A stretch of DNA of 64,000 nt from Rhexocercosporidium sp. MPI-PUGE-AT-0058. Lineage: Eukaryota; Ascomycota; Leotiomycetes; Helotiales. The position numbers were made by a program, and so were the translations under genes. This document shows positions 1 through 64,000 of this stretch, piece by piece (the stretch's first letter is position 1; every line of letters starts with the position of its first letter). The stretch lies in NCBI GenBank assembly GCA_020746875.1, contig JAGTJL010000001.1, positions 434,001 to 498,000 of the forward strand, given 5' to 3'. The notes under the pieces are model-generated. The model saw only the letters and a program-made list of their open reading frames with translations, had not been told where the DNA came from and did not search any database.

Positions 1-1982
1 CAATGCATTCATTAAATTGTGCGTCTCATTTAGCACTGGAAGTTTGTGGGTCATTGCGTACGCAGCGGAGGTATGCGGGGTTGATTGTCAACATGATTGT
101 CAAAACAGGCAAGTACGCATTTTGCAACACATGTGTGAAAGATCAGGGAGAGATGCCAGTCCCGGAACTCCATCACCGAATACACATGTGGATTTGTTGT
201 GGGTTTTCCGGGGCCGATACTGGGGATGCTCTCGACTAGTAATATCACAATTTTTCAACAATTGAAAGTCGTGTGGGTCTGTCAACTGTTAGACTACGTG
301 TCAAAAATTGCCCCCAAAGACCGGCGAGCTGTTGCAGCGTTCCGAGGCTATTCGAAGAGCAAAGTTCATGCAATGGATAACTTACTCAAATTCAACACTT
401 TGTCACTAACTGGGGGCTGTGTCTGCCGGGCTACTGTATGCACACCGATGAAGCTAACTCAACCTGAAGTAATCAATTTTGCTGGCGAAACTTATCATCG
501 AAATTAGCAGTGCGATCTGCAAAGCCAAGGAACTCCAGATAGCAGTGGGGGCTAGTTCAAACAGAGCGACGAGGTCAGAGTCATGTCAAGACTGCTCGAC
601 CCTCATACTTCGTAAGATCCCGGGGTGGTATCTTTGAGGGGACCTTTATCTCCCTGTCATCACTCCGGATCATTACCACAAAGTCTGAGCTCTCACGCAC
701 GTGATTGCAATGCAAGCAACCGTTGCAGTATCAGGTTGCTGCAACAAGTAGGGATGATGGCAACAACCGCGAGACTGCAGGAAATCGCAAGCGAGACCAA
801 AGAATGATGGACGCAAGGATTATGAAAGTTTGACGAGGTCAAGACAAACAACCTTCAGCCAAACGTCTCTACTCGCTTGGCGACAACAAACTTCCGAGGA
901 TGGAGCTTGTGCGGAGGCCTAATCTTGGCCCAACGACCTCAAATTGGACGAAAACGTTGAATCGAGGACACCTTCGAGAAGCCATGCACTGGCCACCTAC
1001 AAGGTTTCTGTTTTTCGTGCCCAAGTGTGGAACTCCGGGAATGCCGTCACATGTTTACAACGCGGGACTCGACATCATGAGCGCAGGCGAAATGCAGCAC
1101 GGTTTATATCCAGATGACAGGATCCCGCGCACACCTTGTTATCTCTGGTAGTACAATGATAATAATGGCACTGTCGTCGCGGCATCTTGCAATACCGGTC
1201 CGCAATAGTCCGCCAATAGCTCAAATTGCCGCCTCACAACTCCTTTTTCTTGAGTCTTGACTTCACCCGGATCCCCCACGGCGGTCGTCATTTTATCCAC
1301 TCAATTCAGCCATTACGGCGCGATTAAGCAATGCCACAGCCCGAAGATGCCCTCCTTTTGATCCCTGATTTGCCTTTCCTAGGCAATCTCGATAACACTC
1401 GCTTGGCGGCGGGACACAGGGCCTTCAGCCTCCCTTGGCCTTGCAGCGATCCTCTTGGCCACAACGTCCTCTCAAGATCGTGCTCCATCATTTTTGACTT
1501 CCAAGAAATACGTCCAAGCAACGACCTTACAATTTCGAGTCAAGTTGACTCTGATGCAAGTGCACCAGCCAGTTGCGCGTCAGGATAAGCTCAATGAGGA
1601 GAGATCGTCGCGGCACTTGAGGGCGCCAACATCCCCAGTCCCGACGATCTTGGCTGCGTGTGAGGGTGAGTGTGAAGCAGCGACTTTCTTTCCAACAGTC
1701 GCCTGTAGCAAGTTACATATGGTGTAACTAGGTTTCCTATTTTCATGATTCACCGGCTAGGCAACTGCAGTCATTCGGAGCCTTTACAGGTTTCCTCATC
1801 CCCCCAGACTTCTCATTATCTAGTGTCGTGCTGGCACCATTCGATATAACTTCACCATACGTACAGAGCAAAAAGTTCGGCGATTGAAACTTCGCAGTAC
1901 TCGAGTCGAATTAAAACAACAAACAAAACCTTCTATCACAACTCATCAACGACCTCATCACGGAGGTCTCATTCTATCCACA
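1..1982. other. No supported gene
   Basis: Only short, mutually overlapping open frames (under about 100 codons) occur on both strands. None shows a recognisable domain, a consistent splice pattern or a convincing start. The last 120 bases or so are probably the promoter and 5' leader of the four-TM gene that starts at 1983. Confidence 0.5.
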
Positions 1983-3135
1983 ATGACGGGCAAGTTCTCG
2001 GAAAAAGACCCACGGCGATGTGTTCACTACGCCAGATTCTTTCAGCATCTCAATTTGTCTCAAGCAAACGCGATATTCTGGCTTCTATTTATCTTCGTAT
2101 GTGCATCTTCATCAATCTGAGTCTTCATTTCAGTGAGCAAAGCTAATATCTTCCAGGTGTTGATAATGATGTGTATTAGCTCATTACAACATCACAAGTA
2201 AGTAGTACTCGATGTCCGTTCAGCATCAACTGCACACTCATATCGAATCCCAATGCTAACAGCCCATCAAGATCCATCGCCCTGACAGAGCGAGACAAGT
2301 CCCTTCCACCACACATCGCCAACTCCACCCGCCACAAGCTCAAGAATCGCCGTCTCCGTGTGAAGATGCTCTCCATCGCCTCGCTCTGTCTGATCCTCTC
2401 CGCGGCTGCCACAGTCTTTGAATGCTTCGCACTCTTCAACATTGAGTTTTGCGACGGCGAGGACCTGATGCAGTTGTACTGGGGCTTCTGGTCCGTCCTT
2501 CAAGTAGGCTCCAACATCGCCATCCTAGGCGTCATGGTCCAGTTCTGGATCGTGCTGGGCGATGTTGAGACTCCGTCTTGGGCTGTTGCGCTCGGGACGC
2601 CGGTTTTGGTCTTTGCTGCGTTGGGGTTCGTGTTCCGGTCGATTTGGAAGAATGTCTGGTTGAAGATTACGGGGAGGAAGGAGAGTCAGGAGCGGAAGCG
2701 GTCGCAGGATGAGGAGAGTGGTGCTGGTGATGAGACGAATGATGATGGTGATGGAAGGCAGGAGAAGGGGAGGATCAATCGGTCGTTGAGCACTGCGTAT
2801 GCTTTCCTCGTCACCATTTCAACACTTCCTCATATCACCGCAAATCAACTAACAACCCACACAGTCCAACGATAGTCAACGACGACCCCCGTTATGCCTC
2901 CCCACCGCCCCAAGAACCTGAAGCCACCAACAGCAACAGCAATTCCAATAACACCAGACCACATGCCGTGCCGCGCGGCTCAACCCTCTGGTCCCGAGAC
3001 TTGCAATACCTGCTCAGTTCCGTCGTGCACGGCGAGCACGACAACGGTCCTCGCGAAGTGCACATCCACCACCATCATCACGGACGACGAGGACGAGAGC
3101 ATCAAGTCACGGGAGCTCTCGGAGCTACTCGATGA
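1983..3135 (+). CDS. Four-TM membrane protein, unknown function
   Basis: I do not recognise the family. Rebuilt exons are 1983-2096, 2157-2197, 2263-2796 and 2865-3135; their 960 nt give 319 aa. All three introns are GT...AG (GTATGT, GTAAGT and GTATGC donors) and each junction keeps the frame. Four hydrophobic segments are visible: one near residues 30-50 spanning the first splice junction, one starting MLSIASLCLIL, one around LYWGFWSVLQVGSNIAILGVM, and one around WAVALGTPVLVFAALGFVF. After the last segment comes a Lys/Arg/Glu-rich stretch (KESQERKRSQDEE), then an Asn/Ser-rich tail with five consecutive histidines near the C-terminus. The layout suggests an integral membrane protein with a cytosolic charged tail. 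The gene model is well supported by frame arithmetic; function is unknown. Confidence 0.72.
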
Positions 3136-3606
3136 GTGGGCCGGGTGAAGAAAATGTTGGAAGGATGTAAGATGGACAATTGAACGACGAGTGATGAGCT
3201 TTGATTTTGGGACGTTTCTCTTCATTACCTGATTTGATTTGGTTTATTGAGGGATGGATTATCTCATGCTAGAGAGCGGGCGTTTTTATTGCATTACCTA
3301 GTCGTCGACAGACATGCCTAGATACATATCGTAGAGAGCGACAGATAGACCGTGATGAATCAATTGATGAGTTATGACCCAAACTTGCGACGCTGTCGTG
3401 TTTGCTCAGAGCAAGATCGTGTCGTGGATACATACGTACCGCTATGGTATCACTCGTTTGTTGATCCTCCTGAGCCAGTACAATGGTTCGCATATGTCCA
3501 GTATATACCAGGGTATCTCAATATGATATACATCACCAATCCATCCCTCTTCATCCACAAGCGCTTTCCCACCACCCACCCATTCTCGATTCCTCCATCT
3601 AGTCCT

Positions 3607-4625
3607 TCACATCACCACATTCCCCACAGCCGTCTCCATCCAGAGTTTCGTGTACAATCTATGCGCAAACTCCACATGACTCGGCATCGGCTTCCCATCA
3701 GCCTTCCCCAACCCCTTGTAAAACACACTCTTCAGCCTAAACTCCGCAACGCCCTCGTCCCTCTTGATCTCAACGCCCATCTCAAATAGACCGTCCGAAT
3801 CCCTAACTCCAGTCTTCAAAGGCGAGTCGCCGCAACGGACTACGATGGCTGAGGGCGTTTTGGAGACGACGACGAAATGGTCGGTTATCTCGGTGCCGGG
3901 CTCGTATGTGGAGGACAGGAGGGATGATGTATCCCAGAGTTGGTGGGCGGTTGTTGTGGAGTTGCGGTATTTCTTCTCGAGGAAGCGGCGCTGGTAGGCG
4001 TATCCTGATTTACAGCTCCTATTAGCATAAATTCTTCTTATACACGGCCCTCTTCTACACATATTCCTAGCGATTTAGAAACTTTCAATGCCTATCCGTG
4101 CCCATTCCTAGTTCAAAGCAAGATCCTCTAATTCTCCCAGCGTCAAGTCCCTAGAAAAGAGAAATACACGTACCATAACCACCCCAAACACCCGCACAAA
4201 ACGCCTCAACAAGCTTCCCCTCCTTCTCCAATAGATGCGGCTTTATCTTGCTCAGCGGTACTCGGCGGACACAGAGGTCCTGCGTCGCGGGGTTGAGGTT
4301 CGGGTTATTGGTTTTGTAGGCTGCGGAGGAGAAGATTGGATCGGTGGGGGTGATGGGGACGAATTTCGAGTTGCGCGTCCACTGTATGTGTCATTTAGTA
4401 TAACAATTGGAGATGGACAACGGATCTGTAGGGGAGATGGGGAGCTGGGCAGGGTAGATTGGTAGCTGAAGGGAGTGAAGCTTGAGCTGGAGCTGTGTCG
4501 AGGGTGGGGGATTTTGGATGCCAGACAGCGGTTGGGAAATGCGATTGACTTACGAATGCGAATGCGCCAGCGCTGCCAGCTCCGCCTAGCACGGCGGTAT
4601 TTAAGAGCGTACGAATGATGCCCAT
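3607..4625 (-). CDS. Conserved fungal protein with N-terminal hydrophobic anchor
   Basis: The three exons are complement 4554-4625, 4174-4381 and 3607-4004 (72+208+398 = 678 nt, 225 aa). The donors are GTAAGT and GTACGT. The N-terminus (MGIIRTLLNTAVLGGAGSAG) is a Gly/Ala-rich hydrophobic segment of the type seen in mitochondrial or ER membrane-anchored proteins. It is followed by a soluble domain that includes LCVRRVPLSKIKPHLLEKEG, the aromatic run GVWGGYGYAYQRRFLEKKYR, and a beta-rich half (TDHFVVVSKTPSAIVVRCGD). The last third looks like a lipid- or ligand-binding beta fold, but I cannot name the family. The start codon is chosen because the anchor begins immediately and the upstream sequence has no in-frame coding. 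The next gene (5107-6504) is also on the minus strand, with its stop about 480 nt upstream of this start. Confidence 0.75.
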
Positions 4626-5106
4626 GGTGTATATAGTTTGTAGTTTTTGTGCTGAGGAGGAGGGATTTGGTGGTGAAGGTTGGGAGCTTGGGAGCTTGAG
4701 AGTTATCGGCTGAATGCGAACTTATCACACGTGAAGGCGGGCTTTGACGGCTTGGGATCTCTTCTCGGCTAAGTACTCATTCCCATCCCTTGTTGAACTT
4801 TGACTCTTCGTCTCTTCGAATATTGTTGTTATCCAATTGAGTTTTCAACCTCAAAGTCGTTTCTTCTCTCTTTCTCTTTCGCCTGTTTATTCATTTTGTT
4901 GCGATTTCCGTTGATTCTAGCATTGGTCTTTCATCGGCTAATAGGAGATCCAATGTCAATATTGATTTCGTTCCTTCGAGATGCGATACTCAAGCGATGT
5001 GTGGGAAGGGCTTTCACAGCCAAAGCATTCAATTCCCATCTATCCAGAAGTAAATAAGGATAATTACCTCACGTCTAACCTCCACCCACCTTCCAGCTGC
5101 ACGACC

Positions 5107-6504
5107 TCAAACCACAAAATCCATCAAATCGAGCCTCCCCCTCTCCAAACTCCCTGCCGCACTAGAAGTAAAACCAATCGCCCCATCCAAGCTCCCAGAC
5201 AAATACTCCGTCTCAACATTCTGCCCAAACCCATCACTATTATTATGCACCACCAACATCGCTCCCTTTGCATGCGGCCACTTCCCAATATCAAACCTCC
5301 CACCATCTCCCTTCCCCTTCAACTCTTTCCAAATCCCATTCTCAAACCTCCCATCCTCCCCTCTAAACAAATCCCCTTTCGACACAACGACCACGTCGTC
5401 TTGATTCGCCAGCGCTACTTTCAAGAGTCCCAAGGCAGGCGAATCGGCATAATCATTGAAACCGAAGATCTTGAGGTTGGAAAGCTGGTTATGGCTAGAC
5501 AGATACTTAATGGCCAGAATAACCAGCCGATTCAAAACAACCGGATCCATGCACTGCGCGAAGATACTGGGAGGGTCATACGTATACACGTAACCTTGTG
5601 TACACAAAGCCTCCAGGGCAGAGAACTCATTCCTGACAACCTGGAACGCAGCTACGAACAGCAGTTCAAGCGAGACTGTCCTCGTACCAACTTGAGCGAA
5701 TCGATGAACCAGTTGATCAGGAATATGGGCCTGGTCATTAATGAGCGCTTCGAGGAACGAGAGGGTTGTCTCGAGCGTCATGACTTTATTTGCTGGGTCG
5801 GAGAGGGCGGGCAGGCGGTGCGCGGTCGTAAGATGGAAGACCATGTGTCGTCTGAGAGACTCATCGTATGCTTCTCTGAGAGCTGGGACTTGCTTGTCTG
5901 CTCTACTGAGGATCTTGAACGGTGTAAGGTCTGTATTCAGATCTTTGCCGAGGACTTCTTCGTTGCGCAGGCGGCAGATTTCGAGCATCACGATCGGGAG
6001 CTCGAAATCCATGTGGATCGTCGCGCTCATGACTACGGAGCGTGTCATGATGATGTCCTTCCCCTCGTCTGATGTGGCGGTGATGGGAGGTGTTGCTCTG
6101 TGGCCGAAGGAATAGCAGTAGTCTCCTGCGGTCTCGCAGCGAGGTACGATGGGGACGACGAAGGTGTGCATTGCGCCCTCCATGTTGGTGATTTCGGAGC
6201 CGGTGATGAATTTTTCTCCCAGGGCGCTGCTTCGCTTTTTTCTCATCAAGTGCTCTATGAGAGCTGGAGGAACCAATTCGGAGGCTGAGACTATGGGGGG
6301 TGGGAGGATTGTGTTGTCACCTTTCACGGCTTTCAGGTAGAAGGTGCGGATGTTCATATTGGCTGGGACTTTAGAGATGTGGACCCTTTCTGATGAGCGG
6401 GGGACTTGTTCTTCGGACCATGGCCAGACTATGTGAGGTGAAGGAAGTTGGGATACTGATATTTGTTTCAGCGAAGCATCAAGAGAATTGATAGCTAGAG
6501 CCAT
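5107..6504 (-). CDS. Single-exon 465-aa protein, possibly DUF4804/MavL-like
   Basis: This is an uninterrupted 465-codon frame starting at ATG 6504. The antisense frame of 363 codons (4981-6072) is its shadow. The first 60 residues contain IVWPWSEEQVPRSSERVHISK. The middle is a helical region with RSVVMSATIHMDFELPIVML and several leucine-rich helices. The last 110 residues look like an alpha/beta nucleotide-binding fold: SNLKIFGFNDYADSPAL, then DDVVVVSKGDLF, then the polar loop HNNSDGFGQNVETE (residues 420-433), then a Gly/Ser-rich end. That order resembles the macrodomain-like DUF4804/MavL family, from memory only and not verified. If right, it would bind ADP-ribose-like ligands. There is no signal peptide and no TM segment. 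Confidence 0.7.
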   Translation of the reverse strand: MALAINSLDASLKQISVSQLPSPHIVWPWSEEQVPRSSERVHISKVPANMNIRTFYLKAVKGDNTILPPPIVSASELVPPALIEHLMRKKRSSALGEKFITGSEITNMEGAMHTFVVPIVPRCETAGDYCYSFGHRATPPITATSDEGKDIIMTRSVVMSATIHMDFELPIVMLEICRLRNEEVLGKDLNTDLTPFKILSRADKQVPALREAYDESLRRHMVFHLTTAHRLPALSDPANKVMTLETTLSFLEALINDQAHIPDQLVHRFAQVGTRTVSLELLFVAAFQVVRNEFSALEALCTQGYVYTYDPPSIFAQCMDPVVLNRLVILAIKYLSSHNQLSNLKIFGFNDYADSPALGLLKVALANQDDVVVVSKGDLFRGEDGRFENGIWKELKGKGDGGRFDIGKWPHAKGAMLVVHNNSDGFGQNVETEYLSGSLDGAIGFTSSAAGSLERGRLDLMDFVV

Positions 6505-7728
6505 GATGCGTGGTCATGGAATAGAATGATTGCCTGGAGGTAGGTGAGACAGCTGCGATTTGTGGTGCAAATTTGATACTGGAAGGTATTTTTAATAAAG
6601 ATACCAAAACAAAAGACCATGAACATTCCCATTTATGTATGTCTAGCTCAGTTGTCTGAAAGTAGCTATGGGATTACTGAATGCATGCAATTGGGAGTCA
6701 TTGAGGTGGCTGAGGGTTCCTGCAGTTCCGCTCAGCCCCGCCCCCGCAGTAATGCTGAGGTCCTGGAGTTCTGTAAGCGAGCGAGTCATTCCCTTCTATT
6801 TACATCTCCACAGTCCGCAGCAGCCTGATGCAAAACGTAATCAGATTTAACATTGAATAAGTACCTATTTTTCACAAGGAGCCTCCATATAAGCCCTTAT
6901 GATAAACAGTCATAAGCGTAGCCCTGAGCATTCCGAACTCCCCACTCCTCTTCGCTACTCCAACTACCCCACACCTTTCCTTCATCGCCGCATTCCTTAC
7001 TATCCTACAGTACCCATGCGAAGCCTCAGGAGATCCTTTTCACGACTAAATCACCATCCCATGAGCTCATCCACTTCCGCGCTCAATACTTCCCAGTCAA
7101 GGCAGTACTTTCCACATATGGCCATCGCCTTGGTTCTTAAAACTCGTACTAATACTAGGGATAAATAATGTAGCTCTTTCAGCACTCCTAGCATGATATC
7201 TCATATCCTGTACTGTCTACCTGCAGCCCTTCTCCAAACAATTTCCCAACTTTAAAAACAGTCGCGGTCGATGCAGTCGCTTCTATTCAATCCAAGCGCC
7301 TCTGCTTTTCAATGTTTCCAATAAATGGAAAGCGACACATCTAAATCGCAAACTCATCCAGCCTTATTTATTGTCTACAGACACAGCTAGCTGGGTGCTT
7401 CACCTTTGATACTCCGTAGGTTGTAAATAACCTCGTTTCACAATAGAGCAGCTCGCAAGAACGTGTCTCATCTTCAATATATAATATTCTGTCAGTTTCT
7501 GAGCCACAGCCCCATCCTCCATTATCAGACAATTCGGGGACATTCCTGTCCTGAAAATGCTGATGGATTAGTCCCGTGATCCACCCAAGCTTCATAACGT
7601 CACTTGCTTCGGGGGAGCCTTCGCTAAAAAGCAGCCCTGGGACTGAACATCATACCGCCCGCACCTCTTCCAAACCATAACCTGCTTCAACACCCTACAC
7701 TAGAAATAAACAAATCAAAAGAGAAGAG
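6505..7728. other. No supported gene
   Basis: This stretch holds the promoter region of the minus-strand gene starting at 6504, then AT-rich sequence. The short frames here (for example 6899-7168 on + and 7368-7595 on -) have no recognisable motif and overlap each other. I see no RNA gene. Confidence 0.45.
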
Positions 7729-8121
7729 ATGGTGAGCCTCACATCCGTTGACCAGCCTCTCAATTTCCAGACGCAAGAAAACCCAAAACGATTCAAGTTA
7801 TCAGTGACTCCAACCTCGGCTATCCCAGATCCAAGCAGGCACGTAAGCAAGGCAGAGCGAAGGAAGGAAGTTCAGCCAGCCACATCAACATCCCCAACTT
7901 TACGGAGATCCATCCCGCTTCGCCGACATCTCAATCTACCACCTCATCAAACAACCAAATACACAGAATCCCAATACAAAAACAGGGCATCCTCCAGACC
8001 CACCACAGGTCCACATGTGACGCAGAAAATGAGGCTTCGGATCTAGGGCGAGAGAATAATAGGAAGTCGAGGAAAGTGCTACCTATAACGAGGCGAACAG
8101 TTCGCAAATCCAGTCTGCCCA
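7729..8121 (+). CDS. Possible basic low-complexity protein, gene model unresolved
   Basis: Two overlapping forward frames are open here. The frame beginning at ATG 7729 runs 105 codons to 8046 and becomes Arg/Pro-rich. A second frame, open from about 7757 to a TGA near 8121, has a more ordinary composition (Asn, Asp, Glu, Ile and Ser balanced, for example HINIPNFTEIHPASPTSQS) and ends in a basic RRTVRKSSLPS tail, but it has no methionine. A real gene would need an upstream exon joined into the second frame, and I could not find a convincing donor. No domain is recognised. It could equally be non-coding. Confidence 0.2.
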
Positions 8122-8993
8122 GCTGACTGACCCGTCAAGCCCGTAGAACTAGCGAGGGCTCCCGAAGACTCGGGGCATTTTCCCATGCTGCAAGGCAGAT
8201 CTTATAGAATCACGCTATCTAAGCAGCCTTGCAGGACCGATAGGTTGGGGAAGTACCTGGAGATACAAGGCAATGCAAGGCGATGTACATATATATGTAA
8301 ATTGGCCCCCCAAAATACCATAATTTCCTTCCTCTCGTTGCATTCCTCGCCATCTGTGGACCCCCTCTCGTCGTGTTTCTTTCCTTTTTCCGCGGACGCA
8401 GAGAGGGAGCCGTGAATGGTGGACGGTAGTGTAGTGGATGAGGTGAGGAACGAAGTACACCCATTCAGTACCTGAGAAGGAGTGCCGAGGTTATGAACCG
8501 CAGGCTCTTGTCTCTTATGATAATTGTCTCTGATCTTCAATACCAGAGCAACACGTATGCAACGGTTGATATGAGCAGGGTTTCCATGTGCTCCGGGTGG
8601 GAAATTCCCGCCCAGCTCCTAAAGGAAGCCTGCCTATACCAGATTAGTTGACCGACGAATTTCGCCTTATGGTGATGAGTGGTTGACTGAACCCCCGTGA
8701 TATGTTCCAATCCAATGTAAAGCCTAATAAATAAATGAAGCGCAACAAGCTTAAAGAACGCGCCCGCCCTACATTTCAGACGTGATATCCTTGGTGACTC
8801 TTCCACGGGCGACTTGAGAGTCTAGCAGGGCCCGTCACGAACTCTCATATACCTTCAAGACCCGGACTTCGATTACCCTCACATCACACTTTCTTCTTTT
8901 TCTAAATACGGCAGTTGAAAATGCGCATCTCGCGGCCCAGCTGAGCTTCGCCCATCTAAGTTGCTGCCTAGCCTTACTCCACTTTGCAAGGCG
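8122..8993. other. No supported gene
   Basis: Several frames of 75-112 codons overlap on the minus strand at 8202-8806, but all look like translations of non-coding sequence. The final part is the likely promoter of the gene at 8994. Confidence 0.4.
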
Positions 8994-9795
8994 ATGAATC
9001 CACGTGGACAAGGCGAGCCTCGTTGGATTATCATGAACGAATATACCGTCGACCATGAGTGCCAAGAGCCTCGCTCCGAGTATCATGATACAGCCTCGTC
9101 CGAAGGCGACATGACGTTCGGAGGGAGTGACAGCTCTTCTGAGTATGTGACAACAAACGAGACATCTTCGGGCAAAGACAGTTTAGTCTCCCCACCAAGT
9201 AGCAACAGGTAAGTTCTGCTTTCCCATCGGTCATTTCAGCTCTGACATCTCTTGATGTAGCCTGCCATATTCAGGAAGCCCAACATACGGCACACATGTC
9301 CTTCATCGCAACGGCCAAGACATCCAATATCAAGATGCGGCCAATCCACAGGCCAGACTACGAAGTGGCCAAGACGGTGCTTCTCGATCGTTCGATCAAA
9401 CCAGAGCAGGCCATCGATCTAGAAGTTCGCCAACCTCAATCGATCTTCAGGCTCAAGTCCCTCGAACCTTTGATAATTTTCAGGAAAACGATTTAATCAA
9501 GCTGTTCCCATATCTTGTCGAAGACAAGCCAAAAGCCAAAGTGGAAGAATGGGTCGCACGTTGCGAACACTCTGGAGCAGGAGTCCCATACATTCATCCT
9601 TCCACGGGGGACACGCAAGTGGCTCGAGACCGGCGCGTGGGATACAACTCATGCGAACCAAAGACACAAGATAGAGATGATAACACAAAGTACCTCTCAG
9701 GTGTGTCTGACAGGCCCGAGACCGCAAATCAACAGAAGCAGAACAAAGCGCGCAAACCGAACAAGGAAGATGAGGAGGATAGCAAGGAGAAGTGA
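8994..9795 (+). CDS. Orphan Ser/Gln-rich protein
   Basis: Two exons, 8994-9208 and 9261-9795, are joined across a 52-nt GTAAGT...TAG intron (750 nt, 249 aa). Frame continuity across the junction is exact. The first exon encodes an acidic, Ser/Thr-rich region (SEGDMTFGGSDSSSEYVTTN). The second starts with a Ser/Gln/Arg-rich disordered stretch. It then has one more structured segment, FDNFQENDLIKLFPYLVEDK followed by VEEWVARCEHSG, and ends in a Lys/Glu-rich tail (KARKPNKEDEEDSKEK). I recognise no family. The single helical segment may be a small interaction motif in an otherwise disordered, possibly nuclear, protein. Confidence 0.5.
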
Positions 9796-10249
9796 CCTAG
9801 AAGAGATGATAAGATCTTACGAACGCATGCCCAGCCATGAGTAACGAGGCCGGAATATTTTTCTTTTGTTGCGACACTTTCGTTTCGTTGTACCAGGTTG
9901 CATTTGTATTTCAAGGTCTGTTTTCAGCGTTAGCATATGCATGGAAGGAAGGGCCATGGGTCCACAGTACTATGGTCAAAATTATATGGGAGTCATTCGC
10001 TTCGATTTGCTCCCAGAAAGCATTAGAACATTCGTTATACCTAGAATTTGATTGGGCTGGGCATGGCTGGAATCACACAACATTCTGATTCCACAAGCCC
10101 AATTTTTCTCACGTTTATGTGCTTGATTTTGAACAGAGTTGTATTCTCTGTATCCTTCGACAGAGACTTCGCGAGAGTTTTTGGGGAAAAAAAAAATTCT
10201 GCTCCAAGTTCCTTGGGCGTGCTTGTGCGATTAGTACTGACGTTTGACG

Positions 10250-10536
10250 ATGAGTTTCCGGCCTGGTGACCAATACCGTGCTGCGTCGCTGGCTCCGCAT
10301 GACTCGACAACTCCACAGTAAGTTACTCCAAATATCCAATGAATGTAGCCGTCATGACTATAGGCGCTCATAGATTTTCAGGTTGGGTATCAACACATGA
10401 GAACCTTGTGACAGACAAAGTTAATAGATACACTTCTTCGTCCAAGATAAGCCTCGCGAAGGAACTAGCGGGGATATGCTCATCTCGAGCCAGACAAACA
10501 CCCCTGAGCAAAAGTCCTATTCGGCAGTTCTTCTAG
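10250..10536 (+). CDS. Possible 76-aa ORF or gene remnant
   Basis: A start at 10250 (MSFRPGDQYRAASLAPHDS) can be joined across a 56-nt intron (10318-10373, donor GTAAGT) to a frame that stops at 10536. The exons sum to 231 nt. Downstream to about 10800, protein-like fragments continue in other frames (for example SDIMFSNDVLLYLKGGILE), separated by stops and frame changes. The locus may therefore be the start of a decayed longer gene rather than a functional small one. Confidence 0.2.
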
Positions 10537-11270
10537 TAAGCGAAAAGATGACGGGCGATCTCAGGCGAGGCTGTCTTACAGACTATTTCGCTCAGCGTCC
10601 TTGTAAACCAAGCACACGATTCTGCAGTAGAGTTTCTAGGCCGTTCCAAAACCCAAGATTCCAAGCTGGAGCGTCGGTTTATGCAGCCTTCCGAAAATTG
10701 TGGGGGTTTTTGAAAGATCTGATATCATGTTTTCAAATGATGTCCTGCTGTACCTCAAGGGCGGGATTCTGGAGCTGTCTATGCCAGTTCGGTAGTACGA
10801 ATACCCTGGCACCGCAAACCTTCAGATCTTGTGTGCCTGACTTCTATCAGCTAGGGCAAGGGAGTGGGATGATGAAGCTTGAAAAATTTCCATTCTCTTT
10901 GATATGTTGTGAATCTGCAACGAATCCGCGGGGATGCTGGAAGTGTCCGTGTCTGAGGTTCGTTACTGATGGCAATTGGTTCCCCGCCAGTCTCCTTTGC
11001 CTCTCTTGGTATCGTGATCATTGGCTTGGTCGGTATGTGGATTCATGACGGCTGGCTCTCGTTTCGCTCTCTCGGTGTCTTTGTTAAGATGCATATTTTG
11101 GTGTCGTGGGTTCTGGGGACAGCTGACAACGCACTGGAATTCCGGCCTTGAGAGATCAGGATGCATAGTCGGTCTCGATGGAGTTCCACAGTTATGGCCA
11201 CGACCATGATAAGAGGTGGGTCAAGTTTTTCGAGGAAGTGGAAGGATCTCGAGCAAGCAATCAACACTGG
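10537..11270. other. Fragmentary coding-like sequence, no intact gene
   Basis: Short plus-strand stretches read like protein in alternating frames (around 10570-10690, 10720-10800 and 10970-11150), but each ends in stops within 20-50 codons and no splice combination I tried restores a long frame. I treat this as possible relic sequence. Confidence 0.25.
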
Positions 11271-12021
11271 CTAAGCACCAAGCCCGCCAAAAGGCCCAGA
11301 AAAGTTCTCCTCGAACCTTGAGATAAACTGGTAAGCAAGAGATGATCTCAAACAAGACATAGAACTCTGCACTTACATCTTCAGCTGTCGCTTGAAGCCA
11401 TGTCTCAATCAACAAGACTAGAAACCACTCTGGCGTACACACCTTCAGAACCAACAGGATCTCGAAGCCAATCAGCCCAAGCCAGCTCAGTTGAGAGCAC
11501 CGGCATCAATAACAATGCCGATGCTCATAATAGAAACAGGGAATGTGATCGACCGTACAGCATCATGTCTGTGGCCCAGGGCTTCATACTCATAGATTGA
11601 CTGACTGACAACCGAAAGTAGGAAGACCCTCACCCCATCCAATTTAAGCACGCAATCAAGCGGTCCAAACCAGCTCGAGTACTGGTTCAACAAGCCCGAA
11701 AGACACGAGGGGATTGCATATCGCATGCAGGGGTAGATCTGCCTAGGTAGAGAGGAGACCGAGTCGTAGAAGGAGCCGGTGAGGAGTGAGGGTAGAGATC
11801 TGCTACATAGGTCACGAGTCATACAGCATCATTGACGTACAACATGAGAGCGGCGAGTATGGATCTTGATAGCTGGCATTGAGGGGATGTTCAATGTGAG
11901 GATGATGAAGATAAAGCAAGAAGTTAAGCGCGATGAAACACCCAAAGAAGGAGATTAAACATCCAGAGCTAGACCAAATCAAGCGAAACCAGACCCCCTC
12001 TTTCCTTCCACATCGGGACAT
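11271..12021 (-). pseudogene. Decayed multi-pass membrane protein gene
   Basis: Reading the minus strand from ATG 12021, a hydrophobic segment appears (CLISFFGCFIALNFLLYLHH), then an Asn/Pro/Tyr-rich loop. Further down, in another frame, are membrane-type stretches (RVFLLSVVSQSIY and SITFPVSIMSIGIVIDAGAL) that run into a TGA. Immediately after it, in a third frame, come GLIGFEILLVLKV and TPEWFLVLLIETWLQATAED, then a good 49-nt intron (11328-11376, GTAAGT...CAG) and a short C-terminus that stops at 11271. The last intron and tail look genuine, but the frame changes upstream cannot be explained by introns I can see. I infer a membrane protein gene broken by at least one frameshift. Confidence 0.35.
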
Positions 12022-12791
12022 CTGAATCAAAAATTTGATATCAGAATAAAAAGGCACAGTTTTTCTTTTCACTAGCTCGCAGGGTGATCAAAGAGCTGAC
12101 TACGTACGACGTAGAAAAAAGCTGCCCGATGGAATTGCATGTCTCGAAACTGAGTACTGTACTTTATGTTTGATCACGTATCGAGAAGGCCAGAGCGACT
12201 ACTTCGAGAGGAGATCAGTAATAGGGATATCACTAACGATGCCTCCAATGTCCCCGTTGAATTTGTGAGAGAAAAACCGGATCAAGGTCGCAGCTAAGGA
12301 GATCTTCCTTCGAGGAAAAAAGTAAAAATAAAAAAGGAAAGAAAAAAGGAAAGAAAAAAGGAAAGAAAAAAGGAAAGAAAAAAGGAAAGAAAAAAGGAAA
12401 GAAAAAAGGAAAGAAAAAAAGAACGCTTCTTCCCTGATTACATGTGTACTCTCACATATCCTTAAGCGTACTCGGCATGCTAGTAGGAGGATATTTTCAT
12501 TATGCATACAGACATCTACTTAACTCTTAGCTTCCTTGATGCTGTCTCTAACCCCATAAGTACCCTCGAAAAGTAAAGTACCTCCACGTAATGTCCGTTT
12601 CAAGCATTTTTTCATGCAATGCATCCGACCCTCACCATCCTCTAATCCATCAATTGCCTCCAGCCCCCATCTCACGAGATCACCACCCAAACGCCTAAAG
12701 ACTGCAGCTAAACCCAGCAAATGAGCACATCCATATGAATCACCCCTCAAAACCTAACGCCACACTTGATCAAGAGCAAGTACAGCTCCAA
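12022..12791. other. Intergenic with purine repeat
   Basis: Apart from the tandem repeat, this stretch holds only short frames on both strands. The last 270 nt or so are probably the 3' UTR of the large minus-strand gene ending at 12792. Confidence 0.45.
12336..12419. repeat. 12-nt tandem repeat, GGAAAGAAAAAA x7
   Basis: Seven perfect consecutive copies of GGAAAGAAAAAA occur here, preceded by a purine-only partial copy. One strand is entirely purine over about 90 nt. The unit length is a multiple of three, so the minus strand reads as a Phe/Ser/Leu repeat. That open frame is an artefact of the repeat, not a gene. Confidence 0.95.
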
Positions 12792-15700
12792 TCAAAGCTC
12801 CGGACTACCCTCCATATCACGCATTCCACCTTTCACCTTCGGCGTATGAGGGATGCTCGACGCATCAGAACTGACACCATCGGAACTGATCGACCCACTG
12901 CGCTGGTAACGACTCTGAATACCAAGACCGACATCACTCTCGTCATCTTCGTCTTCATACCCGTCGTGGTTGGCATTTCCATTTCCGAAGGTCATTTGTC
13001 CAGGGGGACTCTTTCGTGAAGTATCCGACTCTACACTCTCAGAGCGGGTGCGTGTGTAGTCCACATTTTCTTCGTCAACGCTGCGTTCGTCGCTATCGTC
13101 GTCGTCGTCAGGAAAGCCGTTGGCCGTGATGGAATGACGTTCGTCGAGATCGACACTTGCTGTATCGTGGTTGGTGGGAGGGTATCCTTCATCTTCATAT
13201 TCGTATTCGGAGTCCAAGTGACCGTTGATGACAGGTGCATTACCCATATTGATGTCTGACTCAGGAATCTCATGCTCGTGACGAAGTAGATCTAGATAAT
13301 GTTGGTCTTCATCATATTCCCGCATTTCTTGGTCTAGTGGAGTGTCCTCATCTTCTTGCTGCACCTCTTCGTCAGGCTGGGCATCTTCATCAAAATGATC
13401 ATCATGCTCACTTCTCGAAGCCGGGGCGGCCTCATCCTCACTCTCCACAACTCGACGATCACTCAATCGCTTTGACTTTTCACTTAGGTTCTTCGAGCCT
13501 CTTGAAGTTCTGGCTGCTATGATCGGCTTCTTGGCAACACGAGGAGATCGGGCCTGGCTGCTCTTGACCGCTTGAAACGCTGCACTGATCTCATCAGCAG
13601 ACTCGGCTGCGTCAACAGTCGTCTCTTGGCTTTCCTTCTGGCCCACAACCTTCATGCGTGATCGGAGCTTTTTGGGTGACTTTTTTGGCGGGGTTCTGTC
13701 GTTGTCGTGGTCCATCTCGGAGAGCATGGCAGCCTTCCTACCTTTGGAAAGTCGTAGACGTGGTGGCTTTGTGCTGGGTCCTTTGCCATTATCTTCCTTT
13801 ACACTAGAAACACTCCGTTTCCTAGTAGTGCTTGGACCTTCACCATTGTCGTTCTCATCATCCTCCTCATCTTCGTCTTCATCCCTAGATACACTCCTAG
13901 ACGAACTCTTCCGCTTCGAAGACTTGTTGTACCGTGCAGGCGATAGGAAATTATTAAACCCCTTTGGTTCTGCAGGAGCAGCTACTTCATACAGATCAAT
14001 AAGAGCTGACACAACATCCTGGAGCTTCATTTCCTCATTGTCGGGTATGTGTTCCTTGAGATTTCTGTAGCAGACTCGCAAAGCCATCTTCCTGTTTTTG
14101 ACACGAAGATCTTGCTGGATTATTTGCCAAGGAATCTTACCTTCGTTTCCGGCTTTGCTGTCACGGATGAGGTAGAGAAGTTCGAGCTTTTCTGGAGCCC
14201 GCATTTTACGAGCGACATTCTCGGCCTCTTCAAGACGCCAATTGGTTTTAGAAATGGGTTGAAGGGCGACCACATCCTCGGTATCTGCGTCCTCTCGCTC
14301 CATAATATTCTTCCACTTGGTGAGGCATTGAAGACGACTCCTGGTGTGTCCCATCATCTCACTGACTTTCATCCAGTCCAAATTAGTATAGTCATGTTTC
14401 TTAGCGTCCTTCGAGCTTTTCCCCTCGCCGATACGAATAAGCTCAAGAAGTTCCTCTACAACCTCCTTCAGCTTCTCTTCCTCTTCCTTGGCCCAGACTT
14501 CCTTTTTCAGCTTGTCACCACAGACAAGATAATTCCTCCATCGATCTCGGCAATCTTCCGAGAATCTGTTCAGCTCTCCACCAATCTGCTTCCACTTGCC
14601 GGGATTTCTCTCATAGGCATCCTTGAGATCTTGGTCTGCCTCTGCCGTCCAGGATCCACGAGCTTCAAAGTTGTGGAAATTGCGCCGACAATGATTCAGG
14701 ACTTTTGCTTTGGGCAGATGTGGTACCTCTTCATAAATGTAAGTCCAAAATTGCCTGCCGTTCTCACTCCCGGCTTGTCCCTGAATGATAGCATTGAGAT
14801 CAGTTTGTGTCAAGTCGTACTCTTCTCTGTATGACTCGACAGCATTGGCGATGGTTTTGATATCATCCTCTGGAATTCGAGCACCCTTCGACGCAGGAGT
14901 AGCCTGTGAACCTGCAGGGAGCTTTGGTGTCTTTGGTTTCGGTGCCGCTGATTTAGGCGTCATTGATTTCGCCAGTCTCTTGGACACCAAACTTTTCTTC
15001 CTTGGAGTCTTGATAGCCTTTACTTTGGTTTCCGATGACTCGGCTTCTCCAGTCGGCAGACGTCGTTTGCGACTATCCGTGGAAGTTGGTGCTTTCTTGG
15101 GCAGCTCTGGTTCGGACTCTGGATGTGGTTGTGATGAAGGAGGTAGCTCAAAGGGGTTCATCGGAGGGATGACAACAGCAGCCAAAGGTCTACGCGGATT
15201 GACAGGCGTAAAAGCAGGAGTCGGTCTTCGCTGCTGGCTCGAGGTAACAGCGAGGCTAGAAGATGCTAAGATTTCTGGGATGGGAGACGTACGTTCCTCT
15301 TCCATCTGGCTAACATACATGCTAGCAGCCGTTCGAGCAAGCTCAGAAGTATCGTGTGACGCTGAACGCGATCGATGGCGTGCCAATGGCCCAGCTGAAT
15401 TTTCTAAGGAGGGAGCGCTGGATGCAACAAAGCCGTACTCAGTTAATTTAGCAGTGGCTTCGGATTTGTCCTTTGATTTCCTACGCTTGGCATTTGACTC
15501 CACGGCTGTACTCGACGCCTTTCTCTTTCCCAGAGCCTTCTTTGATGGTTGTTTTGGCTCCTCCTCATCATCATCCTCCAGATCTTGACCTGCTTGACCT
15601 GTTGACCATGCACTACTTTGTATTTGTGCCTCTGCCTCCGCGATATCCTCTTGAGTAGGTCGAATGGGTGACTGTGGTCTCGAATGGTTGAAAAGTGCAG

Positions 15701-17052
15701 GTGTAAGTGGTTGGTGTAGGAGAGCTGCCGAATCATCTTCGTCTTGCAAAGCATCAATGCTTTCCTGAGATGGCTTTCGAGGAGTCAGACGTGCTTTTTT
15801 CTTCGCCTTCTTAATCTTCTCAACCAAACCCAGATCATCTGACTGTGATTGTTCATTCGGTCCAGAACTTCCGAGTTCGATAGGGACGTTGGACTTTTTC
15901 GACTTCGTTGCTTTCTTCTCCTTGCTCTTTGCCAGTTGCTCCTTTCTGATCAAGGCCCGCATATCCTGTGTCTCCTCCTCCATAGGCTCAGGCTCTTGTG
16001 GCAACAGTGATGCGAATCCATTCGTTTCAACAGCCTCGAGCTCCAATTGTTTCTTTGAGGCGCGATTCGATTTCTTCGGTTTCTTCGGCTTGGGATCTTT
16101 CACAACCGCCTCGGTGACTGGCACAGCACCAAAGAGGTTACTCAGGGTCCTAGATAGGTCGGGCGATACGAAACTCTCCTCTGCCTCCACCGCTGCATTG
16201 GACACAAAGCTTTGCTCTGCCTCTATGCCCGCCGCTCCATTGCCATCCTCCCCCTCCCCCTCCATTCCCCACGCCTGCGTATCATCACCCATGACCGAAG
16301 AATCCACAACAGACGAATCCATGACCGACGAATCCAGTCCATCCTTCCTCCTCTGCTTGCGCTCTTTCTTCTTCTGGTTCTTGATCAGTCGCACCTGGTT
16401 CGACATCTTGCCTTTATTCTTCTTCTTCTTCTTTCCACTCCCGCCCTTCACCGCGCTCGATGTCGCAGGTTCTCCATTGCCTATCCTAGCTGTCCTGTTC
16501 ACAGTGTTCGAATGATCCATTGCGTCACTATCAGAGTCTGCGCGTGCACTTGAATCTCCTTCCTTGTCCTTGTGGCTGACTTGAACCTCTGTATCGTCTT
16601 GCGCATCTGTGTGAAAAGCACCAAAGAATCAGCAATTACTCTTGTTCAATCGTACCTTCGTTCCCAGCTGGCGCAAGAAAATGTAGAGCAAGAGCACCTC
16701 GCAGGAAGATAGACACGATAGAAAATTCTCATTCGAAAGGTGAGTACAGTGCGCAAACAGCAAACAAAAGAAGAGCTTTCCCTGCAGCTTGCAGAGAAAA
16801 GTGTGAAAGTTCACAGCTGCTGGGCCCCGCATCCCATCCCATCCCCAACCTCCCTTCTTCAACACGCGCACGAAGCTCCAGTTCCAGTTCCAGCGACGGC
16901 TTCAACTCCCAGGTATAGTCCCGTGCGCACAGTAGAAGTCCAATTGACGTACCAGAATGCAATTGCTCTTCCTCTTCCTGATCTTCCTCCTTGACGATGT
17001 TGCTGCTCGCAGGTAGAGAGGACGAGAAGATGCCCTTGACGAATCTGATCAT
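12792..17052 (-). CDS. REB1/TTF1-like Myb DNA-binding protein (Pol I terminator factor type)
   Basis: Rebuilt as two exons, complement 16953-17052 and 12792-16606 (100+3815 nt, 1304 aa); the second exon alone encodes 1242 aa from an internal ATG at 16520. The first exon (MIRFVKGIFSSSLPASSNIV, then acidic) joins in frame over a 346-nt intron with a GTACGT donor. The N-terminal 600 residues are Lys/Glu/Ser-rich and disordered, with many basic nuclear-localisation-type patches. A DNA-binding block follows: a helical region (NGRQFWTYIYEEVPHLPKAK), then Myb/SANT repeats starting near W686 (GSWTAEADQDLKDAYERNPG; then SEDCRDRWRNYL), and a second SANT (LDWMKVSEMMGHTRSRLQCL). The C-terminal 450 residues are acidic and Ser-rich. 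This is the fungal REB1/TTF1 family, whose members bind rDNA terminators and act in Pol I termination or as general regulators. Size exceeds yeast Reb1 because of disordered flanks. Confidence 0.8.
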
Positions 17053-18463
17053 CGTGCATTGTTGATTGAAGAGTGTTCGAGGGAGAGAGAAAAAGGGAAA
17101 AGAGAGAAGAAGTTGAAGGTGAGGTTCTGCTCGGGCGCAGTGCAATTGAATATCAAGATGATGTCCGGCTGGGTGGATTTAAAGTTCGTTCATTCACGTC
17201 AAGTCGCGTCGGCAGGGAAGTCGCGATAAGAGAGAGGGACTTCGTTAGTGGATCCACCTCTGGAAAAAATTGCTTGGAGCCTGGATTTCGAGGTGGCCAA
17301 GGCTATTTGGCGAATGTCAACAAACAACTGAGGCTGCAGAGCAGAAAGTATCTTCAAGTACTTACCCTTATTAGCACTTGAGTATCCAAAAATCATTCCT
17401 AGACTTATAAGAGCCTTTGATATCTATAGTACTGCTTTACGCTCCTACTTTCTTCCCAATCAGCGGGTTCCTTGGATTCATCTCACATCACCTGCAGACG
17501 CCGAGTTACCTATTCATATAGAGCATAGTAAATGGTGCTTGATCTATGAAGTAAGAACTTCTCTTGATTCATTAAATATCACTATCTGCCTCTTCCTCTT
17601 TCCCTAAACACCCACCAAGACTCCAAGGTCCCACTATTCCACCATTCCCATGAAAGAATAAGCATCTCTATCCAAATCCACCCAAGTGGATATGTTCATC
17701 TACATCCAAGTGCGTTAGTTCTCTTCCATCTCCGCTAAGCTTGAAGCTCCATCTCCTCTAATCCCCCAACTCGCCAACTCCCCCCCTCTGACTACCTACC
17801 AGTGCTCTTCACTCCATCAACCACCCTATCTCCCATCTCCCTCCGCCACCAACGCCCATCTAAAACCCTCCCTCTCTAAATCAAGCTTCCACCAAGTACG
17901 ATCCGATTCCAAATCATAGTATGATATCATTGACACCAACCGCAGTCTCTTTAAAGACTATACACATCAACCGTAACTTATGTCCTTAGTAGCATTCCTA
18001 ACCCACCAGCCTCAAAATCTCCATGTCCACGTCAAACTTGTGACCCTCCAAAACGACCTGACTAATCACCGAGATCCCATGTATCTAATGTCACTATTTC
18101 CTCACAGGATCTTCCAAATATAACTATATTCAAATCTTACAGCTCGGTAAACACTTGATTCCCACACTCACGTAGGATCACACCAGGCACTCCGGAATCT
18201 TAAATTTTTTGGATGTCAAATTATATCTACATTACTCCTATCTACACCCCATTTTAAAAACCCATCGCTCCATCGCTCATTCGCTCGCTCTCCCCTCCCC
18301 TGGTATCTAACATCGTACAATTGCAACACTCCCCTCAAAAACGCCCCCAGATACCCCTCCCCAAACGCAAACGCAAACTCCCCTCCCAAACTCCTCCCCC
18401 AACCCAATCCCAAACCCAAGCCCAAACGCACCCCCTTCCCCAAGTCCACACCGCGTCCCCTCT
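17053..18463. other. Promoter and 3' UTR region, pyrimidine-rich
   Basis: The first part is the upstream region of the REB1-like gene. From about 17580 to 18440 the plus strand is C/T-rich, including an AAACGCAAACGCAAA-like stretch near 18365, and probably covers the 3' end of the next minus-strand gene. No other gene is seen. Confidence 0.5.
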
Positions 18464-21400
18464 CTATCCCAGGTAGTACTTGACAACCGCCCGGCTTCTC
18501 TCCTCCATATCCTCCAACTCCCGACGTCTCTTCTCCTCCTTCGCCCGCGCCTTCTCCGCCTTGACCCACTCTCTCTCGGCCATCTCCTCCTCCGTTCTCT
18601 CCTTCTTCACGAAGGCTCCCCACATGCTCTTCTTCTTCTTCAGGGTCTTGCCCTCCTCCTTGGTGGGGAGGGAGGCAGGACTGGCGGCGGAAGAAGTGCC
18701 GGCGGGGCCGGCGGAAGAGATTATCTCGTCATCGTCCTCATCGGAGGCAGAGGCAGACGCAGAGGCGGAGGTTGGGTGAGGGACGAACTCCCACTGCAGT
18801 GGGCTTGTTGGGCTGGTGGTGCTCTTGGTGGTTGGTCGAGTCATAGACTCTTCCTCCTCGACTGGGAATCTGGTGTAGGCTCCAGACTCCGCACCAACGG
18901 TTGGTGGACGGACTGGGCCGCCTACACCAAACTCCGCACGACTCTCCCAGTGACTGTCGCCTCCCTTCGTGTAGTAATGGCCTTCCTCCTCAGCCTCAAA
19001 CTGGGCGAAGATTCCAACCTCGGAGTTGGCGGTGTAGGGACGGGCGGGACCAGCAGCGAATGAAGCTTGCTTTCGCAAGGCCGGGATTTGAGGAGCGTTC
19101 TCGGTTGTAGATATGTAGGAAGTTCCACCGAAGGCAGGAGCGGATTTCTTCTTCTTGAGGACGCGAGGCTCGGGACGAAGGGTGGCTTGAGAATCGGAGT
19201 TGCGAAGAGTCTGACCTCCGAAAACGAATGATGCCATCTTTCTCAATCCACTGGTACTCTGCTCGCCATTCTCTGGGAACTCCTGAGGATTGATAGTAAC
19301 CTTAGAGTCGGATGATCGTAGACCTCCACCGAAGCCGAAGCTTGCCTTCTTTTTAAGCTTTAACTCTGTCTTTTCTCCGGCGTCCTTCTCTGCACGCAAG
19401 GCCACACGAGAATCGGAATTGCGGAGCCGACCAGGGAAGGTGAAGCTTCTCTTATTCTGCAGCTTTGGACCGTCATCCTCCTGTTCCATACCCTTTGACT
19501 CGGTGTGATCCGTGGCGTGACTAGTGACGTTATCCTCGAAACGAGCTGACTTTGCTGACTTTGGAGTCTTTGCTGGGAGTTCATCGTCATCGTCCGACTT
19601 CGGGGCATCGCTCGAGTTTCTATGTAGGAACGCGCTCATGCTGCTTTGCTTCTTCAGAATAGGCTTGACAGCTGCTTCACCTGACTCGCGAGAACTGGTT
19701 GCGCTCAAAGGGGTAGAATCGGTGATGATGCTCAGACCGTTGCCGTTGTCGGCATCATCTCTCAAGGCGGTATGCGACTTCTTACGGACGAAGAATCTGG
19801 TGAAGGATGGCTTCTTCATAATGACTGGAGGTCGGAAATCGGTGTCTTGGGAAGAGCCGGTGTAGGGTCGGTTGAGGAAGTCGAAGTTATCTGATGGCAG
19901 ACGTGAGTTTGATGATGAGGTGGTCGATGTCTTCTTGAATCCTCGTGAAGAGGCTCCGGAGCTGCTCGAAGGTCGTGACGCGGTCGCAGAGACGTTAGAA
20001 GGTATCTTCTTGACCTCGAGTGATTCGTCGCGGTCTTGAAATGTAGAATCGGTGCGGTCTGGCTTTGAATCGGAGCTCGTGTTCTTGATTGCAGCAGATG
20101 GTGCTGGTAAAGATTGATCTTTGACGTTGTTGCGAGGAGGAAACGAGCTCAGGTTTGACGTTCCTAGTGTAGTCGGCTTCCGTGGTCGATTGATTTTCAA
20201 CGGCTCGGGCATCATGGCCGGCTCGGTGATTTGTCGTCGCTTAATCGGAAGTGTCGCGAACGGCGGAAGAGGCTCTAGCGGAGGAAGTTCTGCGGCAGAG
20301 AACAATCGGCTCGAAGATGATCGCGATTTCAATCCTTCACGGTTCGAATTCGGGCTATCCGCAGTCATTGGACGAACACTTGTAGGCGTGAAGGCAGCCG
20401 GTTGATACTTGGGAAGCGGGCGGGCTGACTTTGCAGCTGGTGACACAGGTTGGTGTTTACTTGTGATTGTATCAGTATCGATTTGGAGATTCGGCTTTGC
20501 TTTCTTTGGTTGACTAGGAGTCTGAAGATCTGACGACAAGGATGGACGGCGATAAGTGTTGCCCAATCCAAGCGCAGCGTCGAAATCGAACGAGACCCTG
20601 GGGGATGAATCCGGACTTGTCGTGGGTTCGTCTTCGTAGTCCAATGACTTAGGACCGAGGGTTCTGCCTAGAATTTCTTCCAATTCATCCAACGGAGGTG
20701 GAACAAAACCCATTGGCTTAGAGAGGCCGCGAGAACGCATGGAGAGAAGATTGCCAAATATTGGCTGAGACGCAGCTGGCGTAGTGCGGCTGGGGTCTGG
20801 TTTTCTGCAGCTGGCATCTACCAAGACCAAGGACTGGGCGAGCTTCTCCTGTTTGGATTTGCTGACGTTGACCATGGACTTTGAGTAGACAGAGTATTCC
20901 TCGCCAGGGACCTTGCTGGGCTTCTTGCTGAAGCCGAATTTTGAACGCATGTCTGTCAAGCTGCCTTTGGTTTTTGGAGTCTTTGGTGCTGTAGTTGTAC
21001 TTTCGAAGCTAGCGTCAGTGAAACTACTTGACCCACCCAACTCAGGAGAGTTCAGTGTCTCAGATTTCTGGCGCTCGACCATACGAGTAGCCTCGTTGGC
21101 CTGATCAATCATCTTTTCTGCTAAAGCCGTGTATTTCTCTAGAGTTCCTCTCACTGCAGGCCACCGATGTCGATTATCGTACTGAGAAATATGGTGCTTG
21201 AACTCCTTCATAATTGCAGGTCCATTTGCTTCCACATCTATAGTATATCTGTAGAAGATTGCGCGTTGTTGAAACAATACCTTAGGGTTGATTTTGAAAT
21301 TTGGCAGATCTTGAATGGCGGGAGGAAACAGCGTGTTAAGCATGGCCAAGGCATCAGCCTTGTTGAAATCTCTCGAGAGCAGAATGCTTATCATAGTCTA

Positions 21401-22327
21401 CCCCGAGGTCAGTACTGTCATTGCAAATTTGCTCGAATGTCACACATACCCAGATTCGAAGATCAAGGAACAAGTTGGCATACATAGTCTCGGTCCGCAA
21501 CTCATCTCCTTGAGTCTGCTCAACCCATTTCAAAGTACTTGGGTTCGCCGCAAGCACTCTCCGCCAATTATGCTCATTGATCTCCAGATTCAAGGCTGCT
21601 TTGCGCAAGGCAGATCGACGGGTGAATTCCAAATCTCTCAAGTAATCAAGAGCTGTGAGAGCATGGCCAAAATTGACGTCTTCAAAATCCTGAACAAACA
21701 CCTGGTCGAGGCAGTACGTACGTATAAAGTGGGCTGGAAGTCCCATTGGCCGATTTTGGGGATCGAAGCCAGCAAGCTCTTTTTCAGCATTATCCAGCAG
21801 GTGTGCAAAGCCAATTTTCAGCAAAGAATCGTTTCCACGATCCATGAAACGATCATCGGGACAGTTTGTGGGGTCGAAATCCGGCTCCGGTAGACCAAGA
21901 TAGGGACTACGAATATCTGCAACAGTTGAGTCTGCAATTGAGGGGGTTATTCGATCTTTGGAAGAGAGGAATGCTAGAACCAGCCTTCCTTTCTCATCAA
22001 GCTGCCACCAGGAGTAGATGTCCTTCAGTCGTGGTATGCTCTGGCCTAGAATCAAGGTCAGCGACGCGTTTGAAGGTCAAGTCAACAGATCCCGCAGGAC
22101 CACACAGGAGGAAACATACCTGCATTGATTGCAAACATTATGCTAATTGGTAGCTCGGAGGTCGTTTGTGGTTCAAGAATGTGATGCAAGATCCATGGGA
22201 GTGATTGGAGACTGTGTTCACTCGAGGTTGATGTTGCGGGAGAAATTATGGAGGTTCTCGAGGTCGGGGACGTTGGGGTTGGCGCCGACGACCGCGTCGT
22301 GGAGGGGGAAACTGAACTCGCCGCCAT
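18464..22327 (-). CDS. Msb1/Mug8-domain (RhoGAP-like, former DUF1708) morphogenesis protein
   Basis: Three exons, complement 22120-22327, 21450-22045 and 18464-21397 (208+596+2934 = 3738 nt, 1245 aa), with introns of 74 and 52 nt and GTATGT donors. After a Ser/Thr-rich start, the domain begins with LPWILHHILEPQTTSELPIS and IPRLKDIYSWWQLDEKGRLV. It continues through VADIRSPYLGLPEPDFDPTN, FAHLLDNAEKELAGFDPQNR and ADALAMLNTLFPPAIQDLPN. This arrangement matches the fungal Msb1/Mug8 family, which has a RhoGAP-like fold and works with Cdc42/Rho GTPases in polarised growth. From about residue 420 to the end the protein is Ser/Pro/Lys-rich and disordered, with repeated LKKK-type basic motifs and a helical charged C-terminus (KEEKRRRELEDMEERSRAVV). 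The family assignment is from recalled conserved blocks; the gene model is strong. Confidence 0.8.
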
Positions 22328-24449
22328 CGTGAGAAGTCGGCAGAACTTCGATTAATCTTGGAGCCAGGCCAAAACAAAGAATGTTTCTCCGGTTCCAACT
22401 CAACCATTGCCTTTTCCTGGACTGCAGTCTGCTGGGAATGTTTTCCAGCTCCTCTTCAGAGGCAATCGTCCAGATACAGGAGACAAGCCAGGTCTACGCC
22501 TTTCAAACTTTTGGTCCAGTTCCTCGCCGCCAAGGGGTACACAAAGTCCAAGTTCGGGCAGATGTAATTCCTGGCAATTCCTGATCCTTAGACCTGCTAG
22601 CCCTTTCCTTTCGGCTTCCCGAACAAACAGCAGACAGCTCCAAGATACGATCTCCTCAGTGGTGATCGTTCACTACAGTGATGACAGCGACAGCACACAA
22701 CACTGGGAGTAGTTCTTGCAACGCCGGCGGTTCCACTCTTGAGTATTTCCTTTGGGATATGGGCGAACAAGTAGAAGTTGTTGAAGATATGGTTTATTGA
22801 ATGACATCAAGCCGTGCTTTGGGGTTGATATCCCAATATCATCTCAGACCCTCGGTCCGCTGCAGGAGCAGATAGCAAAGCAGGTTGCCAATGTACACGC
22901 TGATCCGGGTAGTCCCCTTTGTACTGTGGCTCTTGATAGGCCGATGAAGAGATCTTTTCAGAGGGTGCATTAACCTCATGCAATGTTATGCAGGTGTGCA
23001 GCTTGACCTGTACTTCCATTTGTTGGTATGGAGTATGACGATGGGGTATCCCTCCTTGAGGCGATCATGCAAATCTCCCGACAGCCGGCATACCCCTCAA
23101 TCCCCTTTGGGATATCAGAGTGGAGTGTTGTGACCACGATGGGAGAGATGAGGACGGAGGTCAACATCAGTTCATGCAAGGGGACGTCCCGATTTGATGC
23201 AGTTTTCCATGACAGCAATCCAGAAATAACAGTTTGGACGGAAGTATGATTGTACAAAAGTATCGGTGCATAGAGTTGCAGACAAACATTTTTCCAATTC
23301 AGCCAGTCGGACCATAGATGATCTCTGATGTCCGTGCGACAAGGAGACCATAGCTTTGGTGTGGGGGCGTGCCATGACAAGAAGTCTGTCATGTGGCCAC
23401 CACAGATGAACCAAGATGTTTCAATCTTGACAGCGGATGGTTCGTAGGAAGACTACGAGCGGAAAGAGGGAGGACTTTCCGACCTTGCGGTAGCCTGCAG
23501 TGTGCCTCTTCGTCAAGAACTAGCGTCACCATTTCTTTGTCGATGGCCGACGCCGTATATTGCAGACTTTGGTCTAGTAGGACTGATTGCATGGCTCGCC
23601 GTGTCAAATCGTTTGTTGTCGGGTATTGTCTGCTTGTCTGATGTGATCCATAGCCACAATAGTCTGCGACTTGGCTATCGTCATGGACCGGCTATTCCAT
23701 CCAAAATTCAGACTTGGAATTTGAGACAAGCGCCTTTTTCCATCTAGATGAAGCTTCTAAGAAGGTGAAGAAGGCCAGGATAGGAGTGGGTGAAGGTGCG
23801 GCTCATCCAGTCCCGGCCTGGAACACAATGCAGAGAAGCTTCTGAAAGGGAACATCCTTGAGGCGGGAGGTTGTGCGACGTTACAAAGTACTTGCCCAGC
23901 CTGGATAAGCATGGCGGCACCACCCTTTTTTGTTTCTTTGTAAGCTGACGGCCATGTGGATGTCCGAGGAGGGAGCGGGTTTCGGGACATTCACGTTTGC
24001 TATGGCAGTTTCTGCGCGAGGCGTGAGGAAGTGTAACTGGCTATGGTCAGTCTTCACACGAGGAAGAGAAGACTTGCGTGGGTCGAAGGGAGCTGGTCGT
24101 AGGAAGAAGTAGTTTTATTGCAGTAAGTAGTAGCTGTGTTGATATAACTATAGTGCTTTGTTGCTGGAGGAATAAATGTCGCAGATGATAAGACTGAATG
24201 GTGGTTGGAGTGTGTGAAGCCTCGAAGTGCAGTGAGGGCAAGTGGTGTGCATCCAGTCTTCACTACTTACCCCTGATTCGGGTAGGGTGGCTCGTTCCTG
24301 CCAGATCCGTAACTAACTAACCCCTCGGGCTGGCTCTTTCCTCCTGTAGCCGGCTGACCAAGCAAGACATGAGCTACTTTGACTTTCGTTAATCCCGCAT
24401 CGACGTATTATTAGCCTTCACGGTTCGTCTGAACTTTTTCAATAGCAGT

Positions 24450-24477
24450 GGATATATTGATATTGATATTGATATTG
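24450..24477. repeat. ATTGAT-type hexanucleotide microsatellite
   Basis: Four to five tandem copies of TTGATA/GATATT occur in AT-rich intergenic DNA. Confidence 0.85.
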
Positions 24478-24610
24478 GTATTCTTATGATCTTCACAGGG
24501 CTTGATGCTATGCTATGAGTAGCTGAAGGCTATCCCTCGAAGTGAAGTACGAAGAACTCGCTCAGTAGGTGATCAGCATCACGGACCCCTTCCCTTGCCC
24601 CCTCCGTAGA

Positions 24611-24628
24611 CCCCCCCCCCCCCCCCCC
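24611..24628. repeat. Poly(C) run of 18
   Basis: Eighteen consecutive C residues lie in the upstream region of the AAA+ ATPase gene. Homopolymer length in an assembly of this kind is uncertain. Confidence 0.9.
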
Positions 24629-24839
24629 GCCAAGCAGCTGATTCCCGCCGCCGTCTAACAACACAACATCAGAAACTCACTCTACCGCCAGCAAGCAAGC
24701 AACAGCAACAATAATGATTTCTCATATGCAATACATCCTCCCATAGCCCGCCCACCTGCACCTACCTATGCCGCTCGCCCGCCCTCTCTCCCTCTCGCTA
24801 ATTTGATTGTTGACATCGCACACTCACTGGCGACACGCG

Positions 24840-27028
24840 ATGAAGAAGCCCAGCGTGCATCCCCAGCGCATCTATCGATATGCTGCTCTGCGTCGCGTCC
24901 TGACGCGCCGTTGGACAAGACCAACCACTTTCACACTCAACACCCAAGGGAGAACGGGGATCGCCACCAGCCACCCAGGCGAATCTGGAGATGTCGGGGA
25001 ATTGCGTAAGTACATCGGATCGCCATGTTATGCGTTGTGATGCAGGCTGGCGACGACCTCCCTCAATGTTAATATCACGGTTATGCTATCTATCCCTTCT
25101 TGCCACGAGGGCCAGATGCCCGCCCGCGTCTCAGGTCATGCACCCCAGGTTTAGAAGTCTGTTGAAATTAGAGTGTCTAATTCTAGATTGCTGCTCCCAG
25201 ATGACCTGATGACTGACTAGAAAGTCATGACGGGATATACCCATCATTGAATTTTGGGTGCCGGGGCTAAAAGTCTCGTCACGTGCGACTCACGTGTCAC
25301 ATCACCACGTTCTCCCTTATTGTTGAGCATTGTAATTTTCAGAGCACTTACTGACAGCCATTCAGGAGATTCACAACACCCCTCAAAAAGGCGGAACTAC
25401 CAATCCCGCCGCCAGAGAGATCCTGAAGACGATGTTCCACTCTCGCGAAAAATGATAGAGGCAGCCGCCACAGCCTTTGCCAGCATCGTCGTTCTCGGAA
25501 CAGGATTTGGCCTCGGCGGATACATGTACCACAAATTCTACAAATGGCTGGTTCTCCACAAAATGGAAGGGGCGTTCAAGCCCGGAGATCCAGTGCTCGA
25601 TCTCGCAGCTATCGGCAAACAAATACCCAACTCCATCACCTCACCTCCTCTGAGCAAAGAGACAGATGAGCACTGGATCTTACGAGACGAGCAGTCAAAA
25701 ATTGATGCGATCGTCAACGGAACTGAAAAGGGCCATTATCATCTCCTAATCGGCGAGAAGGGTACTGGGAAATCAAGCATGTTGCTGGACGCCATGCAAA
25801 AGATTGACGGGGAAGGATGCAGCATGTTCGAAGCCCATGCAGACATGGAGATCTTCCGAGTCCGACTAGGGAAAGCCCTTGATTTCGAGTTCCATGAAGA
25901 TTACATCGGCTCGTACTTCTCCGAACGTGGACCCAGAGAGAGCACGCCTCTACTGGACATCGAGCGGGCATTCAACAAATTAGAGAAAGTTGCACTCAAC
26001 AGACGGAAAACCGAAGGTAGGCCACTAATCGTCATTATCAACGCCGTCCACCTCCTCCGAGACGACGAGGATGGTCGAGATCTCCTCGAACTCCTACAGC
26101 AGCGAGCCGAACAATGGGCAGCCAGTAACCTCGTCACCATGGTATTCAACAGCGACGACTATTGGGTATACGAACGTCTGAAGCAGCTAGCTACTCGCAT
26201 GGAAGTAACCTCCATTACCGATCTTCCCAAGAACCAAGCAATATCCGCACTCTCTAAATACAGACTCAAGTATTTCAGCGAAAAGCCAGACAAGAAGATC
26301 TTAGAAGAGGTTTACGACCGCGTTGGGGGTCGTCTCACATTCCTTAACCGAGTCGCTAAATCGAAAGATATGCTCGATACCTGCAACGCGATCATAGACA
26401 CAGAGAAACGGTGGTTCTTGAATCAATGCTGGATTCTCGGTATGGAAATGGACGACGACGTGATGGACCAGCAGAAATACGCCGTAAGCTCCTCCCACTC
26501 CTTTCCCCTGCCTCTTCTTCCTCTCCCCAAGCACACAACCAACTAACACTAACCTCCATCTTCAAGGCCGCAGCAATGGTCCTAGCCCAAGCCCTCGTCG
26601 CAGCCGAAAAATCCCAATCCTCACCCTACTCCACCACCGACGGCTCGCACGTCATCCCCCAAATCCCGCTGCACAAAGCGCGTCAAATCATGACCCGAGC
26701 CGATTTCATTAAAGACTACGACCACATCAACCTCTTCACCATAACATCCTCGGCGCATGTCCGCGCCGACTCTGTGCCCATGCAGCGCGCTTTTAGGGAT
26801 ATCTGCGAAGGGGAGGGCTTCGATGAACATCTTGAGGCGACGTTGCAGCGCATTAGTGATATTGAGAGCTTGGGACGGACGAGGGAGTTGGTGGCGAAGG
26901 ATTTGGTGTTGGGGGGAAAGTATAAGTTTTTGCTTAAGGATGGAGAGAGGCGGGGGGAGAAGGTTACGGAGGTTATCCTTGAGGAGAAGGTTGAGGATGA
27001 GGGCGAGGAGGATGACGGGAAGAAATGA
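24840..27028 (+). CDS. Mitochondrial-type AAA+ ATPase (ORC1-like/AAA_16)
   Basis: Three exons, 24840-25005, 25366-26483 and 26567-27028 (166+1118+462 = 1746 nt, 581 aa). The first exon encodes an Arg-rich, acid-poor presequence (MKKPSVHPQRIYRYAALRRV) typical of mitochondrial import, and joins in frame over a 360-nt intron. Next come a basic linker and one TM segment (FASIVVLGTGFGLGGYMYHK). The AAA+ core has Walker A GEKGTGKSS (residues 185-193). The Walker B position (PLIVIINAVHLL, about 275-286) has Asn-Ala where Asp-Asp/Glu is usual. Sensor-like VTMVFNSDDYWVYERLK follows, then a helical C-terminal region, probably a winged-helix lid, and an acidic end. It is probably anchored in the inner membrane. 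The family is widespread in fungi as ORC1-like AAA proteins, and the exact role is unknown. Confidence 0.8.
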
Positions 27029-30003
27029 ATCGGTTGGGGAGTGGGATCATGGAATGTGGGATGTGAAATGGTGGGATGGTGGGATGAGTAGGTGATGGGA
27101 GGTGTATGAATTCTGTATGTTAGCACGAGGAGATGAAACGAGGTAAATATGTATCTATGTACAGTACAATACAGCTAGACAGCAAAAAACCAAACAAAAA
27201 CGTAGATTTCCTTGCCTCACTCTTGCCTCAAATTTAATTCCTCCCTACCTACCACCTCACCATATAAAACTCCACCGCACACCTCTAAAGCTTGTTACAA
27301 AAAAAAAAAAAAAAGAAAAAAAAAGGGATGAAGAGCGGCCATCCATGAAGACGCTATCTGATGCCAGGTGCTGCTTCTGAGTCTTGAAGAATTTTAAATT
27401 TAGCAATCTTACAAAGTACCGAATGCACAGATCGTGTCTTCACCTCTAGAATGCTAAGATCACCACGATCGCGAGCAGCATTCATGTTTCACCCACCATG
27501 TACTATCTGACGACGACGAGGGAGCTAGCAATGGCAGGTCTTTGGACGACGATTAATTTAATCAGTATCACACTGAGCAGCCCTTTGTTCTCGAAACGGC
27601 AGTTTGATACTGAAATGTTCTGCGCAGTTGGAGGAAAGATAGACGCAAAAACCAGCAGGCTCGGGCTCTACGTGCCACCAATTGGTCAACCATTCGCTGT
27701 CCTTATTAGGAGGTTTTATCGGGAAACTATGGTTGGCGTTAGGTGGTTTGTTTTGACTGTATGTCTAGTAGGTAGGATTCACTTGTTTCTCAGGGACACT
27801 TGCTCGTCATCTCGTCATTCAGACATGACCATTGCAAGTGAAAGTGTAACTTAGGACGAGCCTTTGGCCTCAAAATATATCAGTTAACCAGTCCGCTGGA
27901 TTTGTAGAAACGAATCTCAGCACACCCAAATGCAGGTATCAACGAGCTGTGCGACTGTGCCACAAATTCGCACAAAATTAACATCATCTAAATCCCAACT
28001 CCTATAGAGTATTAAACTTTACCAGAATTACTCCTAGCCTGGATCCAACAGAAACTCTACATCTCCCGAGTGCTACCCGCACGCATCTCTATCCCCACGA
28101 GACGGCCTTCCCAATAAAGTACAGCTAGTGTAGGTAGAGCCAGCGGTTTTCATTCACCTACTCTCATCTCACAGTAAAGCACTGCAAAAGCATAAAAATT
28201 CTCAATACCAAAGTTTCAACAAATCCACATTGTTTGCAGAAAACCGTCCGCGTCTTGACACCACATGATGATCTTCTCAAAGAAGCTCAGCTACTTGATG
28301 CCTAGGTCAATCGTCACATCCATCCTGCAGAGTAAGATCAAAGCTTAAAAAAGCTTGACGGGCGTATGACAGAAACTTGAGATTCTCCCAGACTCCAATA
28401 TCGGCCTAAACTTAATTCACAAAACACGTAATCCAAAAAGCAATCTCAAGTCATCGCATTTGATCCTGCAGAGGTCCAAGGTACCTAATCTGTGTTGAGG
28501 CTGGTGTTGTCTGTCAAATCCCATACTACTTGATCCTTCCGGAACCCGCTAAGACTTTTATGTCAATCTACTTGAAAGATCTCATCGTCGCCAAAATATC
28601 ACGTCCTTTCTTTGAATAGATCAAATCGAGACCCCCAAAAATTGAACTCACGACTAAATCCATTGAAGCCTTTCGTGTGAAGCTTAAGCATCCACGCCCT
28701 ACCCTTCTCGCTAAGCTTTCATTGATCTCGAACAACAACAGGATCCTTTCTAGAACTTCTGATCCTTCGAACACCCATCGCCATAAAATCCGTTCTACTA
28801 CCATCTAATTGCAGAACAGTGCAATGTACTCTGCGTCATTTTTACAGTTTTTTTTGGATGTATATCCAAAGGATCTTTCGAAGGCTGGTTGTGCCACACT
28901 GCGTCGGCTCGTTTTTCTCAATATATGGGATTATGCGAGCCGTCAACCACCTCCCGTTTTAGATCGTAGAGATCTCAGAGAACGACATCACAACAGTTAT
29001 GGAACCGTGCTCCTACGCTATGGATCGAGAAGTCGAATAAAGCGGAAGGTGATGGTCATTTCCAGTTGAATCTGCCGTATGGGATTAAGGGAGGTGTGCA
29101 TCATTTTGATACTGGCCCCGCTAGTGGCACGCATCCATTGTGATGACCCGACCATGCCGAGGAGTTAGTTGGAAGTTTATTAATGTGTGTCAATGAATTG
29201 AGGCGAGAGGCGAATACTTGTTGTGAGTACGGTTGCAGTCTTCTATCTTTAAACAGGAGTTTAGTGGAGGGGTGGAGAGAAGCTGGACCTCGAGGAGATA
29301 AATCGATAGTTGACTTGATTGTTTTGTATTTTGTCCTTCAATGCATGTAGCTTACCATCATAGCATTTATTCCCATGACCCTCATGAGCCCGATTAACTG
29401 TTCGGATACATCGATGTCAGGATGCTCGTAGCTCGAATTATGTGTAAATGATTGAATTATAGTGACTTTCAGTCTACAGCATCCTGGCCGAATTTCTCTG
29501 CAGATTCATCCCAGTCTTTCTCAATATCTATATTTTAGGTGGCTATCTTAACTTATTTAATCACCCAAACCTTTTCAGGAAATAAACTTCTTATTTTCCG
29601 GTCTACTTCCTTATGGGATATCCCTCCGTCCTCTCTTCAACCCCAATTCTGTTTGCCAGCAGGTTCGAAAATTCACTAGTAACATACTCACAAGCTACTA
29701 ACTAACTTCACTCCTCTAAGGCTGTTTACCTTCGAATACACATCACCCCGGTCGTATCCGGCCTTCAGACTCACAACCAGGAGTGCCATTGTTTGATATT
29801 AACCAATTGAGGTCTACGGTTCTCGCTTCCAGGTCCAATCGAGGACTAGCGCGAATTCAAGGTTTGAGGTTACATAATATCTTACCTCGTGGCAACACCA
29901 GCCTTCGATTAATCATATTTTCTACTCTCTCAGTCCTCTCATCAATGCTTCCGATACCATCCAACTACAAATCTATGATACAAAAATTCTGTGGTTTAGC
30001 AGC
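27029..30003. other. Long AT-rich intergenic region
   Basis: It contains an A-rich run (27299-27324). One 118-codon frame at 27498-27854 has an internal Met at 27531 followed by a signal-peptide-like stretch and a KR site (LSSPLFSKRQFDTEMFC). It might be a small secreted protein, but there is no other support. Nothing else coding is seen. The last part is the FMO promoter. Confidence 0.4.
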
Positions 30004-31904
30004 ATGGAGAAAACCGACGTCGCTGTAATCGGTGCTGGTGAGACGGGGAATTTCGAGATTCAGACTGCCCCAAATTGGGACTTGAATGACTGGAGCTAAT
30101 AAGTCGAGGTAGGACCTGCTGGGCTGGCTGTCTTAAAGAACCTGAAAGAAGAGGGCTTCAATGTTACGGTTTATGAGAAAAGAGACAGTGTTGGAGGCGT
30201 TTGGTCCTATTCTGAAGATCCTCAAACAACATCGACATTACCAGGTTTGCAAGCCCTTACTCAAGTATCTTCTCAAGATTAATAATCATCCAGCTACGAT
30301 TTCCAACGTCAGTAAATTCGGGGTAGGTGATTTTTTACCATCCGCTTAACATGTCAGGACACACATCTAAATTACCCAGAACTCATTCACGGATTTCCCA
30401 GTTCCAGATGGTACAAAGATCTACCCCTCCCTTCCTGGCCTCTCCAAAACCAACTAATCGACTTCTAGACCTCCCAGCACATCTTACAGCCTCCCAAACA
30501 TGCGAGTACATAAAATCATACGCTTCCCATTTCGATCTGAACAAACACGTGCAGCTCAACACATCCGTCCATTGGATCAAGCGCAACGATGACGACACAA
30601 AATGGCAAGTCTGTACCAAACAATCCGAAAAGGAAGAGATCAGAGACTTTGATAAAGTTGTCATGTGTAGCGGGCTTTCTACCAAAGCAATTGTTCCCAA
30701 ATTTGAAGGCGAGGATATGTTCAAGGGCGATGTTATTCATGTTCAGAGCTTCAAACGGTATGCACTTGAGCGGATGCAATCCCCGGAAAATCTGGCTAAA
30801 CGATGCTAGGCCTTCAGACTTCAAAGACAAGAGAGTACTGGTAGTCGGAATCGGCAACAGTGCAGCGGACACATCCACACAGCTCATCGGCCACGCGAAG
30901 AAGATCTATCTATCCCATCGCGGAGGAGCGAAGATCGCAAGTTCTTCCCGTGCTCCCACGATACACTTACTAACGAAGCCTCACAGCTCCCCCGGATGGT
31001 CGATAACGCGCCTCTAGATCTAGTCATCACGCGCCAGAAAAACGTCCTCAAATTCGTACTCGACCGCTACCTCCCATCTCTCAGCCGCTTTCTCTTCGAC
31101 TGGACCATCGAACGGTACTCAAAACAATCATTCAAACTCGATCCATTTTGGCGAATCTCACCCGCTCCATCACTAGCAAATCATCAACCCGTCATATCCG
31201 ACAATCTCGTTAGCAGTCTCTGGGCGAAAGACGTAACTTCCGTACATGGTCTCAGCCGTTTCACCGGCGAGGATAAAGTCGAACTTACAGATGGCACAGT
31301 GTTAGAAGTCGATGCTGTGATTCTCTGCACAGGCTACGAGCCCGATTTCTCACTCACGCCTGAATTTAATCCTCTTAACTCTGGAGAGAGCAAAACGGTA
31401 GGGGTAAATGAGACGCCTCTAGCTCGTCTCTACCAGAACATCTTCCCGCCTCGATATGCCGATTCCCTAGCATACTTGAATTACATCGCCGTCACCGATG
31501 GCGCTATTACTATCTCAGATCTCACAGCCATGGCTCTGGCACAGATCTGGAAAGGCAGCTTCACTCTCCCATCTGCAAAAATCATGAACACTGAGGTCGA
31601 CCAACATCACGAGTGGGTGCGAAAGCTTGGGAAAGACGATAGTGTGTACACTGGGATAGTCCATCCAGGGCCGTGGTATGCGTTCTTGAACAGCGCGGCG
31701 GGGACGGGCGTAGATGAGAAACTGGGGTATGGATTGGAGGGATGGAAATTCTGGGTGAAAGAGAGGAAACTGTCAGGGTTGATGATGAGGGGTGTTATGA
31801 CGCCTTTTATGTTTAGGGTATTCGAGGGGAGGAGAAAGAAGTGGGAGGGTGCGAGGGAGGCAATTGTGCATGCGAATGAACTGGCTAGAGCTTATGGCAA
31901 GTAA
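30004..31904 (+). CDS. Flavin-containing monooxygenase (FMO-like, FAD/NADPH)
   Basis: Seven exons: 30004-30037, 30113-30244, 30294-30322, 30380-30410, 30469-30757, 30810-30936 and 30987-31904 (1560 nt, 519 aa). Every junction preserves the frame. The FAD site GAGPAG (residues 10-15) is created by the first splice. GGVWSYSEDP follows, then FTDFPVPD. The FMO fingerprint FxGxxxHxxxF is FKGDVIHVQSF (160-170). The NADPH-binding GxGxxA is GIGNSA (185-190). The C-terminal half keeps the family blocks SFKLDP, NHQPVISDNL and LCTGYEPDFSLTPEF. It should catalyse NADPH- and O2-dependent oxygenation of a nucleophilic N or S, or a ketone. The substrate is unknown and no biosynthetic cluster is evident nearby. 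The sixth intron has a GC donor. Confidence 0.88.
30937..30986 (+). other. GC-AG intron in the FMO gene
   Basis: This 50-nt intron begins GCAAGT, contains the branch site ACTAAC and ends CACAG. Without removing it the conserved block between SHRGGAKI and LPRMVDN is interrupted and the frame ends early. The match of GCAAGT to the known GC-AG donor consensus supports it over a frameshift. Confidence 0.8.
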
Positions 31905-33363
31905 ATACAGGGCTTGGGAGAGACGAGATTTTCTGTTCTGGATAGGTGGTAGCTGAGTAGCACTATCAATGGGGGAGGTGAAGACGAAAGATCCAGGAGG
32001 ATTTAAAACGTTCCTATTTCTCTCGCTCTACGCCGCGACGTGTAACTTTTTAAATATTCATAATAGCAGACAAATTTTTCGGAATGATATATGAATATCT
32101 AAAGAGTGTGATATAAACATGGCCAAAAGGAAAAACAATGAGTAAATCTAGCGAGTGTCGTGCAAAGTGGTGAAGCTCCCCTCTGCTCCTCAGAATCCAA
32201 TCTTTGCAAATATCTTTCCCTAACGGGATTAAAGAACCCCCAGTGGAGCAAAACAAGAAGAAAATAGGAGCATAAAGAGTGAATGCCCATGCCTTTTTCC
32301 CACCTCCCCAAATGCCAACTTTCTACCCACGGTCCCATCAACATTACCCCTCCACCTACTAAGAAGGTCCTTAAAGTCTCACCAACCCTCCCACCAATCC
32401 TCATCTTCCTCACCAAGATCCACCGTTAGAAAAGGCTCAAACACGTAGTTCTCCACCACCGTGACTTCGGATCTGAATCTTGTTTCGCTCACTTGTTTGA
32501 GAAGTAGGAGGCGGAGACAGCGCGTGTTGCGGGACATCCTCGTTATGCGGGTCTGGTTCATCCTGAATCATTCATACGAGGTACGGCTCGGAATTATATA
32601 CTCAGAGAATCGAGAATTTATTGGCGTGAGGAGTTGATGGACGGTCGGTACAATGAAGTACCAATGCCCTGTGTGCATTAAACGTTCTTGGATCAGACAA
32701 CACGTTTTGCAGGTGGTTTATACGACTGGAGGCTGTCGACTGGATGGCAAGGTCCTTTATACCTGTAGATTTCTGCTAGTTTCTGCTAGTTCTCGTCAGC
32801 ATCGGATTTGATAGGGATCAAAAATACAAGTGCGACGTACCTCTCTCCGACAGATATGCAGCAGAGCACTTGTAGCGAGTATCAAGACCACAAGTCTCCC
32901 CCAAAAAGTGCAGCACCACTCGAGTACTTAAGTTCATCCTCGTACCAGGAAATGGCAAACTCGCAATCTATCTCAAGCACTGCTACACTGTAAATGAAAA
33001 GTTGGCTTGCATCCGTAAAGACGTTGCACGTCTCATGTATGTCCATATTTCATGGTGAGTGTGGGCGGGACATAGTCTCATATTTGGTAGGTTATGTGAC
33101 TCTAGCGAGGGATATGTGAAACTGGAGAGACGTAGCAACTCAAGCAGGCAGATTGATAAGTATTGAATTTGTAAGGGAAGGCGGGTTGGAAGAATGAATA
33201 AGGAAACGAAACGCGAGGAATACCCATCCCAGAGACTCTTCAGAAGCCTCGGCTAGCTCTCATTTGTTGCCTGTGTCTTTCAACTTTATTTAACACGGGC
33301 ATCACGTACATGGAGTCACCCACCACCTTCCTCGAACACAGCTTGCTTTTGGACCCAGGGAAG
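31905..33363. other. No supported gene (convergent intergenic)
   Basis: This lies between the ends of the FMO gene (+) and the caspase-like gene (-). Frames of 60-105 codons on both strands overlap and lack motifs. Confidence 0.5.
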
Positions 33364-34758
33364 TCAAGCTTCTACTAAAGTAATATCCTTATGCGCACTC
33401 TCTCCTAAAAGTGTACGCAGAACAGGCGTATGCATACCACTGACCCATTTCCTGTATACCTTGTTCCCGGAATCGTCGAGCCTCGAACGCAGATCGCGTA
33501 TCCGTTTTTTAATGCCTTCGTGTATGGCGAATGCAGAGAAATTTTCGCGACCGCGGCCATCTTTGCCCAGAATTCTGAGCGTGTATATGAGTGCTGCAGT
33601 AAAAGTATGCTCGCCGTCTCCGTCCTCTGGGTGCCCCTCACGGGGTGGGCTGCTCGTCTTTTGGTTCTCATTGCATGCAGCGATGAGAAGCTATGAAGAT
33701 TCGTTTAGTGAAGGGAAGGAATGCTAGGAATATGTGTAGGGTTTCCTTACGTGGTTCTTTTTTGAAACATCTCTGGTTGCTTCTGCAGCATAACAGCAAT
33801 CTAGGAGCAAGAGGATGTCGGCTTTTGATTTCTTCAACTTGGAATGAACTTGCTTCCACTTCATTTGTCTCGATTGCCTGCAAAGTCCAACCATGTCAGT
33901 TGGAGTCTCACCCTTCCCTTGTGTATATTTGATGGGTGACAGACCCTGAAATCTCCCAATCCTCGCCACGGACAGGTTCAACACCGTGCCCACCATAATA
34001 GAAAATGAGCAGATCTTCCTGAGAGCAATCACTTAGTACATCGTCGACGCTCTGGCATGTCTTCTTGGTGGTATCTTTATCAGGAATTTCAAAGTGGGTT
34101 GAGTCGGCTTCCTGGACGCCGAAGTCTTCGATAAGAACGTCCTTCAATTTCTTCAACTCGGGGCCGCATTTGCATCGCGAGGTTTCGTTCTTCCACATCA
34201 TCATGTGGACCTTGACTCTCTTATATTTGCTTCGCGATTCAAGCTGCTTGTCCCGAAACACCCCCGTGGAAGTCCCTGAGGCGGATAGAATGGAAAGAGA
34301 GACATTGATATCGCGATTATCCTGTGAACCTATTAACGGAGAACCTATACTACAAGGTAACACTGTACAGACCAAGACCTGATAGTTCTGCGATACACCA
34401 GTGAATTGGAGCACGCTGAAGCTTTGTGGTACCTGATACCGAGAATTGTTCTGATAGTTTGCGCTGACTTGCAGTTGACCAAAATCCGAAGAAACTTTTT
34501 CAATAGATCTCGAGGAGCCTGCACTGTTGTCATATTGTCCCTCTTCTTCAGCTTCGGCGTTTTCCGTGCCGCCGCTTTGAGGCACACTGTAGTCCCACTC
34601 GTAGACATCTAATAAGTCGTCGTCAATTTCATCTTTTAGTAGCTTGTAGCAGACTGACCTTTTGCTGTCAATCGGTATCTGCTCCAGCCTGGCCCCGGTT
34701 TCAATTCTTCCCACTCACTCCAATCGGACGGATATTTTGAACGACGACTTGACGACAT
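33364..34758 (-). CDS. Caspase-like (peptidase C14 family) domain protein
   Basis: Four exons, complement 34659-34758, 33945-34608, 33751-33877 and 33364-33690 (100+664+127+327 = 1218 nt, 405 aa). The first exon reads SDWSEWEELKPGPGWSRYRL, the aromatic-rich lead often found at the start of fungal adaptor or effector proteins. After a Ser/Asn/Gln-rich linker the caspase-like fold begins (ELKKLKDVLIEDFG). The catalytic His lies in LLIFYYGGHG (about His241) and the catalytic Cys in ADILLLLDCCYA (Cys283). The C-terminal block AACNENQKT resembles the strand after the active site in this family. The second intron is given as 67 nt (GTCTGT donor). A better-looking GTGAGA donor would give a 34-nt intron, which is too short. 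This is a probable cell-death or signalling protease. It sits next to the broken DUF6604 gene. Confidence 0.75.
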
Positions 34759-35296
34759 TTGAGCGCCGAGTTAATGGAGGATCTAGAGTGCTTTCGAAAC
34801 CTCAGATCCTGGTCAGGTTTCAAAGTCTACGGAGTAAGATCCCTCAAGACAAAGATGGTCAGACCAAAATAAGTACACCGGATAGCATTGATCGATTCTT
34901 CTGAACTTGCCATTGATACTTTTGACACACCATGGGGAGGATCCAACCTGTATATCTGTGGGTACTAGGCTCCAGGTTCAGATTATACTTTGAGCCAAGG
35001 ACGACCCCCACCCCCACACCAAAGGACGAGAGCAACTCCCAGAGCCTCAGAACTCTAGATTCCGGATAAATAGGAACCCAAGTAATGGACGTCCACGTAT
35101 CCAAAGTGATATCGTTCGTTTTATACCGCAAGCCACAATCAAAAGACCCCAACAGCACCCAATAATATCTCAATGTGTACCACACCAGCCTCTGAGAGTC
35201 ATTCTCTCTCACAAGCCCAAGATAAAAGACGAGGCTGAAAATCGTCGACCTTCCATTTCATACAAAGTCTTTTGAACAGGCCCAACGATACCCGAA
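34759..35296. other. No supported gene
   Basis: A minus-strand frame (34859-35212) exists, but its composition is unremarkable and no splice joins it to a neighbour. The first part is the promoter of the caspase-like gene. Confidence 0.4.
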
Positions 35297-35869
35297 TCAG
35301 ATTATCGTCTCGACTGAGCTATTTGCATATGGATATCGATGGTGGCCAATGACAGCGAGGCGATTCGGTGACCGAAAGAAGGTGCAAGCGAGGTCGTTGG
35401 TGTGACTCCAGCTTTGCACCTTAACCTCTAACGTCTGCATATGTTGCTGGAAATTGGCCTTGCTTGTCAGAAAGCAAGCACAAGGCTTGAAATTTGTTTT
35501 TTCTGGGCTTGTCCACTTCACCATGCATGCATCTGTTAAGGGTTGCAAATCGAAAGTACGGATGGGTTTATCGGGTTGGATGCTTGGTAGCTCACTTGTA
35601 GCCCATTCGTTGGTGCGACCTGGAAAAGACACAAATGATCCAGCTCTAGCTGATGAATGCCTGGACAAAAAACGAGAAAGATGGCTGGTTGTGGGAAGAA
35701 AAAGAAATAGAGCCGCACTAACCTCTTGGACCTTCGTCAAGCCTTGGAATTATGGACATCGGATTACCTCCGTATGACAAGGCGTATGTCTCACATTCGT
35801 AATGTTGAAATTTGTAAGGCTGTGAGCCTCAGCGTCTAATCTCAACATGGCAATTAGTGCCAGGAACAT
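35297..35869 (-). other. Possible small secreted protein gene or remnant
   Basis: ATG 35869 starts a signal-peptide-like segment (MFLALIAMLRLDAEAHS) followed by NFNITNVRHTPCHTE. A 50-nt GTAATC...TAG intron (35718-35767) would lead to a Cys/Ser-rich exon. Downstream, a long minus frame (35297-35740) carries DACMVKWTSP and NFKPCACFLTSK, which again looks like a small Cys-containing secreted protein. I could not join these parts without a frame conflict, so this is either an incompletely resolved gene or a decayed one. Confidence 0.25.
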
Positions 35870-35976
35870 TTGAGCGCACAGCCTAGGGCGGCCTCAAGCC
35901 TCAGATTTCCAACAGCTCGGGTCTAGATGGCGCCCCCCTCTACTTCGCCATAACCATTGCTGCCTTCGAAAGTAGT

Positions 35977-38384
35977 CTACTTCTTGCTTCCTTGAGGCTT
36001 ATTGCCTCGGCAACTCTTTCCGTGACTGCAGCAGCGTTGGGGAACATTAGCTTCAGACTCGACTGATTCCTGTTCAGGAGGAGGGAAACAAAAGAAAGAA
36101 GAAGAAGAGGAAAAATCCACGAAGCTCACACCCTTCCCGAAGATAGACAGGCGGACCACCCATTCTAGCACGCGGACCCAACTAGGTAACCTAGAATCGT
36201 TCTCGATACATCTGTCGCGCTCAAAAGAAAATTGATATGATCCGCATCCAGATCCGTCTTCCGTCTCCTCAACACGCCGATGCTTTGAGCATACAATGGG
36301 AAGTAGTCAAATATTAACCTCGGAAACTCCTTCGGGATGGATGCGTGTAAGGCCTGCAGAAGCTGCGGGAAAGTGAGGCGATTCCTCGCTGCCAATTCTC
36401 GTCGATGCTTCTTGCTTGTGGATTTGGAAGCTAGACCCAGATCGAGCTGTGCATCGTGATTGCAATTTTCCTATCACGATAACGCAGACTATGGCAGAAC
36501 AGCTTGGTGAAGGTTGAAGTGTCTCTCAATCCGTGGGGGCCATCATTCGAGACGAGGGGCCCGGGTTTCGGCGGTTCTTGGCAAACTGTTTGGGGGAGTA
36601 GTCAACCATGATGCAAATGTTTTTGAAGCATTCCTTCATGGTTAAAGGCGTGCCTCCAACGAAGATCCGTCGCACGGCACTAGCTTCGTAAATAATTAGC
36701 CAGGACGCGCTGGAGGGATCATTTGACTCGAGGGTGTTGCAGAAGTGCGCTTGAAATATCACAGTGCCTATTGCGTTGTTGAGCATGATACCTGCTTGAT
36801 GAATTTCCAGCACAACTGCGAAGGCCGGGATCCCAGAAAGTACTGGATGGCGTTTGTAAAGGTAAAGTCGCTCAGATACAACATCTGATGTAGGCTCTCT
36901 GGAAGACCTGTGCTGGGATTTCTTAAAGGGCAAGACTACGTCGCTCAAGAGGAGGTTATCCATCTTATCGTGGAGCTGTGTGAATGATTTCCTGTTACTC
37001 TTAGGCCTGTTGCCTGGCTTCAGAAGAAGCTCAATGAGAATAATGAGATCTTCGTTGTGCTGCTCAGGGACACTCATCCTGATCCGGTCCGCTCGAGGCT
37101 TGTAAATGCTGAAGTGACTTCCGGGGTCCAAGATGTCGCCAAAGCTGTCCAGGAAGCTTTGTACCGGTGCGTAGACCCAGTGTACAAGGCCATCGTCCAT
37201 CTCATTTTCGTCTTCCACAACTGCCCGAGCTTCAGCTAATTTAGTGACGAAGAGGCTAGAACAACCTCGTAGCCGGCCAATGCTGGGAAATCAAACAGTA
37301 TCACATCCCATACTCTGTTAGCTAATTGGAATGCTACGCTTTTCTGGAAGGAGGCAGTGATACGATCGCTATTCTCTTGCTTGAATTGCTCCTACAAACC
37401 CATCACACATGAGCGCAGCCGCGCCAAGTCATCAAAGAGATAGAAGGTAAGGAAGAGTGTCTCGTCGTCTTTGTTTTCTTCCTTGGAGGTTTGAAGCTCG
37501 TAAATGGGTTGGTCAGATTTCGGTGCGGGGCCAATCTTTGATCCCTTCGACCTCGAATGATGCGAATTTGTTTTCTAGTGTCTCTAGGATGGACTCAGAA
37601 GAAGTTACTTCATTGAATTCAGCACCAGCCGAGACGGCGAAATATGGCTGTATAGCAGATAAAAACCTTCTCTATCAAAGATACGGAGTATGAAGTAGGA
37701 ATAACTGTAGTTATCTGCCATCAGCTCTTAATCGTCATCATTAGTACTTTGTTTTGAAGAATGCAACGCTTCGTTTCCGAGTCGCAATTGCGCGAAGTTC
37801 TGCACGGGGTGATGCCTACAGGCAGTTGAACCGAATCGTTAGGGGCAACGATTGCATTTGTAAGAGGAAGTAGCTTGCTGTTCTTGAGGAGGAAGTTGGA
37901 GGTGTCTGACGATACATTGATAAAACATTTTCCTGCGATCGGACTCGGTGCCGCGTTCTTGGCCACCTTCCGAGCCTTGCCATTTAGTTGAGGTGGATTT
38001 GATGCCACGGCTTTATTTTCATTGGCGGGGGCTGGCGGTGGGAGTTGGTCGATTACGAAGATTGGTCGAGGGGAGCAAGGAAGATCCGTGGTGATTACTT
38101 TGTGAGTTTGTAACCGCATTTTGTTCCATTATTATCCAGAAGCCACTTGATGAATATGGATGCGCTTCTACTCATTGTCTAGGACACCAGATGGCATGGT
38201 GAAAGTAGTTCACGACGGCTCGACGTGCCCCAGATTACTCTTCTGCTTGTACGAAAAGGAAACTTGGGGAGGGGGTATTCATAGAACCAGAAGAGAGGAT
38301 CGATAGCAGTACCGAACAGAGGGATACTTGTCCCGTTTCAGCAATGATTTTATGGTTGAAGTTGGAGAGAGCGCTCCCCAGCAT
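35977..38384 (-). pseudogene. Broken DUF6604-family gene
   Basis: Conserved-looking DUF6604 blocks lie in order on the minus strand but in changing frames. MLGSALSNFNHK (start 38384) and FIKWLLDNNGTKCGY come first. Then come PQLNGKARKVAK (38119 frame), LRAIATRKRSVAFF in a shifted frame, and STNDDD followed by a stop. Next are SAIQPYFAVSAGAEF to EGIKDWPRTEI, then after a one-base shift IYELQTSKEENKDDETLFLT. After FDDLARLRSCVMGL comes an in-frame TAG where tryptophan is expected. EQFKQENSDR follows, and after another shift HWVYAPVQSFLDSFGDI to the stop at 36526. C-terminal pieces (TFPQLLQALHASIPKEF; ending QGSKK) reach 35977. At least five lesions cannot be introns. Intact members are fungal proteins of unknown function. 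The assignment is from recalled conserved blocks. Confidence 0.6.
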
Positions 38385-40162
38385 GATGCTCTGCTCTTTT
38401 CCATTTGATGTTGTTGCTTTTGAGTTTTTTTTGAGTTCGAGCGAAGTTCTCACGCTAAGATAAGATAAGCTCAATTCGCCTTTGGAATGCCACTGCCATT
38501 CCATCTCTTCCTCTCCCCTGCAACACCTCCAGTCCTTCATTCTCACGATCGTAAAGATTGTCATCCAATGTCAACGACAACATTTCTAATGTATCAGTAT
38601 CATTGGTTGAAGCTGCAGAAGTCTGCGATTTTGGGCATCGTGAAGTGGAGTGATTATTCATGCATACTGCACCCCGCGTACGAGCTTACGAGAGATCTGC
38701 GGTCAGAAGCATCTCCAATTGAAAGAAGGTTCATCCTTTGACGTCAAGAGACGGGTCATTATTCTGTGCATGACCATCAATATCGACTTCTCCATTCTTC
38801 AAAGCTATTCTTGGAAGTTTGTTGGATATCCTGCATTGCATCGTCATTATTCTCACACATCGCTTCCTAGCCAATGTGACCCACAGGCTCGTTCCCGATC
38901 ATCTGCAATCCTGCTTTTCTTCCCGGAGTACCGAGTAGTAGAGGAGATAGCTACACCAGTTAGTTGTCGCATGAATCGTCGATTTTGCTCTCGGAAGGAT
39001 CAGTTCATTTTACGAACGGGCTGAGGTTAGGCGAGGTCATGCCGCTGGTTGGTCCTTTGAGCAGCTCACCTGATCTCACCGGCCTGCATACACGAGAGCT
39101 CTAGCTGCTCGTGCCTGGGCCAAGAGGAAAGAAGTGCTACGGTCAAGGCTTTTAGGTCGCGAGGTTGACATAAGAGGATATGTCACAAAGCTTGGAAGAC
39201 CTAACCGATGATGATGTTTCTTTTCTCGCCTTTGAATGCAGCTCTGGGAAGAACCGGGACGCATCACCAGCAAAGTCTCGCGAGGTTCTCCCATAGTACG
39301 AAGTACACTGTTGTTTACTTGTCGCAAGTGCACCCACCGTCCCCTCATCCTCAAGTTGCTCCTTGACTGCCAGAAGAGGTGCCATAGGCGAGTCTACGAG
39401 CTGAAGGAGGCGTCTGGGTGGAAATAGGATTAGCGCCTCCAGCGCGCCTCTCTCTTGGAGGGTTCTAGGATTGAACCCAGTGCCGCTCGAATAGGACGGG
39501 ATTCCATTTGGCTGCACGATCCATTATTACTTGGTGGCATTCGGTTGCACATCAGAACCTCTCCAGCCACCGCTGCCTGCGCTGGCCTGCCGCTTTTCCG
39601 TCCTTCACGAGTCCCCCGACAACAGCACATCTAAATATGGCCATTATGGACACACCTAAGCTGCAGCTACAGGTTGATGATGCTGGGCCTCCTGCGGACT
39701 ACTGTCATGATCAGCACGAGGAACGGCCCCAGTACGAAAACGGGGACAGCGCCCCTCCAGCACGGCAAGCAGAAAGTTCGTATTTAAAATGCGCCGTGGC
39801 TGGGGCGACGAATGGGGATTGGGCATGGCAGCCAGCGCCGGCGCAAGCCCCCTGAAATGGGAGATTTGATCCCCACCAAAATAGCAGAACCAACTTCCCC
39901 AAGTGGTGCGAATTGGTAAGATCGGACGGCATGGCCTGTCAGCGATGTCTGCGGCGTCTCTTTAACGTTGCTCTACTGTTGAGCTTGAGGCTGGGACCTG
40001 AACCCAGCCAACCTTCAAATAGAGAGCCCGCCCCGGCTTTTCTGAAAGGAGAGTTTTTGAGCAGGTTTCTTGCATCTTGCATCCTCTCACACACTCGCTC
40101 AAGCTCTCACGGCTTCATATTATTTATTTTATTAATATCTAATTCCTCCCCCTTCGCCAGTT
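38385..40162. other. No supported gene (divergent intergenic)
   Basis: This lies between the DUF6604 remnant and the tyrosinase. Small frames near 39076-39517 (-) and 39508-39855 (+) lack motifs. The region just upstream of 40163 is the likely tyrosinase promoter and 5' leader. Confidence 0.45.
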
Positions 40163-41323
40163 ATGCGTTCCGGTCTTCTTTTGCTGGTCGCCTCGGCGGC
40201 CTCCGTGGTCTCGGGCTCTGTCCTTCAGAACAGAGATGCACCTGCCCTGCCCGCATCCGCATTTCCTCAAATGAATCTTCTGTCCATGGAGGATGCTAAG
40301 GCTGGAAAGGATTTGATCGGGAAGAACTTCAACGTCACCCGTGTGTCGATGGCCGATTTGCTATCTCAAGGAGCAGCGACCCCACAGAGTGCTTCAGCAG
40401 CCTCTTGTAGCGCCTCCCCAGGCATGCGATTCGAATGGCGCCAGTACTCGCAGTCAGATCGTCTCGCTCTGGTGTCTTCCATCAGATGTTTGATGAACAG
40501 ACCGCCCTCCGGAAACTTCCCCCCAGCAACCAACCGTTACGAGGATTTCGTCCGCCTGCATCAGATGTGGACGCCGAACATCCACAACAACGCCAAGTTC
40601 CTCATCTGGCACAGATATTACGTCTGGACATTCGAACAAGTACTGCGCTCCGAGTGTGGTTTCGACCGAGCCTTCCCATGGTGGGATGAAACAAAAGACG
40701 CTGGAAACTTTGCCAAGCTGGACATGTTCTCGCAGCCTTACTTCGGGAACTTGCTGCCCGCGCAGTCCAACGGTCAAGGATGGTGTATCAACAGTGGTGC
40801 CTTTGGAGGAATCACCCTGCACATCGGACCCGGAACGAGCAACCAGAACCACTGCATGACTCGTGCCGTCAACGAGCAGATCACGGCGCAGTGCAACCAG
40901 GGCTTCATCGACTTGTGCAAGTCGCGTGGCACCTTTGCTGAGATGGCAAGCTGCCTCGAGGGGGGTAAGCAAATCCACATTAACAAACGAAATATAAACA
41001 AACTAACACAAATATACAGGCCACACGCCCACGGTCACAACGGTATCGGAGGAGTCATGTCTGACGTCTACTCCAGCGTCAGCGACCCCACATTCTGGAT
41101 GCACCACCTCTTCGTCGACCATAGCTACCGCGTCTGGCAAGCCGCTGACCCAGCACGCTACCAAACCATCAACGGCAACGATGCGCAAGGCAACCCCCTC
41201 ACTCTCGACACCATTGTCTCCGTGGGCGGCATCAGACCTGACGTCCGCGTGCGGGATATCATCAATACCCTTGGAGGAGTCGTTATCGCTGGTGTTCCCT
41301 TCTGTTACAAGTACAACTACTAG
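40163..41323 (+). CDS. Secreted tyrosinase (type-3 copper oxidase)
   Basis: The frame is 386 codons long. Residues 1-18 form a signal peptide (MRSGLLLLVASAASVVSG). CuA ligands are likely H133, H141 and H150, in RLHQMWTPNIHNNAKFLIWH, followed by RYYVWTFEQVLR. CuB lies in PHAHGHNGIGG (residues 287-297) and FWMHHLFVDHSYRVW (311-325). The enzyme would oxidise phenols or catechols outside the cell, as in melanin or other pigment chemistry. The segment KQIHINKRNINKLTQIYR (269-286) has no counterpart I recall in the family and coincides with an intron-like 55-nt sequence (40965-41019). Splicing it would shift the frame and lose CuB, while reading through keeps the enzyme but inserts 18 residues. I therefore report the unspliced frame with that caveat. 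Confidence 0.8.
   Translation: MRSGLLLLVASAASVVSGSVLQNRDAPALPASAFPQMNLLSMEDAKAGKDLIGKNFNVTRVSMADLLSQGAATPQSASAASCSASPGMRFEWRQYSQSDRLALVSSIRCLMNRPPSGNFPPATNRYEDFVRLHQMWTPNIHNNAKFLIWHRYYVWTFEQVLRSECGFDRAFPWWDETKDAGNFAKLDMFSQPYFGNLLPAQSNGQGWCINSGAFGGITLHIGPGTSNQNHCMTRAVNEQITAQCNQGFIDLCKSRGTFAEMASCLEGGKQIHINKRNINKLTQIYRPHAHGHNGIGGVMSDVYSSVSDPTFWMHHLFVDHSYRVWQAADPARYQTINGNDAQGNPLTLDTIVSVGGIRPDVRVRDIINTLGGVVIAGVPFCYKYNY
40965..41019 (+). other. Intron-like segment inside the tyrosinase ORF, out of phase
   Basis: The donor GTAAGC follows a six-G run, with branch-like ACTAAC and acceptor TACAG. Removing its 55 nt leaves one leftover base before and one after, so the downstream CuB coding falls out of frame. 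A seven-G run would make splicing in-frame and give the expected ...EGGPHAHGHN junction. Confidence 0.6.
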
Positions 41324-42821
41324 GCGGTCTTTATCACCTAGGGAGAGGAGAGCGTTGTTGCATTTTCAGCAGATACCAAGAGGGCTGGATGCATTGGTTG
41401 GATGGGATTGAAGGAATATTGATTATTAGCGGTCGGAAATTTACTTATATAATGCATAAAAAACATCTTCCACCGCACTTTCCATTGCTTGCGAATCCCC
41501 TTCCAATTGCCTTGTTTCTTTCCAACCCGAATCACTTTGATTTGCTCTGTTATAACTGCACCCGACATTTGAATTGAATCCCATATGTATGACGAGAGAT
41601 GAGCACAGCCTCACTCATTCCAGCTATCCATCCAACCAGCATCTCAACTCCAAACCTCCTTTTCCTCCCTCACCTCATCTAATCTCTCCACCAGTTCATC
41701 CTAACTGCCAAGTTCCCAACTTCCATGCCATGGGCTGACAAATCCCCACCATCCCATCATTTTCCACGCCAGGGACTCCACCTGCCCAAATCTCCTTTCC
41801 CGGTAAATGCAGTCCCCTGCGATCATATTGTTTCACCTTTCAATCTCAACTCACACCGCAAATCTCGCCTCGCCTCGCCTCAACTTCGGACGGACCTTGA
41901 ACTGATCTGAGAGCTCGCTCGAAATAGAAAAGCAAAGCGGACAGGAAAGGGGGAATGGCTAGCTTCACATCCCGATCCCACATCGTATCTTCCTCCAGGT
42001 CAGTCAGCCCCGTACTAGGTCAAGATCAGTCTGCTAGCTACTGTATTGTACTTATTCACAGCGCGTATCTGAGATCGTTTGGTTTGCGACATTTTGAGTT
42101 AATTTACCCCTGAGTGGCGGCTATCCATCCGCACCGTACCCCCCATTTCGGTAGGGAAAAGCTTGTCTTTGAACCCCCTTTTCACTACACCCGAATAGGC
42201 TATTGTAGTCTTGGCTGCGTTGCAGAGTGAGTGGATGTCCGGTAGTGCAAGTACGCACGCGTTTTAGATTGTGGCATTGTTTAGGCTGTCCATGTGAGAA
42301 CAAGCTTTTCCCACTTCTTGTTCTTCGATGTAAGGAATGTGGTTTGATCGGGGCTGTTGGATAGTTCAGACGGCCAAGGTGAAGGATCTGCATCGCTGTG
42401 TGCTTGTGCATTGTTCGCCACGCGGTGGACATGTGAAGCTAGGTAATATATTTCGGTAAAGTAGGTCTCGGAATCTGTGGCACGGACACATCATGAATTT
42501 TCTTGGCGAGAAGTTCGGAAGAAAGCGTTGTATGACTTGGCATGCCGTGACCTAGATGTGGATGTGGTAGAAGCTATGCAGATGTAACATTCTACAAACA
42601 TCCGAACAAAAATTCCTTTTACCTCAGCCGGAAGAAGGAGAGAGTTCAGTTTGTGAGGAGGGGAAATCTTGATGCGAGGGGATGGAGGAAACGACTTCAA
42701 CGACTTCAGCAAATATATTTAATTGTCAGTATTACCATTCTCTTCATTTCTATGTCCGAGCCATGTACCCCAGGGAATACACCTAGGTAGCATTTGGCAG
42801 TCCTGCCAAACGCAGACCAAT
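41324..42821. other. No supported gene (convergent intergenic)
   Basis: Only short frames occur between two converging genes. A run of CTCGCCTCGCCTC near 41870 is simple sequence. Confidence 0.5.
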
Positions 42822-43946
42822 CTACAACTGCTTATAGATCCCCTTATGATTCCTCTTCGGGAAGTTCTCCCTAAAATACCCTAACTCACTCATGCCATTC
42901 CCCATGAGCGCATAAACATCAGCCGCAACAACAACAAAGCTCTTCCCCCTCCCCATAACCTCCTTCGTCTCCGGCGTACCCATTGCCAACCCACTAGCCG
43001 GCATATTATGCTTCGCAAGCGTACTCTCGTAAAGAGCTACAGCTTCGAGCCACTCAGGCTCGGTCCCTCCCAATCCACCACCGCTGAAACCCATACTGAT
43101 CCTAGCATCAAGTGAACCAAGCCAGACAGAGGAGATCTGATCTCCGCATTCTGTGAGAATGGCGTCGAGATTCTGGATCCCGAGGAGAGTCTCAATTTGG
43201 ATCACGATGGCGGCTTGCTTGTTGACGTTCTCGTGGAAGGTTAAGGAAGGGTCGAGGGGCGTGTCGGAGATGCCGGGGAGGTACCGTGCTGGTGGTGCGG
43301 AACGTGTGCCGTTGCGGATGGCGCCGTAACGAGCTGCGGATACGACGTGTCGGGCTTGCTCGACGGTGTCGACTTGCGGGACGACGACGCTTGCTCCTGC
43401 ATCGAGGGCGAAGCCAATGTTTTCGTGGTTGTGGCCTGGGACGCTTGGAGAGGTTAGATAAGTCCTGTGGGTGGCTGGGTGTATGACAGGCCGCCTACCG
43501 GACGAAAGCCATGCTCTTCCCTTCGCTGAAGAACTGAACGTCGTGGACCATCTGTCGGGCATTAGTATGTGGTATTCTAATACCTTCAAAAGCCCCAAGC
43601 TCTCTTCGTCTCCACATCCTTCTATCTGGACATGTCTCTGGAATATTTGCCATACCTGCGTCATAGTCTCAATATTCATTGAAGCATGCTCCCAATCAAT
43701 CCAGACAATGTCAAACCCAAGCTGTGCGACAACCTTTGCTACTGGCGGGCATGCAAGTCCACAGAAGAAGCCAATAAGAGGTGGAATGCGTCCATCATGG
43801 GCATCTCGCAGAGCCTCCTGGGCTCGGTGGGGTTGCAGGAGAGAGGGCGCTCTGTATGCAGCCATACCTAGCTTGGCGACTTGTTCTGGGATGACCTTTG
43901 CAATACCAGTATTGCCATGCCCATTCGAGGTTCCGTTTGTAGCCAT
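42822..43946 (-). CDS. HpcH/HpaI-type class II aldolase family protein
   Basis: Three exons, complement 43656-43946, 43499-43551 and 42822-43443 (291+53+622 = 966 nt, 321 aa). The introns (104 and 55 nt) remain open in frame if not removed, so a naive frame is 374 codons. Family features are the opening strand GFFCGLACPPVAKVVAQLGF, the motif IDWEHASMN (residues 83-91), the catalytic-type Arg in FVRVPGHNHE (R115, formed across the second splice), VVVPQVDTVEQA, the metal-binding VIQIETLLGIQNL and the Asp in GSLDARISMG. The enzymes are Mg2+- or Mn2+-dependent and cleave or form 2-keto-4-hydroxy acids with pyruvate, in aromatic or sugar-acid catabolism. Cytosolic; no targeting signal is seen. The true substrate is unknown. 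Confidence 0.85.
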   Translation of the reverse strand: MATNGTSNGHGNTGIAKVIPEQVAKLGMAAYRAPSLLQPHRAQEALRDAHDGRIPPLIGFFCGLACPPVAKVVAQLGFDIVWIDWEHASMNIETMTQVWQIFQRHVQIEGCGDEESLGLLKVLEYHILMPDRWSTTFSSSAKGRAWLSSGRRPVIHPATHRTYLTSPSVPGHNHENIGFALDAGASVVVPQVDTVEQARHVVSAARYGAIRNGTRSAPPARYLPGISDTPLDPSLTFHENVNKQAAIVIQIETLLGIQNLDAILTECGDQISSVWLGSLDARISMGFSGGGLGGTEPEWLEAVALYESTLAKHNMPASGLAMGTPETKEVMGRGKSFVVVAADVYALMGNGMSELGYFRENFPKRNHKGIYKQL

Positions 43947-45616
43947 TGTGAAGATATGATGTATTGGGTGGAGGAGTTGGGGGTGATGTTTTGCTTGGAC
44001 TGGCGTTCATCAAAGAAAGTGGAAGTGACGATTCTATTTATGTGATGGAGTGGGATTCGCCCATCTGCGAACGGGTAGCTATGCTAAGATCCATACAGTG
44101 TGTATCGCGATCCTTGTCTGTGATGTTGCAGATTCTGGCTCTACCTAGTGGGATGGTGCTGACTTATGCTGCTATTTTCTGATGGCAGACTCTTACATCG
44201 TATACACTTGCAAGCGACTACCGAGTCTGGAACACTTACCTGTTTTCAGCTATTGGAACGGTGCATTTTCTCTGGTGATAATATAAGATCAGACCGATGG
44301 AATCCGGTAACTAGACGGCCAATTGGGTATCGTTGCGAGCTGGAGTGGTATCTAGCAGTCTAGAACAGTCGAGATGCATGAGATTTGTTGGTTTCTGTTG
44401 GTGTTTGTTGGCTTAACCAGTTGCCGCTTGGGCATTAGACACTTGGTCTAGCAAAGCTTTAGGGCAGCCTCACAGTGTCATCCATCTCACCGGTCAGCAC
44501 AAGCTGCACGGTGAAGAAAAGCGGCAGTAGAGTCTGCAAGTTAGAGGGAGCACTGCTGGTTAAAGAATCTTGGACAGAAAGTTGTGTAGCATGTCATGTT
44601 TGTGTAAGCTGACCAGGCTTGTCTTCATTCGAAAGCAATGGGAATGGCGAAGAACTGTCAAAGCCCCGAGAGCCTGCACCAAGAAAGCTTGCTTCGACCA
44701 CTGAATAGGGAACACACGCAAATTTCTATCTGGGAAGTGATCCTTAGAAAGAAGAACTAGGAGGCCTAAAGCCGAAGCAATCTGACTGTGCAGCAACCGA
44801 GCGGTTTAACAAGCATAACAAAAGGCAAAATGCTGATGTAATTCTTTGCTTCGGCAACTCGTGTATTAAAATGAAGGTTGCCGAGATTTGATAGCCCTAA
44901 TGTTTCCTCATCGGAAGTAATGTGTCCTAAGGGCGTAGCTTGATTCCATGAACAGAAATTGAATTTTCCAAACAAGTCTTCAGCAAGGACTCGCGTATCA
45001 GTAATCTTGGGAGGGCGACTTCACAGCGGGCTTACGCTGTCTTACTATCCACTGTGGCAATGAAACAGCCGGCCCGAGTAGCTTGGGTACGCGAATTGCC
45101 CCCCAATCTTCCAATGAACTGCCAGCCTTGTGAGAAGCTTTGAATAAACACCCTGGTCAGTGGATTCCTGAGCACTTGCTCACACATGGAAAGAAAAATG
45201 AAAGAAGGAGGAGAGTCGTCAAAGCAGACCATGTATGATGACAAATGAAGGAAAAAAGAAAGATGGAGCTGCACCAAGAACATGCAGAAAAACTGCAAGC
45301 AGAAGCGTAGAATAAGATAATGTTACTAGGAACAGAGTATTTCGTGGCGTCCTCACAGGATCGGATCGCTTTCAAGCAGTCACATGCCATATACATGGAG
45401 TAAATCAAATCGAAGTGGCGCCTTTGGATGTTGATGTAGTAGCAATTGGAAGCTGGAGCAGGTCTTCCCGGGCTGGAACAGGCGTCTTTTGGCCTAAAGA
45501 GGTTCCAGCTGAGGTCGAGACTTCAAGAATGAGGAGATGGTTCCGAAGGAGTTCATCTGGAATATTTGGTGAACAAGACTTGCGAACAGCCTTTCATCCT
45601 CATCAAAAATCTCCCC
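43947..45616. other. No supported gene
   Basis: The promoter of the aldolase gene occupies the first part. After that there are only short frames on both strands without motifs. Confidence 0.45.
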
Positions 45617-45943
45617 TCATACCACCTTCCCATCTGTCACAACCACACATCGGATGTGCGACATGGGTATAACAACGGCTGGTTGGCGCTCTGTGGTCGT
45701 CTTCGGAAAGTCCTTAAGTTCCCATGTCGCTAAATCAGATACCATAGTGTATGTGCTGGCGACCTGCCGTTCGCCTCTGTCATTGCCACACACCAAGTTG
45801 GTAGTGACACCGAACCGACGGGCCGCATCGGGGAATCCATCTACAAACTCTTTAGTGGCCACTGGTACGAATTTGTGCTCCCTCAGCTTCTTCGATTTGT
45901 GCGATTTCGCCCGAAACTCGAATCGTCTAGGGCTATGTGCCAT
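45617..45943 (-). CDS. Unrecognised 108-codon ORF
   Basis: The frame from ATG 45943 has balanced composition (KKLREHKFVPVATKEFVDGF; VTTNLVCGNDRGERQVASTY; ends IRCVVVTDGKVV), which looks more protein-like than its antisense partner. No domain, splice site or neighbour supports it. It could be a fragment of a longer gene. Confidence 0.25.
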   Translation of the reverse strand: MAHSPRRFEFRAKSHKSKKLREHKFVPVATKEFVDGFPDAARRFGVTTNLVCGNDRGERQVASTYTMVSDLATWELKDFPKTTTERQPAVVIPMSHIRCVVVTDGKVV

Positions 45944-46132
45944 ACGATACAATCTGGACCCTCTTCTATTCTAAGTACGACAAGCATGGCTGAATCTTAA
46001 TTCAAGCCTCGATGGGCCTCTTCGCATCGCGTGTGTGTATAGTGACTTCGCGTACAGTGCAATATATCCATTTGTAGGTCAACAACTCCACCCTCAAACA
46101 TCCACCCTTCTGAATGATGCAGCAAATGCAAG

Positions 46133-46306
46133 TCAAACCCCTTCAAGAACGCCCCTTCCTCTCTTCCAGGTTTCGTGCCGTGACTCCCGAATGCATTTGG
46201 AAAAGAGGGAGGAGGTTTGTTGCAAGGTCGAGAGTGTATTGTTCGATTTGGAGGGCAGTTCGCGGTAAATTCGAAAGCCAGCAAATGCTTTCTGAAAAGG
46301 GGTCAT
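46133..46306 (-). CDS. Candidate 57-aa LYR-like micro-ORF
   Basis: The sequence begins MTPFQKAFAGFRIYRELPSK and has a Ser/Gln-rich helix followed by a basic tail (RHETWKRGRGVLEGV). FRIYRELP recalls the LYR motif of small mitochondrial assembly proteins, but the Leu is replaced by Ile and the protein is short. The stop at 46133 is clear. Two other minus frames overlap it. It is offered as a candidate only. Confidence 0.2.
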   Translation of the reverse strand: MTPFQKAFAGFRIYRELPSKSNNTLSTLQQTSSLFSKCIRESRHETWKRGRGVLEGV

Positions 46307-46950
46307 GGAGAAGAATCGTGGTGGGATCTGGTCGATAGCTGTTCGCCATCTTTGAGTTCAAAGTTCGACGGGCAGGAGGGAACGAGGGCCAAGCTCGAGG
46401 CAACGGTATTCGACATGTGGCGACGTTGGATAGAGGTGTGGTGTTGCCAATGAGGGGCAATTTAGGAGGGGTTGACAGTTGCTGCAGCGCAAGACATGTC
46501 CGGTTGGGATCCCGCTGACTAATCAACACTTCGCCGGTCTCTGTTTACTTCTCTCCCTCCCTTGAAGGATGTTCAGAGTGAAGGCATGGCTAGAATGATT
46601 ACCCTGTCGAGAATTAAAGGTTACATTGGTTTGCGATTTCTAATGGGAATCCTCTTTAAGTCTTGTTTTTACTCTCTGTTTGCGATCAGGGCTGACAATA
46701 GTTCCCAGGCATTCCGAGGATTCGCTGAAGCATTCCCTGTTTCCTGCTGAGAAAGCGATTCATTGTAGATGTCTATGATCTAGCAAGGTCGGCTGTGCAC
46801 CTAATTTGGTTTCCTGATTCCACACCCAGGAGAATAATGAATCTCAAATTGCCAGTGTCAGTAACCAGTACTGACCAGCAAATCTTCCTATCGTACATCG
46901 CATCGAAAATGATCATGCTCCAGCTCTAGCCACTCAAATACTCATGAAAT
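46307..46950. other. No supported gene
   Basis: Overlapping short frames on both strands, with no recognisable feature. The last 200 nt or so are likely the 3' UTR of the AT-hook gene. Confidence 0.4.
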
Positions 46951-48645
46951 TTACCAAGTGGTCTGCATCTTAGAGTACTCCTTGGAGCTAAGACCCAAGT
47001 CCGCAAACACTGGATCATCCCCCTTCAGATGCTGAACACGCTCATGGTCTTCCTCTTCCAGCTTCTCCAACTCTTCAACTGGCTTCTCCTTCGTGTTGTC
47101 CTTGGCGTCACTGCTCATCTCCTCGACTGCCTTGCCCATCTCGCCCATGCCTTCGCCTATGATCAAGAACTGAGTGTGCTGGTAGTCCAGGAGGGCCGGC
47201 TCGAGAGGCATCCATCGAAGGTTTCTAAACTTCTTCTGGGTCTCCTCGGGGTAGGACGCGGGATTGTCGAGGGTCGCGTTGGCGGGTCCAGGGGCATTGG
47301 GATTCTTAGCCGAGGCAACGAAACTACATACCAGGTCAGTATTATATTACTTGCGTTCCAAGTGCTCAAGAGAACATCAGGGATTCTGGAGATGATTGGA
47401 ATTTGAGGAACTCAGTAAGGCATGGAAAGTTTAGTCACGCACCTTCCCTTCTCATTGAGACCAAGCTCCTTTTGAACCTCACCGATCGAGGTAGGAACAG
47501 TGAGATGATATGCAAGATGAGACTCACGGCCGGTGGAAGTGATGGCATACTACAAGTAATCAGCATGATTCTCAATCACACCCAGTCTTGGTCCCAAGAG
47601 TCTTCTTAGCATTGAAAGAATAAACACTATCAATACTTACAATTCCCTCCGCGAAAGGGGTTGCTGAGGGAGTGTGACTTGTTCTGCACACTGAGGTCAG
47701 TAATTGAAAATTTCCTGAGAATAATTATAATGCTTACCCAGAGGTCTTGGTTGCATATTCGTTGCTAGAGAATTGCTCCTGCAAATCCTTGATAGTGGCC
47801 GAAGGTTTCTCAACGAAGACTAAGAAGCGGTCTTGGCGGGTCTTTGGAAGCATCTTCTTTGGTAGAGCCAGCAATCTCGCATTGCCAGAATCTTCGAGGG
47901 GATCTTCGCCGAGTTTGGCGCCGAGGGGAAGGGGTCGGAGTACGATATAGCTGCGGGCAACATCCTCGATTCCCTGTGGGTCTTCAACTCCTACTCTGCC
48001 TCTGAAGAAGAAGTAGATGACACCCTTCTCCTATTTTCCACTTAGTCAGTTGCCGATATTTTAAGATGAAGTTCTAGAGTTCTGACAGGCACGGTGGAGG
48101 ACACTTACGAGGATCGACGAGGGGATAGCAGCCTCTCGCTTATCATCCTCGATGACAGAATTGTTGTTGTTGCTAATCTCCTTTGACTTCACCTCTTGCT
48201 CTTCGGCTGCAGCTTTCTTGACATCATCTGTATCGGCTTTGACCTCATTGAACGCGTTCTTTTTACCATTGGTGTCATTGCCATTCTTGATCTGCTTCGC
48301 AATCGCTTCATCGTCCTCAATGTCCATGTCGGCTACCTTATCCTGAGCACTTCCACTTGCGTCCTTGGTGGTATTCTGGACTTTCTTTGGTCTACCTCGG
48401 CCACGCTTTTCAGGTGGAGAGGACGCAGTATCCTGATCGATCCTCTTGGCAATATCTGCATCATCCTCAATGCCCTTCTCGTTGATAGAACTTTCAACTC
48501 CCGTCTCCTCTATTGTCTTTTGGACTTTCTTGGGTCTTCCTCTGCCACGCTTGGCTGCTGGCGGCGACGCGGAGGTCTCAGCAGCGCGCTTGTTGCTATT
48601 TGGGGCTGGTGGGGAGGATTCCTGAGATGATCTGGTGGATGCCAT
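46951..48645 (-). CDS. AT-hook nuclear protein (annotated in other fungi as BTB-domain transcription factor)
   Basis: Five exons, complement 48109-48645, 47738-48030, 47641-47683, 47443-47549 and 46951-47323 (537+293+43+107+373 = 1353 nt, 450 aa), with good donors (GTAAGT, GTAAGC, GTGCGT). Two AT-hooks with core KRGRGRPKK occur at residues 32-41 and 80-88, inside an acidic, Lys/Asp-rich N-terminal half. The C-terminal half is a compact conserved block: EKGVIYFFFRGRVGVEDP, SYIVLRPLPLG, ARLLALPKKMLPKTRQDRFL, YAITSTGRESHLAYHLTVPT, RWMPLEPALLDYQHTQFLII. AT-hooks bind the minor groove of AT-rich DNA, so a chromatin or transcription role is likely. The name BTB-domain transcription factor is common for homologues, but I see no clear BTB fold. 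Confidence 0.82.
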
Positions 48646-49116
48646 ACTGGGCAGAACTGGTCAATATTTAATATTAGTGTTTGTAATTGGATGACGGATT
48701 TGAAGGTCAGAAGTAACAAAAATCGTGACTGATCTTCTGCCTCATTTATATAGAAGTGAGCACGAACCTTTGGTTTGAAATTGGTTCAGAGAAAGATAGA
48801 TTGGCTAGTTGTTGAGGGAGGAAACGTTGGAGTGTGGAAGGTCAAATCGAAGACTTCGAGAGTCAATTGTCTCCGTTGTACTGAGGTTGAAGAGATTTAA
48901 AGATTGAAGGAAATTAGATGAGACTCGCGTTAAGAAGGACGCGTTAAAGACTTCGAGCTTGTTGAAGATCGATGACGTCGATCGACAGGTAGTCACGTGG
49001 GAGACTAGTATATCCTCAACTTCACTCTCAAGCAGCTCTTGAACATGATTCACTCATTTGAATGACGATATTCTTCTTCAATTCTCAAAATGCGATCGAT
49101 TTGAGACTTCCAATTA
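48646..49116. other. Promoter of AT-hook gene
   Basis: 470 nt between two minus-strand genes. AT-rich, no gene seen. Confidence 0.5.
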
Positions 49117-49510
49117 TCAAATCACTCTGAACATATTCTCCCTCACGCCCCGTTTCAAGCCCACCGCTTTGCCTCCTTCATATTCTACCCCAGCTCCGCC
49201 TCCTTCTCCTGATATCCCCTCAAGCTTCAAGCGAAGCTCTTCATCTTGCTCCAATATTGTCTTTGGTATTTTTGGCGTCTTTTCCTGCTCAACGGACTCT
49301 CCAGCACTGGTTTCTGAATAGGGTTTATCAAGCTCGAGTTCCCCTTTCTTCTTGTCGGCTTTTATGCTTGGCGAACTTTTAGAAGCCTTGTCCAATATTA
49401 GTTAGTATCTGACTGATTTGACGAGGCCCCAAGAAGACACTCAGGTCCCGGCATACCTTTGCAGAGTATCGTCTAGTCGTTGCTCTAGATATCAACTTCC
49501 TTTTCCACAT
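49117..49510 (-). CDS. Small mitochondrial-type protein, 107 aa
   Basis: Two exons, complement 49457-49510 and 49117-49386 (54+270 = 324 nt). The 70-nt intron has donor GTATGC, branch ACTAAC and acceptor AAG. The first exon encodes only MWKRKLISRATTRRYSAK, an Arg-rich import presequence with a likely cleavage site after the Tyr/Ser pair. The mature part is charged (SIKADKKKGELELDK; KIPKTILEQDEELRLKLEGI), then Gly-rich (SGEGGGAGVEYEGG), and ends basic. I do not recognise the family, though the layout resembles small matrix proteins. The first exon is too short to show up as an open frame alone. It reads away from the HET locus across a 350-nt gap. Confidence 0.6.
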
Positions 49511-49860
49511 TTTTGAGAGGTCTAGAAGGTCTAGTACACGCTACTAGAACTGGGTGATGTACTTGTGTTGCAAGCTCGATAGTACGGATATTTGCTTGTT
49601 TGAACTTCAAGGTTTCGAGGAACTCGGATTGGCGTTACATCATCAAAACTGTCTTTCGCCTGAACACGTGTTTGTGCTCACGTGATGTGCATTTTGGAGT
49701 TGCATGGCTGTGAGCGCACCAGCTGAGACTGCCTGCATGGCATCGTTCAAGCATTGCAATACAGCATAGCTTTGGTATTCGAAATGCTTCTTGTTCCTGG
49801 TTCTGTCAGGAGATTAGTGCTAGCATAGCTCCTCGACCCTGCCGACAGCCCTGATGTAAG

Positions 49861-51880
49861 ATGGAGAACAACCGCGAATCCGAGGATATTGCTTGCATTA
49901 TATGTTGCGGCCTCCGCAGAGGCTATGCGCATGGTAAGGGTGCAGGATACCCTCAGGTAACAGTACCGCTCTCTCAACTCGTATGCTCAGGTCAAAAAGG
50001 TTGTCTAGTCTGTGCAGTGCTGGTTGAGATTATCGTCAAATGCGTCCCAGGAGTTACAAAGGGGTCGGATGGCAGTGTATCCATAGGTGAATAACCGGGG
50101 CTAATCCCAAGCCAAAGACATCAGCTCGATATGCTGAGTTCCAAGTAAAATATCTAGTGGTGGAGAATTTGGGGCGACTTAAATCTATGTTGGAACCCCA
50201 CAAATGACGCTCAGGACCGCGTCTGACTCGATGTTTTTCAACTACCTAGTAAGGAGCAATTTGTTGAATGCAGATATTTGGGTTGAGACTTCTCTTCTAG
50301 GACAACATATCCAATTTGAGAATGTGCGAATGGGCAAAGCTCCTTCTGGATTTACTGGTTCTAACCTGGCCCTAAACCTTGCCTTGGAATGGATCACCGA
50401 TTGCACCTCTAAACACAAGATGTGCGGCGATGGCTCTTTGAGAACACTTCCCACCCGCGTTCTTGATCTCTGCATAGGTGAAAACTGCCTCGAAGCAAGC
50501 ATCATTACTGGCGAAGGCAAAATCGCTCGCTACTGTACTTTAAGCCACTGCTGGGGTCAGCGTGGCAATCATCGTCTTCTCACCAAAGCAACCCTCAGCT
50601 CGTGGTTGACAGCGTTTTATATCGGGGAACTGCCTCAAACCTACCAAGATGTTATAGCAGTGACGAAGCAACTTGTCTTACGATATTTATGGATTGATTC
50701 GTTGTGCATTATTCAAGATGATCAGGAAGATTGGGAACGGGAGTCCTCAAAAATGGGCGACATCTATCAAAACTCATACATCACTATTGCAGCGACCTGT
50801 GCAGCCGACAGTAGTGTTGGAATGTTTTCACACGCTAGGCCGATCCACCGCCCTCGAGTCGTCAGCTACAGTCACAACGGGACTGAATCGCATATACATG
50901 CATCTGCATGTCTATCTCATCACGCTTATGATCCTATTTACAATTCTCATAACTCATTCTACCACTGGGCCCTACAAAATCAATCCGATCTCCCTCTACT
51001 CGATCGCGCCTAGGTCTACCAAGAGAGACTTTTGTCCCCCAGAATCTTGCACTTTCTAAGAGAAGAGCTCGCGTGTGAGTGTGTGGAGACTAAACGGTGT
51101 GAATGCAACTACTTCCCCTCTGCCCGAATGTCTGTCAAAGAGAAGCATGCCAAATCGCTAGACGCGTCACTTCATCGAAAACTTCCCCTGCATTCTCGAT
51201 GGCACAGTATCGTTGAGGAGTATTGCGAGCTCAGCATGACCTTTGAGAAAGACAAGCTGACAGCGATCTCTGGAGTGGCTAGGCAAGTGCAAAGCATCTT
51301 AAATGAAAGCTACTTTGCTGGTCTGTGGAGTTCATCCTTCAAAGAAGACCTCTACTGGAGAGCAAATACCAAATTCCGTAGACCGAAGCTACAGAAATGG
51401 CGTGCACCATCCTGGTCATGGGCAGCCATCAATGGCAGAGTGATATGCGGTTCGGCGCCAGCTGTGGAACGGTCTGCAGATATCCTCGACCTCGTTTGCA
51501 ACCCTTCAAGTAGCGATATGCTAGGAGAATTGGATTCCGCATGGATGGAAATATCGGGCAGTTTCTGTAAGGGAATGTTGCACAGCGTAGGCTCGCCCGA
51601 CTCGGACAGCAAGACATTCAATGTGCGTACCGAGACAGGGCACAATTTAAGATCTGTCTTTTTGGATTACGATATTAGCGAAGACCTTCCTATTGGATCT
51701 CTTGATATCTTTCTATTCTTGCTGTACAGTTCTGATGAAGGCAAAGGTCAAAGTGGTGTGCTTCTCCTTCTGAGAAAAGTTGCGGCAGAAAGGGCTGCAT
51801 ATGAGCGGATAGGCATTACAAATCTTGATGTGTGGAGTTACTTTGACTCGTTCCCAAAAACTAGAATCAAGGTTATATGA
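49861..51880 (+). pseudogene. HET-domain gene with premature TAG at the invariant RAW tryptophan
   Basis: An N-terminal exon at 49861 (MENNRESEDIACIICCGLRR, with the CxxC...CxxC spacing of HET proteins) is followed by non-coding or spliced sequence. A long frame opens before 50204 and runs through the HET blocks CTLSHCWGQRGNHRLLTK, LPQTYQDVIAVTKQL, YLWIDSLCIIQDDQEDWERE and YQNSYITIAATCA. At 51011-51013 the sequence reads LLDRA, TAG, VYQERLLSPRILHF. The family has RAWVYQE here, so a single TGG-to-TAG change interrupts it. The same frame continues intact to 51880, ending with WRAPSWSWAAINGRV and a C-terminal region. HET proteins trigger incompatibility cell death on non-self contact. The N-terminal splice is unresolved: an in-frame TAA occurs near 50170. 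Confidence 0.78.
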
Positions 51881-52949
51881 GATTGCAACCGGGCCGCAAT
51901 GGCTCGGTACTTGTCCGGAGACAGCAATCATTTCTATTCCCTCAAGTCCAGGCTCGAGGGTAATCTCGAAGCAGAAACACTCATTTCATAGACAACCCGA
52001 TTTTTAGCGCGCCAGTTACAGCTATTGTCAGAATTACTCAACAGTATCATAAGCCCTACTATCTTTACCTCAGAACATCTCATCATCTCTAGCACAACTC
52101 GTGCCCGCATTCGGTCGTTTGCACAGAAGTCTTAATGTCTAGAAGAAACATTCAATACATCATGACTGGTCATACGACACGGCTTTCTCAGCTTAGTCAT
52201 ATGCACGATAGTCGGCCAGGGCTTTTAGATCATTCTCTTGCTGAAAAGAAACAATGAGTCTCGACCTTACTATCGCACACATCAATGGAAGTACTTGAGA
52301 TCGATTGCCTGGATATGCATGTGAGGTGCTGATTTGGCGGATGAGCAATACTTTGCAAGGCAACACGAGACTTTGCGGCCGGTTCACGCGAAACTCGATG
52401 TTGGTGAGACAATTGTCTATTTGTTTGAACAAAATCCCACACCGGCTTCCCCACGTTCCAACAGGCCACTAGATCTTATTTCCAATGAAAAATCTACTTT
52501 CGACCTGCGATCTGCCTAGGGAGGCTACCAAATCTGCCTTGATGACATTGAAGTGTGTTGTGTAGATTGTTCACCGAGATCATGACGCGTCTCGCGAGCC
52601 TTACCAGCATCTCACCGGGAGCTTTATCCAACATCTCATTAATTGGTAGCCAAAGACCTGCACTCTTGCCCGAGTATGTTTCATGTCGGTGTGACCTTGC
52701 AGGTGATGAATTAAAACAGGGCGTTTTCGTCTGCAAGCAGCTCCGCCGCAACGCCATTAATTTAACACAGCCTTGGACCTGGCACGAGACATCATAGCAA
52801 GACTACTGTATGTACTGAAGAAGTATAAAGTCATGGCCGCCACCTCAACAAAACAAAATTCAGAAGAAACCCAAAAAATTCCTGATCACAATCCTCAAGA
52901 AATCTTTTCCCAACCTCGACTCATCGAGTGATCTTCCCCTTCTTTTGGG
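51881..52949. other. No supported gene
   Basis: This stretch lies between the HET locus and the first CxxH paralogue. Frames at 52193-52797 on both strands overlap and lack motifs. The last part is a promoter. Confidence 0.45.
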
Positions 52950-53750
52950 ATGGAACCTTGCCCTTCAACCAGCATCCCAACTTTCACCATCATACGAGAC
53001 GATGATCTAACTCTCCGCTTTCATCCACCTCATGGATCTTTGGCGCTCATAAACGCCCTTGCTATCAGATACCCTCTGGAACCAAATTTGGAAAGCCAAA
53101 TGAGGCGAGCTCTTCTCGAATTCATCTCGGTCGAGACTCTAAACCGGCCAGCCTCAAAAGAACCACATCGATTTTCTCACGATGACAATCCCATACTTTC
53201 AAACGGCGATGTGACGGTCGCTCCAGAGCCCTTGCACACTTCAAGCGGAAATCCCGAGCTTCCCAATTCCAAACCGCGTCGACAGCAAGCTGGAAGGAAG
53301 TCTCGATACACTCCCAAGAAACGCCGCAAAGTTGCTGAAGTTCGAAAGCTTGGTGCTTGTGACTACCATCGGGAAAAGAAACTAGAAGTATACATCCTTT
53401 TTAGCTTTGTGACCAGTCTACAGCCTCACACTTCGCAGTGCAATTGCCTGTTCCAAAAGATTCCCGACACAACCGAATACAACAATCTCGACCCATCACT
53501 TCCCCACGCTCAAGTATCAAACAACAGTAACGAGAGCATGTCTTATAGTCTGCGACCGAAATTTGCGATTCAGAAAGATGAATATCAAGGTAACGAGTTT
53601 CCATTCTATAGCTTCGACCATGGCATGGCATCTAGCAGCGGAGTACAGGCAGGCAACTTTCCACAGCTATCTAACAGCGACCTCACCTATGTCCCCTCTG
53701 CAACTCAGCCGCCAACTCCATCTACTTGGCACAGCGATCCCTGGAATTGA
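52950..53750 (+). CDS. CxxHx6CxC small-finger protein, paralogue A
   Basis: Two exons, 52950-53387 and 53439-53750 (438+312 nt, 249 aa). The 51-nt GTATAC...CAG intron stays open in frame, so an unspliced frame of 266 codons exists, but splicing brings together the cysteines. An N-terminal domain (residues 8-60, including LRFHPPHGSLALINALAIRY, then ESQMRRALLEF) is followed by a disordered linker and a basic region (RRQQAGRKSRYTPKKRRKVA). The motif VRKLGACDYHREKKLECNC gives C137-x2-H140-x6-C147-x-C149, a likely zinc knuckle. The C-terminal third is Ser/Asn/Tyr-rich and aromatic-acidic, like an activation region. It is clearly homologous to the gene at 57410. A DNA-binding regulator is my inference. 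Confidence 0.75.
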   Translation: MEPCPSTSIPTFTIIRDDDLTLRFHPPHGSLALINALAIRYPLEPNLESQMRRALLEFISVETLNRPASKEPHRFSHDDNPILSNGDVTVAPEPLHTSSGNPELPNSKPRRQQAGRKSRYTPKKRRKVAEVRKLGACDYHREKKLEVYILFSFVTSLQPHTSQCNCLFQKIPDTTEYNNLDPSLPHAQVSNNSNESMSYSLRPKFAIQKDEYQGNEFPFYSFDHGMASSSGVQAGNFPQLSNSDLTYVPSATQPPTPSTWHSDPWN

Positions 53751-54797
53751 CAACGATTCGACCAAGTTCAAGAAGTTTCGGTTCCAATTTCTCACGATTT
53801 CTTTTTCTGTCCTGTCTTGAACCTCCGGTCTTTAGCTAGATCCCCTTTCTTGTTCACAAGTGGCTACAGAAGTCTGAAATCTCCTTGCATTTGTTGGCAC
53901 GGATTTCAAATATACTGAGAAGGATGTATGGGTGTGTTGTGTGTGTGTTTTGTATTTCGTTTGGTCTTTGGGGTTGAAAGGTTCAGTGAGCCCAACGACA
54001 CTCCACCCACCTGTCTTCGCTATTGTCCCCCCAAGTTTGGAATCCGGGATTCAGCCTAGGAACACTGCAACTGTGTTTGTCCTAGGAACCTATCGGCAGA
54101 CAACACTCTCCAGGCTTATCATCAGTCAAATCAATACTGACAACATGAAACAGAAACACCTCCCTAGGATGTCTCCACGAGCCTGGAGGTTGCGGATTGT
54201 ACCCCGACAAACCTACTGATTTCAAGGTCTCGAATGATAAAGCAAATTTTGGACAATCCATCTTCCAGGCTTGATTCTTAATTCTACGCCCCCATAGCAT
54301 CTCAGCGGGATTCAAGATGAGCAGGTAGGTGATCCAATTCCAACAACTGACAGATACCCCACGAGTACCGGTACCCTCACCCATGTCTCCGCATACAGAT
54401 GAAGCTCCGACGTAGGACGACTACTGCAGGCTTTGATGAAAGACATACTGTTATTAGACGCAGTTGAGCGTGTCTACTCTTATCTTGCTATACCTGAATA
54501 ACAGATTAGGAGATTCGGATCATTAGCTTCAGCAATTGCAATTACTCATTGGTGACTACAAGAGTTTTGTAAATAAATAAACTGTAATGTTCTGTACTGT
54601 AGTTCATCGCAAAAACATATCTTCACTTTTCCCTCCTCTCTAGCATTAACCCTTTCCTCTCTTGTTCATCATGCGTATTCCTCCCATGTTCTATATCGGT
54701 ATGGGAGATGCCGGGAAAGAGGCATTTCCGAAATGCCCCGGAAGGGGAAAGAGTAGCACCCGAGTTCAGTAGCAGCTTGGTATATTTCGGAACACAG
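53751..54797. other. No supported gene
   Basis: Convergent intergenic region. Short frames only (for example 54082-54384), without motifs. Confidence 0.5.
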
Positions 54798-56502
54798 TCA
54801 TTTAACCTTCTGCTCCACCGCCTTAGGGGCATTTGGCGGTACCTCTGAAGCACTCTGTTCCTCAGTACCTTGCCCCGGCTCGCCCTCTGGGTCTTTCTGT
54901 CTCTCCTTACTAATCTTCCATTTTCTTGAACTTATCATAGACACAAAACCCTTACATCCCTCATAAACCATGACAAGGGGCAACCAAAGAAATATACAAG
55001 CTAATGGGCCGCCAATAGCGACCGCGAACCCGTAGCCTAGGATTTTCGCCCCGAGCACGACGTCTTTGAACATGCCAACAAGAAAGGATGATATGATAAG
55101 CGCACCAAACGTCAACGATCCCAAACCAGCCAGTATACCCAAAGCTTTCCAAATTGGCCTCAGCAATCTCTCCGTCATGAACCTTGAAGCTGTCTCCTGG
55201 ATGAAGCCCCAACAGACTAAGGTCAGAATGACAGCCATGGCGAACCATACAAGGAGACACACGACGCCAAAGAAGTCGTACAGTAGCACCCCTAAATTTT
55301 TCAGCCGCGATTGCATGCTGAGCACACCCGCAGCGAGGGAGAGCGGGAGGAAAAACGCCGCGAGTATTGTGAGCACCTGCACATTATTGCTTTGACGCAT
55401 CGTTCGCGCCAGCTCGAGAAATCTGAGACTGCTATCCATTTCATCTGTCAGGCGACTGAGACGGGCACGTATGTCCTTGCAACATCCTCTGAGAACCGGC
55501 TCCAGAGCAAGAAAGTGGACCATAGATGTTGTGTGGTCATGTAATGAGCTCTTCACGATATCCATCAGTGACTCGAGCGTGTCCGTCATTTCATTGCCGA
55601 TATTCGTGAGCTGTCGGTACTGGTACGAGTCCCTGGCCATTTCTTCCAACACCCAATTACGCAGCTTGGACGAACGAGGATCGAAATCCGGCCTCCTCGG
55701 TTCAACGTAGTCGTTGCGGAAGACTTCTAAGAAGTTTGAAAATACCACGAGGTTTGCGTGCTGGTATTGTAGAAGGAACAGCTTCTCCCAGTTGCTCTCG
55801 TAGCGCATTTTGCAATAGATGCTTTCCAGCTTCTGTAATTCTTCCACGAACACTGCCGTGAGGACGAAGGGGAAAGTCGTCTGCTTCGTCTTGGTACGCT
55901 TCAATGCTTTCAAGAACTTTCGACTGGTTCTAACCATAGTCTTGCAGGAAATATACACTGTTTCTATTAGCTGTGAATTCGCAAAAGACTGTCCACCGTC
56001 CGTCCATCAATTGGTTAGGGTTGCTCGCACCATGGAGACTGCCATCTTTCTCTTTCCGCGTAGTTATCCTCCTCATGATTTGAGCCCACTGCTTTTCAGG
56101 ATCACGCAGCATTTCCTTGAAGATGCGGCTAACTTTCCTTCGCGGCTTCGCTGGTTCCCAGAGGTCTCCAGCAGAACGAGGAGCTGCAAAGTCATAACTC
56201 CTGAGAACACACAACTCGTCTGGGCAGTCTTGCATCCATTGTGAAGCAACTGATTTAAATCCTGTGCCATGTCTCATGGCGGGAGAAAGGCGTTTGTCAG
56301 TGGATTCGTCAATATGAACGTGGATTGTGCAGCCGTTTTGCGGTCCCGCTACATCATCGAGTGAAGTTGCTGAAGAAGCATCCTTATCAACCTGTACCGA
56401 TGTTCCTGGTTCTTTGTTCCCGACAGATGTAAAAAATCTCAGAAACGGGGATTTCCAGCGTTTTGTGGTACGTATGGGGTGCACTGATCTTTGCAAGTTC
56501 AA
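54798..56502 (-). CDS. CorA-like membrane protein, frame-split
   Basis: The C-terminal frame (54798-55958) has a long helical region (LEEMARDSYQYRQLTNIGNE; SMVHFLALEPVLRGCCKDIR), then TM segments beginning TILAAFFLPLSLAAGVLSMQ, the layout of fungal CorA-like Mg2+ transporter relatives. The usual GMN motif is replaced by GVLSMQ. Further TM stretches and a charged tail follow. The N-terminal part (55930-56502) lies in a different frame and ends WTVFCEFTANRNSVYFLQDY. Two readings are possible. A 49-nt intron 55941-55989 with a weak GTCTTT donor would join the frames exactly. Alternatively, because YFLQDYG looks coding, a one-base frameshift could separate them. The first codon of the upper frame is not ATG, so a further upstream exon (near 56572) is likely. 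Function, if intact, is ion transport or membrane signalling. Confidence 0.6.
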
Positions 56503-57409
56503 CGGTATCGTAAAGAATGTCTGAAGTTTGAGCCCAAGAGCCTATGAAAAAGGCAAGTGAGATGGACTCCATATCTCATTTGACCAAGTGGGGTTGAATT
56601 AACACTCAGTTCTCCGTATGGTTAGAGTTTTTGCTGCTGGTCTTTTGGTGTTGGTGTCAGCTTGAGGCGGCCCCAAAATGGTCAAGGAATGGAAGAAGTA
56701 AAAGGGCAAAAAGCGGCTGGCTCAGACCCCACCAATGGCTTCTCAACTACCAACGAACAGTAGAGCGAATTGACGAATCGATTAACCTTGCCAATTTGCT
56801 CATCCGCCGAAGACTTGCATATATAGCAGATTCTCGCCAGGCTATTGGTTATGCTCGTTTAAGAGTAAACAACAGCTTAATACCACCAGGTCAGAGAACA
56901 AGCCATCTAATTTGCACCTTTCTCAGGATTCTGCATCGCAGAAAGCCTCTCGCCAATACAAATTCCCACCTTCTCTGCGCTCATCACACGCAGCCACCCA
57001 CTCAAAGCGGCACGACAGCCTTGCCACTGCGCTGGAGCATCATCAATGGGTTAAAGGGAAGTAAGAACAAACTCCGCCGTTAACTGCCAGACCCTTGTCT
57101 CTTGACAGCTCATTACCTTCGGTGAAGAACCTATCGGTGAGCGAATTAGCCTTCCACCGCACACCATGGGGTTGAGGATGCAATGATAGGTAAGCAGCAT
57201 CCCCGCAATCTGCAGCCTCACTTACGGGAATTTTATCATTAGTCCAGCATAGCAGTCCTCTAAGATTCGGTGTGCAGCTCACGAACGAGCAAAGATACAA
57301 ATCGGTCCATGATTTCCAGTTGAGATCTCGCAGCACAGATAATCACCCTACTTATCCTAGTGTACTGAAGGATAAACAATAACCACCTACTGGATACGCT
57401 AACTTCTCA
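56503..57409. other. No supported gene (divergent promoter region)
   Basis: This includes a possible first exon of the CorA-like gene near 56572 (MESISLAFFIGSWAQTSDIL). A 150-codon plus frame at 56631-57083 has no motif. The remainder is promoter for paralogue B. Confidence 0.35.
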
Positions 57410-58226
57410 ATGGCTTCCACGAGCCCCCAATCCCATATCCCCTGCTACAAAATCGCTCGACGAGCCGATCCATCGCTGCAATTCGACCCACCTGCTGGAT
57501 CTATCGAACTTGCAAATGCACTAAGTCTGAGATTCCCCCTTGAAGCGAGCCTCGAAGATCAGATGCGTCGTGCTATACTTCTCTTCCATGACTCCGATCA
57601 GCTCAACCCAAAATCACTTCAGCTGGGTTATGTACAATACTCGATGGCTGTTCCGGTGTTAGCGGAAAGCTCATCTTCCCCAAACCTCCCGGATTCTACT
57701 ATTGCCTCTGAAGCTCCAAGTTATTCAACGACTCCTCAGAAGATCATAAGCGGAAAATCAGCTGAGCCAAAACGGAGAAAGATGCGATACGACACTTCAA
57801 AACGGACGAAGGTAGCTGCTGTTCGGAAGCGAGACGCTTGTCCTTTTCACAAGGCGAAGAAGATCGAGGTATGAGTTGCTATAAGACTCTTCTCGCCTAC
57901 CTCTAGCTCACAGCTTCAAGTGCACTTGTTTCACCAACAAATCTCCAGCAAATGACAACAACGCTGAAAGAAGTAACGACGACGTTCAAATCGCCTCGCG
58001 GAACACTTTCTCGAGCGAGGACTTGGCGGCTGAGACTTCATCTTTTCAAGAACCGACAACAGCGAACCTCCAAGATTTTGAAGGTACATATGATTCATTT
58101 TTCGGCCTAGATTTCAATCCATGCCATAGTTTCAACGACATGGAAACCATGTCAATGTCGCAAACCAGCCCTGACATCGATTTCGACAATTCGTGGTTTT
58201 CATCGCAAGAATCCCCCAATTTTTGA
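57410..58226 (+). CDS. CxxHx6CxC small-finger protein, paralogue B
   Basis: Two exons, 57410-57868 and 57921-58226 (459+306 nt, 254 aa), with a 52-nt GTATGA...AAG intron. The N-terminal domain aligns with paralogue A (LQFDPPAGSIELANALSLRF; EDQMRRAILLF). The linker is Ser/Pro-rich, then basic (KRRKMRYDTSKRTKVAAVRK). The motif RDACPFHKAKKIECTC gives C144-x2-H147-x6-C154-x-C156, the same spacing as A, and the intron falls at the same place, between the last Glu and the first Cys of CxC. The C-terminal half is acidic and aromatic (DFEGTYDSFFGLDFNPCHSF) with a Met/Ser-rich stretch, resembling an activation region. Together with A it suggests a local duplication around the CorA-like gene. Confidence 0.75.
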
Positions 58227-60361
58227 AGCTACGTCCATATAAACAGACGACGGAGAACCACCGGAACGGCAATGCGACATTCCAAGGAGCGGACTGGATT
58301 GTTGTACAAAGTGTTTCAAATTTTGATATCCACTACCATGAACATGGATAGCGTTCCTGCGCAAGTCCTAGTAACCAGACTTCTGCCCTTTCTTGAGGAC
58401 CACTTTCCCACGTGGCATTGCCAGACTTTGTCCTAGGAAGGTCCCAAAACACTACAGCCAGCTTGGCGGATTTCCAAAACTCCTGGATGTACTACCAGGA
58501 TACCTCCCTCTAAGCTAAGAGGGTTTAGAATGGATGACTGCCGTCACGCTCCGGGAAGAGCAAAAAACCGGGGAATTTTCCACATGGCCTGTGCCTGGTT
58601 GAAACCCTCCCTATTTTCGGGGTGACTAGGAAGCTGGACCGTCGTGTATGGTACTATTTGGTCCATTGAATACCGTCTATGGAAGGACCACTACCGTGAC
58701 CGCCTGGATAGGTGACATGCCACAACGGATATCGATCTAGTATATGCATGTGTGCATTTTCCAACGATGCAACATTCTATCTGCGCTGGAAGCTGGTCAC
58801 AAACCCAACCCGCTCTGGAGAAATAGCGTCGACATCAACATTGGTCTATACCTACCTACGAGCCGCCAGAGCCAACCGCCCCCCTGGAGCCCAATCACTA
58901 ACCTCTGGCATCCAACAAATTCATCTCCAATCCAATACCGGAGATACACTGAAAACTTTCTAGGCTACCCCATCCGATCCCATCTCATCGTTCGATAACT
59001 CACTTTAACAAATGTCCTCCGTCCAACACACCAAATGTCTAATTAAGCTGCTTTTTACTAACCTCACAACCCAGGAACAGAAAGACAGGCTTGGCACCCA
59101 TATATATTACGAAGACAGGAGTCCCACCCAGGCCAACCAATATTTCTTTGAAGGCCAAAGCTGTTCTTGGACTTGGACATCCAAACACAGACATACCGGC
59201 TGCGCTCTCTCCTTGCTTGCTTTTGACTTTATGTTTCTTCCTCTTTCATCTCCCTAGGTACTATCTGAGTACAAGTACCAAACACCGTAACCGAGAACAG
59301 GAAGAAGAAATGAACACGAACACCTCACAACACAACACCACACTCATCACCTGTCCCACCCACTTACCACCTACTTACCACATACATCTCATCGCCACGA
59401 CCCTAGACCATTCAAAGAAATCATTCATTTCCTCCTAGCCAGCACCAAAGTACTAATTCAGTTACTTACTACAAAGCCCAACCCACCCACACCCATACTC
59501 CACACTCCAGGCAGTGTACACTAACCTCCCAGCCACCCCACAGTACTCGCGAAAGGTACCCACCACCTGCTATCGATGCCAGATGTCTCTCACTATCAGA
59601 TCAGACCAACCAACCAACCAACACACACACAAACAAGCAAACAAGCAAAGAAAGACCAACCAGGCAAAGCAACGAAGGGGAACTAGAACTAAGACCTATG
59701 ATTTACTTCCTCGGGCTCTTATGTAGCTCATACTCCAAATATTTGATATAGGTAGGCAGATAGGTACAGTACCAAAAGTCAGCACAAAGGTGAGTGAGTA
59801 GGCGTTTAATCGATTATCGAAAGTTTCTCATTCTACAATCAAGGGTTGAAGGATAGCGTCAACTATATCTGGTAGGTGGAGTGAGAGCGAGAGCAAGAAA
59901 TCGACTGACTCGGATCAATTGCTGAATCCGACATGACCTGTTTTAAAAAGAAGAAAAAAAGAAGTAAAAAAGAAGAAAAAGACCACTTGAATTTTGAGAC
60001 GTGGAGACGCACCGTCCTGTATAAAGTTTGATTGATGGCTGACTCGGTGCATTTATTCATCGTTTTGAGGAAGCTTCTTCACCTTCCTCTACTTCTCGTT
60101 GTCTATTGCTCTGCTGAGTCTGCTCCTGCTCTGCTTTGTCTTGCCTATCCGTTCTTCTTTGCCATGCCAGGCTGGGTATCTCTCTATCTTCCATTCTCCG
60201 TTCTCCGTTCTCTATTCTCCATTCTCCAATCTTGCTGTTCCTATTGCCGCGTGGCAGTAGCCCACCATCAAACTCGCCTATCCATTCCTTGTCCAGGAAG
60301 CGAGCACAGCAGCTCTGTGGCTATGCACTGCAAATATTTAACATTCCCCCATACCCATCTC
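58227..60361. other. No supported gene (convergent intergenic)
   Basis: CCAACCAACC/ACAAACAAGCAAAC-type simple sequence occurs near 59605-59650. An A/G-rich tract is at 59944-59980. Small frames lack motifs. Confidence 0.5.
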
Positions 60362-62677
60362 TCAACCACCCATCTCCTCATCCACTTCTTCTTCCTCTAC
60401 CAACTCCACTTCCCCCTCATCCTCCTCAACATCCTCAACCCTCTCCGCATATCCCGGCATAAACCCCTCTTCCGTAACAACCCTCTCGAGTTTAATCCTC
60501 TCCCTCTCACACCACCTCCTAACAGCCTCCTTATCAATCCTGACCTTGAACTTCTCCTTCCCATCCTTCTCCTTTCCATCACCCTCTCCATCTCCCCCAC
60601 CACTGCCCGCGGAAAGCCTCCCCCTTCCCCCAATCCTTTCGACAACATCCATATCCCTCAACACCCCCAAACAATCCTCCTGCGCAATCCACGTCTCCTC
60701 ACTTAGGACCCTAATACCCACCTCTTCCCTCCTCCCCTTCCCTTTTCCCTTCTTCTTCCTCTCATCCGGTCTCTCCAGAATCCACCTCGCAATCTCAGCG
60801 CCCCAGAAACGTTTGTATCCTTTCCTCCCTAGGTCGGAGATAGGTTTCTCGGGGCCCCCGAGGATCTGTTCCCGTCGGGCGATGGCGTACGATACGCCCA
60901 TGAGGAGGGCGCCGAGGCCTTTGCGTTGCCAGGGCGGGAAGATGAGGATGCAGGCTAGGTTATTGTTGTCCCAGGAGAGCTTTTCTTTGGAGAAGAAGCC
61001 GATGATTTGTTTTTGTGGGGGTTGTGATGGGTTGGTTGTGTTGTGGGGGGAGTTCAAGGGAGGAGTGTAGACGAGGAGGAAGTAGTTGAAGCCTGAGACG
61101 TCAAAGAAGACGGATTTGTTATCTAGGAAGAGTTTGGCGAACAGAGAGAGGTTTTGGCAGAAGAGCTGGATGGGTGTTAGTATCATATAATCTCAAAGAA
61201 CAACAACTGAAATAAAAATGTTGGACGAACTCACAGTCTCAACACCCCCATCAACCTCCCATATACTCCACTCCCCTACCGCCGGCCTAGGAGTATCATC
61301 CTCTCTCCATCCACCATGAACATAGACCTTCCGTCCAGGCACTTCCCGCTCACAACACCTACAGTGTCTCACCCAATCCACCAGCACCTTCCCATACCCA
61401 AAACATCTCTTACAAACATACAATTCCGTGACCACGATCCCACCCTTGTCACCCGCTCCAACCGTAAGTGCTTTCTCCCCGATGATCTCTTTAGGGTACC
61501 AGGAGGGATACCAGGCTTTGAATGTCACTTCCCCGAAGATGACATTGTCGATGTTACGCTCGAGCGTGTCTTTATCTTTTTCTTTCGACGAGTTGTCGTC
61601 TATCCGGAGCTCGAGTTCCATTTTCTTTGGCCTGGAGGGCTTGGTAGGTTCGGGGATGGTGGTTGTGTCGTTGAGTTGTGGAGGAGATGACACTTCTTCC
61701 ACATGAACGCCATTACCATTGCCATTGAGTTTATTCTCCTTGCCCCTCGGTCTCCTCCCAGCACCTCTCCCAGCCTTCTCTCTCTCCAGCCCATTCATTC
61801 CTCCATTCCCGTTCACGCTCCCAATTCCATTGACAACCCTCCCCTTCTCCACCGTACCAACAGTAGAACCACCACCTCTAGACCTCCCACTCCTCAAGCT
61901 CAGCACCCCTTCCAAACTCGGCACCATCTCCAAATCCCTCTCCCTCACCAGTGAACTAACACAAACCGCCTCTCCCTTCTGCCTCTCTAGCAGACCCTCG
62001 ATGACTTTCCTCTCCGCCGCCTCCTTAGCCTGTGATTTCTCGAGGACCTGCCGCTTGAATTTCAGGACGTAGCGTTTGGGTTGTGGGTGTGGATTGGGGG
62101 ACTGGCGGGGTAGGTGAAACGGGGGTTGGGTGTGCTCTTGCTCCTGCTCCTGCCGTCGTCTTGTTTGAACTGGCTTGTGTGATGGGGAAGTAGTTGTCGG
62201 GTGGGTGGTGGGTGGTATAGAGGGATTTGTATTGGATTGTTCTGCTGAGGTACTGTGCTCGTAGGCCTCTCGTTCGACTGTCCAGCTCTCCTTGATGTCC
62301 AATCCAGAACCTAGGTCTTCTTTCTCCCGCCCATCCAAGTATCCCAGCCCAGCTTCTTTTGCTCCTGCAGATTGTTCTCCTCCTGCAGTTCTTGTAGTGG
62401 CAGATGCAGTCGTTGTGGCTATACCGTTATTCGTAGTCGTATGTGTGATAGTCGTAGTAGTCGTTGAAGTTGACTTTAGAGGTGGTGGTGCAGGCCATCC
62501 CAAAGCATCAGGATCCCGCGCCTCACCCACCACACCCAAGTCCACGTCTCCCACGCGACCGCGACCTCCTCTCTCCTGAATGGCTCTCCCACTCCCACTC
62601 CCACTGCCACTCCCACTCCCTCTGCCTGTCCCTGTGATGGTGACGCGCTGCGCAGATGACAGCCTCTCCTTTCCCAT
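60362..62677 (-). CDS. MYST-family histone acetyltransferase (Sas2-like)
   Basis: Two exons, complement 61235-62677 and 60362-61165 (1443+804 nt, 748 aa), with a 69-nt GTGAGT...CAG intron. ATG 62677 is chosen because the frame further upstream starts with no ATG. The first 400 residues are Ser/Thr/Pro/Arg-rich with a (GS)n run near the start and are unlike yeast Sas2. The MYST domain begins near FKAWYPSWYP, then the C2HC zinc finger (C422, C425, H438, then C439/441/442 in VRHCRCCE). The catalytic half has LFCQNLSLFAKLFLDNKSVF, NNLACILIFPPWQRKGLGAL (acetyl-CoA motif QRKGLG, 561-566), and GGPEKPISDLG (catalytic Glu about 587). The C-terminus is acidic. It acetylates histone lysines; Sas2-type is an inference from the divergent finger. 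Confidence 0.82.
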
Positions 62678-64000
62678 TACATCAATTGCGCTTAATTCCC
62701 CTCGATATCCGCTCGATTTCCTTCCCTCTGGTTGTCGTATCGTGTTTGTTGATGGGAGGAGGAAGAAGGGTGATCCGATCGATTGCAAACTTTTGGCCCT
62801 TGCGCGCTTGGGCTTGGATGAAATTTTCTTCACTCGTTCCTTCGTTCCTTCGTTCCGTCCGTTGGCTTTCCGTTTATTTCTTAGTTTTTTATTGTCAAGA
62901 ACGCATTGATCGATTCACTTTTTCTGCCTTTCCTTTCCGCTCGTAAGCCATGTCATGTTGCTGTTTCGGAGAGGCAGGAGGCGATGCACATGTCTGAGTC
63001 GAGGTTTGCAGGTTTGCAGGTTTGCAAACTCAACTCAACTCTATTCAACTAGCTGCCGTAACAATTCGGCAATCACGAATATGATACTTACAATGCAGGT
63101 AGGTAGGTAAGCAGGAAGGAAGGCAGGCAGGTAGATCTACTTTACTCTTTCCACTCTCACCCCATCGTGTAATCTGTAGCTACATACACGCGGATCAACA
63201 GTCTCATGGGGTATTAAAAACTTGCTTTCACGTCCAATCTCATCATACCAAAACCAAGCATATATTCTATTACAAGGTTGCGCAGGAAGGAGCCTGTACA
63301 CAGTGCAACTTTCCTCTTAAAACGGGTTTTTTTCCAAGGTTGGTCAACAGCATTCTCATGTCCTTTCTTTACATACCAATGTTCGTTCAGTACAGCAGAC
63401 TGAAGCCAAGTATTTCGAGACTACAACTGTAAAAGGACCGTACTAAACCACCCACCTGCACTTCCACAATCCCATCAATTCACCTTCTCCAGTCTCCCGT
63501 AAGCAAACCCCTTCAAAACCAAACCACACCAGACCAGACCAAACCAAAGTAAAATCAGAGCCGAAGTCTAGTTCGAGGGAAAAAAAACATCTATCATATC
63601 AATTACTACGTAGGTAGGTACAGTAAGTAATGCTCGGAAACTAAACTCGCATCCACCCCCAGACCAACACCACCATATGCGTGAACAGCCAGTGAGTGAC
63701 CTACTCACGCATCACGCATCACGCATCACGCGTCGCAGAGACAAAAAGAAGACGAGTTCGGTAAGGAAAGTAGACTATTGTAGCACCTCTCCCCCCAAGC
63801 AATCCATCCATCCATCTATCCATCCTGAGGTTTGCCTCATATCGGAAGAACGACAAGGGGGAAAAGGCTTGGAAGGAGATCAAAAACTAAAAGTACGTAA
63901 GGAGGAGTAAGGTAGTGGTAGCAAAGACAATATGATGAAGGTTGCCAAATGCCTGCCTGCCTCCGTGCCTGCTTGCTTACCACCAAATTCATCGCTTGCA
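62678..64000. other. No supported gene; simple repeats
   Basis: The promoter region of the MYST gene comes first. Repeats are AGGTTTGC x3 (63002-63026), GGTA/GGCA-type tetranucleotides (63096-63134), ATCACGC x3 (63711-63731) and CCAT-type (63805-63830). Small frames such as 63677-63910 have no motif. Confidence 0.55.
63711..63731. repeat. ATCACGC x3 tandem repeat
   Basis: Three perfect 7-nt copies, flanked by partial copies on both sides. Confidence 0.9.

What the first reader, a model, noticed from the sequence alone, without database searches (positions are those of the whole stretch)
51011..51013. HET gene stopped by a single TAG at the family's invariant tryptophan
The frame is intact for about 270 codons before and 290 after. 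The stop replaces the W of the RAWxxQE signature; the sequence reads LLDRA, stop, VYQERLLSP. A single TGG-to-TAG change explains it. Selection appears not to have degraded the rest, so the loss is recent, balanced in the population, or compensated.
Basis: partly seen in the sequence, partly recalled or inferred. Interest (0 to 1): 0.75.

Follow-up and report, generated by a model that had tools for sequence, protein, structure and literature searches.

The report
Young fungal HET pseudogene, two stops
A self-recognition-type gene in a fungus has recently been broken by at least two premature stop signals, one of them at a position where its relatives share the same amino acid; this is an ordinary kind of gene loss in a very large and fast-changing gene family.

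Summary
The TAG at 51011-51013 is real, in frame, and at a tryptophan shared by 115 of 115 aligned homologues. The organism is a Rhexocercosporidium (Leotiomycetes). But it is not the only lesion. Relatives reveal two upstream exons, and exon 2 holds a second in-frame stop, TGA at 50224-50226. The gene is 628 codons with stops at codons 95 and 340; the exon-1 splice junction may be a third lesion. The deposited protein P0002 avoids both stops by a start in another frame and an implied 153-nt 'intron' ending at the TAG. The rest is well conserved without consistent acceleration, so the loss looks recent. RIP does not explain it. Stops in other HET copies replace Trp (TAG and TGA) and Gln alike, as ordinary decay would. 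Sexual-stage A-to-I editing suits this UAG, but not the second stop or what is known of the class. Whether the stop segregates among isolates cannot be tested here.

The parts
49861..50076 (+). exon 1 of the HET gene, 72 codons (MENNRESEDIACIICC ... GSDGS), start ATG at 49861
   Evidence: tblastn of P0069 and P0003; spliced model
50077..50157 (+). intron 1 as required to keep the frame (donor GTATCC, 81 nt). P0069 and P0003 have two further residues (VS) before WWR; the alternative donor GTGAAT at 50087 would shift the frame. Possible third lesion, not proven
50158..50248 (+). exon 2 (WWRIWGDLNLCWNPTNDAQDRV-stop-LDVFQLP)
   Evidence: tblastn of P0069 and P0003
50224..50226 (+). second premature stop, TGA, codon 95; Cadophora sp. 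M221 (P0069) has Trp there, the column is variable in other homologues
50249..50300 (+). intron 2, GTAAGG...TTCTAG, 52 nt
   Evidence: gives the frame QLPRQHIQFENVRMG
50301..51880 (+). exon 3: HET domain and C-terminal part; normal stop TGA 51878-51880
51011..51013 (+). premature stop TAG, codon 340, at the invariant Trp of the RAWxxQE motif
50861..51013 (+). 153-nt 'intron' implied by the deposited protein P0002 (GTCAGC...CCTAG, 51 codons), probably an annotation artefact that hides the stop

Best explanation
The locus is a young unitary pseudogene of a HET-domain gene. Ordinary point mutation put two premature stops into a 628-codon gene, TGA at codon 95 (exon 2) and TAG at codon 340 (exon 3, at the invariant Trp of the RAWxxQE motif), possibly with a disturbed exon-1 splice junction as well. 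Translation from the first ATG would end after 94 residues, before the HET domain; a product started downstream would end at codon 340, without the RAWxxQE motif and the whole C-terminal part. Shown: the stops, the exons by homology, the conservation of the rest, the absence of a close copy. Inferred: that no working product is made, and that the loss is recent.
For: Two in-frame stops in the homology-guided spliced model. Trp at the codon-340 column in Oculimacula (P0003, P0004), Cadophora sp. DSE1049 (P0005) and Cudoniella (P0006) and in 115 of 115 homologues aligned, so the stop is derived. The rest is little decayed: 1 deviation (the stop) at 52 columns >=95% conserved, 2 at 64 columns >=90%, and no rate increase against P0005 (chi-square 0.02-2.4 with five outgroups). 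No close duplicate and normal RIP indices leave plain mutation. Broken HET genes are common here: 13 of 150 scored HET matches hold an in-frame stop; reading all 13 by eye, 8 replace a conserved residue (Trp, Gln or Tyr) and 5 lie in variable stretches that may be introns. Stop-bearing het homologues are in print for Sordaria macrospora (PMC2851567, passages).
Against: No frameshift is needed in exon 3 and the rest is well conserved, which would also fit a gene still under selection. At columns >=80% conserved P0001 deviates at 10 of 99, rank 96 of 116 (median of homologues 6 of 97), though P0003, P0004 and P0005 deviate as often (14 of 99, 12 of 99, 10 of 86; P0006 7 of 99). Against P0069 one of four outgroups gives a higher rate for P0001 (chi-square 6.4). 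No transcript or second isolate was available.
Confidence: 0.86

Rival explanations
1. The stop is a segregating null allele: other isolates carry the intact gene, and incompatibility-type selection keeps both forms. (Not exclusive of the best explanation: it says that the pseudogene is not fixed.)
For: The loss looks recent by conservation. Neurospora intermedia and some N. [quoted passage not shown] the het-v locus encodes a methyltransferase and a MLKL/HeLo protein, not a HET domain (abstract).
Against: No second isolate is held, so nothing here shows polymorphism. Most HET-domain genes are not known incompatibility genes: 4 of 132 in Podospora anserina (PMC10890737, passage). Two lesions rather than one.
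Confidence: 0.3
2. The gene is functional only in sexual tissue, where A-to-I editing turns UAG (and UGA) into UGG, as in PUK1 of Fusarium graminearum.
For: UAG at a Trp column with U at -1 and G at +1 is a favoured context, and PUK1 too was first annotated with an intron over its stops (PMC7306014 part 1 of 4; PMC11156358 parts 1-2 of 3). Both stops here could become Trp by such editing, and the rest of the gene is intact. At the LWID motif the genome has TAG 2, TGA 0.
Against: The second stop is UGA, whose A has G at -1, not the preferred U. [quoted passage not shown] none was identified in apothecia of Botrytis cinerea. Local folds are no more stable than shuffles (z -0.24, 0.42, -0.01); the A is at the 3' edge of a hairpin loop in the 41-nt window only, paired at a stem end in the 61-nt one and unpaired outside a hairpin loop in the 101-nt one. 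Across the HET loci read, Trp columns hold TAG 7 and TGA 4 (two-sided p 0.55), and TAG also replaces Gln (L019, L064, L070), which editing to UGG would not restore.
Confidence: 0.03
3. The stop lies in a real intron, and the deposited 507-aa protein P0002 is the product.
For: GT...AG ends, length a multiple of 3, acceptor exactly at CCTAG; it is the deposited model.
Against: It would cut out 51 codons whose end, PLLxRAW, homologues keep (P 111, L 110, R 115 of 115). Donor GTCAGC is atypical for fungi (recalled). About 32 residues at the start of the model come from out-of-frame exon 2 and intron 2. Unsupported introns placed to avoid premature stops are described for Neurospora gene models of a het gene (PMC9262711 passage).
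Confidence: 0.06
4. RIP inactivated the gene.
For: RIP raises the chance of amber and ochre stops (PMC1805685 passage), and two HET relics here are clearly RIP-like (L071, L072: GC 0.316 and 0.313, composite index 0.40 and 0.84).
Against: The gene itself: composite index -0.72, like the window (-0.64); no close duplicate. The TGA is not in RIP context if it came from a Trp codon.
Confidence: 0.04

Closest known systems
HET-domain genes (PF06985) of filamentous ascomycetes; nearest relatives in Oculimacula yallundae (P0003, P0004), Cadophora sp. DSE1049 (P0005) and M221 (P0069), Cudoniella acicularis (P0006)
   Same: HET domain, QERLLSP stretch after the stop and, in the full-length ones, the cysteine-bearing N-terminal region and the C-terminal end (KTRIKVI here)
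   Different: two premature stops here; P0003 to P0006 have Trp at the codon-340 column, P0069 is read in another frame there
het-6 and tol-related homologues of Sordaria macrospora with internal stop codons (PMC2851567, passages)
   Same: het-family gene with in-frame stops
   Different: other lineage; [quoted passage not shown]
PUK1 and other PSC-edited genes of Fusarium graminearum (PMC7306014 part 1, PMC11156358 parts 1-2)
   Same: stop at Trp, UAG context, intron annotated over the stop
   Different: no RNA evidence here, class without known editing, second stop outside the preferred context

Membership tests
HET-domain (PF06985) gene | match above the curated cut-off | tested here: met
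   95.1 bits against cut-off 22.5, E 6.7e-27, profile positions 1-121 of 146
working HET-domain protein | conserved RAWxxQE motif (not part of the Pfam cut-off) | tested here: not met
   R and A present, Trp replaced by TAG, QE present: this is the lesion
pseudogene | lesion(s) that prevent the full-length product | tested here: met
   in-frame TGA at codon 95 and TAG at codon 340
pseudogene | released from selection | tested here: inconclusive
   no consistent rate increase and few deviations at conserved columns: recent, or still constrained
pseudogene | no functional product | not testable with these tools
   no transcripts or proteins
A-to-I PSC-edited gene | UAG at Trp column, U at -1 | tested here: met
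A-to-I PSC-edited gene | all stops in the preferred context | tested here: not met
   UGA at codon 95; preference for U at -1
A-to-I PSC-edited gene | edited A in a hairpin loop | tested here: inconclusive
   three windows, three folds, none better than shuffles
A-to-I PSC-edited gene | edited transcripts in sexual tissue | not testable with these tools
   no RNA data
RIP-inactivated gene | raised TpA/ApT, lowered (CpA+TpG)/(ApC+GpT) | tested here: not met
   gene 0.69 and 1.41; window 0.65 and 1.29
polymorphic incompatibility allele | intact copy in other isolates of the species | not testable with these tools
   only one genome held; nearest homologues outside it 53-57% identical over the part aligned

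The most novel reading that the evidence does not exclude
The gene is still used: both stops lie where A-to-I editing would give Trp, and the otherwise untouched 628-codon frame is kept because the mRNA is recoded in sexual tissue. This would be the first sign of such editing in Leotiomycetes and would switch a HET gene on only in the fruiting body.
Probability: 0.03. Interest if true: 0.75.

Novelty: new member of a known kind. Interest (0 to 1): 0.15.

Why it matters
Modest. It is one more case of quick loss in the HET family, of which this genome has at least 150 matches above cut-off. It also shows how a deposited gene model can hide a pseudogene: a start in another frame avoids one stop and an implied intron the other, so annotation-based counts of working HET genes may be too high.

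Tried and rejected
Editing reading: tested by context, folds, lineage, and a genome-wide look at Trp-to-stop in HET copies. The RAW pattern gave 103 places (control, pattern reversed: 15), not all of them listed; among the places listed 11 carry a stop (TAG 4, TGA 4, TAA 3) and the rest TGG. Eleven stops are about what chance gives (three quarters of 15). I read all 11 in context: 4 lie in HET genes (window TAG, L078 TAG, L071 and L072 TAA), 7 do not. The LWID pattern gave TGG 159, TAG 2, TAA 2, TGA 0 (controls: 0 for TAG, 1 for TAA/TGA, 0 for TGG); the two TAG loci were read and are HET genes with several stops (L084, L085), the two TAA places were not read. Tally at Trp columns over the loci read: TAG 7 (window, L078, L061, L067, L068, L084, L085), TGA 4 (window codon 95, L067, L069, L085). 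It is small, was made by eye, leaves out stops at unclear columns (further ones in L067 and L085), and counts codon 95, whose column is variable. RIP: rejected by indices. Duplicate back-up copy: none close. The branch-point search did not discriminate, since the accepted intron 2 also lacks CTRAY. No PDB chain matches P0004 at E up to 1. Paper searches with the genus and strain gave nothing; one for HET domain with pseudogenes and premature stop codon gave none, a wider one gave 8, of which I looked at passages of 4.

Full report
What is there. The window is G000:C1:434001-498000 of a 62.7-Mb genome in 60 contigs. A deposited protein of Rhexocercosporidium sp. (P0002) lies on a contig of 5139631 bases, the length of C1, and equals the window frame apart from the cut described below; the organism is thus a Rhexocercosporidium, Leotiomycetes, Helotiales. 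The TAG at 51011-51013 is in the sequence, between open frames of 276 and 288 codons. The first half matches Pfam HET at E 6.7e-27.

Is the column invariant? In a MAFFT alignment of 116 sequences (P0001 and 115 of the 120 listed homologues; dropped were P0002 and four under 450 aa, P0069 among them; P0005, also short, was kept) all 115 others have Trp. In another alignment with homologues of at least 500 aa plus P0069 it is W in 107 of 108; by elimination the exception is P0069, whose tail is read in another frame. Only the 120 best of 5438 hits were listed, so the count is of those.

A second stop. tblastn of P0069 (Cadophora sp. M221) and P0003 (Oculimacula yallundae) onto 49000-52600 recovers an upstream segment in another frame: MENNRESEDIACIICC... 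and, after an intron, WWRIWGDLNLCWNPTNDAQDRV-stop-LDVFQLP. The stop is TGA at 50224-50226. Cadophora M221 has Trp there, but in general the column is variable. A 52-nt intron (50249-50300) joins exon 2 to exon 3 in frame. The spliced model is 628 codons with stops at 95 and 340 and a normal stop at 629; its length agrees with P0004, 630 aa. Intron 1 keeps the frame only with donor GTATCC, which drops the two residues VS that P0069 and P0003 have; the donor GTGAAT ten bases on would shift the frame. This may be a third lesion, but without orthologue DNA it is not shown.

The deposited model. P0002 (507 aa; MTLRTASD...) starts at the ATG at 50204-50206, inside exon 2 but in another frame, so it passes the TGA out of frame, reads through intron 2, and then skips 50861-51013, ending the skip exactly at the TAG (coordinates inferred from the protein). 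The skipped 51 codons end in PLLDRA-stop, and homologues keep PLLxRAW. Ament-Velasquez et al. describe the same habit for gene models of a het gene in Neurospora: unsupported introns placed to avoid premature stops (PMC9262711, passage seen). PUK1 of Fusarium was also first annotated with an intron over its stops (PMC7306014, part 1 of 4 read), and there the truth was editing, so the artefact alone does not decide.

How old is the loss? At 52 columns at least 95% conserved the only deviation is the stop; at 64 columns at least 90% conserved there is one more; at 99 columns at least 80% conserved there are 10, rank 96 of 116, against a median of 6 of 97 and 14, 12, 10 and 7 in P0003, P0004, P0005 and P0006. 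Tajima relative-rate tests against P0005 with five outgroups give chi-square 0.02-2.4; against P0069 with four outgroups 0.4-6.4, one of them above 3.84 (P0001 faster); against P0003 and P0004 with three outgroups each 0.2-9.0, the 9.0 meaning that P0003 is faster. There is no consistent acceleration, so the protein evolved at a normal rate for most of its history.

Why TAG? The model has 63 one-step transitions to a stop, 36 of them at TGG codons, 18 to TAG and 18 to TGA; there are also 201 transversions to a stop. Among transitions, a stop at Trp is thus the commonest outcome. RIP indices are normal and there is no close duplicate; the best other match of the protein in the genome is 38% identical. 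The genome does contain RIP-like HET relics (L071, L072).

Editing test. In the HET loci read, Trp columns hold TAG seven times and TGA four times (p 0.55), and TAG stands for Gln in L019, L064 and L070. At the LWID motif alone it is TAG 2, TAA 2, TGA 0 beside 159 TGG, too few to decide. Of 150 scored HET matches 13 carry an in-frame stop; of these 13, 8 replace a conserved residue and 5 lie in variable stretches that may be introns (my reading). There is no clear sign of a programme that puts UAG at Trp. Feng et al. [quoted passage not shown] the review by Wang et al. says that none was identified in Botrytis apothecia and that over 70% of sites have U at -1 (PMC11156358, parts 1 and 2 of 3 read). 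Folds around the TAG are unremarkable.

Verdict. A young pseudogene with at least two stops.

Noticed in passing
52932-53750 and 57383-57874 (+): Two related ORFs in tandem, no Pfam match, each with a basic stretch around VRK-x-x-AC-x-x-H-x-x-KK-x-EV that recalls a changed zinc-cluster motif (resemblance recalled).
   Followed up: partly
54798-56541 (-): Two adjoining frames, perhaps exons of one gene; the first has a CorA-like tail (PF01544, 20.6 bits, below cut-off).
   Followed up: no
L071, L072: AT-rich HET relics with strong RIP-type dinucleotide bias, a sign that RIP or a like process has acted in this genome.
   Followed up: partly
P0069 (Cadophora sp. M221) and P0005 (Cadophora sp. DSE1049): Both Cadophora models of the orthologue are short (313 and 331 aa); P0069 changes frame before the RAW motif and lacks the LSHCWG stretch, so the gene may be broken there too.
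   Followed up: partly
whole genome G000: At least 150 HET matches above cut-off, out of 526 candidates of which only 150 were scored: a very large HET set.
   Followed up: partly
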